From Actinomycetes bacterium (lineage in GTDB: Bacteria > Actinomycetota > Aquicultoria > Aquicultorales > Aquicultoraceae), in contig JAJYQA010000009.1 of the NCBI GenBank assembly GCA_021794835.1, positions 1 to 64,000 on the forward strand: DNA of 64,000 nucleotides, in the 5' to 3' direction. The notes beneath the pieces were generated by a model. It was not told the origin of the DNA. It did not search any database and saw nothing but the letters and a program-made list of their open reading frames with translations. Shown piece after piece: positions 1 through 64,000 of the stretch. Numbering within the stretch: position 1 is the stretch's first letter; every line of letters starts with the position of its first letter. The position numbers and the translations under genes were made by a program.

Positions 1-1
1 T

Positions 2-451
2 AATTGCTATGAAGCTTACAAAAAAGCATCTCCAAAGACCAAGAGAATGTTTAACCAAGCACTCTTTAAAAAGATCTATCTAAATGGCAAAAAGGCCAGC
101 AATTATGAATTTGCTGAGCCTTTCAACATAATTTTTTCTTTGAGTTCAAATAAGAACTCTCTGGTCGGGGCGACAGGATTTGAACCTGCGACCACACGGC
201 CCCCAGCCGTGTGCGCTACCAAACTGCGCTACGCCCCGTCTAAATTTGCATTACAATTATATCAGATATCTAAAAAGCGCGGTATTGCGAGAAAGCACCA
301 GCCAGCCGCAGCATCGCACATAATTTCAAAGCCCTATTATCCAAGCTCCTCTAAAATACTATCCAGCTTCCCCTTAAAGGTCTCTCGGTATTCCGGAACT
401 GTAATTATGGGGGGATTCATGGTCTCCTCGATTTCCTTAAGCTCGAGATAA
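2..451 (+). CDS. C-terminal end of a large serine recombinase (5' truncated by window edge)
   Basis: The frame is open from the first bases of the window. It reads [19 protein letters not shown], then [10 protein letters not shown], then [11 protein letters not shown]. The pattern of an EAY...R.FNQA.F.K.Y segment followed by AEPF is the typical tail of resolvase/large serine recombinases used by integrative elements. The frame then runs without a stop into the antisense of tRNA-Pro, giving the familiar tRNA-derived string GATGFEPAT, and stops only at 451. The biologically meaningful protein probably ends near or inside the tRNA; the part beyond about 165 is unlikely to be functional. The catalytic N-terminal domain lies outside the window, so activity cannot be judged. 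The identification rests on recalled family resemblance of about 50 residues. Confidence 0.6.
162..238 (-). tRNA. tRNA-Pro (anticodon GGG)
   Basis: Read on the minus strand this is a full cloverleaf. The acceptor stem pairs CGGGGCG with CGCCCCG, the discriminator is A, and CCA is encoded. The anticodon stem CACGG/CCGTG encloses the loop CTGGGGG, which places GGG at positions 34-36 and reads proline CCC codons. The T arm contains the GGTTCAAATCC signature. The 3' end faces the recombinase fragment at the left edge of the window, the usual geometry when an integrase has used the tRNA 3' end as attachment site. Confidence 0.95.
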
Positions 452-2235
452 AACTGATCGGGCTCTTGCTTTATGAGCTTCATGGTTTTGTTTATTTCGC
501 GCAGAAGATGCACGCGGTGCCTCTTCTCTAAATTTTCCATAATGACTTGGACAATCGCAAAGGACATCTTACTTAGGCTTGCAAGTGACTGGTTGCGGTG
601 TACCCGCTCAATTAGATCGGCCTGACCGATCGCATCGAGACCAAATTGCTTAAGGACGTTAATTAAAAGCCCAATTTCAACTCCATATCCGTTGTAGAAC
701 CCAACCTTCTCAAGAGTTTCACGCCGTCCGGCATACTCGCCGGAAAGTGGCTGCACAACCCCCGAAAGCTCGGGGAAGAATAGATTGATAAGTGGCCTGG
801 CGGTAAGTTCGGTTACCCTCCCGCCCCCCGTCTCAATAAGCTGATCGCCAAGTTTTATCGGCCGCTTGTAAAATCCCTTAACATATTTAATCCTCGGATA
901 TTTAATTAGGGGACCAACTAATCCGTAAATGAAGCGAGGGTGAATATTTTTAATATCGGTATCTATCCAGGCGATAATATCACCCTTAAGGATATGAAGA
1001 CTTTTCCAAAGCGCACACCCTTTACCTAACTTAGATCCCCATTCCGGCAACACGTCACACTCGTCTACAACCTTTACCCCATAGCTCCTAGCTATTTTGG
1101 CAGTCCTATCCGTTGAGCTACTGTCAATAACTATTATCTCATCGACTAAGGGGTATTCATCAATAAGGTGAGTTTTTATGGTTTCGATAATGCTGCCGAT
1201 TGTTTGCTCCTCGTTTAAGGTCGGCAGACCCAGACTTATCGTCAAGTCCTGCTTCTGCTTAAGCTCAACAAGCTTTCCTATATCCGCAAACTCGTTGGCG
1301 TGGAAAGTGTTTTCGGCAAACCACTCGTCAATAACTTCGGATAACGAGTTGGCTCCTTTCCTAGCCTTAATTTCCGCTATATCCTCGGTGAGAAAAGCTG
1401 GGTTAAGCGATGTTGATGCCGACCGCACAATGAGCATTGTCGCATCGGTTTTATCCATGACCGTTTTAATAACCCGGCCGACCCGTGTCCCGTTAGAGTT
1501 TGCGGAAAGCGGTGTCCCCATGATGATAAGATCGTGCCCGGCGGCGGCTTCTACAATTAAACCCGATACATCATGCGAGCGGACTGTATAAAGTGTATAA
1601 TTGTACTCACCTAATCCCCTTTTAGCAAGAAAAAGATTTAGCAGAGTCTCCTCGCGGGTTAGCTCTTCATCCGAGACACTCTCACTTAAAATATGCATGA
1701 TCGTCAACTCGGCATCGAACTTGTGTGATAGCGCAAGTGCAATATCGGCGGTAAGGCTTGCGTGCGGCGCACCCCTTAGCGGAACCAAAATCTTTTTGAG
1801 GCTCTGTCTCTTGCCAGATTTAACGATGATAGTATCAATCGGGGATTTCTCAACTACCTCACTAATCCCGATATTGTAGAGGTAATCTTCTTGCTTGCCG
1901 TCCAGCCAAGGGACTATCAAAAGATTGCAGTTCTCATCTTTTGTGGTAGAGTCAATAGCATCCCAAACCCGCCGCGATACCTTGACGAGATTTCGTATCT
2001 CAATCGTTTGGTCTTTATCAAAAAGGTCTAGATTTTCTAAAAACCGGCGGTAACTGCGCGCCTGAAGTGTGCCGGTGCTCAAGGAAATATCCTCCGCCAC
2101 CTCGATAGTGCCGAGGATTATAAGGCCGCCTTTTCTCCCGGATAGAACAGCCGAGGCAATTTTAATAATATCTGTGCTTGTATTGCCAGCTATTAGCGGC
2201 AGCAAAACCGTAAATTTTGAGGATGAATATAGCAA
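337..2235 (-). CDS. gpgS: Universal stress protein (two domains) fused to glucosyl-3-phosphoglycerate synthase-like GT
   Basis: The 632-aa protein has two UspA-type domains (about residues 7-140 and 146-272) followed by a family-2-fold glycosyltransferase (about 328-580). The transferase carries the hallmarks of glucosyl-3-phosphoglycerate synthase: PTLNEE, IDSSSTDRT, GKGCALWKSL, the metal-binding DTD of WIDTDIKN, GGGRVTELTARP and PLSGEYAGRR. GpgS moves glucose from a nucleotide sugar to 3-phosphoglycerate, the first step to glucosylglycerate (osmolyte) or to methylglucose polysaccharides in actinobacteria. I chose a TTG start at 2235 because AGGAGG lies 7 nt before it; the longer ATG start at 2271 has no ribosome binding site. 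No GpgP-type phosphatase is visible nearby. The fusion to Usp domains is unusual, and those domains may sense ATP or stress (inference). Confidence 0.85.
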   Translation of the reverse strand: MLYSSSKFTVLLPLIAGNTSTDIIKIASAVLSGRKGGLIILGTIEVAEDISLSTGTLQARSYRRFLENLDLFDKDQTIEIRNLVKVSRRVWDAIDSTTKDENCNLLIVPWLDGKQEDYLYNIGISEVVEKSPIDTIIVKSGKRQSLKKILVPLRGAPHASLTADIALALSHKFDAELTIMHILSESVSDEELTREETLLNLFLAKRGLGEYNYTLYTVRSHDVSGLIVEAAAGHDLIIMGTPLSANSNGTRVGRVIKTVMDKTDATMLIVRSASTSLNPAFLTEDIAEIKARKGANSLSEVIDEWFAENTFHANEFADIGKLVELKQKQDLTISLGLPTLNEEQTIGSIIETIKTHLIDEYPLVDEIIVIDSSSTDRTAKIARSYGVKVVDECDVLPEWGSKLGKGCALWKSLHILKGDIIAWIDTDIKNIHPRFIYGLVGPLIKYPRIKYVKGFYKRPIKLGDQLIETGGGRVTELTARPLINLFFPELSGVVQPLSGEYAGRRETLEKVGFYNGYGVEIGLLINVLKQFGLDAIGQADLIERVHRNQSLASLSKMSFAIVQVIMENLEKRHRVHLLREINKTMKLIKQEPDQFYLELKEIEETMNPPIITVPEYRETFKGKLDSILEELG

Positions 2236-2276
2236 CTCGCCACCTCCTGCTTTATGTACGGTTATGTTCATAGGAT

Positions 2277-2282
2277 ATACCC
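2277..2282 (-). promoter_or_regulatory. Possible SigB-type -10 box (GGGTAT) before the Usp-GpgS gene
   Basis: GGGTAT is read on the minus strand 42 bp before the TTG start at 2235 and only 6 bp before the longer ATG at 2271, which favours the shorter protein. A convincing GTTT-like -35 at the expected 14-16 bp is not present (GGAA is found), so this is a weak candidate. Confidence 0.25.
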
Positions 2283-2439
2283 AACGTTTTAGAATTTTCC
2301 TTTGGGCCAGTGTGTTGAAGTTGAGAAAATTAGAGCCTTTACGAACGGAGTGGAAGGCTGCTTAATCTACACTTGGCTGATTTTTATGTACCCAAAATAA
2401 GAAATAAGTAAAATTAACGGTTGTTAATTTAACGATTGT

Positions 2440-5400
2440 CTAGTCTCCTCTTTCAGAATTTGTCTTCTTTGAGAGAACAACGGTGAGCCCTCTATCCCCA
2501 GGGATAAACTGCACGTCGTCCATGAGCTGTTGCATAAGGTATATACCACGTCCCCGGTCCCTGATAATATCTGGCGGGCGCCATACAGATAGGTTGGGGT
2601 TGTAGCCTATTCCCGTATCTGAAATCATCACTTTAAAACGGTTGTTTTCGTAGACGCAGCTTATCCTAATATTGTTATCCTCACCATCCGGGGATTGGCC
2701 GTGCAAGACAGAGTTTGTAACCGCCTCGCAGATGGCAACAAGTACATCCGAGGCCTCGGACTTCGTAAGCGGCGTCTCCTTCATGGCCTCGGCGACAAAT
2801 TTTCTGGCATCCGTTACCGCGATTGGTTTATTTGCGACAACAAGCTCTTTGTATGGCACTATATCCGCATCTCGGGTGCATTTTAGAATGACTATGGTGA
2901 AATCATCGACAAGTTCTCCTGTTGAGAAATTGATTGTTTGTTCATAGACCAGGTTAGCGATATCCTGGCTACCCAGGTGGACGTTCTTTTTAACGATTCT
3001 TCTGAGTCGCTCAAACCCAAAACAATCACCCCGGCTGTTTCTCATATCGGTAACGCCATCGCTTAAGAGAACTAGAATATCACCTTTGTTTAGCTTGACC
3101 TGTTGCTGCTCAATAAAAAGGTTCTGCTGTATCCCAAGTGGGGTCTGGGGTGACCATAGGTACTTTGAACTACTATTACGACAAAGCATGGGTGGCAGGT
3201 GCCCGGCATTTGCGTATATAAACGTCGACGCCGCAGAGTTATATACGCCGTAGATTGTAGTTACAAATACTTCAGGGGAGGTATCCTCCCAGATTATTTG
3301 ATTCAGCGATCTTAGCGGCGAGATGACCGAGTCAGTATTTGCCGTCGCTGAGCGCAGAATATACTTGTGCATAGAAACTAGAAGCGCCGCCGGAAGGCTC
3401 TTGCCCGAGACATCCCCAATTGCAATACCTAGCTTACCCTTACCAAGAGGTATAAAGTCGAAGTAATCTCCGCCGATTTGTTTTGCAGGTTTGCATATAA
3501 AACCTATATCAAGCCCCGGTACGTCTGGCTTTTCATGTGGCAGGATATTCCTCTGAACCTCAGTTGCTATGCGCAAGTCGTGGTGGTAAATCTCAAGCTC
3601 GTGATCCATAGTAATATCTCTGATGGATACTATAACGCCCCTGTTGCCACTTGGATCGATAAGTGAGTGGTTGATCTCTACAAACCTCAACTCACCATCT
3701 TTAGGTCGTATATTAGCCTTAATCCCCTTGGGCTTTATGGATTTGCCATACATAGGACACCTATCGCATGGAGTACCATCGACATAGATATCCTTGAACA
3801 CCTCGTAGCATTTCCTGCCGATGGCCCACTCTGCTTTTTTACCTGTTATCTTCTCAAGCGCAGGGTTAAATATTTGTATCCTAAAATCTGGATCAACCAT
3901 AAAAATACCTTCGGTGGTGCGCTCGATTACTATAGCGCTTTTTGCTTTCTCCTCGAGCAGGTCTATCGATAACTCGGCCTCACGCCTGGCCACCTTCTCC
4001 TCAGCAACTGCCGCGTAAAGCTGGTTATTACGGATAGCAATTGCAAACTGATTCACAAAAATCTCAATGATTGATAACCGTTCATCGTTAAAGAAGTACG
4101 GCTCCTTTGAAAATAGAGTCAGTACACCGTTAGCTTTACCCTTTACTACTAGCGGGATAATGACCATTGATTTAAGGCTTACATCGATATGTCTCTTGCC
4201 TGGGTAATCGTAGTTATCCATGTCGTCTACTATTATTTTTGACTTACTTTTGAAGGCTCTGACAGTCTGGTCGTCATCGTCTGTTGAGATATTTTTGGCC
4301 TTAGGCACACGTATTTTCATCCCCCACCTGTAGACAAGCTCAAGATTCTCGCCGGTTCGATCGCCCAAAAAAATGCAGCCGTTCTTTATACCAAACATTT
4401 TCTTTGTGGCAGCGGCAATCAGCCTAAATATCGACTCCAAATCAACTTCACTTGCCATCATTTTTGAGAACTCTAGTGTCGCCGCTAAATCTTCGGCCAT
4501 AGATAATGCATCTTCGTACAGGCGGGAGTTATCGATTGTAACCGCGACCTGGTTTGCAAATATCTGCAGAAGCTCCATCTTGTCTTCAAGCTTGTCTTTG
4601 TCTTCAGTCCAATCCGCTGATAACCCTAAAACACCGATAGCTCTATTTTGGACAAACAGCGGCATCCCAAGGAACGAGTTAAAATATTTCCCCAGCGGCT
4701 CACCATCAATTTTTAGCTTTGTATTGCGGCTTAGCGAGGTAGCAAGAACCGGCCTTTTGCTGCCGAACAATCTTGATCTAGTCTCTTTATCAAAAACAAG
4801 TTTTTTGCCTGGGGGTTTCTTGTCACTGCCCGTTAGAAATTCAGATATCCTAAGGTTGCCATCTGATTCATCATAAAGCGCGACACATGCCGATTTTGCG
4901 TCGAAAAACTTGGCCATAGCATCTACCACGGTCCTTTGGATCTTCCTGCTATCATGAGAGATATTTATCCCTTGACTTATTGAAAAGAGATTCTTCAATC
5001 CCTTTGCCCGATCCTCAAGTTGCTTGTAAAATTTGGCATTTTGGATTGCTATGGACGCCTGATTTACTAAAGTGGCAAGAACCTCCTCATCGGACTCGGT
5101 AAACAAACTTCCATCTTTCTTAAGGCTGACCATAACCACTCCGCAAGGTTTCTTATCCTGGTCGACAAGAGGAACCCCCAAGAAACCCCTTAAAGGCAAC
5201 CTGCCCGCGCTTTTAACCCCGTTTTGCCTATGAAGCTTGATGTCTTCAAGCCGAAGTGGTTTACCAGTACGCAGTATCTCGGCGTAAGCCTCTTCGTTAT
5301 AGGAGAATTTTTCTGTCTGGTCTTTGTTAAGAACACGTGGGCCGAGCATGGGGTCGATATTTGTTGTCCTATGTTCAAACCTACCGGTCTCTTGATTGAA

Positions 5401-6561
5401 AAGCGCGGCCGCAGCCATCAACGACGCTACGGCCGACCTGGCGGCATTTACTATTTCCTGCATCATCTTATCTATATTTTTTTCGGCAACTATGCGAGAT
5501 ATGTGGGTATGTAATATCCGTAGCTCTTCTGCCTTCTTTTTTGTCTCTTCAAAGAGCCTCATGTTTTTTAGCGAAGCCGCCACGGGACCGGCCAGTGATT
5601 GGAGTAACTTCAAGTCGTCGTTGTTAAATTTTGAGGCGTTTCTACTAAACGCCTCAAGAACACCTATTACTAAATCGTCCTGTTTTATGGGAACCCCAAT
5701 ATACGATTTAAACTGCTTTCGGTTAAGCCATGGTCGCTCATGAAAGCGGCTCTTTGGCCGAATTCTCTTTATAACCAGTGGCTTCTTATTTTTTACTATG
5801 CTTGCTGCGGGATCATCCTTCAGCAGAACATTTCCAAACCCCTTCAATATCTTATTAAACCCCGATGCAACTTGAAACTCGAGCAGACCTTCCTTAAGAA
5901 ATAAGATATCGCAGAGGTCGGCCTCCGCAATTACAATTGCCGCCTGTGTTATCTGCCTGATCAGATTCTTTATGTCTAGCGTATTTCCCATTGCCTTACC
6001 AAGCTGCATCAAAGACGCCTTGGTAATCTGGTCGCGCCGTTTTGCAATATCAAAGGTACGCATGCGATTTATGCCGTTAGTTATGTGAAACCGTACTAAT
6101 TCAAGTAGGACCTCTATATCTAGGTCAGCTTTCGGCCAATCTGTTGAATATAACGCGAAAACTCCGGTTTCCGCACCTGCTACCCCAAGGTTTGCAAACA
6201 TGAAACAGCCCTCGCGGCTCTTAACTCTTTCGGGGAGATACTTTTGGAGGGATTTTTCGAGACTTGAGTTCTTTCTAACCACTATTGGGTGATCTCCTAA
6301 AAACCCTTGGCTCGCAGCCTCTACAAGACTGACCCCATCATCGCCCTGGAGCAGAATAATACCTGCGCTTGCCTGGGTTAAGAACAGAATTGGTTCAATA
6401 GCTGATGTTAAAACTTCTTGTAGGTTTTTGCCTACCTCGAAGCTGTTTTCAATCAAACGGACAAATGTCTTCTGCCATAACCCGCCGTCTTCATCTTCAG
6501 CAGGTTCTAAATCTGATTCGGGTATATCTTCTATAATTGGGTATTGATCGTCAGTTGACAC
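2440..6561 (-). CDS. Multi-GAF/PAS sensor phosphatase (SpoIIE/PP2C) with C-terminal RsbW-like ATPase domain
   Basis: This 1373-aa cytosolic regulator has about five GAF-like sensor domains (roughly 30-165, 185-340, 355-515, 530-690, 705-850) and a PAS domain (about 876-990) with a CDRCPM cysteine cluster. A PP2C/SpoIIE phosphatase follows (about 1010-1230) with GGDYFD, GDVSGK, LSDGVTD and DDFT metal-binding motifs. Last comes a histidine-kinase-like ATPase of the anti-sigma-kinase type (about 1250-1368) with an N-box EAVTNSVLHG, DTGIG and RGRGIYLM. In partner-switching systems the PP2C part dephosphorylates anti-anti-sigma factors and the ATPase part binds or phosphorylates them, so one protein holds both opposing activities. 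The GTG start is supported by AAGGAG 8 nt upstream. No sigma factor or STAS protein lies beside it. A strong SigB-type promoter precedes it. Confidence 0.9.
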   Translation of the reverse strand: MSTDDQYPIIEDIPESDLEPAEDEDGGLWQKTFVRLIENSFEVGKNLQEVLTSAIEPILFLTQASAGIILLQGDDGVSLVEAASQGFLGDHPIVVRKNSSLEKSLQKYLPERVKSREGCFMFANLGVAGAETGVFALYSTDWPKADLDIEVLLELVRFHITNGINRMRTFDIAKRRDQITKASLMQLGKAMGNTLDIKNLIRQITQAAIVIAEADLCDILFLKEGLLEFQVASGFNKILKGFGNVLLKDDPAASIVKNKKPLVIKRIRPKSRFHERPWLNRKQFKSYIGVPIKQDDLVIGVLEAFSRNASKFNNDDLKLLQSLAGPVAASLKNMRLFEETKKKAEELRILHTHISRIVAEKNIDKMMQEIVNAARSAVASLMAAAALFNQETGRFEHRTTNIDPMLGPRVLNKDQTEKFSYNEEAYAEILRTGKPLRLEDIKLHRQNGVKSAGRLPLRGFLGVPLVDQDKKPCGVVMVSLKKDGSLFTESDEEVLATLVNQASIAIQNAKFYKQLEDRAKGLKNLFSISQGINISHDSRKIQRTVVDAMAKFFDAKSACVALYDESDGNLRISEFLTGSDKKPPGKKLVFDKETRSRLFGSKRPVLATSLSRNTKLKIDGEPLGKYFNSFLGMPLFVQNRAIGVLGLSADWTEDKDKLEDKMELLQIFANQVAVTIDNSRLYEDALSMAEDLAATLEFSKMMASEVDLESIFRLIAAATKKMFGIKNGCIFLGDRTGENLELVYRWGMKIRVPKAKNISTDDDDQTVRAFKSKSKIIVDDMDNYDYPGKRHIDVSLKSMVIIPLVVKGKANGVLTLFSKEPYFFNDERLSIIEIFVNQFAIAIRNNQLYAAVAEEKVARREAELSIDLLEEKAKSAIVIERTTEGIFMVDPDFRIQIFNPALEKITGKKAEWAIGRKCYEVFKDIYVDGTPCDRCPMYGKSIKPKGIKANIRPKDGELRFVEINHSLIDPSGNRGVIVSIRDITMDHELEIYHHDLRIATEVQRNILPHEKPDVPGLDIGFICKPAKQIGGDYFDFIPLGKGKLGIAIGDVSGKSLPAALLVSMHKYILRSATANTDSVISPLRSLNQIIWEDTSPEVFVTTIYGVYNSAASTFIYANAGHLPPMLCRNSSSKYLWSPQTPLGIQQNLFIEQQQVKLNKGDILVLLSDGVTDMRNSRGDCFGFERLRRIVKKNVHLGSQDIANLVYEQTINFSTGELVDDFTIVILKCTRDADIVPYKELVVANKPIAVTDARKFVAEAMKETPLTKSEASDVLVAICEAVTNSVLHGQSPDGEDNNIRISCVYENNRFKVMISDTGIGYNPNLSVWRPPDIIRDRGRGIYLMQQLMDDVQFIPGDRGLTVVLSKKTNSERGD

Positions 6562-6907
6562 TTCGCACGCTCCTTGATTATTTCCATAAAGGTCATGTGC
6601 TGATGGCTTGCTGGTCTAGCTTATAAGCGGTCAATATAAATACCAAACGTTTTATTACCCGGATTACTTCTTTTTTAAACCCTAAATCTCCAAAAACTTT
6701 TATTTTTTCTTTTATCTGGTTAATTGGTGGTTGCAACCAAAACCGACCGCTCTAATTTACTATTAGGATATTATCTACTACTTATTAATAAAGGAGAATA
6801 GTAAACCGCTAGTATAGTTAACCGTTGGTTTATTCTAGCCCATATGCCCCAATTTCTGTATTCTTAAGTTACAATACAAATACTGTGAAAAATGCAAGGA
6901 GTCTAAA
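6562..6907. other. Divergent intergenic region between the SpoIIE regulator and galT
   Basis: This 346-bp AT-rich gap has no ORF. It holds the SigB-like promoter of the minus-strand regulator at 6655-6680. On the plus strand a weak sigma-70-like pair (TTGCAA 6731-6736, TAATTT 6753-6758, 16-bp spacing) may serve galT, whose ribosome binding site AAGGAG is just before 6908. Nothing else recognisable was found. Confidence 0.5.
6655..6680 (-). promoter_or_regulatory. SigB-type promoter of the SpoIIE/GAF regulator
   Basis: On the minus strand GTTTAA (6680-6675) and GGGTAA (6660-6655) are separated by exactly 14 bp. The Bacillus SigB consensus is GTTTAA-N12-15-GGGTAT, and the Streptomyces form is GNNT-N14-16-GGGTA. 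Transcription would begin about 85 nt before the GTG at 6561. This would give positive feedback of a general-stress sigma factor on its own regulator (inference). Confidence 0.5.
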
Positions 6908-7915
6908 ATGCCTGAGTTAAGACAAGACCCGGTTACTGGGTGTTGGGTAGTTGTAGCTAAAGAGAGGGCAAAACGACCGTATGATTTTATACAAAAAGAG
7001 AACAACCCGGTCCAAATCTGCCCCTTTGAGTATGGCAACGAGTCAATGACCCCACCCGAAACCCTGGCGTTTAGGCCGGACAGCTTACCGCCAAATTCAC
7101 CTGATTGGATAGTAAGAGTTGTCCCCAATAAGTTTTCTGCCTTCACTCCCGAAGACTTTGAGGAGACATTATCTGATGGATTATACAAACACCGCAGGGC
7201 CTACGGTGCCCATGAGGTTGTAATTCACGGGCCTGATCATGACTTGAATCTGGCAACCTATCCGGTAGCGCAGACCACGCAAGTTTTAAAGGCATATAAG
7301 ATGCGCTACTCTTACCATAAGAACCAACCCTATGGTAAATACATCCAGATCATAATCAACCATGGCAAGAAGGCCGGCGCGTCTCTTGAACATTCGCACT
7401 CACAAATCTTTGCTATGCCGCTTATCCCGCAACTTCCAAAATCGCAGCTTGCGGGAGCGGCGGATCACTATGACAAAACAGGTCGCTGCATCTACTGCGA
7501 CATGATCGAATCGGAAATCAAAGACAGCGACCGCGTAATTGAAAGAACGGAAAACTTTATGGTTTTTGTTCCCTATGCGGCCAAGCTTCCCTTTGAGACA
7601 TGGATTCTGCCCTCTCAGCATCGCCCACAGTTTGAGGAGATAACCGATTCCGAGCGGGATGAGCTTGCTGAGGTGTTCAGAAGGACTTTAAGACGTTTTT
7701 ATATTGGGCTCTCCAATCCCCCGTTTAATATGTACCTACACACCAGTCCGCCAGGATATGAAAGGCTTGAGAGCTACCACTGGCACATGTCGATAATTCC
7801 TAAGCTCACCATAGCCGCAGGATTTGAACTCGGCACTAATATGTGGATAAATGTAACAATACCGGAACAAGCGGCCGAGTTCTTAAGAGATGTAAAGACC
7901 GGGGAATCGGGATAA
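6908..7915 (+). CDS. galT: Galactose-1-phosphate uridylyltransferase family protein
   Basis: The 335-aa HIT-superfamily nucleotidyltransferase matches GalT. It has an N-terminal RQDPVTGCWVVVA segment, the active-site histidine triad as HSHSQ (residues 162-166, inside LEHSHSQIFAMP), a CIYC metal pair and the late WHMSIIPKL histidines. GalT exchanges UMP between UDP-glucose and galactose-1-phosphate. Two departures from textbook GalT are visible: the active site is HSH rather than HPH, and the first metal motif reads CPFE rather than CPFC. Several thermophile and actinobacterial homologs act on other hexose-1-phosphates or use ADP, so substrate choice is open. It sits upstream of two glucosyltransferases for trehalose, and a role in nucleotide-sugar supply is plausible. 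AAGGAG precedes the ATG. Confidence 0.88.
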   Translation: MPELRQDPVTGCWVVVAKERAKRPYDFIQKENNPVQICPFEYGNESMTPPETLAFRPDSLPPNSPDWIVRVVPNKFSAFTPEDFEETLSDGLYKHRRAYGAHEVVIHGPDHDLNLATYPVAQTTQVLKAYKMRYSYHKNQPYGKYIQIIINHGKKAGASLEHSHSQIFAMPLIPQLPKSQLAGAADHYDKTGRCIYCDMIESEIKDSDRVIERTENFMVFVPYAAKLPFETWILPSQHRPQFEEITDSERDELAEVFRRTLRRFYIGLSNPPFNMYLHTSPPGYERLESYHWHMSIIPKLTIAAGFELGTNMWINVTIPEQAAEFLRDVKTGESG

Positions 7916-8233
7916 TGTCGAATTAATTGAGGGTCGAGAAAGGAGCCAATAGCCAATGAATAGTCATTCTAAGCGTAGTCGAAGCATCTAAATACTATCA
8001 AAAGATTTTACTATCATTACTTGCTTTCACATTATTAATTCCTTCTGGCTCCTGGCTTCTAACTCCTATTTCCTATGCTCACATTGCTTGCTTTCATGCT
8101 GTGAGCTGTCAGCTATGGGCTATGAATTAATTTGCCGATAAATTTACTAACCCTGCCAAGCTAACAGTAGGAACCCCTAAGGTTCTTGGCTAAAAATTTG
8201 CGGAAATTTTTAGATGGATTAAGCTGGTAGATA

Positions 8234-8261
8234 TTGTAATTTACTTAAAATACTGTATCAT
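8234..8261 (+). promoter_or_regulatory. Sigma-70-like promoter before treT
   Basis: TTGTAA (8234-8239) and TATCAT (8256-8261) are separated by 16 bp, about 70 bp before the treT ATG. Confidence 0.4.
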
Positions 8262-8278
8262 ATGGATTTCTAGGAGCT

Positions 8279-8305
8279 GTTTTTTAGTAGTTTTTTTATG
8301 GGAAT
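8279..8305 (+). promoter_or_regulatory. Possible SigB-type promoter before treT
   Basis: GTTTTT (8279-8284) and GGGAAT (8300-8305) are separated by 15 bp. The -10 differs from GGGTAT at one base and the -35 keeps the GTTT core. It lies 28 bp before the start codon, so the leader would be about 20 nt. The match is weaker than the one before the SpoIIE regulator. Confidence 0.3.
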
Positions 8306-8332
8306 AAACAATCAAATTGGGAGAACGATGCC

Positions 8333-9589
8333 ATGTTAACATCAGTACCTGTAGGAACAAAATCGCTAAAAGACTACGAGAACATAGTCGATCAAGAGAT
8401 TATCGATAAAGTTCGCCAGCTTGGCAAGGACATGAAAGGCGCAAAGATATTAAATATTAGCTCAACCCCTTTCGGCGGGGGAGTCGCTGAGCTACTTTAC
8501 ACCCTCACTCCCCTCATGCGGGATGTTGGCCTTAACGCGGATTGGCAGGTCATCCAAGGAAATGAAGATTTCTTCACCGTTACCAAGTTGTTCCATAACG
8601 CTCTGCAGGGTATGGATTTAATTGCAACTCCGGAGATGATCCACACGTATTTAAAGCAAAGCGAAAACAATGCCAGGCTGCTCACCGGAGATTATGACGT
8701 TATTATGGTTCATGATCCTCAGCCAGCGGCTATGCTCGCCTTTCTTGAGGAAAAAGGCAAAAGGAATGGCAGGTGGATCTGGCGGTGCCACGTCGACCTG
8801 ACTGCGGCAAGACCGGGAATATGGGAGTTCTTAAGACCTTATCTTGAGCTCTACGATGCGGCAATTTTTACAATGCCACAATATATAAAAGCCGACTTCG
8901 GCGTCAGCAATATTTCCATCGTGCCTCCTACTATAGACCCCCTAAGTCCCAAGAATATGAATATAGACCAGGCAACAATAAATAGTATCCTTGAAAGGTA
9001 TAATATAGACTTGAATAGACCTATAACCACCCAGGTTTCAAGGTTTGATCCATGGAAAGATCCGCTTGGCGTAATTGATGCCTACCGCATAGCGAAGGAG
9101 GAAGTACCAGGTCTGCAGCTCCTCATGATCGCATCCATGGCAACCGATGACCCTGAGGGATGGCACTACTACGAGAAAACCTCAAGACATGCCGGCGGCG
9201 ATCCTGATATTCACCTGCTCTCCAACCTCGAGGGCGTAGGGAATATCGAAGTTAACGCCCTCCAGCGCGCTTCTGACGTCGTCATCCAAAAATCGACAAG
9301 AGAAGGATTTGGGCTTGTCGTTAGCGAAGCATTATGGAAAGAAAAGCCCGTTATCGGCGGCGATGTCGGCGGAATCCCGCTTCAGGTTATAAACGGTAAA
9401 GACGGGTATCTTGTAAGTAATGTTGAGGAGTGCGGGCAGAAGCTTATCCATCTGTTAAAAGATCCTCAGGGGGCAGAAGAGATGGGCAAATACGGCAGAG
9501 AGCACGTAAGGAAGAATTTCTTAAGCCCAAGACAGTTGGCCGACTACATGGGGCTCTTCAACAGTTTATATGCAGCCGTGTCCAGATAA
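8333..9589 (+). CDS. treT: Trehalose synthase, glycosyltransferring type (TreT-like, GT4)
   Basis: The 418-aa GT-B glycosyltransferase has the TreT N-terminus (ILNISSTPFGGGVAELLYTL), the mid-protein HDPQPAAM and WRCHVDLT, the donor-site segment RFDPWKDPLGVIDAYR, and the EX7E-type signature EGFGLVVSEALWKEKPVIGG. TreT joins nucleotide-activated glucose (ADP- or UDP-glucose) directly to free glucose to make trehalose; the reaction can run in reverse in some archaea. Length and motif order match archaeal and thermophile TreT. GGGAG before ATGCC... supports translation start at 8333. Only 33 bp separate its stop from the GT20 gene, but that gene has its own promoter-like box. The function is probably osmotic or heat protection in the cytoplasm. 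Confidence 0.88.
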   Translation: MLTSVPVGTKSLKDYENIVDQEIIDKVRQLGKDMKGAKILNISSTPFGGGVAELLYTLTPLMRDVGLNADWQVIQGNEDFFTVTKLFHNALQGMDLIATPEMIHTYLKQSENNARLLTGDYDVIMVHDPQPAAMLAFLEEKGKRNGRWIWRCHVDLTAARPGIWEFLRPYLELYDAAIFTMPQYIKADFGVSNISIVPPTIDPLSPKNMNIDQATINSILERYNIDLNRPITTQVSRFDPWKDPLGVIDAYRIAKEEVPGLQLLMIASMATDDPEGWHYYEKTSRHAGGDPDIHLLSNLEGVGNIEVNALQRASDVVIQKSTREGFGLVVSEALWKEKPVIGGDVGGIPLQVINGKDGYLVSNVEECGQKLIHLLKDPQGAEEMGKYGREHVRKNFLSPRQLADYMGLFNSLYAAVSR

Positions 9590-9616
9590 TTGTATATTGA
9601 TAATATATGTTATAAT
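9590..9616 (+). promoter_or_regulatory. Promoter placing transcription start at the GT20 start codon (leaderless candidate)
   Basis: TTGTAT (9590-9595) and a perfect TATAAT (9611-9616) are 15 bp apart. The ATG at 9623 lies 6 bp after the -10, where transcription would start. No Shine-Dalgarno sequence fits between them. Confidence 0.4.
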
Positions 9617-9622
9617 TAAGGG

Positions 9623-11152
9623 ATGGTTTACTTGCATAGCAAAGGCAGAAGGCAAAAAGCACCAAACCTTACAAAGCTTCTCGACAACAAACCCGTTATT
9701 ATTGTATCAAACCGGGGTCCGGCGGAGTTCAGGCGGAACGAAGCCGGCAACATCACATCAAAAAGAGGTGGCGGTGGTTTAGTTACGGCGATGACTGCCG
9801 TCAGTGAAGCAACACACGCAACTTGGATATCGGCCGCAATGACCGATGTTGAGCGATCCATGGCAAAGAAAGACAATTTGATCGGCTTTCCGGAGAATAA
9901 TCCCCTCTACAATGTCCGTCTGGTAGATATCCCCAAAGACATCTACAATCGCTACTATAATACGATCAGCAACCCGCTTCTCTGGTTTATCCATCACTAT
10001 ATCTGGGATTTGTGTAACACCCCTTCATTTACCGAGGAGACCCATAAGGCCTGGGGAGAGGGATATGTTGCCGCAAATAAACTTTTTGCCGAGGCCGCGG
10101 CGCGGGAGAGCCTCAAGCTTAAGAACCCGATAATTATGCTTCAAGATTACCACCTGTTTTTAGCGGCGCGCTATATTAGAGAGCTTACAAGCGAGCCCTT
10201 CCTGTTCCACTTTACTCATATCCCCTGGCCGGAGCCGGATTATATGAGTATCCTCCCCTTTAAAGTTAGACATCAGATTCTAAAGGGTATGCTTGCAAAC
10301 GATATAGTTGGGTTCCAGTCAAGACACTATGCTGGGAATTTCTTACTTTGCTGTGAGTCTTTGCTGGGCGCTCAAATTAATTGGAGAAAGAGATCGGTCA
10401 TGTGGCAGGAGCGTGAGGTTTTTGTTCGCACCTATCCCATCTCAATTGACTATGGCAACCTCCATAAGATAAGCGAAAGCGACGAGGTATTGAAATATGA
10501 GACAAAGTTACTTAAAGAGAACGCAGATATGAGCCTGATTATTAGAACCGACCGAAGCGACCCGTCTAAAAATATTATAAGGGGATTTATGGCCTACGAC
10601 GTCTTGCTTTCAAGACACCCGAACTTTAAGGGCAAAGTTAAGTTTCTTGCCCTTTTATACCCCACGCGTGAGGGCATCATGGAATATAAGAAATACCGCC
10701 GTGAGATAGAAGCAACGGTAAAAGACATCAACGAGCGGCATGGCGCTGAGAATTGGCAGCCTATCTACCTGCGGATGAAAGATGATTACCTTGAGTCTAT
10801 CGCCGCCCTGAAGCACTACGACGTATTGCTGGTTAATCCAATCTTTGATGGCATGAATCTCGTTGCTAAAGAAGGTCCGGCGGTTAATAAAAACGATGGC
10901 ATTTTGATACTATCTGAAAATGCTGGGGCCTTATCTGAGCTTGGCAACTCGGGCATTATTGTAAATCCATTTGATATCGAGGAAACCGCCGCCGCAATGT
11001 ATCGGGCCCTCACCATGCCGATGTACGAGCGGAAGGCTAGGGCTGCGAACTTACGGGAGACTGTCGAGCAGAACAACTCCTTGAAGTGGATTCACTATCA
11101 GCTAAAGGATATTGTGGGCCTCGAGAAAAAAAGGATGCTCGAGGGAGTTTAG
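9623..11152 (+). CDS. otsA: Trehalose-6-phosphate synthase-like glycosyltransferase (GT20)
   Basis: The 509-aa GT20 enzyme shows IIVSNRGPAEF, the donor-phosphate loop RGGGGLV, QDYHLFLAARY, HFTHIPWPEPDYMSILP, IVGFQS and DGMNLVAKEGPAV. The catalytic Arg and Lys appear in RTDRSDPSKN, a variant of the E. coli OtsA segment VERLDYSKG. OtsA makes trehalose-6-phosphate from a nucleotide-glucose donor and glucose-6-phosphate; the related GgpS makes glucosylglycerol-phosphate. The altered donor/acceptor segment leaves the exact acceptor uncertain. No OtsB-type phosphatase is visible in the window. It follows treT on the same strand, so two trehalose-type synthases stand side by side. The start at ATG 9623 lacks a ribosome binding site and fits a leaderless mRNA. 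Confidence 0.82.
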   Translation: MVYLHSKGRRQKAPNLTKLLDNKPVIIVSNRGPAEFRRNEAGNITSKRGGGGLVTAMTAVSEATHATWISAAMTDVERSMAKKDNLIGFPENNPLYNVRLVDIPKDIYNRYYNTISNPLLWFIHHYIWDLCNTPSFTEETHKAWGEGYVAANKLFAEAAARESLKLKNPIIMLQDYHLFLAARYIRELTSEPFLFHFTHIPWPEPDYMSILPFKVRHQILKGMLANDIVGFQSRHYAGNFLLCCESLLGAQINWRKRSVMWQEREVFVRTYPISIDYGNLHKISESDEVLKYETKLLKENADMSLIIRTDRSDPSKNIIRGFMAYDVLLSRHPNFKGKVKFLALLYPTREGIMEYKKYRREIEATVKDINERHGAENWQPIYLRMKDDYLESIAALKHYDVLLVNPIFDGMNLVAKEGPAVNKNDGILILSENAGALSELGNSGIIVNPFDIEETAAAMYRALTMPMYERKARAANLRETVEQNNSLKWIHYQLKDIVGLEKKRMLEGV

Positions 11153-11186
11153 TTAGGAAAGTACGGTACAAACCATACCTTCGTGT

Positions 11187-11216
11187 TTGAACCTGAATAT
11201 CGCCTTCTGATATGAT
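11187..11216 (+). promoter_or_regulatory. Sigma-70-like promoter of the aldolase/dehydrogenase pair
   Basis: TTGAAC (11187-11192) and TATGAT (11211-11216) are 18 bp apart, about 58 bp before the aldolase ATG, which has the strong ribosome binding site AGGAGG. Confidence 0.4.
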
Positions 11217-11273
11217 TAAACGTATTAAACAGGCGGCAATTATTTCAGGTGACAATTATCCCAGGAGGTAAAT

Positions 11274-12068
11274 ATGGACTTTGGATTAAAAAATAGGCTT
11301 TCAAGGATATTCAAGCCCGAAACAGGAAAGACTGTTATGTTGGCGGTTGATCATGGATATTTTCAGGGCCCTACCACAGGTCTAAGGGATATAAAAAGCA
11401 CCATCACTCCCCTTATCCCCCACACGGACTCTCTGTTTATAACAAGAGGTATGTTGAGAACTAGTGTTGATCCATTAAGCGTTACTTCAGTTTGCCTTAG
11501 GGTTTCAGGCGGTCCAAGTATACTTGGAGAATTATCTAATGAAGATATTACTACGTCTATGGAGGAGGCTATACGGCTCAACGCCTCAGGGGTTGGAATG
11601 TCTATATTTGTTGGCGCACCCGACGAGGACAAAACTATATCAAATCTTGGCAGACTGGTTAATGAGGCTGAGCGATACGGTATGCCGGTTCTTGCTATAA
11701 CCGCAGTCGGGAGGGACATGGCGAGAGACGCAAGATACCTCGCACTTGCCAGTAGAATTGCCGCCGAGATAGGTGCGCATATCGTAAAAACATACTACTG
11801 TGAGGATTTTTACAAAGTGGTTGAAGGATGCCCGGTGCCAATTGTTATGGCCGGCGGCAAGAAGATGCCAGAAAGAGAAGCCCTGCAAATGACATTTAAC
11901 GCCATAAGCGAGGGTGCCTCTGGTGTTGATATGGGAAGAAATATCTTCCAGAGCGATAATCCGGTTGGCATGATTAACGCGATAAGAGCAATTGTTCACA
12001 ACGGCGCATCAGTTGACGAGGCGTTTGATGTCTACGAAAGCTCAAAAAAGCAACCCGCTGAGATTTAA
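11274..12068 (+). CDS. Class I (DhnA/LsrF-type) aldolase
   Basis: The 264-aa TIM-barrel protein resembles the DhnA/LsrF group: MLAVDHGYFQGPTTGL, LFITRGMLR, CLRVSGGPSIL, ITAVGRD and the Schiff-base lysine region AHIVKTYYCEDF, then VMAGGKK and the phosphate-binding GVDMGRNIFQS. Members include fructose-bisphosphate aldolase class I, the LsrF thiolase of AI-2 breakdown, and 2-amino-3,7-dideoxy-threo-hept-6-ulosonate synthase. LsrF is the closest by eye. No lsr transport or kinase genes are present, so AI-2 use is not supported. It is translationally close to the next gene (6 bp), a zinc dehydrogenase, suggesting a two-step sugar or sugar-acid pathway of unknown substrate (inference). AGGAGG precedes the ATG. 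Confidence 0.8.
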   Translation: MDFGLKNRLSRIFKPETGKTVMLAVDHGYFQGPTTGLRDIKSTITPLIPHTDSLFITRGMLRTSVDPLSVTSVCLRVSGGPSILGELSNEDITTSMEEAIRLNASGVGMSIFVGAPDEDKTISNLGRLVNEAERYGMPVLAITAVGRDMARDARYLALASRIAAEIGAHIVKTYYCEDFYKVVEGCPVPIVMAGGKKMPEREALQMTFNAISEGASGVDMGRNIFQSDNPVGMINAIRAIVHNGASVDEAFDVYESSKKQPAEI

Positions 12069-12074
12069 ATTAAA

Positions 12075-13085
12075 GTGAAAGTAGCTATCTATTACAACAA
12101 CAACGATATAAGGATCGAAGAACATCCTATCCCGACCATTTCTCCCGGAGAAATACTGGTTAAGATGGAGGCATGCGGTATCTGTGGCACAGATACGATG
12201 GAGTGGTACAGGATAAAAAAAGCACCCCGTGTCCTTGGACACGAGATGGCCGGAGAGATTGTAGATGTTGGAGAAGACGCAGGGGGATTTAAAAAAGGCG
12301 ATCGCGTATTTGTATCGCATCATGTCCCGTGCTATCAATGCCATTATTGCCTTGCCGGTAATTACACGGCGTGTGAGCTATTGCATACCGGAAACTATGA
12401 ACCAGGGGGATTCTCTGAATTCATAAGGATCCCGGCGGAAAACGTAAAATACGGCACGTTTCTCCTCTCCCCGGAGATGACATACTCCGATGCAGCTATG
12501 ATCGAGCCGCTTGGTTGTGTTGTCAGGGGTCAAAGGGTTGCCGGTTTGAACAAGAACCACTCTGTCTTGATAATTGGCTCAGGAATCTCAGGTCTTTTGC
12601 ATATTCAGCTTGCTAAGCTTAAAGGTGCAAGAGTCATAGCAACTGATATTAATGAATACAGGCTAAGAAAGGCAATGGAATTTGGCGCCGATCATGTAAT
12701 CGACGCTAACAAATATTCTGTAGAGGAATTGAGAAAAGTTAACGATGGCAGATTAGCCGACATTGTTGTTGTTTGCGCCGGTGCAGAAAAAGCAGTTAGT
12801 GATGCCTTCTCTTCTATTGATAGAAACGGTAAAATATTATTTTTTGCCATACCTAATGCGGACATGGCACTGCCATATGAAAAATTCTGGAGAGATGAGG
12901 TAACAATAACATTCTCATACGGTGCAGCTCCGGAAGACCTTAAGGGCGCGCTAGAATTAATTAGTAAGGGCAAGATTAACATTAGAGAAATGGTGACGCA
13001 CAAAATTCCTCTTTCTGAAATAGCGAAGGGGTTTAAATTAGCTTTGAGCGGAAAAGACTCGCTTAAGGTTGTGGTGGTTCCTTAA
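12075..13085 (+). CDS. Zinc-dependent medium-chain dehydrogenase (polyol/threonine dehydrogenase-like)
   Basis: The 336-aa MDR-family enzyme has catalytic zinc ligands in ACGICGTD and VLGHEMAGEIVDVG, and structural-zinc cysteines in CYQCHYCLAGNYTAC. Its Rossmann NAD-binding segment is LIIGSGISGLLHIQLAK followed by VIATDINEYR, where the Asp favours NAD. It oxidises an alcohol or polyol, or reduces the matching ketone. The GTG start lies 6 bp after the aldolase stop, so the two are probably one transcript and act on the same compound. Its stop is only 3 bp from the stop of the convergent transglutaminase gene. The substrate is not determined from sequence. Confidence 0.85.
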   Translation: MKVAIYYNNNDIRIEEHPIPTISPGEILVKMEACGICGTDTMEWYRIKKAPRVLGHEMAGEIVDVGEDAGGFKKGDRVFVSHHVPCYQCHYCLAGNYTACELLHTGNYEPGGFSEFIRIPAENVKYGTFLLSPEMTYSDAAMIEPLGCVVRGQRVAGLNKNHSVLIIGSGISGLLHIQLAKLKGARVIATDINEYRLRKAMEFGADHVIDANKYSVEELRKVNDGRLADIVVVCAGAEKAVSDAFSSIDRNGKILFFAIPNADMALPYEKFWRDEVTITFSYGAAPEDLKGALELISKGKINIREMVTHKIPLSEIAKGFKLALSGKDSLKVVVVP

Positions 13086-13088
13086 AAT

Positions 13089-14624
13089 TTAATTCAAACT
13101 ATTATACTGGTTGACTAGGGCATTTACTGATTGGCGTTTTGCTTCATAGCTGTTGCGCAGGCCTTGATATGTATCGACTTTCTCATTATAGGCTGATACT
13201 TTCTCATTATAGATAGCCACCATGTTGTTATATCTTGAGACGGCATTCTGATACCCCCCGGGATCGCTGTATTTGCCTGATTCTATATCTTTCTTTAGCT
13301 GCGCAATGTTATTGTTTAACTGGTCGATCTCAGCCTTCGCCGGTTGGTTATCCGCATAGGCGGAATCAAGCTGCTTCTTCAGCTGGTCCAGCTCGGCTTT
13401 TTCGTTGTTAATACTTGAGAGAAGGTCGCTTAAATACTGATCCCGGCTTGAGTCGATCGCTACAGAGAAATCCACTTTGACCGGAGCTCCCCAGTATTTA
13501 TATCCGTAGATATCGGAATATCCAAGAACCTCGTCGTTTCTAACGTCGGTTAGATATATATAAAGGGGCCTTAACCTATCGAAGGTCGCCGCTTTTGTAT
13601 CTCCCCAGGTTGGATCAAACGGGACCCAACCATAGGGTTTTATAAAAGCCTCTGCCCAGGCATGCCCCTTGTTTAGTGTTTTATGCGGTATCGGCATGGT
13701 ACTACCAGATAAAACACCTTGCCCTGACGGCAGACCCCCCTCGGTCGGGATGCCTCCGATATACCTTGCGGGAATTCCCTTTGCCCGGCATAGGGAAACA
13801 AAAACATCTGAGTATTCGACACAGACGCCCTTCTTTAGCTTAATGGCGTTTGCTGCACCCAAGTTCGTCCCGTCCGCGCTTTTTGCCTTATCGTAATCAT
13901 AGGTTAGGCTCTGCAGGTCGAAGTCATATATTTTTTTAACCGTATCAAGGACATCTTTTCCTTGTATCTGCGAAGCCGCCTCTTTTATCACAGGGCTATT
14001 CTCATCCATATATTTCTCATTTTTTAAGTAGTTCTGGACACCGACCGGGTCCTGAACAGTTGTTGTCTTTTTGGATGCGGTTGATAGGTCGTATCGGAAA
14101 AGCTCTAATTTTGACGAAATCTGGATAATAAGGGGCTTGTTTAGGTTTTCAATGTCAAACTCGGCATACCTGTTATCGCCCAGGTCAAAAACCCTTGTAG
14201 GCTTCACAGAAAATTGCGTATTAAAGACTTCTTGTCTATTTTCTATTGTTTTTGGGATAAGGGTTGTAAACACAACCTTCGGGTTCCTTCCCCAGGGAAG
14301 TTCGTCCAAAATTCCAGATCCTTTTAGCGGAAGAACTTTATAATTAATAGTGAGGTTTACAACATCAGTATTAGCTGCTTGTGTAGGATCAAATGAAACC
14401 TGCTCACTTGATTCTAAGTTCTTTAGATTTACTGGTATAGGCTTCCCCCGGCCCGGGAAGTTTTTTTGCATTATATCCTCTTCTTTGATGGCCGAAGCAA
14501 TTGGTCTTAATGCCTCTTCGGCCTGCGAGGATATGTCTTTCATCCCTATTATAGTAGAGCAGCCGACTACCAGTAATGAAATCGCTATCGCGAGGACTAT
14601 AGCTACAACTTTCTTATTACTCAT
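13089..14624 (-). CDS. Transglutaminase-like lipoprotein with C-terminal coiled coil
   Basis: The 511-aa exported protein begins with a lipoprotein signal (lipobox LVVGC, Cys22). After a beta-rich region comes a transglutaminase-like fold with the triad Cys268 (KKGVCVEY), His321 (GHAWAEAF) and Asp337 (FDPTWGD). Residues about 395-505 are rich in Glu, Leu, Asn and Tyr with heptad-like spacing and short repeats such as YNEKVSAYNEKVDTY, indicating a coiled coil. Bacterial proteins of this core are proteases or cross-linking enzymes at the cell surface; the substrate here is unknown. It is monocistronic by spacing, facing the dehydrogenase gene. Confidence 0.8.
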   Translation of the reverse strand: MSNKKVVAIVLAIAISLLVVGCSTIIGMKDISSQAEEALRPIASAIKEEDIMQKNFPGRGKPIPVNLKNLESSEQVSFDPTQAANTDVVNLTINYKVLPLKGSGILDELPWGRNPKVVFTTLIPKTIENRQEVFNTQFSVKPTRVFDLGDNRYAEFDIENLNKPLIIQISSKLELFRYDLSTASKKTTTVQDPVGVQNYLKNEKYMDENSPVIKEAASQIQGKDVLDTVKKIYDFDLQSLTYDYDKAKSADGTNLGAANAIKLKKGVCVEYSDVFVSLCRAKGIPARYIGGIPTEGGLPSGQGVLSGSTMPIPHKTLNKGHAWAEAFIKPYGWVPFDPTWGDTKAATFDRLRPLYIYLTDVRNDEVLGYSDIYGYKYWGAPVKVDFSVAIDSSRDQYLSDLLSSINNEKAELDQLKKQLDSAYADNQPAKAEIDQLNNNIAQLKKDIESGKYSDPGGYQNAVSRYNNMVAIYNEKVSAYNEKVDTYQGLRNSYEAKRQSVNALVNQYNSLN

Positions 14625-14664
14625 GTGTATCAGTATAGCATTGTAAGAAGCCAGAAGTCAGGGG

Positions 14665-15627
14665 TTATCCAATAACATCAAAGTCATGGCCGATATTGTT
14701 TTGTTTGGCTTTTTCGAAGAGCATGTGTGCGGTAGCAATATCCTGGATAGCAAGGCCGGTTGAGTCAAAAACGGTTATCTCATTATCTACCCTACCTGCT
14801 TTTTTGCCGGCAACAATCTCGCCGAGCGAGACATAAATATCGTCTATAGAAAAAATACCCTCTCTAACGGCAACATTGATTTCACCGCTATGCTGCGCCT
14901 GAGCAATATCATCAACGACAACTTTTGCCTCTTTAAGGATTCGTGGATCAATCTCCTGCTTGCCTGGGGCATCCGCACCGATAGCGTTGATATGCGTACC
15001 CGGCTTTATCCATTCTTTCTTTACGATGAAACCACGGGCGGGTGTGGTAGTACAGACTATATCGCATCCGGCGGCCTCTTCAATTGAGGCTTTCTTAATC
15101 GGAAGGGCATTAAAGGTATCTTTAAAGCCCTCAAACTCGTTGTCTCGCAGGCTCCAAATGTAGATATTTGAGAACTGGAAGTTTTCCAGAAGCGCGAGCA
15201 GTTGCGTCTTAGCTTGGGCACCGGCTCCCACCAGGCCGAGCGTTTTTGAATTAGGGCGGGCCAAATATTTAGCGGCGATGCCTCCTGCCGCGCCGGTTCT
15301 AAAGCTTGTAATCCTGGTTGCGTCCATAATCGCAAGTGGAAAACCCGTTTTAGGGTCATTTAAGATAAGCATTGCCATAACCGTTGGAAGATCTTTCCCT
15401 GGATTTTCTGGATAAACACTTACCCACTTTAAACCCGCAGAGTTTTCAACAAAAGCGGGCATTGCACGAAGATCACCATTAAATTGCTTGAGGTCTAGAT
15501 ACAGCTTTGGTGGCATTTTTGCCTGGCCTAAGCCGTATTCACGGAAGGCGGTCTCAACCGCCTTAAGAACATCTGACATATTGATTATCTTAGAGATATC
15601 TGAGGCCGTAAGCAGCCTTGTTTTCAC
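14665..15627 (-). CDS. Ornithine cyclodeaminase/mu-crystallin family dehydrogenase
   Basis: The 320-aa protein matches the OCD/mu-crystallin/archaeal alanine dehydrogenase family: LRAMPAFVENSAGLKWVSVYPEN, MDATRITSFRTGAAGGIAAKYLAR, the NAD site LGLVGAGAQAKTQLLAL, and GADAPGKQEIDP. Family members deaminate ornithine to proline, interconvert alanine and pyruvate, or reduce ketimines; motifs alone do not separate these. Ornithine is made by the arginine cluster further along, but there is no direct linkage. The 198-bp gap upstream carries dispersed repeats. Confidence 0.85.
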   Translation of the reverse strand: MKTRLLTASDISKIINMSDVLKAVETAFREYGLGQAKMPPKLYLDLKQFNGDLRAMPAFVENSAGLKWVSVYPENPGKDLPTVMAMLILNDPKTGFPLAIMDATRITSFRTGAAGGIAAKYLARPNSKTLGLVGAGAQAKTQLLALLENFQFSNIYIWSLRDNEFEGFKDTFNALPIKKASIEEAAGCDIVCTTTPARGFIVKKEWIKPGTHINAIGADAPGKQEIDPRILKEAKVVVDDIAQAQHSGEINVAVREGIFSIDDIYVSLGEIVAGKKAGRVDNEITVFDSTGLAIQDIATAHMLFEKAKQNNIGHDFDVIG

Positions 15628-15727
15628 TTTTTGAATCCATTCTTTAAGTTTTACTCCACATTTAAGTTTTATTCTACACTATAACGCCGGCGCAAGCTGA
15701 TCTATGATTAATCGTCCATAGAGCGAA

Positions 15728-15825
15728 AGTAACTAACGTTGGTCTAGGAGTCAGAATATTTTTACCCTAAACCATTTCACCATTTCACCCATTTACCGGT
15801 TTTCTTCTGGCTTCTGACTCCTAAA
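15728..15825. repeat. Degenerate dispersed intergenic repeat
   Basis: This stretch contains TAGGAGTCAGAAT and its near-inverse TTCTGGCTTCTGACTCCTAA enclosing a CCATTTCACCATTTCACCC run. CCATTTCAC-type and GACTCC/GGCTTCT-type words recur in the gaps near 8.05, 14.65, 23.95 and 58.7 kb. Confidence 0.5.
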
Positions 15826-18348
15826 TCATAGAGTCTGCCTAAAAAAATGCCCAGTTGTGGACATATCGGTAAGACCAGAAAACATCCGCTCTGCCTTTTT
15901 CAGAATAGGCGTGATGTCACCAACGCCTGCGGTTATTAAATTCATCGCCTCGCGGTAAAGCGAGGTAACCCTGCCCACATCACCGGGTCCATAGCGGTTT
16001 AACAAAAGGCGCAATGAAGCAAGCCCGGCGCCCATCAGGTTGCCAATGTTTGGGAGCATGTAAAGCTCGCGCGAGTTATAGACATGCGAGCGGCAATTTA
16101 TGTCCTGTTCAACAGGGAACTTAAACCCCTTTGGGTCAGTTATATAAAATTTGCGAGACGAACAGACATCGCAGCTCTTTTTAGATGCGCTTGGGACACA
16201 GTGCTCCGCTGTCATAACCTCAAGCCAGCCGTGAACGAGCGCCTCGCACTCCACATCAACTGAATTGGCGATAGCTGCGATCTGCTCAAGGGTAAGCTCT
16301 GGCGAGAGACATACTCGGGAAACCCCACCATCTCTAAAGAACCTTGTACTTGCCCTATTAAAGTTGTTTATATGGTAATCAAGAAATATAGGCAGGCCAA
16401 AATCTTTGGCCGCATAATAGACGCCAAAATTATCAACCAGTATTGCGTCCAAGTTTGCGATATTGCTCTGGACAAGCTTGATAAAGCTCTCAAGCCCACG
16501 CTCGTGAAGGATGTTTCCGGTTGCAATCGCGACCCCCACGCCCGATGAGCGCAGTTCGGCTAGTTGATCCAACTCGGCGCTGCCAAGCCTTGAAAAGCCC
16601 GGCTTTAGATAGATCCAATCAGCGCCGCCCTGCGACGCCTCTTTTGCCTGGGCAAGATTGCTTACATCTACGGCAAGGGACAGCTTGCGATTTGTCTTAG
16701 AGAATTCCGGCTTTAGAATGTCTAACAGTTTATTTTTAATTTTAACGACCGATATTTCGGGGTGCCTGTAGCTTGCAGACCTTGAATTATCTAGACGCTC
16801 CATAAGGCTTCGCCTTAAACCGTTTAGTTTGCCCAGCGGGACCATTACGCCGGGGCCAACTTTAATATCCCACGAACCGACCTCGTAGACGGTATTGCCC
16901 AGTCTATTTAGCTGAGCAATTACATCATCGGCCGAGAGCATCCTTCGCTCGCCTTCCTCAGCTAAAAAGTCGCTTTTGACTTCGGCTTCCTGTCCGCTAG
17001 CAGGGCCAACAACATGGGCTTTTAGCTCAATCGGCTTTCCTATCTCAAGGCGAGCGGCAATCTTAATCGGGATACGGGCCGAGCCAGCTCCCGACATGGT
17101 ATCTTTTGCTTTTTTAGATAATGCCGCATTGTGCACTCTAAAAACTCTATCGCCCGATTTTATCGTGTGCCTCTTTCCTTTAACCACAATAACTGCTTTT
17201 GACCCCGCCGGGGCGCATTTTACCGGCCTATCCCCTATATAGAGCTCCCCAATTTTTGCTTTTACCCGGCCTCCCTTGGTGACCCAGACTTCGATTTCGT
17301 CGCCGACACATAACTCACGCTTCAACCGTAAACCTAGCCTTCCAGTGTAGACATCCATATAAGTCGCCCGGCCAAGGAATATCCCGCGGTTGTTTGGCCT
17401 CTCAAAGCTCATCAACCGCCCGTCACGCACTTTCTTAAAATACCCTTCGGTGAAACCGCGGCTGAAGGCTTCCTTTAACTCGTCTATTTCACCCTCTGTG
17501 ACGCTGAAGTTATCCGGATCGCTTGAAAACCTATCAATGGCATCTCTATATATTCTGACGACAGTTGCGACATACTCAGGTGACTTAAGGCGCCCCTCGA
17601 TTTTCAGGGCCCTAACCCCTGCTTTTGCAAGCTCTGGGATAAGCCTAATCCCACATAGGTCTTTGGTACTTAAAATGTGCTTCCCTGGGGTAGGCCATAT
17701 CTCTTCCTTTTTGCCCGCGGCGACCAGCTCATACCCCATTCGACAGGCCTGCGGGCAAAACCCACGGTTGCCGCTTCGGTTTCCTACCATGCTGCTAAAT
17801 AGACACTGGCCGGAATACGAGAAACAAAGCGCGCCATGGATAAACGTCTCGATCTCAAGACCCGTTGAATTGTGTATCCTAGATATTTCTTCTATCGCAA
17901 GCTCCCGCGCCAGCGTTACTCGCTTTGCGCCTTTATCCTCAAGGAACTTTACCATCTCTATGTTATGGGCATTCATCTGGGTGCTTGCGTGGACGCGAAG
18001 TTCCGGTATAAGCCGCCTTATAAGATCAAAGACTCCCCAGTCCTGGACGATTACCGCATCGGCGCCGGCGTTATTTATCAAGGCAAGGCTTTCAATTGCC
18101 ACTGGAAGTTCCTCGTCTGAGATAAGAACGTTGAAGGTGGTATATACTTTTGTTCCTTTAAGATGAGCTTGTTGTACGGCATCAGTAAGCTCATCGGTAG
18201 AGAAGTTACCAGCCCCTCGCCTAGCGTTAAATTTATCAATGCCCAGGTAGACTGCGTCCGCGCCAGCGTTCAGTGCCGCCGCAAAAGAGGACTTGTTGCC
18301 GGCAGGCGCAAGAAGCTCTATTTTTTCATGCGGGTAATTTTTATTCAT
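15826..18348 (-). CDS. U32 family peptidase-like protein with DUF3656 (RlhA/YdcP type)
   Basis: The 840-aa protein starts with the U32 barrel (ELLAPAGNKSSFAAALNAGA, DAVYLGIDKFNAR). It carries the U32 signature FIHGALCFSYSGQCLFSS and the conserved cysteines of GNRSGNRGFCPQACR, then a middle DUF3656-like region. A second, weaker U32-like half follows (LAVDVSNLAQAKEASQGGADWIYL) with cysteines near EHCVPS, KKSCDVC and INCRSH. E. coli RlhA hydroxylates C2501 of 23S rRNA and other U32 proteins act in tRNA or ubiquinone hydroxylation using an iron-sulfur cluster and prephenate. A hydroxylase role is therefore more likely than proteolysis. It is longer than E. coli RlhA (about 650 aa), consistent with the Gram-positive-type duplicated form. 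Confidence 0.85.
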   Translation of the reverse strand: MNKNYPHEKIELLAPAGNKSSFAAALNAGADAVYLGIDKFNARRGAGNFSTDELTDAVQQAHLKGTKVYTTFNVLISDEELPVAIESLALINNAGADAVIVQDWGVFDLIRRLIPELRVHASTQMNAHNIEMVKFLEDKGAKRVTLARELAIEEISRIHNSTGLEIETFIHGALCFSYSGQCLFSSMVGNRSGNRGFCPQACRMGYELVAAGKKEEIWPTPGKHILSTKDLCGIRLIPELAKAGVRALKIEGRLKSPEYVATVVRIYRDAIDRFSSDPDNFSVTEGEIDELKEAFSRGFTEGYFKKVRDGRLMSFERPNNRGIFLGRATYMDVYTGRLGLRLKRELCVGDEIEVWVTKGGRVKAKIGELYIGDRPVKCAPAGSKAVIVVKGKRHTIKSGDRVFRVHNAALSKKAKDTMSGAGSARIPIKIAARLEIGKPIELKAHVVGPASGQEAEVKSDFLAEEGERRMLSADDVIAQLNRLGNTVYEVGSWDIKVGPGVMVPLGKLNGLRRSLMERLDNSRSASYRHPEISVVKIKNKLLDILKPEFSKTNRKLSLAVDVSNLAQAKEASQGGADWIYLKPGFSRLGSAELDQLAELRSSGVGVAIATGNILHERGLESFIKLVQSNIANLDAILVDNFGVYYAAKDFGLPIFLDYHINNFNRASTRFFRDGGVSRVCLSPELTLEQIAAIANSVDVECEALVHGWLEVMTAEHCVPSASKKSCDVCSSRKFYITDPKGFKFPVEQDINCRSHVYNSRELYMLPNIGNLMGAGLASLRLLLNRYGPGDVGRVTSLYREAMNLITAGVGDITPILKKAERMFSGLTDMSTTGHFFRQTL

Positions 18349-18535
18349 CAGTATAAAATAACCCAGAATTATTGTTTAAACAAGCAACCAATCCTCCCCT
18401 GAGCAGCAAAAATTTTGTAAAATTTGCGTTTTTTGGCACAGTCGAACCTCTTTTGGGGAATAGAAGTGTCATGCAGATTAGCTGTCGGTTTAACTTAAGT
18501 CCTAAAGTAAAAAGATGTAGAGAGAGTGATGGCTG

Positions 18536-20626
18536 TTGAAAAAGTACGTTTTCTTAACTGTGCTGGCGTTCTTCCTTACCGTGTCTTTAGCTAACAATTT
18601 TGCGAGCGAAGCTAACCAGCTTGTAAAAACCGAAAAAAAAGGCCTTACTACAAAAGCTAAACTTAACACAGGGCCTCAAAGATCATATATTTTAGCGGAT
18701 AACGGGACGGTTTTAACCCGTCTCTATATTGAAAACCGAGAAGATGTACCTTTGGCGAACGTTCCTGTCTATGTTCAAAATGCATTCATAGCGATTGAGG
18801 ACGGCAGGTATTACGAGCACCACGGAGTAGATTTTTACGGCATCGCAAGGGCACTCATGGCAGATATCCAGGCCCGTAGAGTTGTTGAGGGCGCAAGCAC
18901 CATAACGGAGCAATACATTAAAAACGTTACCGGAGCCAATCAAATAACTGTCGGCAGAAAGCTAAGGGAGGCAATACTGGCTGCCCAGCTTGAGCGTGAG
19001 TTCTCTAAACAACAGATTCTCGAGGCATATCTAAACACGATTTACTTTGGTCAGGGGGCATACGGGGTTGAGGCGGCATCTGAGGTCTTCTTTAATAAAA
19101 AGGTATCCGACTTGACGCTGCCTGAGGGCGCGCTTTTGGCCGGGGTTGTTAGGTCACCGAACGGGTTCTCACCGTATTTCCACCCACAGGAGGCTTACCA
19201 AAGGCAAGCAGAGGTTCTCGACCGCATGGTCAAACTTCATTTAATCAGCAAGGCGGAGGCGGAGGCCGCCAAAGCTGTTCACCCGCAACTTGTACCGCCT
19301 AAACCAGAGCCGGTTATCGAGCCCTACTTTGTTGATTATGTTAAGCAACAGCTCATTAACGAGTATGGAGTAGATAAGGTCTTTAAGGGCGGGCTTCGCG
19401 TCTACACCACCTTAAACTTAAAGGCGCAGAAGCTTGCCGAGAAGTCTGTCGCCAATGAGCTTGACCTTCCAAACGACCCACAGGCGGCCTTGGTCTCGAT
19501 AATCCCGCAAAACGGTCATATCATAGCGATGGTTGGCGGTCGTGATTATAACCGCAACAAATTTAATCTTGCGGTTCAGGGCAGACGACAGCCTGGATCA
19601 TCCTTTAAGCCGTTTGTTTTAGTAACCGCACTAAAGCAGGGCATCGGGCCTAACGATACTTTTAATTCTAGCTCTCCGCAAACATTTCGAATAGGAAAAC
19701 CAGGTCATTGGTACGAGTGGACTGTGCATAATGCCGAAGGCAGCGGTTCCGGGATGATGACCCTGCGCGATGCTACGGTTAATTCGGTTAACGCGGTCTA
19801 CGCAAACGTAATATTGAAGGTAGGCACGCAAAACGTTGTTAACACGGCGTACAGTATGGGTATCACAACTCACGTCGACCCGTTTCCCGCCATTGGTATA
19901 GGTGGCCTTACAACCGGCGTTTCGCCGTTAGAGATGGCCTCTGCCTACGGAACCCTTGCAAACAACGGTGTTCACGTTAAGCCCGAAGCGATTATCAAGA
20001 TCACAGATGCAAACGGAAACATCATCAAGCAAACGCAACCCCAGAGTTCGCAAGCGATAGACCCAGAGATCGCCCACCGCGCGGTTGATATAATGAAAGG
20101 AGTTATCCAGCGCGGAACGGCAACTCGGGCTAATATTGGAAGACCCGCTGCCGGAAAGACCGGAACCAATGAGGCGTTCCGTGATGCCTGGTTCGTTGGT
20201 TTTACACCAAATCTTGTGACCAGCGTTTGGATGGGATATCCAAACGCTCAGATTTCCATGTACAACGTTCATGGAAGTGAGGGCTTTGGAGGAATTATTC
20301 CGGCCAGTATCTGGCATGATTTTATGGGAGTTTACCTCGAAGGCACACCGGCAACTGATTTTCCTCCCCCTAACTGGTCACCTGGCCAGGTAGCCGGCGC
20401 TAGCACTAATAGCTTACCCAATAGCCCAAATAGCAATAATCAAAACAGGGGGCCCCTTCAACAACCGCCAACGACTGAACAACCAACACCGCCAACAACC
20501 CTACGGCCTACAACGACAATTAGACCTACGACAACGACAACAATCAAGCCAACAACTACCACCGAACGACCTACGACAACCCAACAACCACCGGTAACAA
20601 AACCATCAACCGGAACAGGGAAATGA
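18536..20626 (+). CDS. Class A penicillin-binding protein (PBP1A-type transglycosylase/transpeptidase)
   Basis: The 696-aa envelope enzyme has an N-terminal membrane segment (residues 5-20). The glycosyltransferase-51 domain has catalytic Glu88 in EDGRYYEHHG, plus GASTITEQYIKN and REFSKQQILEAYLNTIYFG. The transpeptidase has Ser355-x-x-Lys358 in PGSSFKPF, S417VN and KTGT at 541-544. It polymerises lipid II and crosslinks peptidoglycan on the outer face of the membrane. The last 70 residues are a Thr/Pro-rich, mucin-like tail of TTTxRPTTT repeats, which may span the wall or be glycosylated. The TTG start is chosen because upstream GTG/ATG codons are out of frame; the ribosome binding site is poor. 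Confidence 0.92.
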   Translation: MKKYVFLTVLAFFLTVSLANNFASEANQLVKTEKKGLTTKAKLNTGPQRSYILADNGTVLTRLYIENREDVPLANVPVYVQNAFIAIEDGRYYEHHGVDFYGIARALMADIQARRVVEGASTITEQYIKNVTGANQITVGRKLREAILAAQLEREFSKQQILEAYLNTIYFGQGAYGVEAASEVFFNKKVSDLTLPEGALLAGVVRSPNGFSPYFHPQEAYQRQAEVLDRMVKLHLISKAEAEAAKAVHPQLVPPKPEPVIEPYFVDYVKQQLINEYGVDKVFKGGLRVYTTLNLKAQKLAEKSVANELDLPNDPQAALVSIIPQNGHIIAMVGGRDYNRNKFNLAVQGRRQPGSSFKPFVLVTALKQGIGPNDTFNSSSPQTFRIGKPGHWYEWTVHNAEGSGSGMMTLRDATVNSVNAVYANVILKVGTQNVVNTAYSMGITTHVDPFPAIGIGGLTTGVSPLEMASAYGTLANNGVHVKPEAIIKITDANGNIIKQTQPQSSQAIDPEIAHRAVDIMKGVIQRGTATRANIGRPAAGKTGTNEAFRDAWFVGFTPNLVTSVWMGYPNAQISMYNVHGSEGFGGIIPASIWHDFMGVYLEGTPATDFPPPNWSPGQVAGASTNSLPNSPNSNNQNRGPLQQPPTTEQPTPPTTLRPTTTIRPTTTTTIKPTTTTERPTTTQQPPVTKPSTGTGK

Positions 20627-20687
20627 TGGCCTTAAAGCCTCTGAACCTATCTTTGGAGGTAAATCTACTTGTCTCAAGATCTGGATA

Positions 20688-21476
20688 CTATAAATGCGTG
20701 GTCTTGGCGGTCAGTGTTCTTTTTTTTGCGGTGTTAAAGGCAGCGTACTCAATGGCATCGTCTAGCGCATCGAGCTGGATATCCTTACGATAGCGGTGTT
20801 TGAGGGCGAGCACGATTAAATAATCCGTAAACCACGGGTTTTTAGGGAGAAGCGATCCGTGTAGATAAGTCCCGAAGGCATTTTTGTAGCGGCAGCCCTC
20901 CCAGGCTTTAGTTCCATCATTGCCAAAACCGTAAACTACTTTTCCCAAAGGGTTTACACTTTCACCTAAGTAGGTCTTGCCGCCATGGTTTTCAAACCCA
21001 ATCAACTCAAGATGCTCTCTATCGGCAGGTGTGAGACGCGTTTCACCGGACTTTCTCAAAGTATCAGCGCAATCCACAAGGACGTTTCCGATCATTCGGT
21101 CATCGCTGCCTACGGTGTAAGCATCAAAGACGCTTATGCCGGGCAACTCTTCCCCTTCTCTGGTTCTAAAGTAGTGGCCGAAGAGTTGGTATGCACCGCA
21201 GATTGTTAAGACGCAGAGGCCCCCTTCGACAGCCTCTTTAATCTGCGGTCCCTTAGAAACCAGGTCATCGGTGATAATTTGCTGCGACCTATCTTGGCCT
21301 CCACCCATAAACAAGATATCAGCATCAGAAAGGTCAAGTGGGTCACCTTTTTTCACTTTGATAACCTTTACGTCAATCCCACGCCAATCGCACCTTTTAA
21401 CAATCGATAAGATATTCCCATAATCACCGTACAGGTTCATCTCATCTGGGTAGAGATGAATAAGATTTAGTCTCAT
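20688..21476 (-). CDS. gatD: Lipid II isoglutaminyl synthase, glutamine amidotransferase subunit GatD
   Basis: The 262-aa CobB/CobQ-type class I amidotransferase starts MRLNLIHLYPDEMNLYGDYGN, typical of GatD. It has the oxyanion/approach motif FMGGGQDRSQQ, nucleophile Cys in LTICGAYQLFG, and catalytic His in TYLHGSLLPKN. GatD hydrolyses glutamine and passes ammonia to MurT, which amidates the D-glutamate of lipid II to D-isoglutamine. The ATG at 21476 is chosen over an upstream in-frame start at 21512 because GGAGGAG lies 8 nt before it. It overlaps the 3' end of murT by 35 bp, so translation is coupled. murT-gatD is found mainly in Gram-positive lineages. Confidence 0.92.
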   Translation of the reverse strand: MRLNLIHLYPDEMNLYGDYGNILSIVKRCDWRGIDVKVIKVKKGDPLDLSDADILFMGGGQDRSQQIITDDLVSKGPQIKEAVEGGLCVLTICGAYQLFGHYFRTREGEELPGISVFDAYTVGSDDRMIGNVLVDCADTLRKSGETRLTPADREHLELIGFENHGGKTYLGESVNPLGKVVYGFGNDGTKAWEGCRYKNAFGTYLHGSLLPKNPWFTDYLIVLALKHRYRKDIQLDALDDAIEYAAFNTAKKRTLTAKTTHL

Positions 21477-22860
21477 GCGGGGCTCTCCTCCAAAATCCTT
21501 CGACAATACCAATTCGGGTTAGGTAATTTCTAAGCTGCAGCATCCCGGTATAAGTTGTCAGAACGTATAACGTTTCGCCTGGCGGCATATTGGTAATGGC
21601 CTCTCCAAATGCCTTTTCAATATCATTGATTGTCTTAATCTTGCTGGTATTAAAATCCTCGTATTTTAGACGAAGGGTCATGTCCTGTGCCCTAATGCCC
21701 GCGGTGTAGATAAAGTTAAAATCCCCATTTAGAGGATTAACGTCTGCATCCCAAATCCACGAGACGTCGGTCCCATCCGCAAAATTATCGTTTAGAATAA
21801 GCATAAAGTTTCGGGCACCGCTGTCGGTGCTTAGTGTCTCGATTATTTGCGTTAGGCCGATCGGGTTTTTGACCAACAGTAAGTATATCTCTTTGTTATC
21901 AACAACAAGCTTTTCCATCCGGCCAAAAGCTGCCGAGGAGTTGCCTAATGCCGCCTTGATGGTATCGCCATCTATTCCTAGAGTCCTTGCTAGTGAGTAG
22001 GCGGCAAGCGAGTTATAGATATTAAAAATACCGGAAAGGTTCAGAGATATATCGATATTGTTGGTTTTGTTGGCTAGAGAGAAGGACGCGCTTTTAATCC
22101 CATATAAGGTTATGTTTTTAGCTTCGTAGTTAACCTCGGGCCGTTTAAAATCGCACTTCGGGCAGCTGTATATGCCAAGATGACCGTAGAATCTCTTTTC
22201 AAACACTAGCTCAGAGCCACATATTAGACAGTCTTTGCTGTCAAGTGAAGCCCTTGACTTTGCTATATATCTATCTTCATTTAACCCAAAATATTTAACC
22301 TTGTTTTTATTGTTTATTTTTTTAGCAAGGGACGAGACTAGGGGGTCGTCAGCGTTTAATATGATGGTTGCTCTTTCAAGATGCTCCATCGATTTAGCAA
22401 TAACTGCTGCGGTCCTATCAAGTTCCCCATAGCGGTCAAGTTGATCTCTAAATAGATTGGTTACCAGGATGACTTTTGGCTTGAGGTTAGATACGGCATC
22501 AGGCATGGTTGCTTCGTCTATTTCAAATAAACCAATATTGCCTCGTGGCCTGCCAAGTACGGTTGATTGCTCGATAAGCGTAGAAGCAATCCCGCGCATC
22601 AGGTTTGACCCGGTCCGGTTATGGACTACTTTCAAGCCACTGTAACCTAAAATAGCGGAGAGATGCTTCGACGTAGTTGTCTTGCCGTTGGTCCCGGTTA
22701 TGACAATTGTGCCGTTTTTAAGCTTTCTCGTTATTTTTACGATTAGCCGGGGATCGATTTTTAATGCAACAAGCCCCGGAAATGAGGAGCCTCCCCCAAC
22801 CCTGAAAATCCTACTGAAAAGAATTAAAACTTTACCGGTAATAAGTGCAATAAATTTCAT
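21442..22860 (-). CDS. murT: Lipid II isoglutaminyl synthase, Mur-ligase-like subunit MurT
   Basis: The 472-aa protein has a Mur ligase central domain with the P-loop ITGTNGKTTTSKHL, and a four-cysteine zinc ribbon (CLICGSEL and CPKCDF) inserted as in MurT. Its C-terminal DUF1727 contains MLILNDNFADGTDVSWIWD, where the Asp completes a catalytic triad with GatD. It activates the D-Glu carboxylate of lipid II with ATP and amidates it with ammonia from GatD. The N-terminus has a hydrophobic stretch (residues 5-20). It is first of a two-gene operon. Confidence 0.93.
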   Translation of the reverse strand: MKFIALITGKVLILFSRIFRVGGGSSFPGLVALKIDPRLIVKITRKLKNGTIVITGTNGKTTTSKHLSAILGYSGLKVVHNRTGSNLMRGIASTLIEQSTVLGRPRGNIGLFEIDEATMPDAVSNLKPKVILVTNLFRDQLDRYGELDRTAAVIAKSMEHLERATIILNADDPLVSSLAKKINNKNKVKYFGLNEDRYIAKSRASLDSKDCLICGSELVFEKRFYGHLGIYSCPKCDFKRPEVNYEAKNITLYGIKSASFSLANKTNNIDISLNLSGIFNIYNSLAAYSLARTLGIDGDTIKAALGNSSAAFGRMEKLVVDNKEIYLLLVKNPIGLTQIIETLSTDSGARNFMLILNDNFADGTDVSWIWDADVNPLNGDFNFIYTAGIRAQDMTLRLKYEDFNTSKIKTINDIEKAFGEAITNMPPGETLYVLTTYTGMLQLRNYLTRIGIVEGFWRRAPHETKSYSSLPR

Positions 22861-22933
22861 ATCTCTTATTATGTACTATGAACCTTACCATATTCATCTT
22901 TAAGGGTATTAATCCTCGTCGTTTTACCCCTTT

Positions 22934-23887
22934 TTAACTTCTCTTAACTCTCACAAGACCAGATGTTGTGATCACATTTACGCCATTTTGTTCAAGCTTA
23001 TCCAAAAATAGGTTCATACCGATTGCATCGCTTGAGATATGCCCGGCAACAATTATATTTAAGTGATTCTCTTGGGCTTTCTTGCGAAGTTTTTCGCTGA
23101 AGTGCATTCCTACGATAGTGCCGACTCCGGCATCGGCAAGCTGCTCCATAGCGGCCTCGGGTCCTTCGGTGCCTCCTGTCATATCAACGATTATCTTACC
23201 AGGTCGCTTACTCGCATCGCCGACAAGTATGGCCGGCCCGGCATTGTTTAGCGCGGCGTCCTTATACTCAGGTACCTCTTTTAGTGCTTTAACAATATCG
23301 CCAAGCGCCTCTGGCTTTTTCTCATCGAGATAGCTCTGGACGAACCCGGTCACCAGGTTGTCGCACGGAGTATGCGAGTTCATAAAGGCAAAACCAAGGA
23401 GTTTTGCGGCATCAACCGCACGGTTATGGTTTATCGGCATAAGATTACGGCGAACCTCAGTCATTCTCTCGCCAATTAGGTCATCACCGATATTAATCGG
23501 CACACCATATTTCTCCCAGATATCTGCCTGCATTGCCATAACATTTGCAAGTGCGGCAAGAGCCTTGCCTTCGGGATGATGGGCCAGGACAAGGTCGATT
23601 GTCTCGCCCTTCTCCCTTAGCCTATCGGCAAGAACAATCTCCTGCGTTTCCATGTCTATCCCGGCCAGAAGACCCCTTATCTCCGTATCGGGATCGCCAG
23701 CCAGCAACCGGGTATCGGAGTAAGGGTTATCCAGGGTCTCGACGTCGAAGAACTCTTTTTCTTCCGGCTTCAGATCATCGTAAGCCTTCCGCTTTTTCTC
23801 AAGTTGCTTTTCAACTTCTTCTTCTCCGCGCGGGTCATGCGCAATTCCAACTTCAATTGCCAGATTGAATATCTCACGTAGTTTCAT
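22934..23887 (-). CDS. Nif3-like dinuclear metal-centre protein
   Basis: The 317-aa protein resembles the NIF3/DUF34 family: LVLAHHPEGKAL with the HH metal ligands, NSHTPCDN, and the C-terminal metal motif VAGHISSDAIGMN. A Gly-rich MTGGTEGPEAAMEQ loop lies between. The family forms hexamers with two-metal sites; proposed activity is GTP cyclohydrolase-like or hydrolytic, but no firm cellular role is known. The N-terminus (residues 20-60) is a charged insertion (DDLKPEEKEFFDVETLDNPY) before the barrel, as in clostridial and thermophile homologs. It is a single gene; repeats lie upstream. Confidence 0.75.
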   Translation of the reverse strand: MKLREIFNLAIEVGIAHDPRGEEEVEKQLEKKRKAYDDLKPEEKEFFDVETLDNPYSDTRLLAGDPDTEIRGLLAGIDMETQEIVLADRLREKGETIDLVLAHHPEGKALAALANVMAMQADIWEKYGVPINIGDDLIGERMTEVRRNLMPINHNRAVDAAKLLGFAFMNSHTPCDNLVTGFVQSYLDEKKPEALGDIVKALKEVPEYKDAALNNAGPAILVGDASKRPGKIIVDMTGGTEGPEAAMEQLADAGVGTIVGMHFSEKLRKKAQENHLNIIVAGHISSDAIGMNLFLDKLEQNGVNVITTSGLVRVKRS

Positions 23888-23894
23888 TCAACAT

Positions 23895-24010
23895 CCTCCA
23901 TATTAGCTCATAGCTCACAGCTCACAGAATGAAAGTAAGTAAACCATTTCACTGTTTCACCCTAAGAGGCCCGATAAACCGGCAACTGCATTTCCTGCCC
24001 GCCAGTTCAC
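23895..24010. repeat. Degenerate dispersed intergenic repeat
   Basis: The tandem words AGCTCATAGCTCACAGCTCA (about 23905) and ACCATTTCACTGTTTCACCC (about 23943) recur in similar form near 8.1, 15.77 and 58.58 kb. The stretch is non-coding. Confidence 0.5.
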
Positions 24011-24016
24011 CGGATT

Positions 24017-24688
24017 TTAGAGTGGCATTCGGAACCCGTAGTTCGAGATTTCTTTTGAACTGCGACTTCGGAACTTTGCTCCTGACACGTAAGGATTCCC
24101 TTTAATGGCAAATCTTAAAAGTAGATCTTTGCCAGTTGCTATGCCAACCCTTGGGCTGTTAATAATACTAAAAGGCTTTTGCACCCCGATAGCGATATAA
24201 AGATCGCTTTTATCGGTGGTCAGGTCAACTCCGTTATGCTTTATATTTATACCAAGAGCCTTTGTAAGTTTTCCCGGCCCATTGGTAAGGGCGATCTCGC
24301 TCTTTGCCGAACGGTTTTTCATCATAGATTCTATTCCGTATATCGGCTCAATCGCCCTTATAAGTACTGCCCCCGCGACTCCTTCGCGCCCAGTCACTAC
24401 GTTAAAAAGATAATGTACCCCGTAATTTAGATAGACATAGGCGATTCCGGCCCGCCCAAACATGATGGAGTTTCTTGGGGTCATGCCCCTGGATGCGTGA
24501 CTTGCCGGGTCATCCTCTCCAAAGTAAGCCTCGACCTCGACAATACGGGCCATCATAGTAGCTTCAGGGGTATTTCTTACAATCAACCTACCCAAAAGAT
24601 CCATTGCCACCATTTCGGTGCTATGCATATAAAAGCTTTCCGGTAGGGGTATTAAAGCTGCATCGGTAAGAGTATTTATAGATGTCAT
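24017..24688 (-). CDS. mpg: DNA-3-methyladenine glycosylase (AAG/MPG family)
   Basis: The 223-aa enzyme shows the AAG fold signature: LLGRLIVRNTP, ARIVEVEAYFGEDDPASHA with the catalytic Glu and HAS, GMTPRNSIMFGRAGIAYVYLNYG, and AVLIRAIEP. It excises alkylated purines and hypoxanthine as the first step of base-excision repair. Length is normal for the bacterial family. It is followed downstream by repeats, and the next gene upstream, on the same strand about 95 bp away, is the repair polymerase PolX. Confidence 0.93.
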   Translation of the reverse strand: MTSINTLTDAALIPLPESFYMHSTEMVAMDLLGRLIVRNTPEATMMARIVEVEAYFGEDDPASHASRGMTPRNSIMFGRAGIAYVYLNYGVHYLFNVVTGREGVAGAVLIRAIEPIYGIESMMKNRSAKSEIALTNGPGKLTKALGINIKHNGVDLTTDKSDLYIAIGVQKPFSIINSPRVGIATGKDLLLRFAIKGNPYVSGAKFRSRSSKEISNYGFRMPL

Positions 24689-24782
24689 GGGTGATATTAT
24701 AGCATAAAAGAAGGATCCAGAGGCCGGGCTCCGGGGCCGGGGATAAAATTTGACGGGAACATATAGGACTTATATCTTCTCT

Positions 24783-26546
24783 TTACCGTTTTTGCCTAAG
24801 TATCTTCTTAATTTGCGAAACCTCGTAGGTGTTTAAAACGTCCTCTTTGGTAAGCCATCCGCGCTGGGCAGTGGCGACGCCGTAGAGCATGTAGGTCATA
24901 TGCCCCATGACATGGGCATCGGTATCGATTGTAAATTTGCAGCCATAACGGTCTCTGGCTTCCCTTAGGTAATCATCCTTCAGGTCCAATCGGTTTGGAT
25001 AAGCATTAAGCTCTAAAAAAGTACCAGTCTCGGATGCCGCCTTAAACACGGCTTCTATATCTATATCGTACGGTGGGCGCTGTCCTAAAATTCTCCCGGT
25101 TGGATGGCCTATGATATTAATAAAGGGATTTTCAATTGCTTTTATCATGCGCCTGGTAATATGTTCCTTGGACTGCCTGAATCCGCCGTGAATCGAGGCA
25201 ACTACCACGTCAAGTTTGCTCAAAACCTCGGGCCCAAAATCTACATTGCCGTCGTTGTCGATATTGGTTTCCATGCCGGTTAGGATTTCTATATCACCGT
25301 ATTTTTCGTTTAACTCGGCGATTTCTCTTAGCTGCTCATCAAGTTCTTCAGGTGTTAGGCCACCCGCAATGTGAAGCCTCTCCGTATGGTCCGAAATAGT
25401 TATGAATTTGTATCCCAGCTTTCTTGCCATCTCAACGATATCTTCAATACTATTTAGACCGTCGCTCCATTTTGTGTGGACGTGAAATTCGCCGTTGATA
25501 TCGCCAAGCTGGATGAGATGCAGCAGTCTGTGCTCCATTGCCGCCTCTATCTCGCCTTTATCTTCTCTTATCATTGGCGGTGGGGTATCCATACCTAGGA
25601 TGCCGTACACCTCCTCCTCGGTTCGCCCCGCCAACCTGTCGCCAGTGGCCACATCAGATACGCCGTACTCGTTTATCTTCAGGCTCCTAGCTTTGGCGAT
25701 ATCCCTAAGATGAATGTTGTGCGGCTTGGAGCCGGTGAAGTATTGAATAGCAGCCCCATATTGGTCGGGTGAGACAACTCTTAAATCCATCTGCAAACCA
25801 TTTTTCACAATAATGCTGCTTTTCGTCTCGCCCTTGGCAAGAGTATAGGCAACTTGAGGCATAGCTGTAAAGAAATTCATTACCCTCATCGGCTCGTTAC
25901 TGGACGCAAGAAGGTCGATATCTCCAACCGTCTCCTTCATGCGCCGCAGGCTTCCCGCCATATCCACTCTATCTACAAACGGCTGCCGTCTTAGTGTCTC
26001 AACCATCTCATGAGCTATTGGGTAGGCATCTGAGAGAAGGATTCTCTCGTGCATCTTCTCGTACTGCCTTATGCCGCGAAGTATGTTTTCCGCCGTCTTT
26101 TTTCCAAAGCCGGGGATCTCTTCTAGCTTGTTCTCTTGGATTGCTTTGACTAGTTCATCGCGGGTGGTGATACCCAACGTATCGTATATCTTCTTTGCCT
26201 TCTTAGGCCCAAGGCCGGGTATTTCAAGAAGCTCGGTCAGCTGCTCGGGGATTTTTTTCTTTAAGTCTTCGTAGTAAGGCAAGTGACCGGTTGTTATGAG
26301 TTGCTCAAGTCGCTGCGCGGTGTGACTCCCCACGCCTGGGATTTCATCGAGTGCCTTAACCCCGCCTTCTTGGTAGATGCTCACAACGGATCGGGTAAGT
26401 CCACGGATGCTTGATGCCGCCGTGTGATAGGCGCGCACCCGGAAAGTGCTCTCGCCGATAAGATCGAGCATATCGCCGATCTCGTCTAAGAGGCGGGCAA
26501 TCTCTTCGTTGCTTAATTCTTCACGTTTCCGAGCCCTTTGCGCCAT
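24783..26546 (-). CDS. polX: DNA polymerase/3'-5' exonuclease PolX
   Basis: The 587-aa family X polymerase has N-terminal helix-hairpin-helix repeats (ALDEIPGVGSHTAQRL, LLEIPGLGPKKAKKI, LEEIPGFGKKTAENI). The catalytic aspartates are in VGDIDLLASS and LQMDLRVV, and a C-terminal PHP domain starts EFHVHTKWSDGLN and carries ISDHTE and DTDAHVMGH metal ligands. PolX fills short gaps in base-excision repair, and the PHP domain gives 3'-5' exonuclease and AP-endonuclease activity. The ATG at 26546 is preferred to a GTG 9 nt upstream because AGGT is then properly spaced. It is adjacent to the 3-methyladenine glycosylase, a matching repair function. Confidence 0.93.
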   Translation of the reverse strand: MAQRARKREELSNEEIARLLDEIGDMLDLIGESTFRVRAYHTAASSIRGLTRSVVSIYQEGGVKALDEIPGVGSHTAQRLEQLITTGHLPYYEDLKKKIPEQLTELLEIPGLGPKKAKKIYDTLGITTRDELVKAIQENKLEEIPGFGKKTAENILRGIRQYEKMHERILLSDAYPIAHEMVETLRRQPFVDRVDMAGSLRRMKETVGDIDLLASSNEPMRVMNFFTAMPQVAYTLAKGETKSSIIVKNGLQMDLRVVSPDQYGAAIQYFTGSKPHNIHLRDIAKARSLKINEYGVSDVATGDRLAGRTEEEVYGILGMDTPPPMIREDKGEIEAAMEHRLLHLIQLGDINGEFHVHTKWSDGLNSIEDIVEMARKLGYKFITISDHTERLHIAGGLTPEELDEQLREIAELNEKYGDIEILTGMETNIDNDGNVDFGPEVLSKLDVVVASIHGGFRQSKEHITRRMIKAIENPFINIIGHPTGRILGQRPPYDIDIEAVFKAASETGTFLELNAYPNRLDLKDDYLREARDRYGCKFTIDTDAHVMGHMTYMLYGVATAQRGWLTKEDVLNTYEVSQIKKILRQKR

Positions 26547-26603
26547 AGTTCTCACTACCTAAGCTTACTTCACATTTACCCTTAAATTATCTCAAGTATT
26601 TTT

Positions 26604-27896
26604 TTATTCCTCATTCCTTTCTCTTATAGAGCACGGCGCCGCCCCCGCTATCTCTGATGGAAAGATAAAACGAACCGCATACTCGAAGAAAAAGTAGTAC
26701 CAAGACCAATTGATCATAACCAGAAGGCGATTCCGAAACCCTATTAGATTAAAAAGATGGACGATCAGCCAGATAATCCAGGCGAAAAATCCAGTATAGT
26801 TGCGGTGGCCGATTTTGGCTACCGCTGCATTTCGCCCTATTGTTACCATTGTGCCCCTATCATTATAGTGAAAAGGCTCTAGTTTTCGCCCTTGTATCCG
26901 CCGCTTTATGTTCTTTGCAGCGGCTATGCCCTGTTGCACGGCAACCGGCGCGACAAGCGGAAGTGACCGGTGGTCCTCCTCAGTGTAGGATAGGTCGCCA
27001 ACCACATAGACATCTGGATAATCGGATAGCTGAAGAGTTTCTTCGACCGATACCCTTCCGGCACGGGCAGTCGGCAAGCCCCAGGACTGAGCCATCGGAT
27101 TACCACGCACCCCTGCCGTCCAGATTACAGTCTCTGTCGGGATAGATATTCCATCCCCTAGATACACAGCATTCGGATCGATACGACTTACCGTAGTTTT
27201 AAGGCGCACGTCGACCCCCATCCAGCGCAGCCGCTCAAGCGCATAGCGGCAAAGCTCATCGGGCATCATTGAAATAAGACTATCCGCTGCCTCCAAAAGC
27301 AGTATTTTGATTTTTTTAAAGTCGATTCCGGGATAATCTTTTGTCAGAGGACCTCTGATAAGCTCGGCCAAGGCGCCGGCAAACTCGACTCCGGTCGCAC
27401 CTCCCCCGACCACTGTAAATGTGAGAAGCCTCTGTCGCCGCTCTTCATCGGTCTCGTAGGTTGCGCGCTCAAAAGAGCAAAGGATATGGTTGCGGATTGC
27501 CGTGCCATGCTCAAGCGTCTTTAAAGGAAAAGTGTACTCGGCGGCACCGGGAACGCCAAAGTAGTAAGAAGTGCTGCCCATTGCAAGAATAAGATAGTCG
27601 TAAGGGAATAGAGAGCCTTCGGTTTTAATGTATCGGTTGGCAAGATCAATCCCCGTCACCTCGGCCATGGCAAAACTTACATTGGGCAGCTTTCGCAGAA
27701 TGGTCCGCACGGGATATATGATTTGTTCCGGGTCCAGCTCGGCTGCTGCAACTTGGTAAAGGAGCGGAAAAAAGGTATGGTAGTTGTTGCGATCAATTAA
27801 CAGAACATCTACCGGAGCACCGGCCAATGTACGGGCGGCCCAGAGCCCGCCAAAGCCAGCCCCAACAATAACTACCCGAGGACGCCTATTAGTCAT
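26604..27896 (-). CDS. ndh: Type II NADH dehydrogenase (NDH-2-like)
   Basis: The 430-aa flavoprotein has an FAD-binding VVIVGAGFGGLWAARTL, the NDH-2 motif NNYHTFFPLLYQVAAAELDPE, a second Rossmann fold VVGGGATGVEFAGAL for NADH, and VYVVGDLSY. The C-terminus (about 365-415) has amphipathic and hydrophobic stretches that bind the membrane. It passes electrons from NADH to quinone without pumping protons. It overlaps the stop-start junction with the upstream SDR gene by 4 bp, so the two are co-translated. Confidence 0.9.
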   Translation of the reverse strand: MTNRRPRVVIVGAGFGGLWAARTLAGAPVDVLLIDRNNYHTFFPLLYQVAAAELDPEQIIYPVRTILRKLPNVSFAMAEVTGIDLANRYIKTEGSLFPYDYLILAMGSTSYYFGVPGAAEYTFPLKTLEHGTAIRNHILCSFERATYETDEERRQRLLTFTVVGGGATGVEFAGALAELIRGPLTKDYPGIDFKKIKILLLEAADSLISMMPDELCRYALERLRWMGVDVRLKTTVSRIDPNAVYLGDGISIPTETVIWTAGVRGNPMAQSWGLPTARAGRVSVEETLQLSDYPDVYVVGDLSYTEEDHRSLPLVAPVAVQQGIAAAKNIKRRIQGRKLEPFHYNDRGTMVTIGRNAAVAKIGHRNYTGFFAWIIWLIVHLFNLIGFRNRLLVMINWSWYYFFFEYAVRFIFPSEIAGAAPCSIRERNEE

Positions 27897-28702
27897 AACT
27901 TAATCTTCCCAGTCTTTCGATACCAGATTAGAAGCGCGATACCGCGCAAAAGCCTAAGTCCTTTAACCAGTGAGTATATTTTACCCGTTTCTTTGCCTGG
28001 CTCTTGCATCGCGATGTCAACAAAAGCTTTTCCCACCTCGTCGACCGGCAAACCGATGGCGTTTAATACATAGGGAATACTCTCAGCGTGGTCGCGAAGC
28101 ATAGGACTTGTTTTTGAGTTTTTAATAAGGTCGGTCTCGACCATTCCGGGTGAGACCGCGTGTATGGATATGGGGTAGGCTTTGTTTTCTTCGGCAAGAC
28201 TTTTGGTGAGGCTGGTGACCGCCGCTTTTGTCGCGGCATAGACGGTCATGTAGGGAGATGCGTTGCCCCCACCGCCCTTGCCGGTCATGTTTATTAAAAC
28301 GCCACTTTTGTGGTTAAAATAGGGAATAACCAGGTGACATGCGTTAAGGACAGCGATGAGGTTGGTGTTAACAATTGCTGCAATTTCTTCTTCACTTACG
28401 TTTTCAAGAGGTCGCATGCCGCTTGAGATGCCGGCGTTATTAATCCAAACATCAATCCGCCCCCAGGTCTCAATAGCATGTTTGAAGAGCTTATAAAGGT
28501 CATCTTTATTTGTGACATCAGCCATGATCCCCGATACGGCAAAGCCCCGTCTCTTAAAAATATCGCACTGCTGCTTAACCGCTGCTTCGCTGCGGGAGCT
28601 TATAACAATCTTTGCTCCTTCTTTGGCACATGCTTTTGCGATAGATCGCCCTATCCCCCGCGTTGATCCGGTAATAACGATGACCTTATCCTTGAGTTTC
28701 AC
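27893..28702 (-). CDS. Short-chain dehydrogenase/reductase (SDR)
   Basis: The 269-aa classical SDR has the cofactor motif VITGSTRGIGRSIAKA, with SSRSEAAV after strand 2 suggesting NADP preference. It also has NNAGIS, the catalytic Tyr/Lys in YAATKAAV and a late AVSPGMVETDL. The C-terminus is hydrophobic (LLRGIALLIWYRKTG). The GTG start at 28702 is chosen because GGGGAGG precedes it by about 6 nt, whereas longer TTG/ATG starts lack a ribosome binding site. It is coupled to ndh by a 4-bp overlap; a redox role with quinone or lipid substrates is possible but unproven. Confidence 0.87.
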   Translation of the reverse strand: MKLKDKVIVITGSTRGIGRSIAKACAKEGAKIVISSRSEAAVKQQCDIFKRRGFAVSGIMADVTNKDDLYKLFKHAIETWGRIDVWINNAGISSGMRPLENVSEEEIAAIVNTNLIAVLNACHLVIPYFNHKSGVLINMTGKGGGGNASPYMTVYAATKAAVTSLTKSLAEENKAYPISIHAVSPGMVETDLIKNSKTSPMLRDHAESIPYVLNAIGLPVDEVGKAFVDIAMQEPGKETGKIYSLVKGLRLLRGIALLIWYRKTGKIKL

Positions 28703-28832
28703 CCTACGCCTCCCCGATATCCCCAGCATATCTAAAACTTGAGAATTAGGCAAAAACTAAAGGCTTATTTGATATTAATTTAAGCTATATAATCTTATAG
28801 TATAATAACTAATTATCATGAGACGAAAATAA

Positions 28833-28861
28833 TTGACACTCGAACATTTGTTTGGTATTCT
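28833..28861 (+). promoter_or_regulatory. Strong sigma-70 promoter of the methyltransferase with an SOS-like box in the spacer
   Basis: TTGACA (28833-28838) and TATTCT (28856-28861) are 17 bp apart. Within the spacer, CGAACATTTGTTTG (28841-28854) resembles the Gram-positive LexA (DinR) box CGAAC-N4-GTTCG, with one clear deviation in the right half (GTTT for GTTC). A repressor there would block RNA polymerase. Whether LexA binds is unknown. Confidence 0.55.
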
Positions 28862-28961
28862 ATAGCTATATTAGCCAATTTAGCTATTAGGAGACACCCA
28901 TAGTCACTAAAAGCACAGGCTCAAAATAACTTCAGTAGGATTTTTGGATTAGAGGAGTTAA

Positions 28962-30338
28962 ATGGCACATATAGCAAATTCTAGAAACAGCCAACTTGAA
29001 TTATTTGAGCCAACCGGGAGAGTAGATAAATCACAGAGTAAGAATGGTGTCGGGTTTAGTGACCCAGCATTTGCTAGTAACAAAACACTCCCCGTTCATC
29101 GATGGGTACCATGGATAGCTGGTTTCTCAAGTGACTTTGTAAGAGATGCCTTAAGCCTATATTTGAATGGAGAGGGTACTGTCTTAGACCCTTTCTCAGG
29201 TGTTGGCACAACGCTTATCGAAAGTATATTGCAAGGCTTTAATGTAATTGGTTTCGAGATTAACCCATATGCAGCTCTAGCTTGCCGAGTAAAAGTAAAC
29301 GCTCATCAAATTGGACTAAATAACCTATACAGTGCAATCCAAGGGCTTAAAAAATTCTATAAGGATAAGGCCTCTTCTGATTATAAACCGCAAAGCCTCC
29401 CCCCAGAGGGATTTAAGACGCGAGCAGAGTTTTATAGCCCTAAGGTTTTAAGAAAGGTCTTAATTATTCAAGATTTTATTAGCTGTGTAGAAGACCTTAT
29501 GGTGAGAGATTTATTTAGATTAGCCTTTGCATCCACAATGGTTAGATACTCCAATTATTCATACGAGCCTAGTTTGGGCCGCCGAGCAAGTGCCGGAAAA
29601 GAAGATATATTGGATTTCCCCGTCGGAGAAATAATTTTGAATAAGCTTATCGAAATGGCTGAGGACATAAAATGGCTGGAGTGGAAAGTGCCTAGCTCAG
29701 GAGCAACCGCAAGAATTATTAATGCTTCTTTCTTTGAACATCAAGCTCATATCGAGCCCAGCTCAATCGACATAATCATCACTTCCCCCCCCTACCTCAA
29801 TAACTACCATTACAATAGAAATACAAGACCGCAACTATATTGGCTTGGTTATGCAGAAACACCTCGAGACCTAAAGACTCTTGAGGATTCAAACTTCGGG
29901 AAGTATTGGCAGACAGTCCGGAGTCAGGGGCGTTTAGAACTTGGATTCTCCTTGCCGGGCACAGATTTAGAGGATAACTTGGATACGCTTAGAGCTTTGA
30001 ATGTTGAGAGAGGTATCTATGGAGGCAATGGTTGGGCTAATTATGCCGTATCTTACTTCAAAGATTGCTATAGGTTTGCGCAAGGAATAAGCTACGTGCT
30101 AAAACCAGGTGGTAAAGCGCTAGTTGTAATCGGAAACAGTATACTGCAAGGGATATTAATCCCTACAGATTATTACTTTGGCAAAATTGCCGAACTAATT
30201 GGCCTTAAATTAGTAGACATTCATATCCCAAGAGAAACTCGGGTTGGGAATAGTATTATACAGTCAGCCGTTCGTGTAACAAAAGCAAAAGCTTCTCATC
30301 AACTTTACGAAGCTGTTGTAGAACTAGAGAAGCCTTGA
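28962..30338 (+). CDS. DNA amino-methyltransferase (N4-cytosine/N6-adenine type), restriction-modification partner
   Basis: The 458-aa enzyme has the AdoMet motif LDPFSGVGTTLIES (residues 75-88, motif I) and the catalytic ITSPPYLNNYHYNR (from 273, motif IV). TSPPY is most frequent in m4C methyltransferases. Motif I precedes motif IV, unlike the common beta-class order, so the domain is arranged in the alpha- or gamma-like way. The N-terminal HRWVPWIAGFS is shared with type II methylases of this kind. It protects host DNA from the neighbouring nuclease. The two genes converge with stops almost touching at 30338/30339. The pair interrupts housekeeping genes and its base composition looks AT-richer than its surroundings, suggesting horizontal gain. 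Confidence 0.85.
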   Translation: MAHIANSRNSQLELFEPTGRVDKSQSKNGVGFSDPAFASNKTLPVHRWVPWIAGFSSDFVRDALSLYLNGEGTVLDPFSGVGTTLIESILQGFNVIGFEINPYAALACRVKVNAHQIGLNNLYSAIQGLKKFYKDKASSDYKPQSLPPEGFKTRAEFYSPKVLRKVLIIQDFISCVEDLMVRDLFRLAFASTMVRYSNYSYEPSLGRRASAGKEDILDFPVGEIILNKLIEMAEDIKWLEWKVPSSGATARIINASFFEHQAHIEPSSIDIIITSPPYLNNYHYNRNTRPQLYWLGYAETPRDLKTLEDSNFGKYWQTVRSQGRLELGFSLPGTDLEDNLDTLRALNVERGIYGGNGWANYAVSYFKDCYRFAQGISYVLKPGGKALVVIGNSILQGILIPTDYYFGKIAELIGLKLVDIHIPRETRVGNSIIQSAVRVTKAKASHQLYEAVVELEKP

Positions 30339-30956
30339 TTATGAGAGGGTATATTGAACTTTTTCAATAATATCACCTAGTGGTGGTGAAACACCCGTTA
30401 ACTTCTCTGCCCAAGGTCGACCGGGGTGCAAAACATCCCATTCTGATTTTGCCTGGTTATAACGGCCAGAACCAGGATCATGATTTCCAAAACCATCAAC
30501 GACTGTGTTCCAAAGTGGAGTATATCTTCTAATAAGTTCAGCCTCTACTGGAACAACCAAGTCGCTCTCAGCATCCTTAAGAATCATAAACCGGCACATG
30601 AAATCATCAAGGCTCAGATTAGAAGTTTGCTGTATGCTCCTGGCATGCTCTCGAAGTCTATTATACAAATCTGGCGTCTCTGAAATCTGAGTTCTGGCAG
30701 TTCGCCAACCTGGAGATACGGCCTTACCCACGTAAATTGGCTGATTCATATTCTCGCGGTTTAATTTAGCAATTGGCAGATAGAATTCAAAAGAGCCGGT
30801 ATAGTATAAAGCATAAATACCACCACCAATAAACCTACCTGGTGGTGGCAGTTTGTGTACAGGTGTTTCATTAAAAAAACTTATCGCGTCCTCCACTACA
30901 CTTTGAAACTTAGGCGAGTGAAAAACATGCAAACTAAAATCTGAATGTATCTCCAT
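30339..30956 (-). CDS. Eco29kI-family GIY-YIG restriction endonuclease
   Basis: The 205-aa nuclease has the split GIY-YIG signature: GGGIYALYYTG (GIY at 46-48) and PIYVGKA (YVG at 75-77). The conserved Arg/His of NRLREHARSI (100-104), the metal-binding Glu in VEAELIRRYTPLWN and the following Asn150, with FGNHDPGSGRYNQAKSEWD, match the type II enzyme Eco29kI (which cuts CCGCGG). It probably cuts palindromic DNA as a homodimer. The ATG at 30956 is chosen because GAGG is 5 nt upstream; a GTG at 30971 is an alternative. In Eco29kI itself the partner is a C5-cytosine methylase, whereas here the neighbour is an amino-methylase, so the site specificity may differ. Confidence 0.82.
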   Translation of the reverse strand: MEIHSDFSLHVFHSPKFQSVVEDAISFFNETPVHKLPPPGRFIGGGIYALYYTGSFEFYLPIAKLNRENMNQPIYVGKAVSPGWRTARTQISETPDLYNRLREHARSIQQTSNLSLDDFMCRFMILKDAESDLVVPVEAELIRRYTPLWNTVVDGFGNHDPGSGRYNQAKSEWDVLHPGRPWAEKLTGVSPPLGDIIEKVQYTLS

Positions 30957-31062
30957 GCTAACCTCGCTCACAAATACCCCCCTGGGAATTATGTGGTAGC
31001 ACAATTAGCAATCAATTGTAACTTAGAGAAGCTATTTATGTACGACGAAAGGGTGTCAGGAA

Positions 31063-32700
31063 CTAGACCACCACTTCCATATCATCTAGCCGCCTAATGG
31101 CAAGCCAAATAAATGTATAGGTGCTGACTGCAACAACCACGCAAAGAACCGTGATAGACGCCACCCATAATAAAGCTGTATTGACCTGCGCAAATCTTCC
31201 GAGCTGCGGAAGCGAAAAAACACCCAGAGCTACCGCTACATAAACCGCGCTAAGCATCATATACAGATAAGCAGCAGTCCCCTTAATTAGTTGTTTTGGG
31301 TTCGCCGCATCAAATCGAGGATAGTAGCACCCCAGCATAACTCCCAACGCGTTAACCCCTAACAAGATTACCGAAATCATTACGATGCCGACTACTATTA
31401 TCCCCGTCGAAAAACTATTTATTATCCCAAGAACAATATAAATAAGAGAAGCCAGAACAATAGATGGAAGATAGGCTGTTACGACTTTAGCTATAATTAT
31501 TTTTGATCTCTCTATTGGAGCCTGGTGTATAACCCAGAAGCTTAGCCTTTCTCTCCCTAAACCAGTTAAAGAAAGGCGAAGGGCAACCATTATCATAAAG
31601 AAGATTAAGAATCCGGCTATAGATAGCGCATGGATATCGCTAAATCCCAATGGAACCATCCCACCGCCCGGCCCGTTTTTCATCCGAAAGATAAAGACGA
31701 AAACAACAACCAGCGGCATTAGAAATTGGACCCATTCCTGTATGTCCCGGGATAAGTACTTTATATCTTTATATACAATCGCTGCCACCGGCCCTGATAA
31801 TAAAGCCGGTGAACTTGAGTACTTTGCCGACTTAGCTTTTTTCTTTCCTATACCTAAATCGGATACTCTGGCCAAACCCGCATAGTATACCTTCTCGGTC
31901 GTTGCCAAGGTAATGATAAAAATCCCAATGCTAAATGCCAAGAGAGCCAAGCCTGGTAAAATAACATGCGGGAAGCGGGTAAATCCAACACCAGCCAGCA
32001 CTTGCGATGCCCAGGAGGTCGGCAGAAGACTTAGTAGAGGATTTTGCGGTATTTTTAAGGCACCCACGTGATTCCCTATATTAGATAAGTGCGGCGCTAG
32101 AAGCTGCGTTGTTAGGTAGATAAAGATGCCGATAAGGCTGCCGATTGTTGCAAAGATTTCTTTAGCCCGCGCAGGTTTTATAAATCTTACACCAAACAGC
32201 GTGATAAGCATGCCAAGTCCAGCCGGGATGGCCATAAATAACATTGATACCGGAAGCAAAACAATGATATAAAGGGCATTTCCAAGCACAAAACCTAGCG
32301 ACAGCAAAGCAGGTAAAAATAGAGCCGCGTAAATTGCACCGCTTCCTAAGAAAACCTCTATAAATTTTTCAAGAAATATTGCCCTTAACGGGATAGGGGC
32401 TGTAATCCATATGGATATATCGGGCGAAGCAAACATGGTATAAAATGCCGTGGTGAGCGAAGAAAATAGCGTGAAGATAAAAAAGCTGGCAAGAGAAATG
32501 TTTAAGGCAGAAAGTACACCTTCAAAACCGCTGCTTTTATTAACAACCGTAAACATGCCAAGTCCGACAGAAAAGGACAGGGCAATAAGTATGAGTGCAA
32601 GAAATCCCGAACCAGCAAGTGCCAATCCCGGAGCGGGACTACTTCTTCGAAGCGAGTTAATCAATACCCTGATCCTTAATTTGAGTAGTAATGCCAGCAT
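31063..32700 (-). CDS. ABC-2 type exporter permease
   Basis: This 545-aa integral membrane protein has about twelve predicted membrane segments, for example residues 27-50, 70-90, 140-165 and several in the last 150 residues. It has a cytoplasmic loop around 290-325 containing KKKAKSAKYSS. It resembles the large putative ABC exporter permeases of Gram-positive bacteria. The ATP-binding partner lies immediately upstream (7 bp), so the two form a transporter. The substrate is unknown; such pairs often handle drugs, peptides or lipids. Confidence 0.85.
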   Translation of the reverse strand: MLALLLKLRIRVLINSLRRSSPAPGLALAGSGFLALILIALSFSVGLGMFTVVNKSSGFEGVLSALNISLASFFIFTLFSSLTTAFYTMFASPDISIWITAPIPLRAIFLEKFIEVFLGSGAIYAALFLPALLSLGFVLGNALYIIVLLPVSMLFMAIPAGLGMLITLFGVRFIKPARAKEIFATIGSLIGIFIYLTTQLLAPHLSNIGNHVGALKIPQNPLLSLLPTSWASQVLAGVGFTRFPHVILPGLALLAFSIGIFIITLATTEKVYYAGLARVSDLGIGKKKAKSAKYSSSPALLSGPVAAIVYKDIKYLSRDIQEWVQFLMPLVVVFVFIFRMKNGPGGGMVPLGFSDIHALSIAGFLIFFMIMVALRLSLTGLGRERLSFWVIHQAPIERSKIIIAKVVTAYLPSIVLASLIYIVLGIINSFSTGIIVVGIVMISVILLGVNALGVMLGCYYPRFDAANPKQLIKGTAAYLYMMLSAVYVAVALGVFSLPQLGRFAQVNTALLWVASITVLCVVVAVSTYTFIWLAIRRLDDMEVVV

Positions 32701-32707
32701 AATACTA

Positions 32708-33469
32708 TTATTTATCTCCCAGGTACTTTAGCACATCCTCATATTCAGAACCGCCCGTTATTTGCAGGAACAGGTCCTCGAGTGATGATCCTTCTGATTT
32801 CGACTGGTGTCTTAAATCCTCAATAGTGCCCATTGCAACCAGGCTTCCCTTATCTATAATCCCCACCCGGTCGCACATCTTCTCGGCGATCTCAAGTATA
32901 TGGGTTGACATGAAAATAGTTGTTCCCCTATTGCATAGCTCCCGCAGTATATCTTTAATTTTGCGCGCGCTTTTTGGGTCAAGCCCTACAGTGGGCTCGT
33001 CAAGGAATATTACCTCCGGCTCGTGGATAAGTGCCCCAGCGATTGCTACTTTTTGTTTCATACCGTGGGAATAGCCCTGGATAAGTTCATCGCCTCTATC
33101 CGCAAGCTCCATTAACTCAAGCAGCTCACCAATCCTTACTTGCTTAATCTTGCCGTTTATCTGATAAAGATCGGCTATGAAACCAAGAAGTTCCACTGCA
33201 GTTAATTTATCATAAAGATTTGGCTGATCAGGCACGTAACCGAAAATGCTCTTAGCCTTAAGAGGCTCTTTTACAATATCAAATCCACCGATCTCAGCTT
33301 GACCTGAAGTTGGCTTTAAAAGACCGGTGAGCATTTTAATCGTCGTGGTCTTGCCCGCCCCATTCGGGCCTAAGAAACCAAATAACTCGCCCTTACTTAT
33401 TTCAAGGTTAACATTATCTACCGCGGTTATGTTTCCATATTGTTTGGTAAGCCCTACTGTTTTGATCAT
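32708..33469 (-). CDS. ABC transporter ATP-binding protein
   Basis: The 253-aa ATPase shows Walker A GPNGAGKTT, the Q-loop FGYVPDQPNLY, signature YSHGMKQKVAIAGAL (SHGM in place of LSGGQ, normal for this exporter group), Walker B VIFLDEPTVGLDP and the STHILE H-loop. The ATG at 33469 with GGAGGG upstream is preferred over the longer start at 33502. It is first gene of a two-gene operon with the ABC-2 permease. Confidence 0.92.
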   Translation of the reverse strand: MIKTVGLTKQYGNITAVDNVNLEISKGELFGFLGPNGAGKTTTIKMLTGLLKPTSGQAEIGGFDIVKEPLKAKSIFGYVPDQPNLYDKLTAVELLGFIADLYQINGKIKQVRIGELLELMELADRGDELIQGYSHGMKQKVAIAGALIHEPEVIFLDEPTVGLDPKSARKIKDILRELCNRGTTIFMSTHILEIAEKMCDRVGIIDKGSLVAMGTIEDLRHQSKSEGSSLEDLFLQITGGSEYEDVLKYLGDK

Positions 33470-33532
33470 AGACCCTCCATAGAAACTACTGCTCCATCCC
33501 ACATCAACTAGCCATAAGATTCCTTAAAATAG

Positions 33533-34600
33533 CTACATCCACTTCTTCCTTCTGAAATAAAATACCATTAGCACAACAGCTACAAGCATAACTATCCAAA
33601 CGGCGGGATAACCCCATCGCCACTGAAGCTCGGGCATGTATCTGAAGTTCATGCCGTATAAACCAACGATAAAGGTTAAAGGAATAAATATGGTTGCGAT
33701 TATCGTCAATACCTTCATGACCTCATTCATCTTGTTGCTAATGCTTGAGAGATAGATATCAAGCATTCCCGAGAGCATATCTCTAAAGGTCTCGATCGTG
33801 TCGATCACCTGGATGGTGTGGTCGTAGACATCTCTTAAGAATATGCCTGTTGCTTCCGCAATAAGTGGAGATTCACCACGGTCGAGCGCGTTTATTACCT
33901 CGCGCAGCGGCCATACCGACTTTCGAAGAAAGATCATCTCTCTTTTAAGATCGTGGATGGCATGAAGCGTTCCTGACTCCGGGTTTGTTACTAGCTCTTC
34001 TTCCAGATACTCAATATCTTCGCCAAACCTCTCTAAAATCCCAAAGTAGCTGTCGACTATAGAGTCTATCAACGAATAGGCAAGGTAATCTGCGCCCAGC
34101 TTTCTTATCCGGTTGCTGCCGACCTTAATTCGCTCTCTTACTGGGTCAAAAATATCGCCTTCAAGCCCCTCTTGAAAAGAAACAACATAATTTGACCCGA
34201 GAATCAAGCTTATCTGCTCAGTAATAACCTGACTGGTATCCTTGTGGTAGTATAGCATCTTTAAAACGATATAGAGGTAATCCCCATAGTCCTCCATCTT
34301 CGGTCGCTGGTCTGTGTTGAGAATATCCTCCATAACCAGCGGGTGAAATCCGTAGCAACCGCCCAGTTTCTCGGTTACGCTCGTATCTTGAATTCCGTCA
34401 ACGTTTATCCAGGTAACAGTGGGTTTGCTTTTAAAAACAAAGCACTCGTCAACCGTGTTTACCTGCTTTTTCTCGAAGTGCTCTGCATCGTAATCAATTA
34501 CCGTAATCTCTACTTGCCCGGCTTTTTTATCGCCAATATGGATGAGGGCCCCCGGCCCAAGACCTGCTTTTTGTGATCTGCTTTTTATTAACTCTGGCAT
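33533..34600 (-). CDS. corA: CorA-type magnesium/cobalt channel
   Basis: The 355-aa protein has the long cytoplasmic N-terminal domain of CorA and two C-terminal membrane helices joined by the selectivity motif YGMNFRYMPE (GMN). The second helix ends with basic FRRKKWM. It forms pentameric channels for Mg2+, sometimes Co2+ or Ni2+. Length and architecture are normal (Thermotoga CorA is about 351 aa). A CbiM-type cobalt importer also lies in the window, but there is no direct genetic link. Confidence 0.95.
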   Translation of the reverse strand: MPELIKSRSQKAGLGPGALIHIGDKKAGQVEITVIDYDAEHFEKKQVNTVDECFVFKSKPTVTWINVDGIQDTSVTEKLGGCYGFHPLVMEDILNTDQRPKMEDYGDYLYIVLKMLYYHKDTSQVITEQISLILGSNYVVSFQEGLEGDIFDPVRERIKVGSNRIRKLGADYLAYSLIDSIVDSYFGILERFGEDIEYLEEELVTNPESGTLHAIHDLKREMIFLRKSVWPLREVINALDRGESPLIAEATGIFLRDVYDHTIQVIDTIETFRDMLSGMLDIYLSSISNKMNEVMKVLTIIATIFIPLTFIVGLYGMNFRYMPELQWRWGYPAVWIVMLVAVVLMVFYFRRKKWM

Positions 34601-34681
34601 ACTAAATCACCTTGAGATGAAGTTTAAAGTATTTTTCAAGCATATCCGAAGTTGTTCGATGGGGCAATTTAATTAATGGCC

Positions 34682-35134
34682 CTAAGGGCCAGTCCCTATA
34701 GAGATGATTTTCCAAGGCGAATTCTTTGTCTTCTTGGCAACATAGATAAAGCGGATTTGCTTCCCATCAGCTTCAGTTATCATTTGCCGATAGGTTGCCT
34801 CATACTGCGCCACTACCTGGGCTTCTTTATAATTCTTACCATAAAGCCCAACAGGTGCCCCTGTTCTAACCCTAATATCTTTTATAGAGCGGAGATTTGT
34901 GAGGTCAGAATCTTCAAATATACCAATCTCCTTTGCATATTCATCAGAAAGGCATTCTCTTGCAGTTGTGATATCGCCCACAGCTAAGCTTTGATAATAT
35001 GTCTTAACCAACTGCTCAGGCCCAAGTTTACTAACATCCTTTACCGGTTTAGCACAACCAATAAGAACAATAATAGTTGTAATTAGACCAGCTATTATTA
35101 AAAGTTTTTTCACTAGAAAATGTTGCCTAATCAA
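34682..35134 (-). CDS. Small lipoprotein of unknown function
   Basis: The 150-aa protein has a hydrophobic signal and lipobox VLIGC, so it is probably anchored to the membrane. The mature part (PEQLVKTYYQSLAVGDITTAREC then KYAxE-like helices, ending WKIISIGTGP) resembles the NTF2-like/DUF4878 lipoproteins, where a small cone-shaped fold binds unknown ligands. The TTG start overlaps the stop of the upstream gene by 8 bp; a GTG at 35113 is another option. It is translationally coupled to the methyltransferase-like gene. Confidence 0.65.
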   Translation of the reverse strand: MIRQHFLVKKLLIIAGLITTIIVLIGCAKPVKDVSKLGPEQLVKTYYQSLAVGDITTARECLSDEYAKEIGIFEDSDLTNLRSIKDIRVRTGAPVGLYGKNYKEAQVVAQYEATYRQMITEADGKQIRFIYVAKKTKNSPWKIISIGTGP

Positions 35135-35822
35135 TCAGCCTTATCACCATCATCTCATTGCCGTTTTTAAGAAACTCATAATCAACCTTTTCCAGACGAA
35201 TCCGAAAGCGTTCTAAATCCTTGTCTTGCATTATCGGTTTAATAAATGCTGATTGCTCTCCTTTTAAATTTACGACAGGGAATATGCGGATTTCCTGCGA
35301 AGTTATCCTTGCTAGCTCAAGAATCGCCATCTTATGAAAATAGTAATCAAGATGGTTCTCATACAGGAACAAGAGATGCGATACAAGAGATATTGAAAAT
35401 CGGTTATCCGAAAATTCGGTCTCAGGGTACCGAGTTGGTATATACCTTTTAGCCCCGTAAGCTTTGAGATCGTCTATAAAAGTTTTATACGCTCGTTCTC
35501 TATGAATTTTAAGCGATTGCACGTTCTTAAAATAATTCCAAACATATAAGTCAAGAATATTTGGTAGCTGATCTACTACTTTAGCAAGGTCCTGCTTGCA
35601 TTTTTGCTCAATTTGAGATGGGGATAATGTATAAATTTTGTCCGTAGCCGTAACGTTTAAACCTCTTGAATTTGCCTCAGCGCAAAAAGAGCTTACTCCC
35701 GAAGCAACGTCCAATATGGTTTTGCTCACAAGTAAGTCGTCGTCTAGGGCAAACATCCTGGCATACTCATCAAACGTTCGCCCAATCAGCACAATATCGT
35801 CTAAGTTAAGCTGTTTATCCAT
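35127..35822 (-). CDS. Class I SAM-dependent methyltransferase-like protein
   Basis: The 231-aa protein has an AdoMet motif I-like segment KTILDVASGVSSFCAEANSRGL followed by the acidic strand-2 end NVTATDKIY, fitting a Rossmann methyltransferase. The rest (NRFSISLVSHLLFLYENHLDYYFH; ELARITSQEIRIFPVVNL) matches the shape of uncharacterised methylase-like proteins that lack a clear catalytic motif. The substrate is unknown. It is co-transcribed with the lipoprotein downstream. Confidence 0.65.
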   Translation of the reverse strand: MDKQLNLDDIVLIGRTFDEYARMFALDDDLLVSKTILDVASGVSSFCAEANSRGLNVTATDKIYTLSPSQIEQKCKQDLAKVVDQLPNILDLYVWNYFKNVQSLKIHRERAYKTFIDDLKAYGAKRYIPTRYPETEFSDNRFSISLVSHLLFLYENHLDYYFHKMAILELARITSQEIRIFPVVNLKGEQSAFIKPIMQDKDLERFRIRLEKVDYEFLKNGNEMMVIRLID

Positions 35823-35856
35823 GAATCAAACCATAATTTAGCAGTTCTAATTTATA

Positions 35857-36483
35857 TTAAAGCACCTGAAGGCCGCTGGTCTCATCAGACAGGGCCGCTA
35901 GGTAGTTGCTCATCTCGCCCTGTCTAATTTTAGCCATTTCTCGAGCTCTTAAGGTATGAAGTCTTTGGGGTAGGTCTTTGCTAAACTTCTGGATTAAAGT
36001 AATCGCACTGATAACATCGGGGGCCCAGTTATCAATCGCAATAAGTGAAAGCAAGCGCGTAATTCCGATAGCCCCCATAAAGTCAAGCGTGTCCGCGTCG
36101 TGGAATATAATCGCCTCGGGCTTATTAACCGGCTCGCTATAAAACATATGGCCCTTGATAATATCTTTAACCAGGGACATTTTTGCTGCCGGAAACCCCA
36201 GTGGAGTAAGAATTTCTTCCACCACTTGGGTCGATCTTTTTGAATGCTCGACCCCATCCTTTTTATACGGTTGAAAAGCACCCACATCGTGAAGGTATGC
36301 CGCAGCAAAAAGCGCATCCTGATCGATATCAATGTTTTGCTCGTCAGCCAGTTTTAGAGACAAGTTATATACGCGTTGGAAATGATAAATTCCCCAGGCA
36401 GGGTGCTTAAACTGCTCTGCAAAATCGATTAAGTTCAGCTGCCACAAAAACTGGCTTTCTTCTTGATTCATCCTTACTGCCAT
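35857..36483 (-). CDS. HD-domain phosphohydrolase
   Basis: The 208-aa protein has metal-binding motifs of the HD superfamily: the first His in HPAWGIYHFQRVYN, HD in AAYLHDVGAFQPY, a downstream IIKGHMF and a final Asp in IFHDADTLDFMGAIG. HD proteins hydrolyse phosphomonoesters or nucleotides; the target is not evident. An alternative start is 12 nt inside (ATG at 36471). The decayed DUF3795 gene lies just upstream. Confidence 0.85.
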   Translation of the reverse strand: MAVRMNQEESQFLWQLNLIDFAEQFKHPAWGIYHFQRVYNLSLKLADEQNIDIDQDALFAAAYLHDVGAFQPYKKDGVEHSKRSTQVVEEILTPLGFPAAKMSLVKDIIKGHMFYSEPVNKPEAIIFHDADTLDFMGAIGITRLLSLIAIDNWAPDVISAITLIQKFSKDLPQRLHTLRAREMAKIRQGEMSNYLAALSDETSGLQVL

Positions 36484-36496
36484 TACTAATACGTCC

Positions 36497-36959
36497 TTAA
36501 TTGCCTACCCTACGACCAGGGGTAGCGTTTACCTCTCTTATTGCTCCAATTATCCGTCCGTATATTTTTATTATTTCTAAATTGTGATTTATGGTCCTAC
36601 CATGCGCTGCCCTCAACGGTCCAAGAAGCCTGCAGCCGCTAAAATTATTGCACTCCCAGCAACCCTTATATTGCTTATCTCGAGCACATTTCCTGACTCT
36701 GCAACTTGGATTACCTCCACCTTCGCGACAGGGCATTTTGCACTCCAGCCCTTTATCCCTTTTAAGAAAGTAATAAACAAAGGGTAACCCTTGGATTTCT
36801 CGTTTACTTGGGCCTTAATTAAAGCGTATTTGCCAAACCGCAAATCTGCAAGCATTTTTTAAAAAACTTCTATAATTTTAAAGAAATACTGATTGGCGGA
36901 ATACAATCTTCACAGTATAGGCCACAATAAGCAACAAGCCTTTTGTCTTTATTTGTCAT
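36497..36959 (-). pseudogene. DUF3795 family gene broken by two frameshifts and a stop
   Basis: Reading minus from the ATG at 36959 (GGAGG 4 nt upstream) gives MTNKDKRLVAYCGLYCEDCI, the typical DUF3795 start. It then meets a stop unless one base is added near the CCGCC codons at about 36893. The shifted frame gives NQYFFKIIEVF, an in-frame TAA inside a T6-A6 run (about 36855-36866), then KMLADLRFGKYALIKA and FLKGIKGW. One more missing base near 36740 leads to PCREGGGNPSCRVRKC and GCWECNNFSGCRLLGPL. The cysteine pattern of the family (YCGLYCxDC, PCREGGGxPxCxxxxC, CWEC) is intact across the pieces. The protein is probably a small metal- or cluster-binding protein of unknown role. Three lesions argue for a pseudogene; homopolymer error could explain part. 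Confidence 0.8.
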
Positions 36960-36976
36960 AGTCCCTCCATTACTAC

Positions 36977-38494
36977 TTAGTGATTGGTAGCATGAGCGAG
37001 TTGGCCGTGTTTATCTGGCACACCCCGGGGCGTCCTAAATGCTGCGATCGTGCCGATGACTGAGCTAATCAGGATCAACCAGAAAGTAAGATGAATGCCG
37101 TGGGCAAGTGCGTCCGTTAGGAACTTTAAGTGGCTCCCAGCAATAGTTGCCCGACGCGCCGGATCAAGAAGTAGATTGGTAATGGATACTGAGTCGCTTA
37201 CTTTATAGAGTCTCGTAAGCGGGCTTTTCGCAAGCGTTGTGACAAGTGAGGTATTAACAACTGTGCCGAGAAGTGCAACAAGCAAGGTGCTGCCGAGAAT
37301 ACGCGAGAACATGACCGAGCCGGTTGCGATACCCCTCTGCTTCCAGTGAACGCTCGACTGCACCGAGACAATTTGAGTTGTAGAGGCAAGGCCAAGCCCC
37401 GCCCCCATAACAAAGCTACATAGAGCCATATAGATTGGGCTTGATGTAGTGGTAATCTCAAGATACATGATGCTTGCAATAATACAAAGCACCATTCCCA
37501 CAACTTCGATGCTGCGATAGCCGTACCTCCAGATGAGTTTGCCGGATAGGGTTGATGCAATAGGCCAACCGATAGATAGAGTCACAATCGTGCCTCCCGC
37601 GACTACTGCGGTAACTCCCAAAACCCCCTGCGCAAAAGTGGGAAGAAAAGACGACGCGCCCACGGTAATCCCGCCGGTTATCAACGCGCAGATATTTGCC
37701 ACTAAAATCATCGGTCTCTTTATCATCGAAAGCGGCAGAATCGGCTCTTTAGCATGCATCTCAACCCATATGAAAATACCAAAAAATGCGAAAGCTACTA
37801 TAATTAGACCGATAAACTGAGGCGACATCCAGGACCACTGGACACCCATCTGCAGTAGGGCGAAGAGGAGTATTGTAATGCCGGTAATCATAGTAACGGC
37901 ACCCATATAATCGATCCTGTGTACATGATGCTCCACCTTCTCATGTAAAAACATCATAATGCCCACAATTGCTACAAGCCCTATGGGCACATTTATCTCA
38001 AAAATCCATTGCCAGCCGATAGTCTGAACTATAATACCGCCCAGGGCAGGTCCGATTACTGCAGCAATCGCCCACATGCTGCTTAAAAGCCCCTGAATTT
38101 TGGCACGCTCTTTACCCGGGTAAAGATCACCCACAATCGTCATAGCAATAGGCAGAACTGAGCCGGCCCCCAATCCCTGTATCGCACGAAAGATGATGAG
38201 CTGCGTCATAGAGTGGGAAAAACCGCAAAGAGTCGAGCCGATTATAAAAAGCCCTGCACCGACAGCAAATATGGGCTTTCTTCCGTATATATCGGCAAGC
38301 TTTCCGTAAATAGCAACTGTTGCCGCCTGCGTTAGCATAAAAACTGAAAACACCCACGTAAAGCGCGAAAACCCACCAAGTTTACCGACGATCGTCGGCA
38401 TGGCAGTTGCCACAATGGTCGCCTCCATGGCCGATAAAAATATCCCGGCCAGCAGACATGCCGTAACTAATTTCTTATTGGTTTTATCATGCAT
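36977..38494 (-). CDS. MFS multidrug exporter, DHA2 (EmrB/QacA) family
   Basis: The 505-aa permease has about 14 membrane segments. It has the family motif D-containing first helix FLSAMEATIVATAMPTIV, motif A GKLADIYGRKPIF and motif C-like segment GPALGGIIVQ. DHA2 proteins export drugs or metabolites in exchange for protons. The ATG at 38494 (MHDKTNKK) fits GAGGAG about 10 nt upstream; a start 18 nt earlier is possible. No regulator is adjacent. Confidence 0.9.
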   Translation of the reverse strand: MHDKTNKKLVTACLLAGIFLSAMEATIVATAMPTIVGKLGGFSRFTWVFSVFMLTQAATVAIYGKLADIYGRKPIFAVGAGLFIIGSTLCGFSHSMTQLIIFRAIQGLGAGSVLPIAMTIVGDLYPGKERAKIQGLLSSMWAIAAVIGPALGGIIVQTIGWQWIFEINVPIGLVAIVGIMMFLHEKVEHHVHRIDYMGAVTMITGITILLFALLQMGVQWSWMSPQFIGLIIVAFAFFGIFIWVEMHAKEPILPLSMIKRPMILVANICALITGGITVGASSFLPTFAQGVLGVTAVVAGGTIVTLSIGWPIASTLSGKLIWRYGYRSIEVVGMVLCIIASIMYLEITTTSSPIYMALCSFVMGAGLGLASTTQIVSVQSSVHWKQRGIATGSVMFSRILGSTLLVALLGTVVNTSLVTTLAKSPLTRLYKVSDSVSITNLLLDPARRATIAGSHLKFLTDALAHGIHLTFWLILISSVIGTIAAFRTPRGVPDKHGQLAHATNH

Positions 38495-38657
38495 CTGGCT
38501 GCGACTCCTCATCTCATATATCGCTCAATTATATCGTATAAGGGTATGCGGTGGGTTGTTTTAAAATATACAGATCTTGCAAGGATTTTTCGGCCAACCA
38601 GGACAAGTTAGAAACCTCTTGCTATTGGCAATGCCAGCCGGAATAGGAATTGTATTC

Positions 38658-38673
38658 CTGGGGCATGCCCCAG
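38658..38673. repeat. Perfect 16-bp palindrome in the intergenic gap
   Basis: CTGGGGCATGCCCCAG is self-complementary across all 16 bases. It is preceded by GGAATAGGAATTGTATTCC, which can form another small hairpin. It lies between the MFS gene and the flavoprotein gene. A terminator for a gene reading either way would need a T-tract, which is absent. Confidence 0.5.
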
Positions 38674-38761
38674 TTGGGTTAAGTGTTTACTGGGGCCTCA
38701 ATGCCTAATTTGGGTTGGTTGAGAAATGGATATTTACTTTGCGATATGTCCGTAAAATATT

Positions 38762-39379
38762 TTATGCACTTATTCTCATCCCGCTTGCTTGGGGAAATAG
38801 TTGGTTAACCATTGCACGCACATCATTTAACCAGAACTGTCTCTGCTCTGGTGTGCTAATAATAACCTGGTCATATACCTTTCGGTGGAAGTTCTTGATA
38901 CCGCAGAAGGTGAGAACGCTTTTGTTCCAGATATCCTCAAGAGTGTCGCCAAATTCTCGTTCGATTATATCCTGCGGAGTATTCTCTGTATTTATAACCA
39001 GAGAGTTTTCAGCCTTAAGCAGGCCGACCGGCGTCGCAACACCTGCTTCACCGTCCCTAAACTCATAAGCAACGCCGGTACGAAATACACGATCTATCCA
39101 GCCTTTTAAGATAGCAGGTGGCTGTCCCCACCAAGATGGGTGGACTATAATAATGCCATCTGCATTAGAAAGCTCATCGGTGTGTTGTTTAATCTGCGGA
39201 TCTAATTGGCTTCCCTTTAGGATTTCATTATAGGGCAAAACTGGATCGAAGTTTTCTTGGTAGAGGTCATGAAACATAACCTCGTGCCCGTTTTCATTCA
39301 GTGCTTGTACTACAGTCTCGGTAATCGCGTGGTTGAAACTCTTCGTGCTCGGATGTGCGAGAACGACCATGATTTTCAT
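38762..39379 (-). CDS. NAD(P)H-dependent flavodoxin-fold oxidoreductase (quinone reductase/KefF-like)
   Basis: The 205-aa flavoprotein starts MKIMVVLAHPSTKSFNHAI, the FMN/FAD phosphate-binding region of NQO1/MdaB/KefF-type proteins. It has GIIIVHPSWWGQPPAILKGWIDRVF for flavin and ring contacts. It reduces quinones or other acceptors by two electrons using NAD(P)H, limiting redox cycling. AAGGAG precedes the ATG. It is a single gene. Confidence 0.9.
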   Translation of the reverse strand: MKIMVVLAHPSTKSFNHAITETVVQALNENGHEVMFHDLYQENFDPVLPYNEILKGSQLDPQIKQHTDELSNADGIIIVHPSWWGQPPAILKGWIDRVFRTGVAYEFRDGEAGVATPVGLLKAENSLVINTENTPQDIIEREFGDTLEDIWNKSVLTFCGIKNFHRKVYDQVIISTPEQRQFWLNDVRAMVNQLFPQASGMRISA

Positions 39380-39531
39380 GAATCTTCATCTCCTTAAATC
39401 AAGTTATTACCCGCAGATAATATCCCTCAGTTAGAAAAATCCTACACACGCCATTGATTAAATGGGCCATGAGGTAAATAGGGTATTCGCAGATATGTCG
39501 TCTGAGTGTAGGGTGATAGCCCGTAGTTGAA

Positions 39532-39582
39532 GAATCTCAAAGATCCTTCGACTCCGCTACGCTACGCTCGGGATGACATGTA
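39532..39582. repeat. Dispersed intergenic repeat (GATCCTTCGACTCCGCT type)
   Basis: The string AGATCCTTCGACTCCGCTAC followed by GCTCGGGATGACATG resembles a dispersed element seen in degenerate form at about 7965. The internal GCTAC GCTAC is a short duplication. It lies in the 253-bp gap between two minus-strand genes. Confidence 0.5.
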
Positions 39583-39632
39583 AGTGAGGCTATGCTTAAG
39601 GATGACGTTGGTGGATTGCAAAGTCACTGAAA

Positions 39633-40694
39633 TTAGTAATTAAACCTGGATTTAAGCTCTAATATTTTATTTAGAAGGTCATCCTTTTCTTTCCTGTCCA
39701 TATAAGCCTCAACCAACTCATCCCTTAAAAGCGCAAGTCTTGCATAGACCTTTTTTCTTGCCTCGTTGACCAGAGATAAATCTCCGTCCTGGATGAACTC
39801 CTCAAACGCGCTTCTTATGGGCAAGTGCATTTTTGCCTTGTACCGGTCAAGAAGCGCTATTGAAAGACCTAGATTTGCCTGGTCCTTATTATCTATACTT
39901 CTTTTTAATGGGCCGTGGCCAGAAGTATCGGCAAGCATATCTTTAAGTGCCCTTAAGAAAAACTCGGTATCCTTGCTGTTTGCCTCGTAGATCATCTCCG
40001 ACCAGCCAGGGAATTCTTCCATTATTTCGCCTATCTCGTGGTAAAGCACCACATGGGAATATCTGTCGGTCAGCTCTTCAAATTTTCTCTCAAACTCCTG
40101 GTCTACAGTCTGCTCTCCGTTAAAGCCATACTGCGAGAAGGCGTATTCAAGAAGCGGGTTGTTCTTTGCTTTTGATTCTAAAAATTTATCCCAGAGAAGC
40201 GCCCTCAGCGGTTCAAGTCTTAGAAATATCTGCTTTCCTTGAAGAAGCCCGGGAGATATAAAGAGATCCCTTGCATATTCCCGCTTTGCCAAGTATACTG
40301 TGTGTCCATACATCTCACTTCGAGATTTAAGGTCTGCCAAAAAGAAACTTGGCTTTTTAAACAGGCCGTAGCCGGCCCCGTATACCAAACCTTCGCTATT
40401 TAAAATACCGTTTATGCTATCCACATCAAAGGGTTCATATCTCTTGCCGCCTATCTTAAGCTCTCGAAAGCTCGCGTCCTCCATCTTATTCCAGTGGTTT
40501 TCCTTTTGGGATATCCATTTCAAGATATCGGCCCGGTTTATATGCTCCCAGGGTTTAAGACCTTTATTGGATATATAAAGCGTGCGCAGATTCATTAAAA
40601 GGCCGCATATCGAGTAGAATCCCCAGTACTTAGCATCCGAAACATCGCAGTTAAACTTGACGGTTCTGATAAAAGATTTATAAGAATTATCCAT
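39633..40694 (-). CDS. Uncharacterised protein (Sfum_1244-like)
   Basis: The 353-aa soluble protein has no signal peptide. It begins with FIRTVKFNCDVSDAKYWGFYSICGLLMNLR and continues GLKPWEHINRADILKWISQKE and GAGYGLFKKPSFFLADL. This recalls proteins annotated as the Sfum_1244 family in sulfate reducers and other anaerobes. The later YHEIGE motif could bind metal (HE followed by E), but no enzyme family is recognised. It is isolated between gaps, with no functional neighbours. Confidence 0.65.
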   Translation of the reverse strand: MDNSYKSFIRTVKFNCDVSDAKYWGFYSICGLLMNLRTLYISNKGLKPWEHINRADILKWISQKENHWNKMEDASFRELKIGGKRYEPFDVDSINGILNSEGLVYGAGYGLFKKPSFFLADLKSRSEMYGHTVYLAKREYARDLFISPGLLQGKQIFLRLEPLRALLWDKFLESKAKNNPLLEYAFSQYGFNGEQTVDQEFERKFEELTDRYSHVVLYHEIGEIMEEFPGWSEMIYEANSKDTEFFLRALKDMLADTSGHGPLKRSIDNKDQANLGLSIALLDRYKAKMHLPIRSAFEEFIQDGDLSLVNEARKKVYARLALLRDELVEAYMDRKEKDDLLNKILELKSRFNY

Positions 40695-40801
40695 ATTAGA
40701 CTCCTTGAGGGAGACGACTCTAGACTGAACTCGCTTTCAATTATAACAAATTCTGTTGTGTGGATAGCGCTCTATCCCATATCAACTAACCATAAGAATT
40801 C

Positions 40802-41953
40802 TTAAACAGTTGAAGCCGGTCTTCCGCCCTCTCCTTCTTCAAGGTGAAGCCGTCTTACAACAGCGCGACTTACATCTGTCTCGGTTAGGAAACCAACAAG
40901 CTCATCATCCTTTAGAACCAGCATCCGTCCCTCGGCCCTAGTAACCAATTTGGGGAGGATACCGAAGACGTCTGCATCTGGCGAAGTTACTATGTTGGCA
41001 GACAGCGGCTTCATCACATCGCCAACACGGATTGTCGCCCATTGCGACCTTGGCAAGTTTTCGATGCTTTTCAAAGTAACCATTCCCTTGACTCTGCCAC
41101 CTTCGATTACCGGATATGCTATCCAATTATGTTGGGCAAAGTAGTCTCTTACCATATCGGCAATATTCAAATTCGGGCTAACAGTTACCGGATCTTTCGT
41201 CATAATCTCGCCTACTTTTACGCCTTCGAGAGCTTCATGGTAGACAACCTCCTGATACTCGGCACGTGCCGCCTGAAGCAGATACCAGCCTAGAAGGATA
41301 AACCAAACAAAAGTTATGTTTCCAAGAAACGGACCGAGTAGACCGACAAAGATCATTAGGTAGGCAATTCCGCGACCTATACCTGAGGCAATCCCGGTTG
41401 AGCGCATGAGATTTCCGGTAAAGTACCAGACTATAGAGCGCAATACCCTTCCGCCATCAAGCGGAAACCCCGGAAGCAGATTAAAAACGCCAAGGATAAT
41501 ATTTACGTAACCAAGCCAGAATGCCGATACACTAACGAAAGGACCAAAGCCTAAACGAAGCCCCACTACATAAACCACAACAAAGATAACGCCGAGCACT
41601 ATGCTACTTAGCGGACCTGCAATTGCCATCTTAAACTCGATGCCCGGAGTGGGCGGCTCCTCCGTTATTCGCGATACGCCGCCGAAGATCATAAGCCTTA
41701 TTCCCTCGATTTTAATGCCGTTTCTCATCGCGACAACAGAGTGCATTAGCTCGTGAAACAACACCGATGCGAAAAATAGAATTGACGTAACAACTCCGAT
41801 TGCTATATACGCGCCTGTGCTTAGACCGTGAATTAACTGTGGGAAAAGTGAAAAGGACAGCGCGAATGTGATTATCGCGAAAATTATAAACCAGCTATAA
41901 TCCAAGGTTATCTCGATGCCAAAAATCTTTCCTAACTTTATACCACCACTCAT
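40802..41953 (-). CDS. Site-2 protease family (M50) metallopeptidase with C-terminal CBS pair
   Basis: The 383-aa membrane protease has a zinc motif HELMH in VLFHELMHSVVAMRNG, and the third ligand motif in NLLPGFPLDGGRVLRS. About six membrane segments occupy residues 12-225. Two CBS domains follow (about 240-375: VGEIMTKDPVTVS and VGDVMKPLSANIV), which bind adenine nucleotides. Members cleave membrane-bound anti-sigma factors or transcription factors inside the lipid bilayer. The ATG at 41953 with GAGG upstream is chosen over a TTG 15 nt earlier. The substrate is unknown. Confidence 0.92.
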   Translation of the reverse strand: MSGGIKLGKIFGIEITLDYSWFIIFAIITFALSFSLFPQLIHGLSTGAYIAIGVVTSILFFASVLFHELMHSVVAMRNGIKIEGIRLMIFGGVSRITEEPPTPGIEFKMAIAGPLSSIVLGVIFVVVYVVGLRLGFGPFVSVSAFWLGYVNIILGVFNLLPGFPLDGGRVLRSIVWYFTGNLMRSTGIASGIGRGIAYLMIFVGLLGPFLGNITFVWFILLGWYLLQAARAEYQEVVYHEALEGVKVGEIMTKDPVTVSPNLNIADMVRDYFAQHNWIAYPVIEGGRVKGMVTLKSIENLPRSQWATIRVGDVMKPLSANIVTSPDADVFGILPKLVTRAEGRMLVLKDDELVGFLTETDVSRAVVRRLHLEEGEGGRPASTV

Positions 41954-42091
41954 TTTTATCAACCTCAATCCAGATATACTGCTAAATACTACTACTTATA
42001 TTTACCCCGGTACTTCAACTTAAAAACCGGGCACTCAACCAGCATGCATGCGCTTTAGACTTGCCAAAACGCAGTGTAGAATAGACGCTCT

Positions 42092-42116
42092 GCGTCAGAT
42101 GTCGCTTTAGGGGTAT
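42092..42116 (+). promoter_or_regulatory. Possible SigB-type promoter of the KGG stress gene
   Basis: A perfect GGGTAT (42111-42116) lies 39 bp before the KGG ATG. GCGT (42092-42095) sits 15 bp before it and fits the loose GNNT -35 of the actinobacterial SigB consensus. The -35 is weak. Confidence 0.3.
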
Positions 42117-42155
42117 GAGAATAATGAATCTCGTATTGTGAAGGAGGCGAGATCA

Positions 42156-42368
42156 ATGGCGGAAGAAAAGCACGAAGAGCATAAAGGTGGAATGACAGTT
42201 CGCGAGGCAGGTCACCTCGGGGGTGAAAAAGGCGGTCATAAGGGCGGCGAGTCCACTAAGGAAAAACATGGGCACGAGTTCTATGAGGAAATAGGGCACA
42301 AGGGCGGACAGAAGGTCAAAGAGCTAATTGAAAAAGGCGAAGAAGTTGAGCGCAAAGAAGAGAAGTAA
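42156..42368 (+). CDS. KGG-repeat stress-induced protein (GsiB/con-10-like)
   Basis: The 70-aa, highly charged hydrophilic protein has repeated KGG-type motifs: TVREAGHLGGEKGG, HKGGES and EIGHKGGQKVKELIE. It belongs to the KGG/general-stress group, which includes the Bacillus GsiB and fungal con-10 proteins and behaves like a desiccation protectant. AAGGAGG lies 8 nt before the chosen ATG; a GTG 18 nt upstream is rejected for lack of a ribosome binding site. A terminator follows. GsiB is a SigB-dependent gene in Bacillus, in line with the GGGTAT upstream. Confidence 0.88.
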   Translation: MAEEKHEEHKGGMTVREAGHLGGEKGGHKGGESTKEKHGHEFYEEIGHKGGQKVKELIEKGEEVERKEEK

Positions 42369-42411
42369 GAAGAAAAGTAATAATTCATAGTTGCTTTGGT
42401 GTTGTGGTTGG

Positions 42412-42445
42412 GCAGCGGGCTATTAGGCCCGCTGCTTTTTATTTT
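42412..42445 (+). terminator. Rho-independent terminator of the KGG gene
   Basis: A perfect 9-bp stem GCAGCGGGC/GCCCGCTGC (42412-42420, 42427-42435) with a 6-nt loop is followed by TTTTTATTTT. It ends the single-gene KGG transcript before the PEPCK gene. Confidence 0.9.
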
Positions 42446-42521
42446 CTCCCCACACGTTGCCAGAACCCTAGAACTGGGAGTATCCTATTAACTAAAGAAA
42501 AATCCGCCGGAGGAAAGTTCT

Positions 42522-44179
42522 ATGGCCAGTATTCAAATCCCCCCACACTCACCCTGGAGGGCAATAATTGAAAGTGCGTTTTACGCTAATTCTGTTAAAA
42601 AAACTACTATACCAGAGCTTTACCGGCTGGCAGCAAAACAGCCAGGGGTCATAGTAACGTCGCACCCATTTTATAAACCCGAGCAATTCGGCCTCGCCGA
42701 TAATACAAAAGTTCTTGTATCAAACGATGGAGGTATTGTTGGGCGAACCGCAAGGGCAAGGCGGCTAGTGCGGCAGATGGGCAAGAAAAAGGGAGACTTT
42801 TTGCGTATCTTAAGCAAGGCTGTCTACCAATTGAATAAACGCGAGGGGCTATGGCTAGAGGCAATCGTCGGGCTTCATCCCGATTTCATGGTAAAAGCCA
42901 ACCTCTTAAGTCCAGTAACCGATGCCAAGAACATGTTTGACTGGGGTCTTAACTTTGTGCCCTGGCTTGAGCCGTGGACTAGTATATACAAGAACTCGAC
43001 TCAGATAGACGAACCAGATATCTTGGTGCTTGCTGATCCTGAGTGGCGCAACCCCCGCTTTCCCGAAGGGCTTGTAATTATCGATGAGGACGAGAATTGT
43101 GCGGCGCTTCTTGGTCTTCGCTATTTTGGCGAGAGAAAGAAGGGGACATTAACGCTGGCCTGGACCATCGGAACAAGACAGAATATGGTCGCATGCCATG
43201 GTGGCATTAAAACCGTGGGCGAGCACCCCCCAATCGCCGTATTTGGGCTTTCCGGCTCAGGTAAATCATCGCTAACCAACAGTCATGACCACGGGGGAAC
43301 GCTAAATGAGGCTGAAAAAGTTACCGTTGTACATGACGACGCGTTTTTAACCGATCTTGACGCCGATTTCACCGTCGCGCTTGAACCGAGCCTTTTTGAT
43401 AAAACCGACGCTGTAAGATTCAATGACCCGATAATCAAGTACTTCTACTCGGCTCAAAACGTCGGTGTTACGCAGCTTAACGGTGATAGGTTAATAGTTG
43501 CAGAGGACATCCGAAATGCGAACGGGCGTTGCATCAAGTCTCGGGATATGTTTAATCACGACAACCATTGCGGAAGGCCGGGTAGTGTTATCTGGCTGCA
43601 AAAAGACCATCGCTTCCTCCGGTCACCAAAGTTGCCGACATTGACCTTGCAGTTGCAATGGGCGCGTCTCTTAGCACCATGCGGGCCAAGGGGGTTGAAA
43701 ACGTCCCGTCTGAGGAGCTAGAAAAGCTTGTCATCGAGCCATTTGCCAATCCGTTTAGGGTGCATCCACTCATGGTCGACTGCCGGCAGTTTAGAAATCT
43801 CTTTAAACTTGGAACCGAGTGCTATGTGATGAACACACATGCTTTTGGGCTACCAGATAAAGAAATCAATATTCCGCTTCAGTTGTCCCTATCCATTATG
43901 ACGGCCATCGTTAGGGGGACGATTAAGTGGTCTGAGTGGAGCCACTTCCCAGGACTTTTGATTCCCGAAAACGGGAACGAGCTCTTTGGCGGCGACTACA
44001 ATAAAAAGTATAGGCCAACTGACGAGCTCAATTACCTGAAATTCTTAAGGCGTAGGATGCAGGATCGCATCACATATCTCTCCAATAAACGTGACCTTGA
44101 AAGCGATATGGAAAATGTATTTATAGACCCGCTTATCGCCGCCAGAGTTGCGATTGATAACGTATTAAAGCCAGTCTAA
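42522..44179 (+). pseudogene. pckA: ATP-type phosphoenolpyruvate carboxykinase, frameshifted
   Basis: Two overlapping frames (42522-43721 and the frame ending at 44179) together give an ATP-dependent PEPCK of about 550 aa. The first part has LTLAWTIGTRQNMVACHGG, the P-loop FGLSGSGKSSLTNS and VTVVHDDAFLTDLD. The second carries MGASLSTMRAKGVENV, NTHAFGLPDKEINIPLQLS and the C-terminus. Alignment of the frames places a one-base loss near 43605-43608 (GACCATCG, expected GACCCATCG). PEPCK links oxaloacetate and PEP in gluconeogenesis. If the shift is real the protein loses its last third and is inactive; an assembly error would restore it. No second PEPCK gene is seen in the window. Confidence 0.8.
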
Positions 44180-44361
44180 ATTTAACTCAACCGGCTACAA
44201 ACCACCTAACGCTTGGCATGCCCAGACCAAATGTTGAACAACTACAATCTCGGAACCGCCCAAGGGAAATACCGTTGGCTAAGCAACTACAAGCCTTATG
44301 CCCGCATTAGATACTCGATACTTGTTTATAAATTACCCTAACCCCTAAGAGCACGGTAGAA

Positions 44362-44637
44362 CTAAGACACCCTCCAGATGCCGTCCGGGTGTTCTCGGGC
44401 TAGATTCAAAAGATTGCTTAATATATCGATCATGCGCTCCCTGATCCGATTTTCGTAGTCATTTTCCGTATTGGTTGATATTTTTTCTACGGCTTCTTGA
44501 AGCACCGGTATAGTTTCCTGGCCTGTCTTGCCATCCAAATCCCTAAATTTAAAATACACGTCGTAGTCCACGCCCAGCGTCTCGCCGACCACCATGCCGG
44601 ACATCCTGCCTACCGGATCGTTTATCATTATTCTCAT
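44362..44637 (-). CDS. Small conserved hypothetical protein
   Basis: The 91-aa soluble protein starts MRIMINDPVGRMSGMVVGET and has two amphipathic helices (IPVLQEAVEKIS; RIRERMIDILSNLLNLAREH). It matches no family I know. The ATG is preceded by GGAGG 5 nt upstream, strong support for translation. It is convergent with the PEPCK gene and followed by the P-type ATPase gene on the same strand about 220 bp away. Confidence 0.6.
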   Translation of the reverse strand: MRIMINDPVGRMSGMVVGETLGVDYDVYFKFRDLDGKTGQETIPVLQEAVEKISTNTENDYENRIRERMIDILSNLLNLAREHPDGIWRVS

Positions 44638-44857
44638 TTTTGCCTCCAAATGCTTTCGTTGGCTTAGCTCTTCAGCTATATTATAGATTGATTATGTAGT
44701 TTTTGCCTGCCTTATTGAAGACACCAAATACCAATCCAGATATTAAGCCCCCGATTAGCTGATGCGATCAAAAATGGCATAAAATTATTTTTGATCAGTA
44801 ATATTGCACTTGGATTTCCAGGGATTAACTATCCATTATATCTGGGTTAAATTGCTG

Positions 44858-47485
44858 TTAAAAAATTTTCCTTACCTCCATCCAGAAGGTAAAAACAAAG
44901 GCCGCACCGATTGCCAGAGCCCAATATCCTGCAGTTAGATAGGTAAGCTTAAGTGCCGGATGCAAAAACGGAGTTAGCACGGTAAAGATAACCAGTCCAA
45001 TTGCCGTAATCGCCCAGATATCCATCGGCCTGTTACTGAATAACCCAAGGTGGATAAGTGGCTCGGTATCCGACCTCATATTAAACGCAAGAAAGATATG
45101 GGTGAATATCCATGTTGTGAAAGCAGATGTTTGGGCGATAGTCGGATTTCCGGTCCTGCTGTTGACAAATAGAAATACGCTTGTAACGGCAAGAAACAAC
45201 ATGAGGCCACCGATTGCAATATCGCGAATCATCGTCCGGTTCATAAATCGCTCGCTTGGGTTACGAGGTGGCCTATCCATGATATCTCTTGCAGCCGGCT
45301 CAGCTACGAAAGCTGCCGATGCGCCGAGGTCCATAAAAAGCTCAAGAACAATTATCTGTATCGGGGCAAAGGGAAGCGGGATTCCAAGGATAATAGGAAG
45401 AAGAAATATCGATATTAAACCGACCTTTACCGCGAGATAGTAACGCACGCCCTTTCTCAGGTTATCAAAGATTCTTCTACCACCGCGCACAGCAAAGGCA
45501 ATGGTCGCAAAGTCGTCATTAGTAAGGACCATGTCGGCCGCCTCGCGAGCCACGTCGGTGCCGGTCTCGCCCATGGCGATACCTATATTGGCCTCACTCA
45601 ATGCCGGAGCATCGTTGATCCCATCCCCGGTGACTGCAACAATCTCCCCGTTTCGTTGGGCAGCACGGACGATCCTAAGCTTATCCGTAGGCGCGATCCG
45701 GGCAAATACTGATGTATTTTTTACCATCTGCTGAAGCTCCTCATCGCTCATACGATTTAGCTCTTCGCCGGTTATAACTTTTGGGCTGGTTCTGATGCCA
45801 ACCATCTTTGAGATTGCCTCGGCGGTAACCGGATAGTCGCCGGTGATCATCATGACTTGTATGCCAGCATTTTTGGTCTCGTTGATTGCCTCCGGCACAT
45901 CCGTTCGCGGCGGGTCCAAAAGTCCAACAATACCGACAAACGTAAGGCAGCTCTCCGCCTCCTCTCTTACAACATGGCCATCGTGCGAGATGTCTTTGTA
46001 TGCAAAGCCGATCACCCGCAGACCATTTTTCGCCATCTCGCTGGCTTGTTTAAGTACCTCATTTTTCCTACCGGGCGTCATTTGTTTTTCTTGGCCTTCT
46101 GCCTGGTAGCTTGTCGACCTCTCAAGAATGGATTCCGGTGCGCCTTTTGCGTAAACTTGCAGCCTGCCGCTTCTCTCAAAAACTGCCGACATTATCTTTC
46201 GCTTTGCCCCAAAAGTGAACTCATTTATTAGGCGATAACAGCGGCGGATATCCTCCGGTTTTTGCCCTGCCGATGCCTCGGCAAGCGCAACATCTGTTGG
46301 GTCACCTACGTAATAGGACCCTCCATTACCCGATTGCTTAAGAATAGCATTGTTGGCTAACGCACCTATCCCGAGTAGCCTTAAGTCCTCTGGGGATAAG
46401 GCCACTTTCCCGTACTCAACTAACCTGTTATTAGTTGAGATGTGGGATACAACCATATGGTTCTCAGTTAGAGTTCCGGTCTTGTCGGTGGCAATGAGGG
46501 TGACGCTACCTAATGTCTCGGCAGCCTTTAGTCGCTTTACTAAAGCATGGTGCTGGGCAAGTTGCAGGGCGCCAAGGCCAAGAACCATAGTTATTATGAT
46601 GGGCATCTCTTCGGGGATAGTCGCAAATGCAAGACTCAATCCCGTTAGTATCATCTGCCTGAACGGGCGGCCCTCAAGCAATCCAGCTACCGGAATGAGT
46701 AAGCTGAAGCCGACGGCAACCCAGATGAGATAGCCGGAGAGTTCACGCATGGCTTGCTGTAAAGGTGTTCTTGGCTCTTTTGCCTCGCGAACTAGCCCTG
46801 CAATATGGCCAAGCTCCGTATTCATTCCGGTTGCAGTGATTGCCGCCTTTCCCCGACCTCTTGTAACCACTGTCCCTGAAAATACCTCGTTCGTCTTCTC
46901 GGCAAGCGGAGCGGATGCTGAGATAGTCTCATGTGCGTCCTTTACCACTGGAACTGACTCACCAGTAAGTGCCGACTCATCAATCTCAAGGCCAAAAGAC
47001 TCGATAAGCCTCGCGTCTGCCTGCACACGCTCACCCACACGCAACAAGAGGATGTCCCCCGGAACCAGAACTTCGGTTTTAACCTCTTGCAGACGACCAT
47101 CCCGGATAACCGGTGCCAGCGGAGCAGACAGGCTCTTTAGCGTGGCTATCGACTTTTTAGCCCGGTACTCGTTGTAGACTTCGGCAAAAACTAGGGCGAT
47201 AACAACAAAAACAATCGTCAAAAAATCTCCAAAATCTCCCCAGATACTATAGAGAACCGCCACAACCAGAAGTAATAGTATAAGTGGCTCTCGCACCTCT
47301 TCCCAAAAAATATCGATAAAGGTAACGCGTCTGGGCCCAACAAGACGGTTCGACCCGTATTGCTCCAGCCTTCTTGCGGCTTCGCCGGTTTTAAGACCCT
47401 TATCTGGGTTGGTACCAAGTGATTTCAGCAGTTCTGATACCTGCTCTTCCGATGAAGCCTGCCTTTGCGCAGCCACTATTACCAC
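44858..47485 (-). CDS. P-type cation-transporting ATPase (calcium/PMR1-like, type II)
   Basis: The 875-aa membrane pump has a cation-ATPase N-terminal domain, the actuator motif DESALTGESVPVVK, phosphorylation site ATDKTGTLTENH, nucleotide region KGAPESILE, and the hinge VTGDGINDAPAL. It has about ten membrane helices including the ion-binding PEEMP. IIA-type pumps move Ca2+ (or Mn2+) out of the cell. The GTG start at 47485 lacks a ribosome binding site; a GTG 9 nt inside, after GGGGTGG, is as likely. Length is normal for bacterial Ca2+-ATPases. Confidence 0.9.
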   Translation of the reverse strand: MVIVAAQRQASSEEQVSELLKSLGTNPDKGLKTGEAARRLEQYGSNRLVGPRRVTFIDIFWEEVREPLILLLLVVAVLYSIWGDFGDFLTIVFVVIALVFAEVYNEYRAKKSIATLKSLSAPLAPVIRDGRLQEVKTEVLVPGDILLLRVGERVQADARLIESFGLEIDESALTGESVPVVKDAHETISASAPLAEKTNEVFSGTVVTRGRGKAAITATGMNTELGHIAGLVREAKEPRTPLQQAMRELSGYLIWVAVGFSLLIPVAGLLEGRPFRQMILTGLSLAFATIPEEMPIIITMVLGLGALQLAQHHALVKRLKAAETLGSVTLIATDKTGTLTENHMVVSHISTNNRLVEYGKVALSPEDLRLLGIGALANNAILKQSGNGGSYYVGDPTDVALAEASAGQKPEDIRRCYRLINEFTFGAKRKIMSAVFERSGRLQVYAKGAPESILERSTSYQAEGQEKQMTPGRKNEVLKQASEMAKNGLRVIGFAYKDISHDGHVVREEAESCLTFVGIVGLLDPPRTDVPEAINETKNAGIQVMMITGDYPVTAEAISKMVGIRTSPKVITGEELNRMSDEELQQMVKNTSVFARIAPTDKLRIVRAAQRNGEIVAVTGDGINDAPALSEANIGIAMGETGTDVAREAADMVLTNDDFATIAFAVRGGRRIFDNLRKGVRYYLAVKVGLISIFLLPIILGIPLPFAPIQIIVLELFMDLGASAAFVAEPAARDIMDRPPRNPSERFMNRTMIRDIAIGGLMLFLAVTSVFLFVNSRTGNPTIAQTSAFTTWIFTHIFLAFNMRSDTEPLIHLGLFSNRPMDIWAITAIGLVIFTVLTPFLHPALKLTYLTAGYWALAIGAAFVFTFWMEVRKIF

Positions 47486-47739
47486 CCCAATACACTTATA
47501 TAAAATACACCTATATAAAATATAGAGCTGCTATTTCTTATACCCTAATTCGGCATGCTGGCGATATGTTCTTTTATGGTTGCCGCATCGTTAAGTGTTT
47601 TTTCAATATTTCGGATAACAAGTGCCGGCTGCCCAAAGAAGGAAGCAGATCGCCGACAAAAGGATTTTCCTAAAACCCATAAAAAAGACAATACCATAAG
47701 GCAGGTAAATGTATATTAAATGTATATAAATCCATATTG

Positions 47740-48150
47740 TTAGTCTAAGATCACCTGAAGGATAATTCTTTGAATTATATAAATAAAAACTGCTTCAAAC
47801 GGCACCACAGTAAGCGTTGTTAAAACCACAGCAATGCGTATGCCTTTGTCATTAGATCCCCCAAGCCATACAAACAATCGCTTCAATACATCGTATGTAA
47901 CGGGAACCACTATCTGAAGCAAGATCCCGGTTAAAAAAAGCGATCCTGCATGCACGATGTGAAGAATGCCGTTTCCGTTAAGCATCACTATTGTTGCTCC
48001 CACAGCAGTAGCAAGAAGCAAGAGCATTTTAATAAAAGATCGCCGCTGCCCTACTGTATTGATCATAGGTTTTTCCGCTGCAGCGTGAGAATCTTGGGGA
48101 AGTGGAATAATATTATTCTCCCTCTTAAGAGCTACAGTACTATACGGCAT
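47740..48150 (-). CDS. Small membrane protein of unknown function
   Basis: The 136-aa protein as started here (MPYSTVALKRENN) has three hydrophobic segments (about residues 40-56, 64-86 and 104-130) and a polar N-terminus. No family is recognised. A longer in-frame start at 48264 has no ribosome binding site. The gene sits alone between the P-type ATPase and the truncated helicase. Confidence 0.45.
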   Translation of the reverse strand: MPYSTVALKRENNIIPLPQDSHAAAEKPMINTVGQRRSFIKMLLLLATAVGATIVMLNGNGILHIVHAGSLFLTGILLQIVVPVTYDVLKRLFVWLGGSNDKGIRIAVVLTTLTVVPFEAVFIYIIQRIILQVILD

Positions 48151-48430
48151 AATAATCACCCATTTTATTATTCCCAGGTTTTGGTGACTTTGTCTGCAGA
48201 CATCAGCGATCACCATGTTTCGTGGTAGCCGACTATCGGCTAATAAAATTATCTGATTAATCACAATTATTGATAATGTGCTGGATTTAAATCAGAAATA
48301 AGGATATAATATAAAAGCCGCATTTATTACTGCTAGCTGTCCTTCGTTTAGACTGTAGGACCTTTCGGATTAACTGCGTCGAAAACAATACTGTGCGATT
48401 AACAAATCGATGCACGTTAAGGAGTATTAC

Positions 48431-48793
48431 ATGTCATTTAGACGTTTAGAATTTATACCGCCCCTGGTAGAATGGGCAGAAACGATAGGCTATCCCACGC
48501 CCACACCAATCCAGATAAAAGCTATTCCTCAAGTCTTGGTTGGTCGAGATATCGTTGGGTGCGCTCAAACCAGGACCGGTAAAACAACTGCATTTATTCT
48601 GCCGATACTTCAGCGAATAACCAGCGGCAAGGCAATTAAAGCTCTTGTTATAACACCAACTAGGGAACTTGCAGAGTTTGAATATGAGAATCAGTTTTTG
48701 CCAAGCCAAAACCAGACTGCTAAAGTGGCCGCAAAAGTCGCTTACGATGGCGGTGCGAGGCGTGGCATGAGGCGTAAAACAAGACGCCGTTAG
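48431..48793 (+). pseudogene. Truncated DEAD-box RNA helicase remnant
   Basis: The 120-aa ORF holds the start of a DEAD-box helicase: a Q-motif-like YPTPTPIQIKAIPQVLVGRDI, Walker A AQTRTGKTTAF, and motif Ia PTRELA. It then jumps to a lysine/arginine-rich tail ending RRGMRRKTRRR. Motifs II (DEAD), III, IV, V and VI are absent, as if about 250 codons were deleted. The Walker A Gly of AQTGTGKT is replaced by Arg. It cannot be a helicase. AAGGAG before the ATG is perfect, so a short protein might still be made. An RRM gene follows 34 bp downstream, a pairing often seen in cold-shock operons (inference). Confidence 0.75.
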
Positions 48794-48827
48794 TAAATTC
48801 CCGGAGCACGGGAGGAAGGAGCCTTAA

Positions 48828-49151
48828 ATGGCAATGAAACTTTATGTAGGAAATCTCTCTTACGACACGACTGAGGACAGCCTAAACACTAAGTTTAGTG
48901 AATACGGCGCAATCGAATCGGTCAATCTAATCGTCGACCGGGATTCCGGTAGGAGCAAAGGATTTGCTTTTATTGAGATGGACGATGACGGAGCAAAAGC
49001 AGCAATCCAAGCTCTCGATGGTGCAGAGTTTGAAGGTCGCAATATTAAAGTAAGCGAGGCGAAACCGCAAGAGCGCCGTGGCGGCGGAGGTCGCGGTTTT
49101 AGTGGCTCACGCAGCGACGGAGGTCGCAGCTTTGGCAGCCGCAGATTCTAA
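48828..49151 (+). CDS. Glycine-rich RRM RNA-binding protein
   Basis: The 107-aa protein has one RRM: RNP2 KLYVGNLSY, RNP1 KGFAFIEM and a C-terminal Gly/Arg/Ser tail (ERRGGGGRGFSGSRSD). Such cold-induced RRM proteins act as RNA chaperones in cyanobacteria and many other bacteria. AAGGAG before the ATG gives strong translation. A palindromic terminator-like structure lies about 55 bp downstream. Confidence 0.93.
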   Translation: MAMKLYVGNLSYDTTEDSLNTKFSEYGAIESVNLIVDRDSGRSKGFAFIEMDDDGAKAAIQALDGAEFEGRNIKVSEAKPQERRGGGGRGFSGSRSDGGRSFGSRRF

Positions 49152-49205
49152 AGTTCTGTGATGGCCTAAATAGCTGTCAACGGTACTTTTTACAATCGCT
49201 AAATG

Positions 49206-49239
49206 AATAAGTCCCCGGTGTACGTGCTGGGGACTTATT
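49206..49239. terminator. Stem-loop between convergent genes (probable bidirectional terminator)
   Basis: An 11-bp perfect stem AATAAGTCCCC/GGGGACTTATT (49206-49216 and 49229-49239) encloses a 12-nt loop. Short T-rich runs flank both sides. It separates the RRM gene from the convergent deacetylase. Confidence 0.6.
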
Positions 49240-49242
49240 TGG

Positions 49243-50247
49243 TTAAAGGTGGCTAGACGAATGCACCCGTGTCTTCGTGAAAATTAGTCGCTTTGGATGC
49301 GAGCGGTGGCGTAACATCGGCCCACCGTAAATCTTCCAGATAAGATCCCCTGGTTTTACCCTGAAATCGATTGGTATCCTATGCCACAGGAGAGGGTTCT
49401 GATTAATTGAGGCTCTGCCATGAATCGAGCTTGCCCCCGCCTTATAACCGTACTTTTTGACTTCGTCGAGAACTTTTTGGTTATAGTACCCATTCGGATA
49501 GCAAAAGAATTCTACCGGCTTTTGCGTTATTTCCTCGATGGCATCCTTCGAGTCTTTTAACTCATGTTTTAGCTGCTCATCAGAGCAACCTATTAGAAAT
49601 ACATGGTCATAAGTATGGCTCTCGACCTCCATGCCTGCATCGGATAGTTCACGCACCATACTTGTAGTTAAAAAGCCGGGCTGGTTAAAAAATCCTGGGA
49701 CAACGAAAAAGGTGCCCTTCATACCCCTTGCCTTTAACAAAGGCAAGGCTGCATCGTACACGCCGCGGTAACCATCGTCAAACGTTAGTATGATTGGTTT
49801 ACTGGGTAATGGTTTATCACCATACCAATGGTCATAGAGGTCCTCAAACCCTATAGTATGATAACCATTGTTTTTTAGCCAGTCCAACTGCTTAGCAAAA
49901 ACAATGGGTTTTACATAGAGCCAAATATCTGGCTTAGCGCCCTTCTTTGACTGCATGCCTATAGGAATAGGCGCTGAATCAGCTATGTCATGGTAGGCAA
50001 GAATAGGAACGTCTTGGGGGCCATTACCTGGCTGTGCACCCAGAGCGGTAGGCATATTTGTGGCGACAGACGTTCGGGCCGTAGCAGCTCGCTTTCGTAC
50101 CGCAATATGCCTTACCTTTACTGCAACTGCAACGTGCTTTCTTTTAATTGGCAAGACTCTACCAGTAGCTATAAGTAGGATACCGGCTAACAAGAATACT
50201 GCGATTAATGATAATGCTACCGCTAATTTTTTGTTTAAGTGAGCCAC
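49243..50247 (-). CDS. Polysaccharide deacetylase (NodB/CE4 family), membrane-anchored
   Basis: The 334-aa protein has an N-terminal membrane anchor (about residues 8-28), a basic/Ala-rich linker, then the CE4 domain: ILAYHDIAD, the metal-binding ILTFDDGYRGVYDAALP, GMKGTFFVVPGF, the SHTYDH motif and FFCYPNGYYN. CE4 enzymes remove acetyl groups from peptidoglycan or extracellular N-acetylhexosamine polymers. It probably acts at the outer face of the cell membrane. The GTG start has GGAG 6 nt upstream. Confidence 0.9.
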   Translation of the reverse strand: MAHLNKKLAVALSLIAVFLLAGILLIATGRVLPIKRKHVAVAVKVRHIAVRKRAATARTSVATNMPTALGAQPGNGPQDVPILAYHDIADSAPIPIGMQSKKGAKPDIWLYVKPIVFAKQLDWLKNNGYHTIGFEDLYDHWYGDKPLPSKPIILTFDDGYRGVYDAALPLLKARGMKGTFFVVPGFFNQPGFLTTSMVRELSDAGMEVESHTYDHVFLIGCSDEQLKHELKDSKDAIEEITQKPVEFFCYPNGYYNQKVLDEVKKYGYKAGASSIHGRASINQNPLLWHRIPIDFRVKPGDLIWKIYGGPMLRHRSHPKRLIFTKTRVHSSSHL

Positions 50248-50445
50248 CTAGTACTCCATCACACATCAATTGACCGCTAAGAGTTCTTAAATAGTCGAAG
50301 AAGAACATCCTTTAGCTGTTACAGGCATTCTAAGAACCCTAACAAACATGCCCAAATAGTTCAAGGATACTTTTATTCTACCGTTTAAGTTAGCTGAATT
50401 CTAGCATTTTTAAGTTTGCTGTGTGGATTTATCTTTTTCAGCTCC

Positions 50446-51288
50446 TTAGTTACCATCTTGAGTTCTTTCTTGCTCTAGAAGGTGTTTGGCTTTGCCGATG
50501 GTTAAGGGCAAGTCATCTACCTTCAGAACCCTATCGTGCACTAAAAGCTCGACTAAATGGGCAACCCTTGGTAAACGCAGGTCAATTTGGCGGATGATAC
50601 CCTTATGGGCAAAAACCTCTGCTGTGCTACCGCTTAGGACAATTTCACCTTTATTTAAAAGATAAACCCTATCTGCAAGCAGCGGAACGATGTCAACATC
50701 ATGAGTTGCTAGGATTAAGGTAATCCCAAAATCGCGGTTAATGGATTTGAGCAGCTCAATTAGCTTACTAACGCTGAGTGGATCCAGCGAAGCAGTGGGC
50801 TCATCCAAAACCAAAACCTCCGGCCGCATGGCCAGAACGCTAGCCAAAGCAACCCGTTTTTTCTCACCACCGCTTAAATTATGAGGGCTTTTGGTACCAT
50901 AACCTTGCAGACCAACAATCTCCAGAGCCCAAGCTATGGCATCTTCCATGGCCTGGCCAGAGATATGCATATTCATAAGACCGTAGGCAATTTCCTGGCG
51001 AACGGTGGAATTAAAAAGCTGGTCATCGGGGTCTTGAAAAACCATGCCAACGCTGCTGCGAATTTTTGGGAAATGTTCTTTACAAACTGGCAAACCTTTG
51101 ACAGTAACAGTGCCGGATGTGGCTTGCAAGAGACCGTTAAATAACTGAAAAAGAGTAGACTTACCGGCACCGTTAGGCCCTAAGATAGCCACTTTCTCCC
51201 CCTTGCTGATGGTTAAACTGATATTTTTCAGGGCTAGTTGGCCATCGCTATATATATAGCTAACTCCGGCAACGTTGATGAGTTCCAT
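50446..51288 (-). CDS. cbiO: Cobalt ECF transporter ATPase CbiO
   Basis: The 280-aa ABC ATPase shows Walker A GPNGAGKSTLFQLF, the ECF Q-loop VGMVFQDPDDQLF, signature LSGGEKKRVALASVL, Walker B VLVLDEPTASLDP and LATHDVD. The ECF-type C-terminal helix region follows. It powers cobalt uptake together with CbiQ and CbiM. It is last gene of the riboswitch-controlled operon, 18 bp after cbiQ. Confidence 0.93.
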   Translation of the reverse strand: MELINVAGVSYIYSDGQLALKNISLTISKGEKVAILGPNGAGKSTLFQLFNGLLQATSGTVTVKGLPVCKEHFPKIRSSVGMVFQDPDDQLFNSTVRQEIAYGLMNMHISGQAMEDAIAWALEIVGLQGYGTKSPHNLSGGEKKRVALASVLAMRPEVLVLDEPTASLDPLSVSKLIELLKSINRDFGITLILATHDVDIVPLLADRVYLLNKGEIVLSGSTAEVFAHKGIIRQIDLRLPRVAHLVELLVHDRVLKVDDLPLTIGKAKHLLEQERTQDGN

Positions 51289-51306
51289 TCCTTAATCTCC
51301 TTCTTT

Positions 51307-52086
51307 TTAAACAATCGCATCAAGAATAACCGAAACTACCAGCAAAGCAGTAATCAAGAAACCGACCTGCCGCTCAGCCTTAGGAACAGGACTATTAAAA
51401 AAGGCAGTGCCGGTACTGTTTTCATCATATCCCCTGGCCAGCATAGCTTTATAGATTCTGGTACTACGGTCCAAAGATTTAGTCAACAGGTGACCAGCAA
51501 CCTTTCCGGTATCGCGTGCTTGTTGCAGCCAGGTAACGCTGTCACCCATGCGGCTAAGTTGAGAGCGGCGCATGTTGCGTGCTGTTTCTTCCAGAATGAA
51601 GGTATAGCGATACATCATGGCCGCCAAGTCCACGATTAAACCAGGCATTTTATACAGGCGCATGGTTTCCAGAATCTCAATCATGGATGTGCTAAAGGAA
51701 AGAAGGCTGCCTAGGGTAACTGCCGCCACGATGCGCAGCACTATCAATATTCCCAACTGCAATCCCTCCCGATAGGCGATAAGAGAAATCGGGCCTAAAT
51801 AGATTGCCAACAAAGGATGACTACCATTGGTAAAGAGCAAATCTAAGCATACCAGCCAAGCCACACTAAATGGAATGGACAGGCGCAGGATTAGAATACG
51901 CCAGGGTAGGTGCATGGTGTGAAAAAGAACCAAGGTGGCCAGCCAGAGGCTGGCCACCAGGTACCAATGATGAAGGATGACGGCAACAACGATGGCACTT
52001 AAAAAGAGCCCGGTTTTAACCCGCCCATCCAAACGGTGCAAAAAGCTACCACCAGCAGTAATCTTGTCTAAAACAGCTAGTTCCAC
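51307..52086 (-). CDS. cbiQ: Cobalt ECF transporter transmembrane component CbiQ
   Basis: The 259-aa T-component has an N-terminal HRLDGRVKTGLFLSAIV, about five membrane segments, and the two ATPase-coupling helices ending in the Ala-Arg-Gly motif (KAMLARGYDEN). It links CbiM to CbiO. It lies 12 bp from the CbiN-like gene upstream. Confidence 0.93.
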   Translation of the reverse strand: MELAVLDKITAGGSFLHRLDGRVKTGLFLSAIVVAVILHHWYLVASLWLATLVLFHTMHLPWRILILRLSIPFSVAWLVCLDLLFTNGSHPLLAIYLGPISLIAYREGLQLGILIVLRIVAAVTLGSLLSFSTSMIEILETMRLYKMPGLIVDLAAMMYRYTFILEETARNMRRSQLSRMGDSVTWLQQARDTGKVAGHLLTKSLDRSTRIYKAMLARGYDENSTGTAFFNSPVPKAERQVGFLITALLVVSVILDAIV

Positions 52087-52098
52087 CGCTCGGCTCCT

Positions 52099-52449
52099 TT
52101 AAGATTCTTCTTCGGGCTCGGGCTCAGGCTTAGGAAAAAGCTTTTGCCAGGAATGGCCAACGATTAAGCCGACAAAAAAATTAGCCACCGAAAAAGCACC
52201 GACCTGTGCATCACCAGGTAAATCAATAAAGGGATGGTGTTGCTCGTGTGTTACCTGCGAGGCCATATTGTTGACCACATCATCAGTACCACCGGCCTCC
52301 ATCTTATGACTATCCATGTACTTTGCAGCACCAAAAATAAAAAGCAAGAGGATAAACATTATGGCCAGCATGGTTTTGGTAAAGGAATCGAGCCACGGAA
52401 CTTGCTGGGTTGGTACAGTTGATGCCGGTCCTTTAGATGCTGGCAGCAT
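52099..52449 (-). CDS. CbiN-like small membrane protein of the cobalt transporter
   Basis: The 116-aa protein has two hydrophobic segments (about residues 25-42 and 85-102), an external His-rich loop (VTHEQHHPFIDLP) and an acidic C-terminus (KPEPEPEEES). CbiN, in the usual CbiMNQO order, is also a small two-helix protein, and this gene occupies its place. The sequence differs from classical CbiN and also lacks the PDGLE motif of the alternative, so it may be a distinct CbiN analogue. The His-rich loop might bind Co2+ (inference). It overlaps the cbiM stop by 17 bp. Confidence 0.6.
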   Translation of the reverse strand: MLPASKGPASTVPTQQVPWLDSFTKTMLAIMFILLLFIFGAAKYMDSHKMEAGGTDDVVNNMASQVTHEQHHPFIDLPGDAQVGAFSVANFFVGLIVGHSWQKLFPKPEPEPEEES

Positions 52450-53119
52450 GTGCTTCTACCTCCTTGACGGGTTTAATTCTGGGCAACAAATCGGGGCGGC
52501 GGTTGACCATGACTTGAAGCACCGCTGCGGTAAAAACAGCCTCACCAATAGCCAGAGGTAACTGGGTGGGGCCATAGCCCAAGAAAAAGACCATCCACTG
52601 TTTAATCAGGGGAACGTGGCCGTGCAGGCTTAGGGCTAGTTCAAAGGCACTGGTTAAATAGGTAGCCAGATCGCCTACAAAACCAGCCACACCAGCAGCT
52701 AGCCAGATAGGGCTGCGAAATAAACGCAAGATTTTCCAACTTAAGTAACCGGAGATACCTCCGACAATGCCCATGGAAAAAGTATTAGCGCCGATGGTAG
52801 TAATCCCGCCGTGGCCAAGGAAGATAGCCTGAAAGAACAAAACAATAGCCGAAATCACCGTCGTGGCAAGGGGGCCAACGATAATAGCTGCCAGGGGCGT
52901 ACCGCAGGGATGGGAACAGGAGCCGGTCACCGGCACCGGCAGGTGCATAGCTGAAATGACAAACACCGCCACACCAACCATAGCCAGTAACGGCTTGTAG
53001 GCTAGATTTTCCTGGACCCGTTTTTTTACCTCCCGCAAACCTGGAATGACAAATAAGGTGGCAATGCCATACCACATGCCCCAAGCCTTGGGTGGTAAAA
53101 CACCATCTTCAATGTGCAT
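52433..53119 (-). CDS. cbiM: Cobalt ECF transporter substrate-binding component CbiM
   Basis: The 228-aa membrane protein starts MHIEDGVLPPKAWGMWY, with His2 near the N-terminus forming the metal site in CbiM. It has HLPVPVTGSCSHPCGTPLAAIIVGPLA, the hallmark of the family, and about six membrane helices. The ATG at 53119 with GGGAGG 8 nt upstream is chosen over a start 81 nt further up, because that start would fall upstream of the attenuator hairpin. It determines Co2+ specificity. It is first gene of cbiM-N-Q-O. Confidence 0.95.
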   Translation of the reverse strand: MHIEDGVLPPKAWGMWYGIATLFVIPGLREVKKRVQENLAYKPLLAMVGVAVFVISAMHLPVPVTGSCSHPCGTPLAAIIVGPLATTVISAIVLFFQAIFLGHGGITTIGANTFSMGIVGGISGYLSWKILRLFRSPIWLAAGVAGFVGDLATYLTSAFELALSLHGHVPLIKQWMVFFLGYGPTQLPLAIGEAVFTAAVLQVMVNRRPDLLPRIKPVKEVEAHAASI

Positions 53120-53161
53120 TATAAAAACCTCCCAATTTAAAATAGGAATAGCAAAAAGACC

Positions 53162-53195
53162 AAAAAAATAAAGCCCTTCACGTGATGGAAGGGCT
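53162..53195 (-). terminator. Intrinsic terminator of the cobalamin riboswitch (attenuator)
   Basis: On the minus strand AGCCCTTC/GAAGGGCT forms a perfect 8-bp stem with the loop CATCACGT, followed by TTATTTTTTT. It sits between the riboswitch aptamer and cbiM. This is the standard position for B12-controlled premature termination: adenosylcobalamin binding turns cobalt uptake off. Confidence 0.88.
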
Positions 53196-53261
53196 AACAA
53201 TATCTAACCCGTATCGGGTATCAGCACCAAAAACATAGGTAGCTCACCTCCCCAACATCCC

Positions 53262-53445
53262 GTAGATCGTCACGGTGAAGAGAACGAGCAGGTCTCCTGA
53301 CTTAAGATCATCGTCGCCCACACCTTCCCGGTTACATCCAGTGGCTTCTAAGTGGGCCAACTCCCTTTCACAGTGGCGGGTACCGCGTCAGCTTTAAACT
53401 GACTTCCCTTTTCAATTCTTCCCTTTGAGAAAGAATCACTCGTCC
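53262..53445 (-). ncRNA. Cobalamin (B12) riboswitch
   Basis: Read on the minus strand the region contains the conserved aptamer pieces in order: GGGAAGTCAGTTTAAAG-type 5' stem, GCGGTACCCGCCACTGTGA, GGGAG, GCCACTGG, GGGAAGG, and GATGATCTTAAGTCAGGAGA (the B12 box) ending ACCTGC. It controls the cobalt ECF operon downstream and makes cobalt uptake respond to adenosylcobalamin or related corrinoids. Confidence 0.93.
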
Positions 53446-53580
53446 TCAAATTATGTAATTATAGGCCAGCTTAACAAACGGCAAGAACCTTGTCAAGCGA
53501 CTGCGACCAAACCATGTCCAGCTTATCGCATCGGAGAAGATTTTAATGCAAGCTCTTCTTATGCCTAAATATATTGTCAC
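53446..53580. other. Promoter region of the cobalt operon and spacer to the cytochrome gene
   Basis: Together with the riboswitch and attenuator, this completes the 461-bp gene-free stretch between cbiM and the cytochrome peroxidase stop. The cobalt-operon promoter must lie here on the minus strand; I could not settle its -35/-10 boxes. No ORF is seen. Confidence 0.4.
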
Positions 53581-54741
53581 CTAAGGTGACTTATAACCTT
53601 CGGTGTAACCGTCGGTTAAGGTTCCCAGAAAGGCCACTATATCGTCTACTTCTTGATTGGTTAAACCAAGATTGCCCACGGTTTTATTAATGTTTTGAGG
53701 AACTTCTGGTGCTGGCCATTTCCCAGGTATATCCCTTGTATTGTGAAACTGTACAACTTCTGTGAGCGTTTTAAAATAACCATTATGCCCGTACGGGGCT
53801 GTCTTTGCAATATTTCGCAAGGTTGGGACTAAAAACTTACCGTACTGGGCCTTGCTTTTGATCGTACCACCCTCGGCTACATTGTTTCCTAATCCTAGAT
53901 CGATATAATTTCTACCGGCAGGATTAAGTGATGGCGGTAAGGAAAGAAAAGGATTTGACCAGTTTTTAGGTATGCCAATATTGTAATATGCAAAATTTGT
54001 AAATAGAGGATGTGACGAATAGGGCCCTGGCCGGCTTGGGTGGCATGAAGCACATTTACCCTTCCCCTCGAACAGAGCAAGTCCTCGCTTCTCCATATCT
54101 GTTAATTTAACCTTACCTTCCAGGGAGTAATCATATTTCGAAGTAAATTGACACACTTCACTTGATCCCTCAAACGCCGCAATGGCCTCCTCTATATCAT
54201 GAAAGGCACTGCTAGTATTATTCAGTGAACTCTGGCCAAAAACTTGCTTGAAGAAGCCAGCATACCCAGACTGACGAACACTATTGACAACTGTCGCTTT
54301 ATCCGGATTATGCATCTCCAACGGGTTTAGAAGCGGTCCTTGTACCTGATCTACAAGAGTTGCCGCGCGACCATCCCAGAACTGGCCTCCAACATACTGC
54401 TTCGTCTTCTTATCAAAATGGAAAGTTGGGCTGAAAGCAGCATAGGCCGCGGAGGGAGCGTTACGGTTTCCAAAACGATTAGGTAATACGCCCCCAGAGA
54501 CCGGTAAATTTGAAGCGGGGTCGGCAAAACCCGCGCTGGGAGAATGGCAATCCGCGCAGGCCTGCCCGTGCGGTGTAGACAAATCTCTATCAAAAAATAA
54601 GAATTTTCCCAGCAGTTGCTTTTCAGTAAGACCTTGTGCTGTAAGATTCTGCGTTGAACTTGGTGAGCGTTGGCAGCCAGACAGCAATATTACCCCCCAG
54701 CTTAAAACCAACGCCCAGACCAGAACTCTTTTACCAACCAT
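53581..54741 (-). CDS. Di-heme cytochrome c peroxidase/MauG-family lipoprotein
   Basis: The 386-aa exported protein has a lipoprotein signal (lipobox LLSGC, Cys23) and two c-type heme motifs, CADCH at 62-66 and CASCH at 230-234. It also has the conserved FWDGRAATLVDQVQGPLLNPLEM and VPTLRNIAKTAPYGHNG segments of bacterial di-heme peroxidases. These reduce hydrogen peroxide with electrons from small cytochromes, or, in MauG relatives, oxidise proteins. The membrane-anchored form would act on the outer face. The start is ATG 54741. No cytochrome maturation genes are nearby. Confidence 0.9.
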   Translation of the reverse strand: MVGKRVLVWALVLSWGVILLSGCQRSPSSTQNLTAQGLTEKQLLGKFLFFDRDLSTPHGQACADCHSPSAGFADPASNLPVSGGVLPNRFGNRNAPSAAYAAFSPTFHFDKKTKQYVGGQFWDGRAATLVDQVQGPLLNPLEMHNPDKATVVNSVRQSGYAGFFKQVFGQSSLNNTSSAFHDIEEAIAAFEGSSEVCQFTSKYDYSLEGKVKLTDMEKRGLALFEGKGKCASCHPSRPGPYSSHPLFTNFAYYNIGIPKNWSNPFLSLPPSLNPAGRNYIDLGLGNNVAEGGTIKSKAQYGKFLVPTLRNIAKTAPYGHNGYFKTLTEVVQFHNTRDIPGKWPAPEVPQNINKTVGNLGLTNQEVDDIVAFLGTLTDGYTEGYKSP

Positions 54742-55062
54742 CTTAAATAGATGCCCCCTTTTTTACTCCGCAAAGACTTTCCCAATACCTAACAGCCTTA
54801 AAACCAAAAATGCAAAATACTATAATCTCTTACACAACCCCTATAACCTTCTTTTTTTTAAAACCTCAACCACCGTAAGCCGAAAGGGCAAGGTTGTGGC
54901 ATATAGACATGTCTTTTGCAGCATAGTTACCCATTGGGGACCAATATCAAACATTAAAGGATAAGTTTTTAGGCATTCTTTTGCAGTAATTTGCGCATTT
55001 TACGAACGTCCCTACTGGTTGTAAAATATTTAGCATAATTAATTACTCGTGGAATAGAGGAG
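54742..55062. other. Divergent intergenic region between the cytochrome gene and lgt
   Basis: This 321-bp AT-rich gap has no ORF of note. A possible lgt promoter is TTACGA/TAAAAT with a 16-bp spacer in the last 70 bp, but this is weak. No repeats of the dispersed family were seen here. Confidence 0.35.
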
Positions 55063-55869
55063 ATGAATTTATTGAATTTACGCTATCTTAGCCCTTACGC
55101 TTTCCACCTGGGTCCTATAGGCGTACATTGGTACGGGATTTTTATGGTGCTTTCCATAGTGATAGGAGGCTGGTATATGTATCGACGGGGCACCGCGGCT
55201 GGGCTAGAGGATGACCTTTTGGTTAATCTAGCCGTTTGGGCTATAGTCGGCGGGATAGTTGGGGCAAGGGTTGTTTTTGTGCTAGCTAATGACCCTCAGT
55301 GGTTCTGGCTTGACCCATTACAGACCCTGCGCATATGGCAGGGTGGACTGGCCTGGGATGGAGGTTTATTGGGAGGAATACTCACTGGTTGGTGGTACGC
55401 AGCTCACAAAGGATATGCAGTCAGCCAATTTTTGGATTGGGCAGTACCTGGCCTATCTTTAGGCTATATTTTGGTGCGAATAGGCAACATCTTTAACCAT
55501 GAGGTCCTGGGTAGACACACGGCTTTCTTTTTTGGGCGCTGGCCAGCTCAGCTTATTGGATCTTTTATCGGCTTGGTCTTACTTTTACGCTACTTTTATT
55601 TAGAGAAAAAGAAGATGCCAGTAGGCTATCAATTTTGGTCTTTTTCCTTCTATTACCAAATAGGGCGTGGTTTTATAGAGGAAACGGTACGAAATAATCC
55701 TCTATATTTCATACATTACATAAACCATACTTTAGGTATTGGCTTTGCAACTCTAGAACAGATATTCACCCCGTTTATCCTGCTAATAAGCTGGCTCGGC
55801 ATGCGGCAGATGAAACAATTGGCCACGGGAAAGGCAGCAGGCAGGGTTTTTACTTCTAGGGAAACATAG
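55063..55869 (+). CDS. lgt: Prolipoprotein diacylglyceryl transferase
   Basis: The 268-aa membrane enzyme has the Lgt motifs LGPIGVHWYGIFMVLS (catalytic region), GGLAWDGGLLGG and VRIGNIFNHEVLGR, the signature with the essential Arg, Asn and Gly. It has about seven membrane segments. It transfers diacylglycerol from phosphatidylglycerol to the lipobox cysteine of prolipoproteins. Several lipoproteins encoded in this window (transglutaminase, cytochrome peroxidase, small lipoprotein) are its likely substrates. AGAGGAG precedes the ATG. Confidence 0.95.
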   Translation: MNLLNLRYLSPYAFHLGPIGVHWYGIFMVLSIVIGGWYMYRRGTAAGLEDDLLVNLAVWAIVGGIVGARVVFVLANDPQWFWLDPLQTLRIWQGGLAWDGGLLGGILTGWWYAAHKGYAVSQFLDWAVPGLSLGYILVRIGNIFNHEVLGRHTAFFFGRWPAQLIGSFIGLVLLLRYFYLEKKKMPVGYQFWSFSFYYQIGRGFIEETVRNNPLYFIHYINHTLGIGFATLEQIFTPFILLISWLGMRQMKQLATGKAAGRVFTSRET

Positions 55870-55909
55870 AAGATAAGCATACCAACATCCGTCAAAATAT
55901 AATTATCCT

Positions 55910-57310
55910 TTACGCCCTCTCCTCTAGCCACTCCTGCTCTTTCTCCAGTAGCTTAATGGCCTTCTCTATCTGCTCCTGAACTTGTCCGGTGGCGGTGCCA
56001 CCCCTATTATTGCGACGCTCAACGGCTACCTTGATATCAAGGACTTTGAATATGTCGTCTTCGATCAATGGATTTATCGCCTGAAGCTCTTCAAGCGAGA
56101 AATCAGATAGCCAGCAGCCTTCCTCCACCGCTTTGCTAACGATAACGCCGGCTACACGGTGGGCATCTCTGAAGGGCACTCCTTTGGCGGCAAGATAATC
56201 GGCGAGTTCGGTTGCGTTGGTGTATCCCCCCTCGGCGGCCTGGCGCATAACCTCGGAGTTTACCTTCATGGTCAAGATCATACTTTTCATGCCAATTATA
56301 GATTTTTTTATGGTATCAATTGAATCGAGAAGAGATTCTTTGTCCTCCTGCATATCCTTATTATACGCAAGCGGGAGCCCCTTCATCATGGCCAACGCCT
56401 GCATGAGGTTACCGTAAACACGGCCGGTCTTGCCGCGAATCAGTTCGGCAACATCGGCGTTTTTCTTTTGCGGCATGATGCTACTGCCTGTCGTGTAGGC
56501 ATCGTCAAGCTCGATGAAACTAAACTCAGTTGACGACCAGAGGATAAGCTCCTCGGCAAGCCTGCTCAAGTGCATCATAAGCATTGAGGCGACTGCCTGA
56601 AACTCGATTATATAATCGCGGTCGGATACCGCATCGATGCTGTTGTTGCTTATCTTTTCAAAGCCGAGCTCTTTTGCGACTTGTTTTACGTCGATTGGGT
56701 ATGTGGTTCCGGCAAGAGCCGCCGCGCCAAGCGGCATAATGTCGGTTCGCTTGTAGCACCCTTTTAAGCGGGTGAGATCACGGCGCAGCATCCAGAAATA
56801 AGCCATCATGTGGTGCGAGAATAAAATAGGCTGCGCCCTTTGTAGGTGTGTATATCCGGGCATGATGGTCTTGATTTCCCTTTGGGATATATTGATAAGC
56901 TCAAGCTGGAGCTGCATAATTTCGCTACCGACATCGACAATCGCATCTTTTAGAAACATGCGTGTGTCGAGGGCAACCTGGTCGTTGCGGCTGCGGGCGG
57001 TATGAAGTTTGCCTCCGGTCGCACCAATCCTTTCGGTAAGCACGCGCTCGATTGCCATGTGGATATCCTCGTCGGCAATATCAAACTGGAACCGGCCTCC
57101 CTCGATCTCTTGCTTTATCGCCTGTAGACCCTCAATTATGCGTTCTGCCTCCTCGCGGGATATGATACCGCAGGCCGCAAGCATGTTCGCATGGGCAATG
57201 CTCCCCTTTATGTCTTGCTTATAGAGGTATTTGTCGACAGGAAGTGATGCGGTAAACTCGTCAACGAAGTTATCTGTACCCTTAGAAAACCTCCCGGACC
57301 ACAGTTTCAT
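55910..57310 (-). CDS. argH: Argininosuccinate lyase
   Basis: The 466-aa enzyme has the fumarase-superfamily signature GSSIMPQKKN with the catalytic serine loop, KLWSGRFSKGTDNFVDEF at the N-terminus, TARSRNDQVALDTR and GYTHLQRAQPILFSHH. It splits argininosuccinate to arginine and fumarate, the last step of arginine synthesis. It is last gene of the arginine cluster, 22 bp after argG. Confidence 0.97.
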   Translation of the reverse strand: MKLWSGRFSKGTDNFVDEFTASLPVDKYLYKQDIKGSIAHANMLAACGIISREEAERIIEGLQAIKQEIEGGRFQFDIADEDIHMAIERVLTERIGATGGKLHTARSRNDQVALDTRMFLKDAIVDVGSEIMQLQLELINISQREIKTIMPGYTHLQRAQPILFSHHMMAYFWMLRRDLTRLKGCYKRTDIMPLGAAALAGTTYPIDVKQVAKELGFEKISNNSIDAVSDRDYIIEFQAVASMLMMHLSRLAEELILWSSTEFSFIELDDAYTTGSSIMPQKKNADVAELIRGKTGRVYGNLMQALAMMKGLPLAYNKDMQEDKESLLDSIDTIKKSIIGMKSMILTMKVNSEVMRQAAEGGYTNATELADYLAAKGVPFRDAHRVAGVIVSKAVEEGCWLSDFSLEELQAINPLIEDDIFKVLDIKVAVERRNNRGGTATGQVQEQIEKAIKLLEKEQEWLEERA

Positions 57311-57332
57311 ATTTGGACTCCTTTTGCAAATG

Positions 57333-58553
57333 CTACTTCCTATATTTCCGGCCCCAGGTTTCTAAGCCGAGGCCGAAAATTTTGTTGAACCCGGCGGCCG
57401 CCTGGTGGGCGAACGTATCACCCGCCTCGTAGGTCGCGAGCTCCCTGTCGTATAGGGAATTCGGAGAGCGACGCCCGGCCACCTTACAAGAGCCTTTATA
57501 AAATTTCAAACGAACCGTTCCGTTTACAACTTTTTGCGTCTCGTTAATAAGGGCATCCAAGGCATCCCTTAGTGGTGAGAACCAGAGGCCGTAATAAATC
57601 ATCTCCGAATATTTCTGCTCAACTAAATACTTGTAATGGGCCAAGTCGCGGTCAAGCGTCATATCCTCAAGGTCCTGGTGCGCCTTGATGAGGGCAAGCG
57701 CGCCCGGAGCCTCGTATATCTCACGAGACTTAATGCCGACAAGCCGGTTCTCGACTTTATCCAAGCGGCCGAACCCGTTCTCGCCCGCAATTTTATTCAC
57801 CTTCTCAATAATGGACACGATATCCATTGATTCATCGTCTAGCGCAACCGGCACGCCATACTCAAATTTTACCTCTAGGTAAGTCGGCTCATCCGGCGAT
57901 TTACTTGGGTCAACAGTCATACCATATGCATCTTCTGGCGGCTCGACCCATGGGTCTTCGAGGATTCCGCATTCAACGGAGCGCCCCCAGAGGTTCTCGT
58001 CTATACTGTATGGACTTTTCTTAGTGACCGGAATTGGGATGTTATGCTCCTTGGCATACTCGATTGCGGTCTCACGGGTAAAATCCCACTCCCTTGCCGG
58101 AGCAATTATTGTTAGGCCAGGATTTAACGCCCTCATGGTAACTTCAAAACGTACCTGGTCATTGCCCTTACCAGTACAGCCGTGTGCAGCATAGACCGCG
58201 CCTGTTCCCTGAGCAACCTCAACTAAGATCTTCGCTATTAAAGGGCGAGACAAAGCAGTTGCAAGGGGATATTGTCCCTCATAAAGTGCATTTGCTTTAA
58301 TTGCCCGTGCGATATATTTTTCGGCGAAGGTCCTCTTTGCATCTACAATCTCGGCGTGAACTGCACCCACTTTTAGCGCTTTGTCCCTTATCGCCTCGAG
58401 GTCGCCTCCCTGACCGACATCTACCGCAACAGCGACTACTTCTAGATCATAATTCTCCTGCAGCCATTTTATGGCAACCGAGGTATCAAGCCCTCCTGAA
58501 TAGGCCAACACCACCCGGTCTTTAGGTTCCCTTACACTTCCAACTTGTCCCAA
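57333..58553 (-). CDS. argG: Argininosuccinate synthase
   Basis: The 406-aa ATP-pyrophosphatase-fold enzyme has the P-loop VLAYSGGLDTSVAIKWL, YAAHGCTGKGNDQVRFE and SPYSIDENLWGRSVECG. It joins citrulline and aspartate with ATP. It is separated from argR by 262 bp carrying dispersed repeats, so a secondary promoter may exist there. Confidence 0.97.
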   Translation of the reverse strand: MGQVGSVREPKDRVVLAYSGGLDTSVAIKWLQENYDLEVVAVAVDVGQGGDLEAIRDKALKVGAVHAEIVDAKRTFAEKYIARAIKANALYEGQYPLATALSRPLIAKILVEVAQGTGAVYAAHGCTGKGNDQVRFEVTMRALNPGLTIIAPAREWDFTRETAIEYAKEHNIPIPVTKKSPYSIDENLWGRSVECGILEDPWVEPPEDAYGMTVDPSKSPDEPTYLEVKFEYGVPVALDDESMDIVSIIEKVNKIAGENGFGRLDKVENRLVGIKSREIYEAPGALALIKAHQDLEDMTLDRDLAHYKYLVEQKYSEMIYYGLWFSPLRDALDALINETQKVVNGTVRLKFYKGSCKVAGRRSPNSLYDRELATYEAGDTFAHQAAAGFNKIFGLGLETWGRKYRK

Positions 58554-58564
58554 TTAAAAAACCT

Positions 58565-58800
58565 CCAAATTAGCTCACAGCCCTCAGCTAACAGCTGTCA
58601 GCATGATAGCAAGATATAAGAGCCTGCCATTGCGAGCACAGCGAAGCAATCCCCTAAGCTACAGCTAATGTGTGGGGTTGCCACGGTCGTTTCTCTCCCT
58701 CGCAATGGCAACTTCCATTCACCCTTTGACCATCTCACCGGTTCATAGTGGAAGGTCTAATAAATTAGCCAATTATAGCTCACCGGTTCACCGGTATTTC
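58565..58800. repeat. Intergenic repeats including an 86-bp palindromic unit
   Basis: Words such as AGCTCACAGCCCTCAGCTAA and TGACCATCTCACCGGTTCAT resemble those at other gaps. In the middle, TGCCATTGCGAG (58625-58636) and its exact reverse complement CTCGCAATGGCA (58699-58710) bound an 86-bp unit whose inner arms also pair loosely (GCAATCCCC with GGGGTTGC). This looks like a REP/MITE-type element. It separates argR from argG. Confidence 0.65.
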
Positions 58801-58815
58801 TGTAGCACCAAGTAA

Positions 58816-59277
58816 CTACACGACTCGCTCTTCTTTGAGTCTTGTTAGCCTCTCGATAAGGTGGTTGCTGGCATCTTTAGTGCGGGTGATGGTAAGTATC
58901 GTGTCGTCACCGGCAACCGTGCCCAAAACATCAGGCCATTTTATTGCATCCATCGCTGAAGCTACGGCTGGCGCGGTTCCCGGCGTTGTTTTCACAACAA
59001 CTAAGTTCTCAGCAATATCGATCGAGACCATGAACTCGTTTAGCATCGAGCGCAGCTTCTCAACTTCGGGAAGCGAGTATACCTGCTTCGCGCCGGATTT
59101 ATTTATCGCAATTTTGACCTTAAGAAGCCCCAGGTCGCTAATGTCTCTTGAGATAGTTGCCTGGGTAACCTCATAGCCGAGCCTCTCAAGCTCGGCGATT
59201 AGGTCCTCCTGGGTCGATACATCCTTTGTTTCTATAACGCGCTTTATTGCGTCTAATCTATTGTGTTTCGCTCGCAT
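58816..59277 (-). CDS. argR: Arginine repressor
   Basis: The 153-aa regulator has an N-terminal winged helix (RLDAIKRVIETKDVSTQEDLIAEL, TQATISRDISDLGLLKV) and a C-terminal hexamerisation/arginine-binding domain with GTAPAVASAMDAI and GTVAGDDTILTITR. With arginine it binds ARG boxes and represses biosynthesis. It lies inside the cluster between argF and argG, as in mycobacteria. It controls the promoter before argC, outside the window. Confidence 0.95.
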   Translation of the reverse strand: MRAKHNRLDAIKRVIETKDVSTQEDLIAELERLGYEVTQATISRDISDLGLLKVKIAINKSGAKQVYSLPEVEKLRSMLNEFMVSIDIAENLVVVKTTPGTAPAVASAMDAIKWPDVLGTVAGDDTILTITRTKDASNHLIERLTRLKEERVV

Positions 59278-59280
59278 TTA

Positions 59281-59332
59281 GGGTTTCTCCCTCACCCTAA
59301 CCCTCTCCCCTTGGGGGAGAGGGAATTTTTTA
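59281..59332. repeat. Hairpin-forming dispersed repeat (CCCTCTCCCC type)
   Basis: CCCTCTCCCC (59301-59310) pairs with GGGGAGAGGG (59314-59323) around a 3-nt loop and is followed by AATTTTTT. It is preceded by CTCCCTCACCCTAACC, typical of an intergenic repeat seen in many bacterial genomes. The T-tract is on the plus strand, where no gene ends, so a terminator role is unlikely. Confidence 0.55.
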
Positions 59333-59420
59333 CCCTTCCACCGCTTACCTTTTAGCCTACCTACCGTGGAAGGCCCGCCAAATCGGGCAGCTATATTATC
59401 CTATTCACCTATTCATCGAT

Positions 59421-60353
59421 TTACCGTATCAACGATACCAAAGCCGCTTTAGCGGTGTGCAGGCGGTTTTCTGATTGTTGAAAGACAACTGACTGGTTAC
59501 TCTCGATAACCTCGTCGGTTACTTCCTCACCGCGATGCGCCGGGAGGCAGTGCATAAATATTGCGGTTGGCTTTGCCACATCCATAAGCTCCCGATTCAC
59601 CTGATATGGCCTAAATGCCTTGAGTCTTTCCTCATGCTCACCTTCCTGGCCCATGCTAGTCCACACATCCGTATATATAACATCGGCGTCTTTTGCCGCC
59701 TTGATCGGGTCACTGGTTATAGTTATCTTTTGGTTGATATTCCTAATCGACGAATGGGCGAAATGAACTACATTTATGTCCGGCTCATAGCCCTTCGGGC
59801 ACCCTACCGCCATATTTATCCCAAGTTTTCCGGCGACAACTAAAAGGGAGTGCACAACGTTGTTCCCGTCTCCAATATAGGCAATCTTTAGACCGGCAAG
59901 CCGGTTCTTTAGCTCAAGGATGGTCATCAAATCGGCCAGTGATTGCATTGGGTGGTAATCATCGGTCAGTGCGTTTATCACCGGCACACTTGCGTGCTCG
60001 GCAAGCTCCTCAACATCGCTGTGCTTAAATGTTCTTATGACTATCATGTCAGCGTAACCCGAGAGAACCCTTCCGATGTCTTTAATGGGCTCGCGTGTAC
60101 CGAGTTGAATCTCATCTGGTTTTAAAAATATTGGATGGGCGCCTAAGTGAGACGCTGCAACCTCAAAGGACATTCTCGTGCGGCTGGACGGTTTGGAAAA
60201 TATCATTGCAATCGTTCTGCCTTCAAGATAGCGATGGGACTGCCTATTTCTCTGCTGCCTTTTTAATTCTATTGCCTTTGCCAGAAGCTGGTATATCTCA
60301 TCCTGATTGTACTTTTTTAACGATAGGATATTTCTCCCTTTTAAACTTGCCAT
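59421..60353 (-). CDS. argF: Ornithine carbamoyltransferase
   Basis: The 310-aa enzyme has the carbamoyl-phosphate site SSRTRMSFE (S-x-R-T-R), HPIFLKPDEIQLG, the ornithine site DVWTSMGQE and HCLPAHRGEEVTDEV. It converts ornithine and carbamoyl phosphate to citrulline. The ATG at 60353 with AGGAG 5 nt upstream is chosen over a start 69 nt earlier inside the argD end. It lies 8 bp after argD. Confidence 0.97.
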   Translation of the reverse strand: MASLKGRNILSLKKYNQDEIYQLLAKAIELKRQQRNRQSHRYLEGRTIAMIFSKPSSRTRMSFEVAASHLGAHPIFLKPDEIQLGTREPIKDIGRVLSGYADMIVIRTFKHSDVEELAEHASVPVINALTDDYHPMQSLADLMTILELKNRLAGLKIAYIGDGNNVVHSLLVVAGKLGINMAVGCPKGYEPDINVVHFAHSSIRNINQKITITSDPIKAAKDADVIYTDVWTSMGQEGEHEERLKAFRPYQVNRELMDVAKPTAIFMHCLPAHRGEEVTDEVIESNQSVVFQQSENRLHTAKAALVSLIR

Positions 60354-60361
60354 GCTGTCTC

Positions 60362-61561
60362 CTAAACTAGCAACCGTGCTAAAACTGAAGTTGCTGCGTC
60401 TATTTCTGCCTCTGTGATACAAAGAGGCGGCAGGAATCTTAAAATATTACCGCCTATATTATTCGCAACTATACCCTCTTTGAGAAGAGCTAACACGATA
60501 TCTTTTGCGTTATTTTGCGCAAGCTCAACGGCAAGCATCAAGCCACGGCCCCTTATCTCCTTAACAATATCGGTATTTGCTTTTATATCTTCAAGCTTTT
60601 GCCTAAAATACGCACCGACATTACGGCAATTCTCGAGCAAACCCTCGTCCTCGATGACTTTTATTGTAGCAAGAGCCGCCGCGCAGACAACCGGACCGCC
60701 ACCAAACGTCGAGCCGTGCTCACCTGGGCTAAATACAGAGGCCTTCTCGCTTGCAACCAAAACGCCGATGGGAAGCCCGCTGCCAATACCTTTGGCAAGA
60801 GTCATAATATCGGGGGTAACGCCAAAGCCTTCGTAGGCAAACATAGTACCGGTCCTTCCCATACCAGTCTGCACCTCATCAAATATTAAAAGGATGTTAT
60901 GCTCATCGCAAAGCGCACGAACCTCTTTTAAGTATTCCTCGTCACAGGGATAGACGCCGCCTTCACCCTGGATAGGCTCAAGCATAATGGCACATGTTTT
61001 CTCATTTATCTCTTTCTTTAGAGCATCGATATCGTTTAGCGGGACATGTTTAAACCCAGGGGGCATTGGCTCAAATGGTTTTTGCTTATCAGGCTGTCCT
61101 GTTGCGGCAAGTGTCTTCATCGTCCGCCCGTGAAAAGACCTTAAGGCGGTTATTATTTCAAATGCTTCCTCTTTGCCATTTAGTTTGGCATAGCGGCGGG
61201 CCAGCTTTATTGCACCCTCGTTTGCCTCAGCCCCGCTGTTTGCAAAGAAGCACTTGTCGCCAAAGGATATCTCGGTAATTTTTTTAGCAAGCTCTAGTTG
61301 AGGCTTCGTATAGTAGAGGTTGGACACATGTATCAGCGATTCAACTTGATTTTTGACCGCCTCAACCACTGCCGGATGGCAATGCCCAATATTTGTGACC
61401 CCAATGCCGCTTAGGAGATCGAGATACTCCTTGCCGGTCTCATCCCACAACCGGGTGCCCTTGCCTTTAACAAAAGTAACCGGCAGACGACCATATGTCG
61501 ACATATGATGCGCTTGATCTAGCTGTATTAAGCTCTCCAGGTTTGTGGTTGTTGTGCTCAT
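60362..61561 (-). CDS. argD: Acetylornithine aminotransferase
   Basis: The 399-aa PLP enzyme has FANSGAEANEGAIKLAR, the PLP-contact LLIFDEVQTGMGRTG, and the Schiff-base lysine in MTLAKGIGSGLPIG, followed by HGSTFGGGPV. It converts N-acetylglutamate semialdehyde to N-acetylornithine with glutamate. It is 2 bp from argB, so tightly coupled. Confidence 0.96.
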   Translation of the reverse strand: MSTTTTNLESLIQLDQAHHMSTYGRLPVTFVKGKGTRLWDETGKEYLDLLSGIGVTNIGHCHPAVVEAVKNQVESLIHVSNLYYTKPQLELAKKITEISFGDKCFFANSGAEANEGAIKLARRYAKLNGKEEAFEIITALRSFHGRTMKTLAATGQPDKQKPFEPMPPGFKHVPLNDIDALKKEINEKTCAIMLEPIQGEGGVYPCDEEYLKEVRALCDEHNILLIFDEVQTGMGRTGTMFAYEGFGVTPDIMTLAKGIGSGLPIGVLVASEKASVFSPGEHGSTFGGGPVVCAAALATIKVIEDEGLLENCRNVGAYFRQKLEDIKANTDIVKEIRGRGLMLAVELAQNNAKDIVLALLKEGIVANNIGGNILRFLPPLCITEAEIDAATSVLARLLV

Positions 61562-61563
61562 AG

Positions 61564-62439
61564 TTATGTCTCCGTTATCATCGTTCCGACGCCCCGGTCG
61601 GTAAATATCTCAAGTAAAAGCGCGTGCGGGATAGTCCCGTTCAATATGTGCGAGCGGCTTACGCCCGCCTTAAGTGCTGTAACGCACCCCTCGACTTTAG
61701 GGAGCATCCCCTGCTGTATCTCCTTGTTTGCCAACTTCTCTTCACAGTCGATAAGCTTAAGCTCGGATATCAAAGAATCCTTATTCTCAAAATCTTTATA
61801 CAGACCATCAACATCGGTTAAGAAGATTATCTTGTCGGCTTTAAGTGCCGCGGCAATTTCACCGGCTACCTTATCCGCATTGATGTTATAGCTCATACCG
61901 TCCTCGCCCACGCCAACGGTAGCTACCACAGGAATAAAGTCATCCTTTATCAGGTTATTTAACACCTCGGCGTTTATCTTGCTAACCTCACCGACATAAC
62001 CAAGATCAACTCCGTCCAACTGCTTTTTTTCGGCTATGATGAGATTGCCGTCATCGCCACTTACACCAACCGCCAGCCTACCATGACGGTTAATAAGCGA
62101 CACTATTTCTTTATTTATTTTCCCCACGAGAACCATCTTTACAATATCGATTGTATCTTTATCGGTAACGCGCAGACCATTTACAAACTTTACTTCTTTG
62201 CCCATGGCTTTCATATGCCGTGATACCTCAGGGCCGCCGCCATGCACAATAACCGGATTAAGGCCTACATACTTCATAAGCACGATATCGGTTGCGACGA
62301 CTTCCTTTAAATCCTCGCGCTCCATAGCCGCACCACCGTATTTTATCACAACCGTCTTACCATGATACTCTTTTATGTATGGTAAAGCCTCGGTAAGTAT
62401 CTGAGCTTTTTCCATAACCACCTGCATATCGACTACCAT
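61564..62439 (-). CDS. argB: Acetylglutamate kinase
   Basis: The 291-aa amino-acid kinase has VVIKYGGAAM, PVIVHGGGPEVSRHMKAMG, the NINADKVAGEIAAALKADKIIFLTD segment and GGVGTMIT-type end (DRGVGTMITET). The N-terminal helix (MQVVMEKAQILTEALPYIKEY) is typical of the arginine-inhibited hexameric form, so feedback control by arginine is likely (inference). Start at 62439 lacks a strong ribosome binding site; internal ATGs at residues 5 and 9 are possible. Confidence 0.96.
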   Translation of the reverse strand: MVVDMQVVMEKAQILTEALPYIKEYHGKTVVIKYGGAAMEREDLKEVVATDIVLMKYVGLNPVIVHGGGPEVSRHMKAMGKEVKFVNGLRVTDKDTIDIVKMVLVGKINKEIVSLINRHGRLAVGVSGDDGNLIIAEKKQLDGVDLGYVGEVSKINAEVLNNLIKDDFIPVVATVGVGEDGMSYNINADKVAGEIAAALKADKIIFLTDVDGLYKDFENKDSLISELKLIDCEEKLANKEIQQGMLPKVEGCVTALKAGVSRSHILNGTIPHALLLEIFTDRGVGTMITET

Positions 62440-62473
62440 CTAATTATTCACCCTCACCCCGGGCCCCCGGACC

Positions 62474-63688
62474 CTAAGTATGATATTCTGCGTTTATCTT
62501 CACATAATCGTAGCTAAAATCGCATGTCCAAACGCGGGCGCTGCCGTTTCCGATGTTTAGGTTAATGGTAACTTTTATATCCTTTGCCTTCAAAACAGCG
62601 TTTACCCTAGCGGAATTATATGCTGCTATGCTTCCGCCATCTATTAACTTCTCGTCACCGTAATAGACATCGATTTTTTTGGGATCAACCTCCGCGCCTG
62701 AATACCCGACCGCGGCAACCACTCTGCCCCAATTGGCATCCTCCCCAAAGAACGCGGTCTTTACCAGGTTGGAGTTGGCAACAGCCATAGCCGCCTTTTT
62801 TGCATCGGCATCGTCTAGCGCACCGGTTACATCTAGCTCAATAAACTTGGTCGCGCCCTCGCCATCACGCACAATTAGCTTGGCAAGTTCTACACAAACC
62901 TGGCTAAGTGCTTCTTGAAACACCGCTGCATTTGTTGCATCTATTTCAACTCCCGACTCACCGTTGGCCATAACAACCGCCATGTCGTTTGTGCTGGTAT
63001 CCCCATCCACTGTGATTGAGTTAAACGACTTATCGACGGATGACCTCAAGAAATCGTTGAGCATCCCGGATGGTATTGCCGCATCAGTTGTTATAAAAGC
63101 AAGCATCGTAGCCATGTTGGGGGCGATCATTCCCGAGCCCTTGGCCATTCCACCAACTACAACATTCTTGCCGTTCGTCTCAAAAGAGACCGCATACTCC
63201 TTCAAAAAAGTATCGGTGGTTATTATCGCCTCGGCAGCATCAAAACCGCCAATTTTAGATAGTTTACCGGCAGCTTCTTTAATACCGGCTTCAACGTTTT
63301 GCATGGGAAGTGGGCTGCCGATGATACCGGTTGAGGCAACGACAACGTTGTGCTGGTCGACCCCAACAGCCTCGCCGGCAATCCGCGCCATCCTCGCCGC
63401 GTCAAGTTCTCCCTGTTCTCCGGCGTATGCGTTTGCAATCCCACTATTTACAACAACTACTTGCGCTTTACCGTCAGCCAAGTGTTTCTTACTGACCTGA
63501 ACCGGTGCTGCGGCAACTTTATTAGTTGTAAATACCGCAGCGGCCGAGCATACCTTATCTGATACAACAAGTGCGATATCCTTGCGCCCGCTTGCCTTTA
63601 TGCCACAGGCAAGCCCCGCTGCTTTAAATCCCTTAGCAGCAGTTACCCCACCTTTTATTTGCTTTATGTTAATCTTAGTTGCACTCAC
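62474..63688 (-). CDS. argJ: Glutamate N-acetyltransferase/amino-acid acetyltransferase
   Basis: The 404-aa enzyme has GSGMIAPNMATMLAFITTDA, where autocleavage before the Thr of the ATML motif makes the alpha and beta chains and the new N-terminal Thr is the nucleophile. It also has VNSGIANAYAG and TVDGDTSTNDM. It recycles acetyl groups from acetylornithine to glutamate and, in bifunctional forms, also uses acetyl-CoA; the sequence does not settle which. No argA or argE is visible, consistent with the cyclic pathway. Confidence 0.96.
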   Translation of the reverse strand: MSATKINIKQIKGGVTAAKGFKAAGLACGIKASGRKDIALVVSDKVCSAAAVFTTNKVAAAPVQVSKKHLADGKAQVVVVNSGIANAYAGEQGELDAARMARIAGEAVGVDQHNVVVASTGIIGSPLPMQNVEAGIKEAAGKLSKIGGFDAAEAIITTDTFLKEYAVSFETNGKNVVVGGMAKGSGMIAPNMATMLAFITTDAAIPSGMLNDFLRSSVDKSFNSITVDGDTSTNDMAVVMANGESGVEIDATNAAVFQEALSQVCVELAKLIVRDGEGATKFIELDVTGALDDADAKKAAMAVANSNLVKTAFFGEDANWGRVVAAVGYSGAEVDPKKIDVYYGDEKLIDGGSIAAYNSARVNAVLKAKDIKVTINLNIGNGSARVWTCDFSYDYVKINAEYHT

Positions 63689-63760
63689 CTTTTTCGCCTA
63701 TCTAATTGTAGTTATCTTATTTATTAATCCGCCATTTAAAAATTCGTAATTCGGCATTCC

Positions 63761-64000
63761 CTATGGTACTAAACCAATACCCTTCAATCCCATATCCTGC
63801 GGGAAACCAAGCATGATATTCATATTTTGAATCGCCTGCCCGGATGCCCCCTTAACTAGATTATCAATCGCCGATATAGCGATAATCCTGCCCGTCCTGT
63901 CATCATAGGCAAGACCTATATGACAAAAGTTTGACCCTATAACATTTTTGGTCTCCGGGTATTTGCCTTTCGGAAGAACATGGACAAACGGCTTATCTTT
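63761..64000 (-). CDS. argC: N-acetyl-gamma-glutamyl-phosphate reductase, C-terminal part (cut by window edge)
   Basis: The last 80 codons are present. They read [60 protein letters not shown] and [19 protein letters not shown], ending at TAG. This is the highly conserved C-terminus of ArgC. The enzyme reduces N-acetylglutamyl phosphate with NADPH. It would be first gene of the arginine cluster; its catalytic cysteine and any ARG boxes lie outside the window. Confidence 0.95.

What the first reader, a model, noticed from the sequence alone, without database searches (positions are those of the whole stretch)
28833..31004. Eco29kI-type GIY-YIG restriction enzyme paired with an amino-methyltransferase
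The nuclease keeps GIY, YVG, Arg/His, Glu and Asn of the Eco29kI group. The convergent partner is a TSPPY/DPFSGVGT methylase, not the C5-cytosine methylase of the classical systems. Stop codons are adjacent (30338/30339). This mix could mean a different recognition sequence or a swapped protective mark.
Basis: partly seen in the sequence, partly recalled or inferred. Interest (0 to 1): 0.55.

Follow-up and report, generated by a model that had tools for sequence, protein, structure and literature searches.

The report
Eco29kI-type cutter with m4C guard
Two neighbouring genes encode a DNA-cutting enzyme related to Eco29kI and, as its protector, an enzyme related to one that puts a different methyl mark (N4 instead of C5 of cytosine) on the same base; such a pair is already published from Deinococcus, but the sampling here suggests it is more widespread than reported.

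Summary
Window 28962-30338(+) encodes a 458-aa amino-methyltransferase and 30339-31004(-) an Eco29kI-family GIY-YIG nuclease, with abutting stop codons. All six R.Eco29kI active-site residues are kept. The methyltransferase is 51% identical to M.DraR1 of Deinococcus radiodurans, reported to make m4C at the second C of CCGCGG (PMC6712171, passages). M.Eco29kI marks that same C as m5C (PMC3039593, passages). Best reading: a CCGCGG restriction-modification system with m4C as protective mark. No m5C methyltransferase was found in the genome.

The pairing is published as the Deinococcus DraI system and called rare (3 m4C against 310 m5C; PMC10855626). My sampling disagrees: of 80 loci fetched with the methyltransferase, 64 carry the nuclease or a remnant, 49 of them convergent, in 15 named phyla. 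Starting from the nuclease, 12 of 36 assignable genomes were m4C-paired. R.Eco29kI groups with 45 m4C-paired nucleases, though one smaller tree disagrees; this points to partner exchange. Activity is inferred. It is a new member of a known kind.

The parts
28833..28861 (+). promoter-like site of the methyltransferase gene (TTGACA, 17 bases, TATTCT, TG before the second hexamer)
   Evidence: consensus scan, 10 of 12; 9 sites found in the scanned stretch against a mean of 6.5 in shuffles, so weak on its own
28862..28887 (.). inverted repeat (two 11-base arms, 4-base loop) just after the -10 hexamer; possible operator
   Evidence: 5% of 40 randomised sequences score as high; no shared element in 30 relatives, of which 2 (L021, L028) have a repeat at or below that fraction and 28 are at 20% or more
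28962..30338 (+). M.DraR1-type amino-methyltransferase, predicted m4C on the second C of CCGCGG
   Evidence: predicted fold mean pLDDT 86.5
30336..30341 (.). the two abutting stop codons of the convergent pair
30339..30956 (-). Eco29kI-type GIY-YIG restriction endonuclease (probable start ATG at 30956)
30957..31004 (-). 5' extension of the nuclease ORF to a TTG; probably leader, not coding
   Evidence: R.Eco29kI aligns from the internal ATG; GAGG before it
30988..31015 (-). weak promoter-like site of the nuclease gene (TTGATT, 16 bases, CATAAT)
   Evidence: consensus scan, 9 of 12

Best explanation
A two-gene Type II restriction-modification system. The nuclease is predicted to bind the palindrome CCGCGG as a dimer and cut it with the GIY-YIG active site. 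The methyltransferase is predicted to put a methyl group on N4 of the second cytosine of each strand (C-m4C-GCGG), so that the cell's own sites are not cut while incoming unmethylated DNA is. This is the base that M.Eco29kI marks, at a different atom (N4 instead of C5). Shown here: the genes, their layout, the intact active sites, the family placement, the failure to detect an m5C methyltransferase in the genome, and the recurrence of the same pair in other genomes. Inferred from relatives: the recognition site, the kind of mark and the activity.
For: Nuclease: RE_Eco29kI 1.2e-65; 112 of 206 aligned residues identical to R.Eco29kI and 74 of 200 to R.DraR1, both reported CCGCGG enzymes (PMC1952068, PMC10855626); six of six active residues. 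Methyltransferase: 219 of 429 aligned residues identical to M.DraR1, and ten of ten residues that PMC6712171 names as conserved. That paper (passages read) reports knock-out, SMRT sequencing and SacII protection for m4C at the second C of CCGCGG. Own genome: no PF00145 hit and no second methyltransferase of this type. Linkage: of the best 80 of 155 relatives of the methyltransferase, 64 have an Eco29kI-type nuclease hit on the same locus, 49 convergent and 15 codirectional, remnants included; 44 of the 49 are tight pairs with a nuclease of at least 150 bits.
Against: No activity or methylation data were available to me for this organism. CCGCGG is not specially avoided in 362 kb of the own genome, the window included (observed/expected 0.83, rank 17 of 64 palindromes), nor in the window (11 found, 13.7 expected), so site avoidance gives no support. 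16 of the 80 related methyltransferases have no nuclease hit beside them, so the methyltransferase can stand alone. Target-recognition segments were not compared separately.
Confidence: 0.87

Rival explanations
1. The pair is a genuine system but recognises a different or relaxed sequence, so the new partner reflects a new specificity.
For: Specificity can drift at about 50% identity (general knowledge); the nuclease family holds divergent branches. The window's target-recognition segment was not compared on its own.
Against: R.Eco29kI (inside the window's 52-row set) and R.DraR1 (just outside it, in the 55-row set) bracket the window nuclease in the tree and both are reported to cut CCGCGG; the nearest characterised methyltransferase has the same site (PMC6712171, PMC10855626). 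Eleven positions of the C-terminal block DGFGNHDPGSGR...WD..HPGR are invariant in 34 aligned nucleases.
Confidence: 0.08
2. The methyltransferase acts elsewhere (orphan-like or m6A) and the nuclease is guarded by another enzyme or is silent.
For: 16 of 80 related methyltransferases have no nuclease hit. Downstream neighbours of 10 of these 16 were run against Pfam: seven are metabolic, transport or phosphoesterase genes, one is a DUF3014 protein, one had no hit, and one (L086) is a different restriction enzyme, NgoMIV.
Against: No m5C methyltransferase found in the genome; 64 of 80 related loci carry both genes or a remnant of the nuclease; the stop codons abut and both frames are intact.
Confidence: 0.05
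3. A decaying pair with no activity.
For: Nuclease remnants exist in relatives: L016 and L074, and a 33-40 aa trace in L059; the nuclease was found in none of the 59 other genomes, so the pair is recent or sporadic in this lineage.
Against: Both frames are full length, with all six catalytic residues of the nuclease and the ten named residues of the methyltransferase.
Confidence: 0.06

Closest known systems
DraI (R.DraR1-M.DraR1) of Deinococcus radiodurans plasmid CP1 (PMC10855626, PMC6712171)
   Same: Eco29kI-family nuclease guarded by an alpha-class amino-methyltransferase making m4C on the second C of CCGCGG; methyltransferase 51% identical to the window's
   Different: There the nuclease gene is the 10th ORF upstream of the methyltransferase (PMC10855626); here the two are adjacent and convergent. 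The window nuclease is nearer to R.Eco29kI (112 of 206) than to R.DraR1 (74 of 200)
Eco29kI system of plasmid pECO29
   Same: Nuclease family, active site, 54% identity; predicted same site
   Different: Its methyltransferase is an m5C enzyme, and the order is nuclease then methyltransferase on one strand (PMC3039593 passages)
Haloarcula virus HJTV-2 genes gp44-gp46
   Same: Convergent Eco29kI nuclease and N4-cytosine methyltransferase (147 of 415 identical)
   Different: Archaeal virus; a Trm112-family gene lies between the two, of which no other case turned up among 169 loci
Roseiflexus castenholzii and Roseiflexus sp. RS-1 putative m4C systems (named in PMC10855626; their sequences were not fetched here)
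   Same: Putative m4C CCGCGG systems; the RS-1 one is described as a fusion.
   Different: Not compared directly

Membership tests
Eco29kI-type GIY-YIG Type II restriction enzymes | RE_Eco29kI domain (PF09517) | tested here: met
   E 1.2e-65, 220.8 bits against cut-off 30.8
Eco29kI-type GIY-YIG Type II restriction enzymes | active residues Y49, Y76, R104, H108, E142, N154 (PMC1952068, passages) | tested here: met
   all six present
Eco29kI-type GIY-YIG Type II restriction enzymes | cuts CCGC/GG | not testable with these tools
   needs the enzyme
classical Eco29kI system (nuclease plus m5C methyltransferase) | m5C methyltransferase partner | tested here: not met
   partner is N6_N4_Mtase-type; no PF00145 hit in the genome
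M.DraR1-type alpha-class m4C methyltransferase | FxGxG motif near the N-terminus, SPPY towards the C-terminus, homology over full length | tested here: met
   49.3% identity over 93% in tblastn; DPFSGVGT then TSPPY; ten of ten named residues
M.DraR1-type alpha-class m4C methyltransferase | m4C on the second C of CCGCGG | not testable with these tools
   needs methylation data
DraI-type m4C restriction-modification system | Eco29kI-family nuclease with an M.DraR1-type methyltransferase | tested here: met
DraI-type m4C restriction-modification system | nuclease blocked by m4C but not by m5C at the site | not testable with these tools
   reported for R.DraR1 (PMC10855626); not known for the window enzyme

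The most novel reading that the evidence does not exclude
The m4C-guarded, convergent form is an old and widespread form of this nuclease branch in bacteria and archaea outside the well-sequenced isolates. R.Eco29kI, the prototype, comes from within it and exchanged its m4C guard for an m5C guard that marks the same base at a different atom.
Probability: 0.4. Interest if true: 0.55.

Novelty: new member of a known kind. Interest (0 to 1): 0.38.

Why it matters
It shows one restriction-enzyme family paired with two chemically different protective marks, predicted on the same base, which makes exchange of the guard enzyme directly testable: the nucleases can be challenged with m4C- and m5C-marked CCGCGG. 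It also suggests that the published frequency of m4C CCGCGG systems (3 against 310 m5C) reflects which organisms have been sequenced. R.DraR1 is reported to cut m5C-marked sites (PMC10855626), so an m4C guard might let a host attack DNA coming from m5C-marking hosts.

Tried and rejected
Site avoidance as a test of recognition: no signal. Operator in front of the methyltransferase gene: the window has an inverted repeat, but 30 relatives show no shared element and 28 of them are at chance. Insertion site: of the 12 relatives, G003 has the neighbouring ABC permease at 50% identity (in two pieces) and G002 a distant match at 24%; in G003 the transporter pair is kept and no restriction-modification gene lies within the 1.5 kb held beyond the permease, but the window's other flanking genes are not there either, so no clean empty site could be shown. 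A hidden nuclease in the 16 loci without an HMM hit: tblastn found only a 33-40 aa remnant in L059; downstream ORFs of 10 of the 16 were run against Pfam, those of four more (L030, L070, L092, L093) were only looked at, and two (L073, L089) were not. A solved close homologue of the methyltransferase: Foldseek gives distant matches only (best E 2e-05, archaeal Trm11; E. coli Dam next), so no structure settles the base it marks. G+C as a sign of acquisition: 0.385-0.432 over the pair against 0.465 in the sampled genome, but the downstream flank is about as low (0.37-0.455), so it says little.

Nesting of R.Eco29kI inside the m4C clade is not settled. The full tree puts it there, beside L041 (96/90). 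A 75-row tree that kept the long R.DraR1 and Calothrix rows put the Eco29kI lineage with the main m5C clade instead (91/65, unstarred, 174 of 200 bootstrap trees). A 102-row tree without the long rows gave 45 m4C-convergent rows plus the Eco29kI lineage at 100/100, with those 45 alone on one side in 45 of 200 bootstrap trees. The groups of the AU tests were named after the tree was seen, so their p-values are optimistic. Rows dropped: 20 fragmentary or weak nuclease hits and 10 duplicate loci, 26 loci and one further row, chosen. In one search five m4C-convergent rows (L166, L167, L080, L085, L057) were counted with the 'other' rows, since one search places them outside the set.

Full report
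What is there. The window holds two intact convergent genes: a methyltransferase at 28962-30338(+) and a nuclease at 30339-31004(-) whose stop codons abut. The nuclease belongs to the Eco29kI family (Pfam RE_Eco29kI E 1.2e-65; solved R.Eco29kI E 2.2e-71) and keeps all six residues of the R.Eco29kI active site (residues from passages of PMC1952068). Its likely start is the ATG at 30956, since R.Eco29kI aligns from there and GAGG lies before it. The methyltransferase carries DPFSGVGT and TSPPY and hits N6_N4_Mtase. The nuclease was found in none of the 59 other genomes (genus to phylum) and in 2 of the 295 others of the own phylum, both beside an m5C methyltransferase, which fits acquisition from outside. 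Low G+C is no clear sign of it, because the downstream flank is about as low.

What it most likely does. The best characterised relative of the methyltransferase is M.DraR1 of Deinococcus radiodurans (49.3% over 93% of the query; 219 of 429 aligned residues). PMC6712171 (passages read) reports that deleting it removes m4C at the second C of CCGCGG and that it protects from SacII. All ten residues that paper names as conserved are present. R.Eco29kI cuts CCGC/GG, and M.Eco29kI marks the second C as m5C (PMC3039593, passages read). The window pair is therefore predicted to protect the same base as Eco29kI but at N4.

What is already known. The same combination was published as the DraI system (PMC10855626; abstract, sections 2.1, 3, 4.3 and legends read). 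There the nuclease is the 10th ORF upstream of the methyltransferase; the authors count 310 m5C systems and three m4C ones and call the m4C system a rarity. My searches of the held library listed no other paper that, by title and start of abstract, describes this pairing; one search showed 20 of 31 papers, one search showed 10 of 19, one search found none, most listed papers were not opened, and no supplementary files were read. So absence from print is not shown.

How common it is. A scan of 84,980 species genomes with the methyltransferase alignment gave 155 relatives, of which the best 80 were kept. An Eco29kI-type nuclease hit (E up to 1e-3, remnants included) lies on 64 of the 80 loci: 49 convergent, 15 codirectional, 16 without. 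Of the 49, 44 are tight with a nuclease of at least 150 bits; the other five are L016, L024, L074, L083 and L094. The distance between stop codons is exactly zero in 10 of the 49 and within -35 to +21 bases in 47 of 49. The 49 come from 15 named phyla, two of them archaeal, plus two loci without a named phylum. These loci were chosen for likeness to the window, so the share is not a population estimate. A sampling that starts from the nuclease (PF09517 in even draws from six phyla, 1680 genomes in all) gave 45 genomes with a hit. Three of these (G000, G061, G065) had been selected beforehand and are left out. Partners of the other 42: 12 m4C, 24 m5C, 6 unassigned within the 1.5 kb flanks. By group, named from the title of the locus that led to it (m4C, m5C, unassigned): phylum of G068, Pseudomonadota 0, 11, 1; own phylum 0, 2, 0; phylum of G060, Chloroflexota 8, 6, 5; phylum of G062, Cyanobacteriota 0, 2, 0; phylum of G061, Nitrospirota 4, 3, 0; archaeal phylum of G065 none besides G065. 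The 12 include broken or fused genes (L152, L153, L155, L156). In viral contigs, 23 nuclease loci were found: 20 m5C, one m4C (HJTV-2) and two unassigned. So the m4C form is common in two of the six phyla and was not seen in the 12 sampled Pseudomonadota genomes with the nuclease. Many of the genomes are metagenome assemblies, so single loci may be misbinned.

Evolution of the pairing. In a tree of 129 nucleases the window lies in a supported set of 52 rows: 45 m4C-convergent, 6 m5C, 1 unassigned (100/92). The six are R.Eco29kI, four relatives (L125, L127, L128, L130) and the long row L133; in all six the nuclease comes first, whereas in the main m5C clade of 23 rows the methyltransferase comes first. 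Neither kind of pairing is one group: the starred branches force at least 7 changes for m5C, 6 for m4C-convergent and 4 for m4C-codirectional. Holding all 52 m5C-paired nucleases on one side is rejected (p-AU 0.0016), as is holding the Eco29kI lineage together with the main m5C clade (p-AU 0.0021); both groups were named after the tree was seen. With long rows and the insert columns removed, 45 m4C-convergent rows plus the Eco29kI lineage are one side at 100/100 and in 200 of 200 bootstrap trees, against 52 other rows that include five further m4C-convergent and the m4C-codirectional ones. A three-residue insert is present in the window, in 18 of 18 other members of the m4C part of this set that I aligned and in 5 of 5 rows of the Eco29kI lineage; it is absent from 23 of 23 rows of the main m5C clade and from R.DraR1, HJTV-2, L085, L065 and L067. 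Against this: a smaller tree that kept two long rows placed the Eco29kI lineage with the main m5C clade (91/65, unstarred). The tree draws the Eco29kI lineage beside a cyanobacterial m4C-paired nuclease, but the 45 m4C rows form one side alone in 45 of 200 bootstraps, so nesting and direction are open. Exchange of the guard enzyme at some point is well supported; a switch from m4C to m5C in the ancestor of Eco29kI is plausible but not shown.

Structure. A prediction of the methyltransferase from 29 sequences is confident (mean pLDDT 86.5, pTM 0.86; residues 1-29 below 50). Its matches in the PDB are distant, led by archaeal Trm11 and E. coli Dam; this does not fix the base it marks.

Verdict. 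A restriction-modification system of the published m4C DraI kind, in a compact convergent form. The window itself is a new member of a known kind; the wider result is that this kind is more common than reported and that the guard of Eco29kI-type nucleases has been exchanged.

Noticed in passing
L006 3622-3840 (Haloarcula virus HJTV-2): A Trm112-family gene sits between the m4C methyltransferase and the Eco29kI nuclease genes; the predicted fold of the window methyltransferase has Trm11, solved also with Trm112, as its best structural match. phmmer with it over ORFs of 40 aa or more of 169 loci found only the copies of this virus.
   Followed up: partly
L152 547-2100 and L157 544-1968: Single reading frames in two genomes of the phylum of G060 match both the nuclease and a methyltransferase model: m4C in L152, m5C in L157, i.e. 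apparent natural fusions with either kind of guard.
   Followed up: no
L016, L074, L059, L058, L156, L155, L158: Broken, split or remnant nuclease genes; in all but L158 beside an M.DraR1-type gene (L158 has stop codons inside and no methyltransferase hit in its flanks), suggesting repeated loss of the cutter with the guard left behind.
   Followed up: partly
L086 6541-8804: Beside a nuclease-less M.DraR1-type gene lies an NgoMIV-family restriction enzyme gene (E 7e-98) next to a second N4-type methyltransferase-like ORF (101 bits).
   Followed up: partly
window 28862-28887: Inverted repeat directly after the -10 hexamer of the methyltransferase gene, not shared by 30 relatives; a possible self-control site.
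   Followed up: partly
L003 (D. radiodurans plasmid CP1): The R.DraR1 gene lies beside a KAP-family gene and qatB/qatC defence genes.
   Followed up: no
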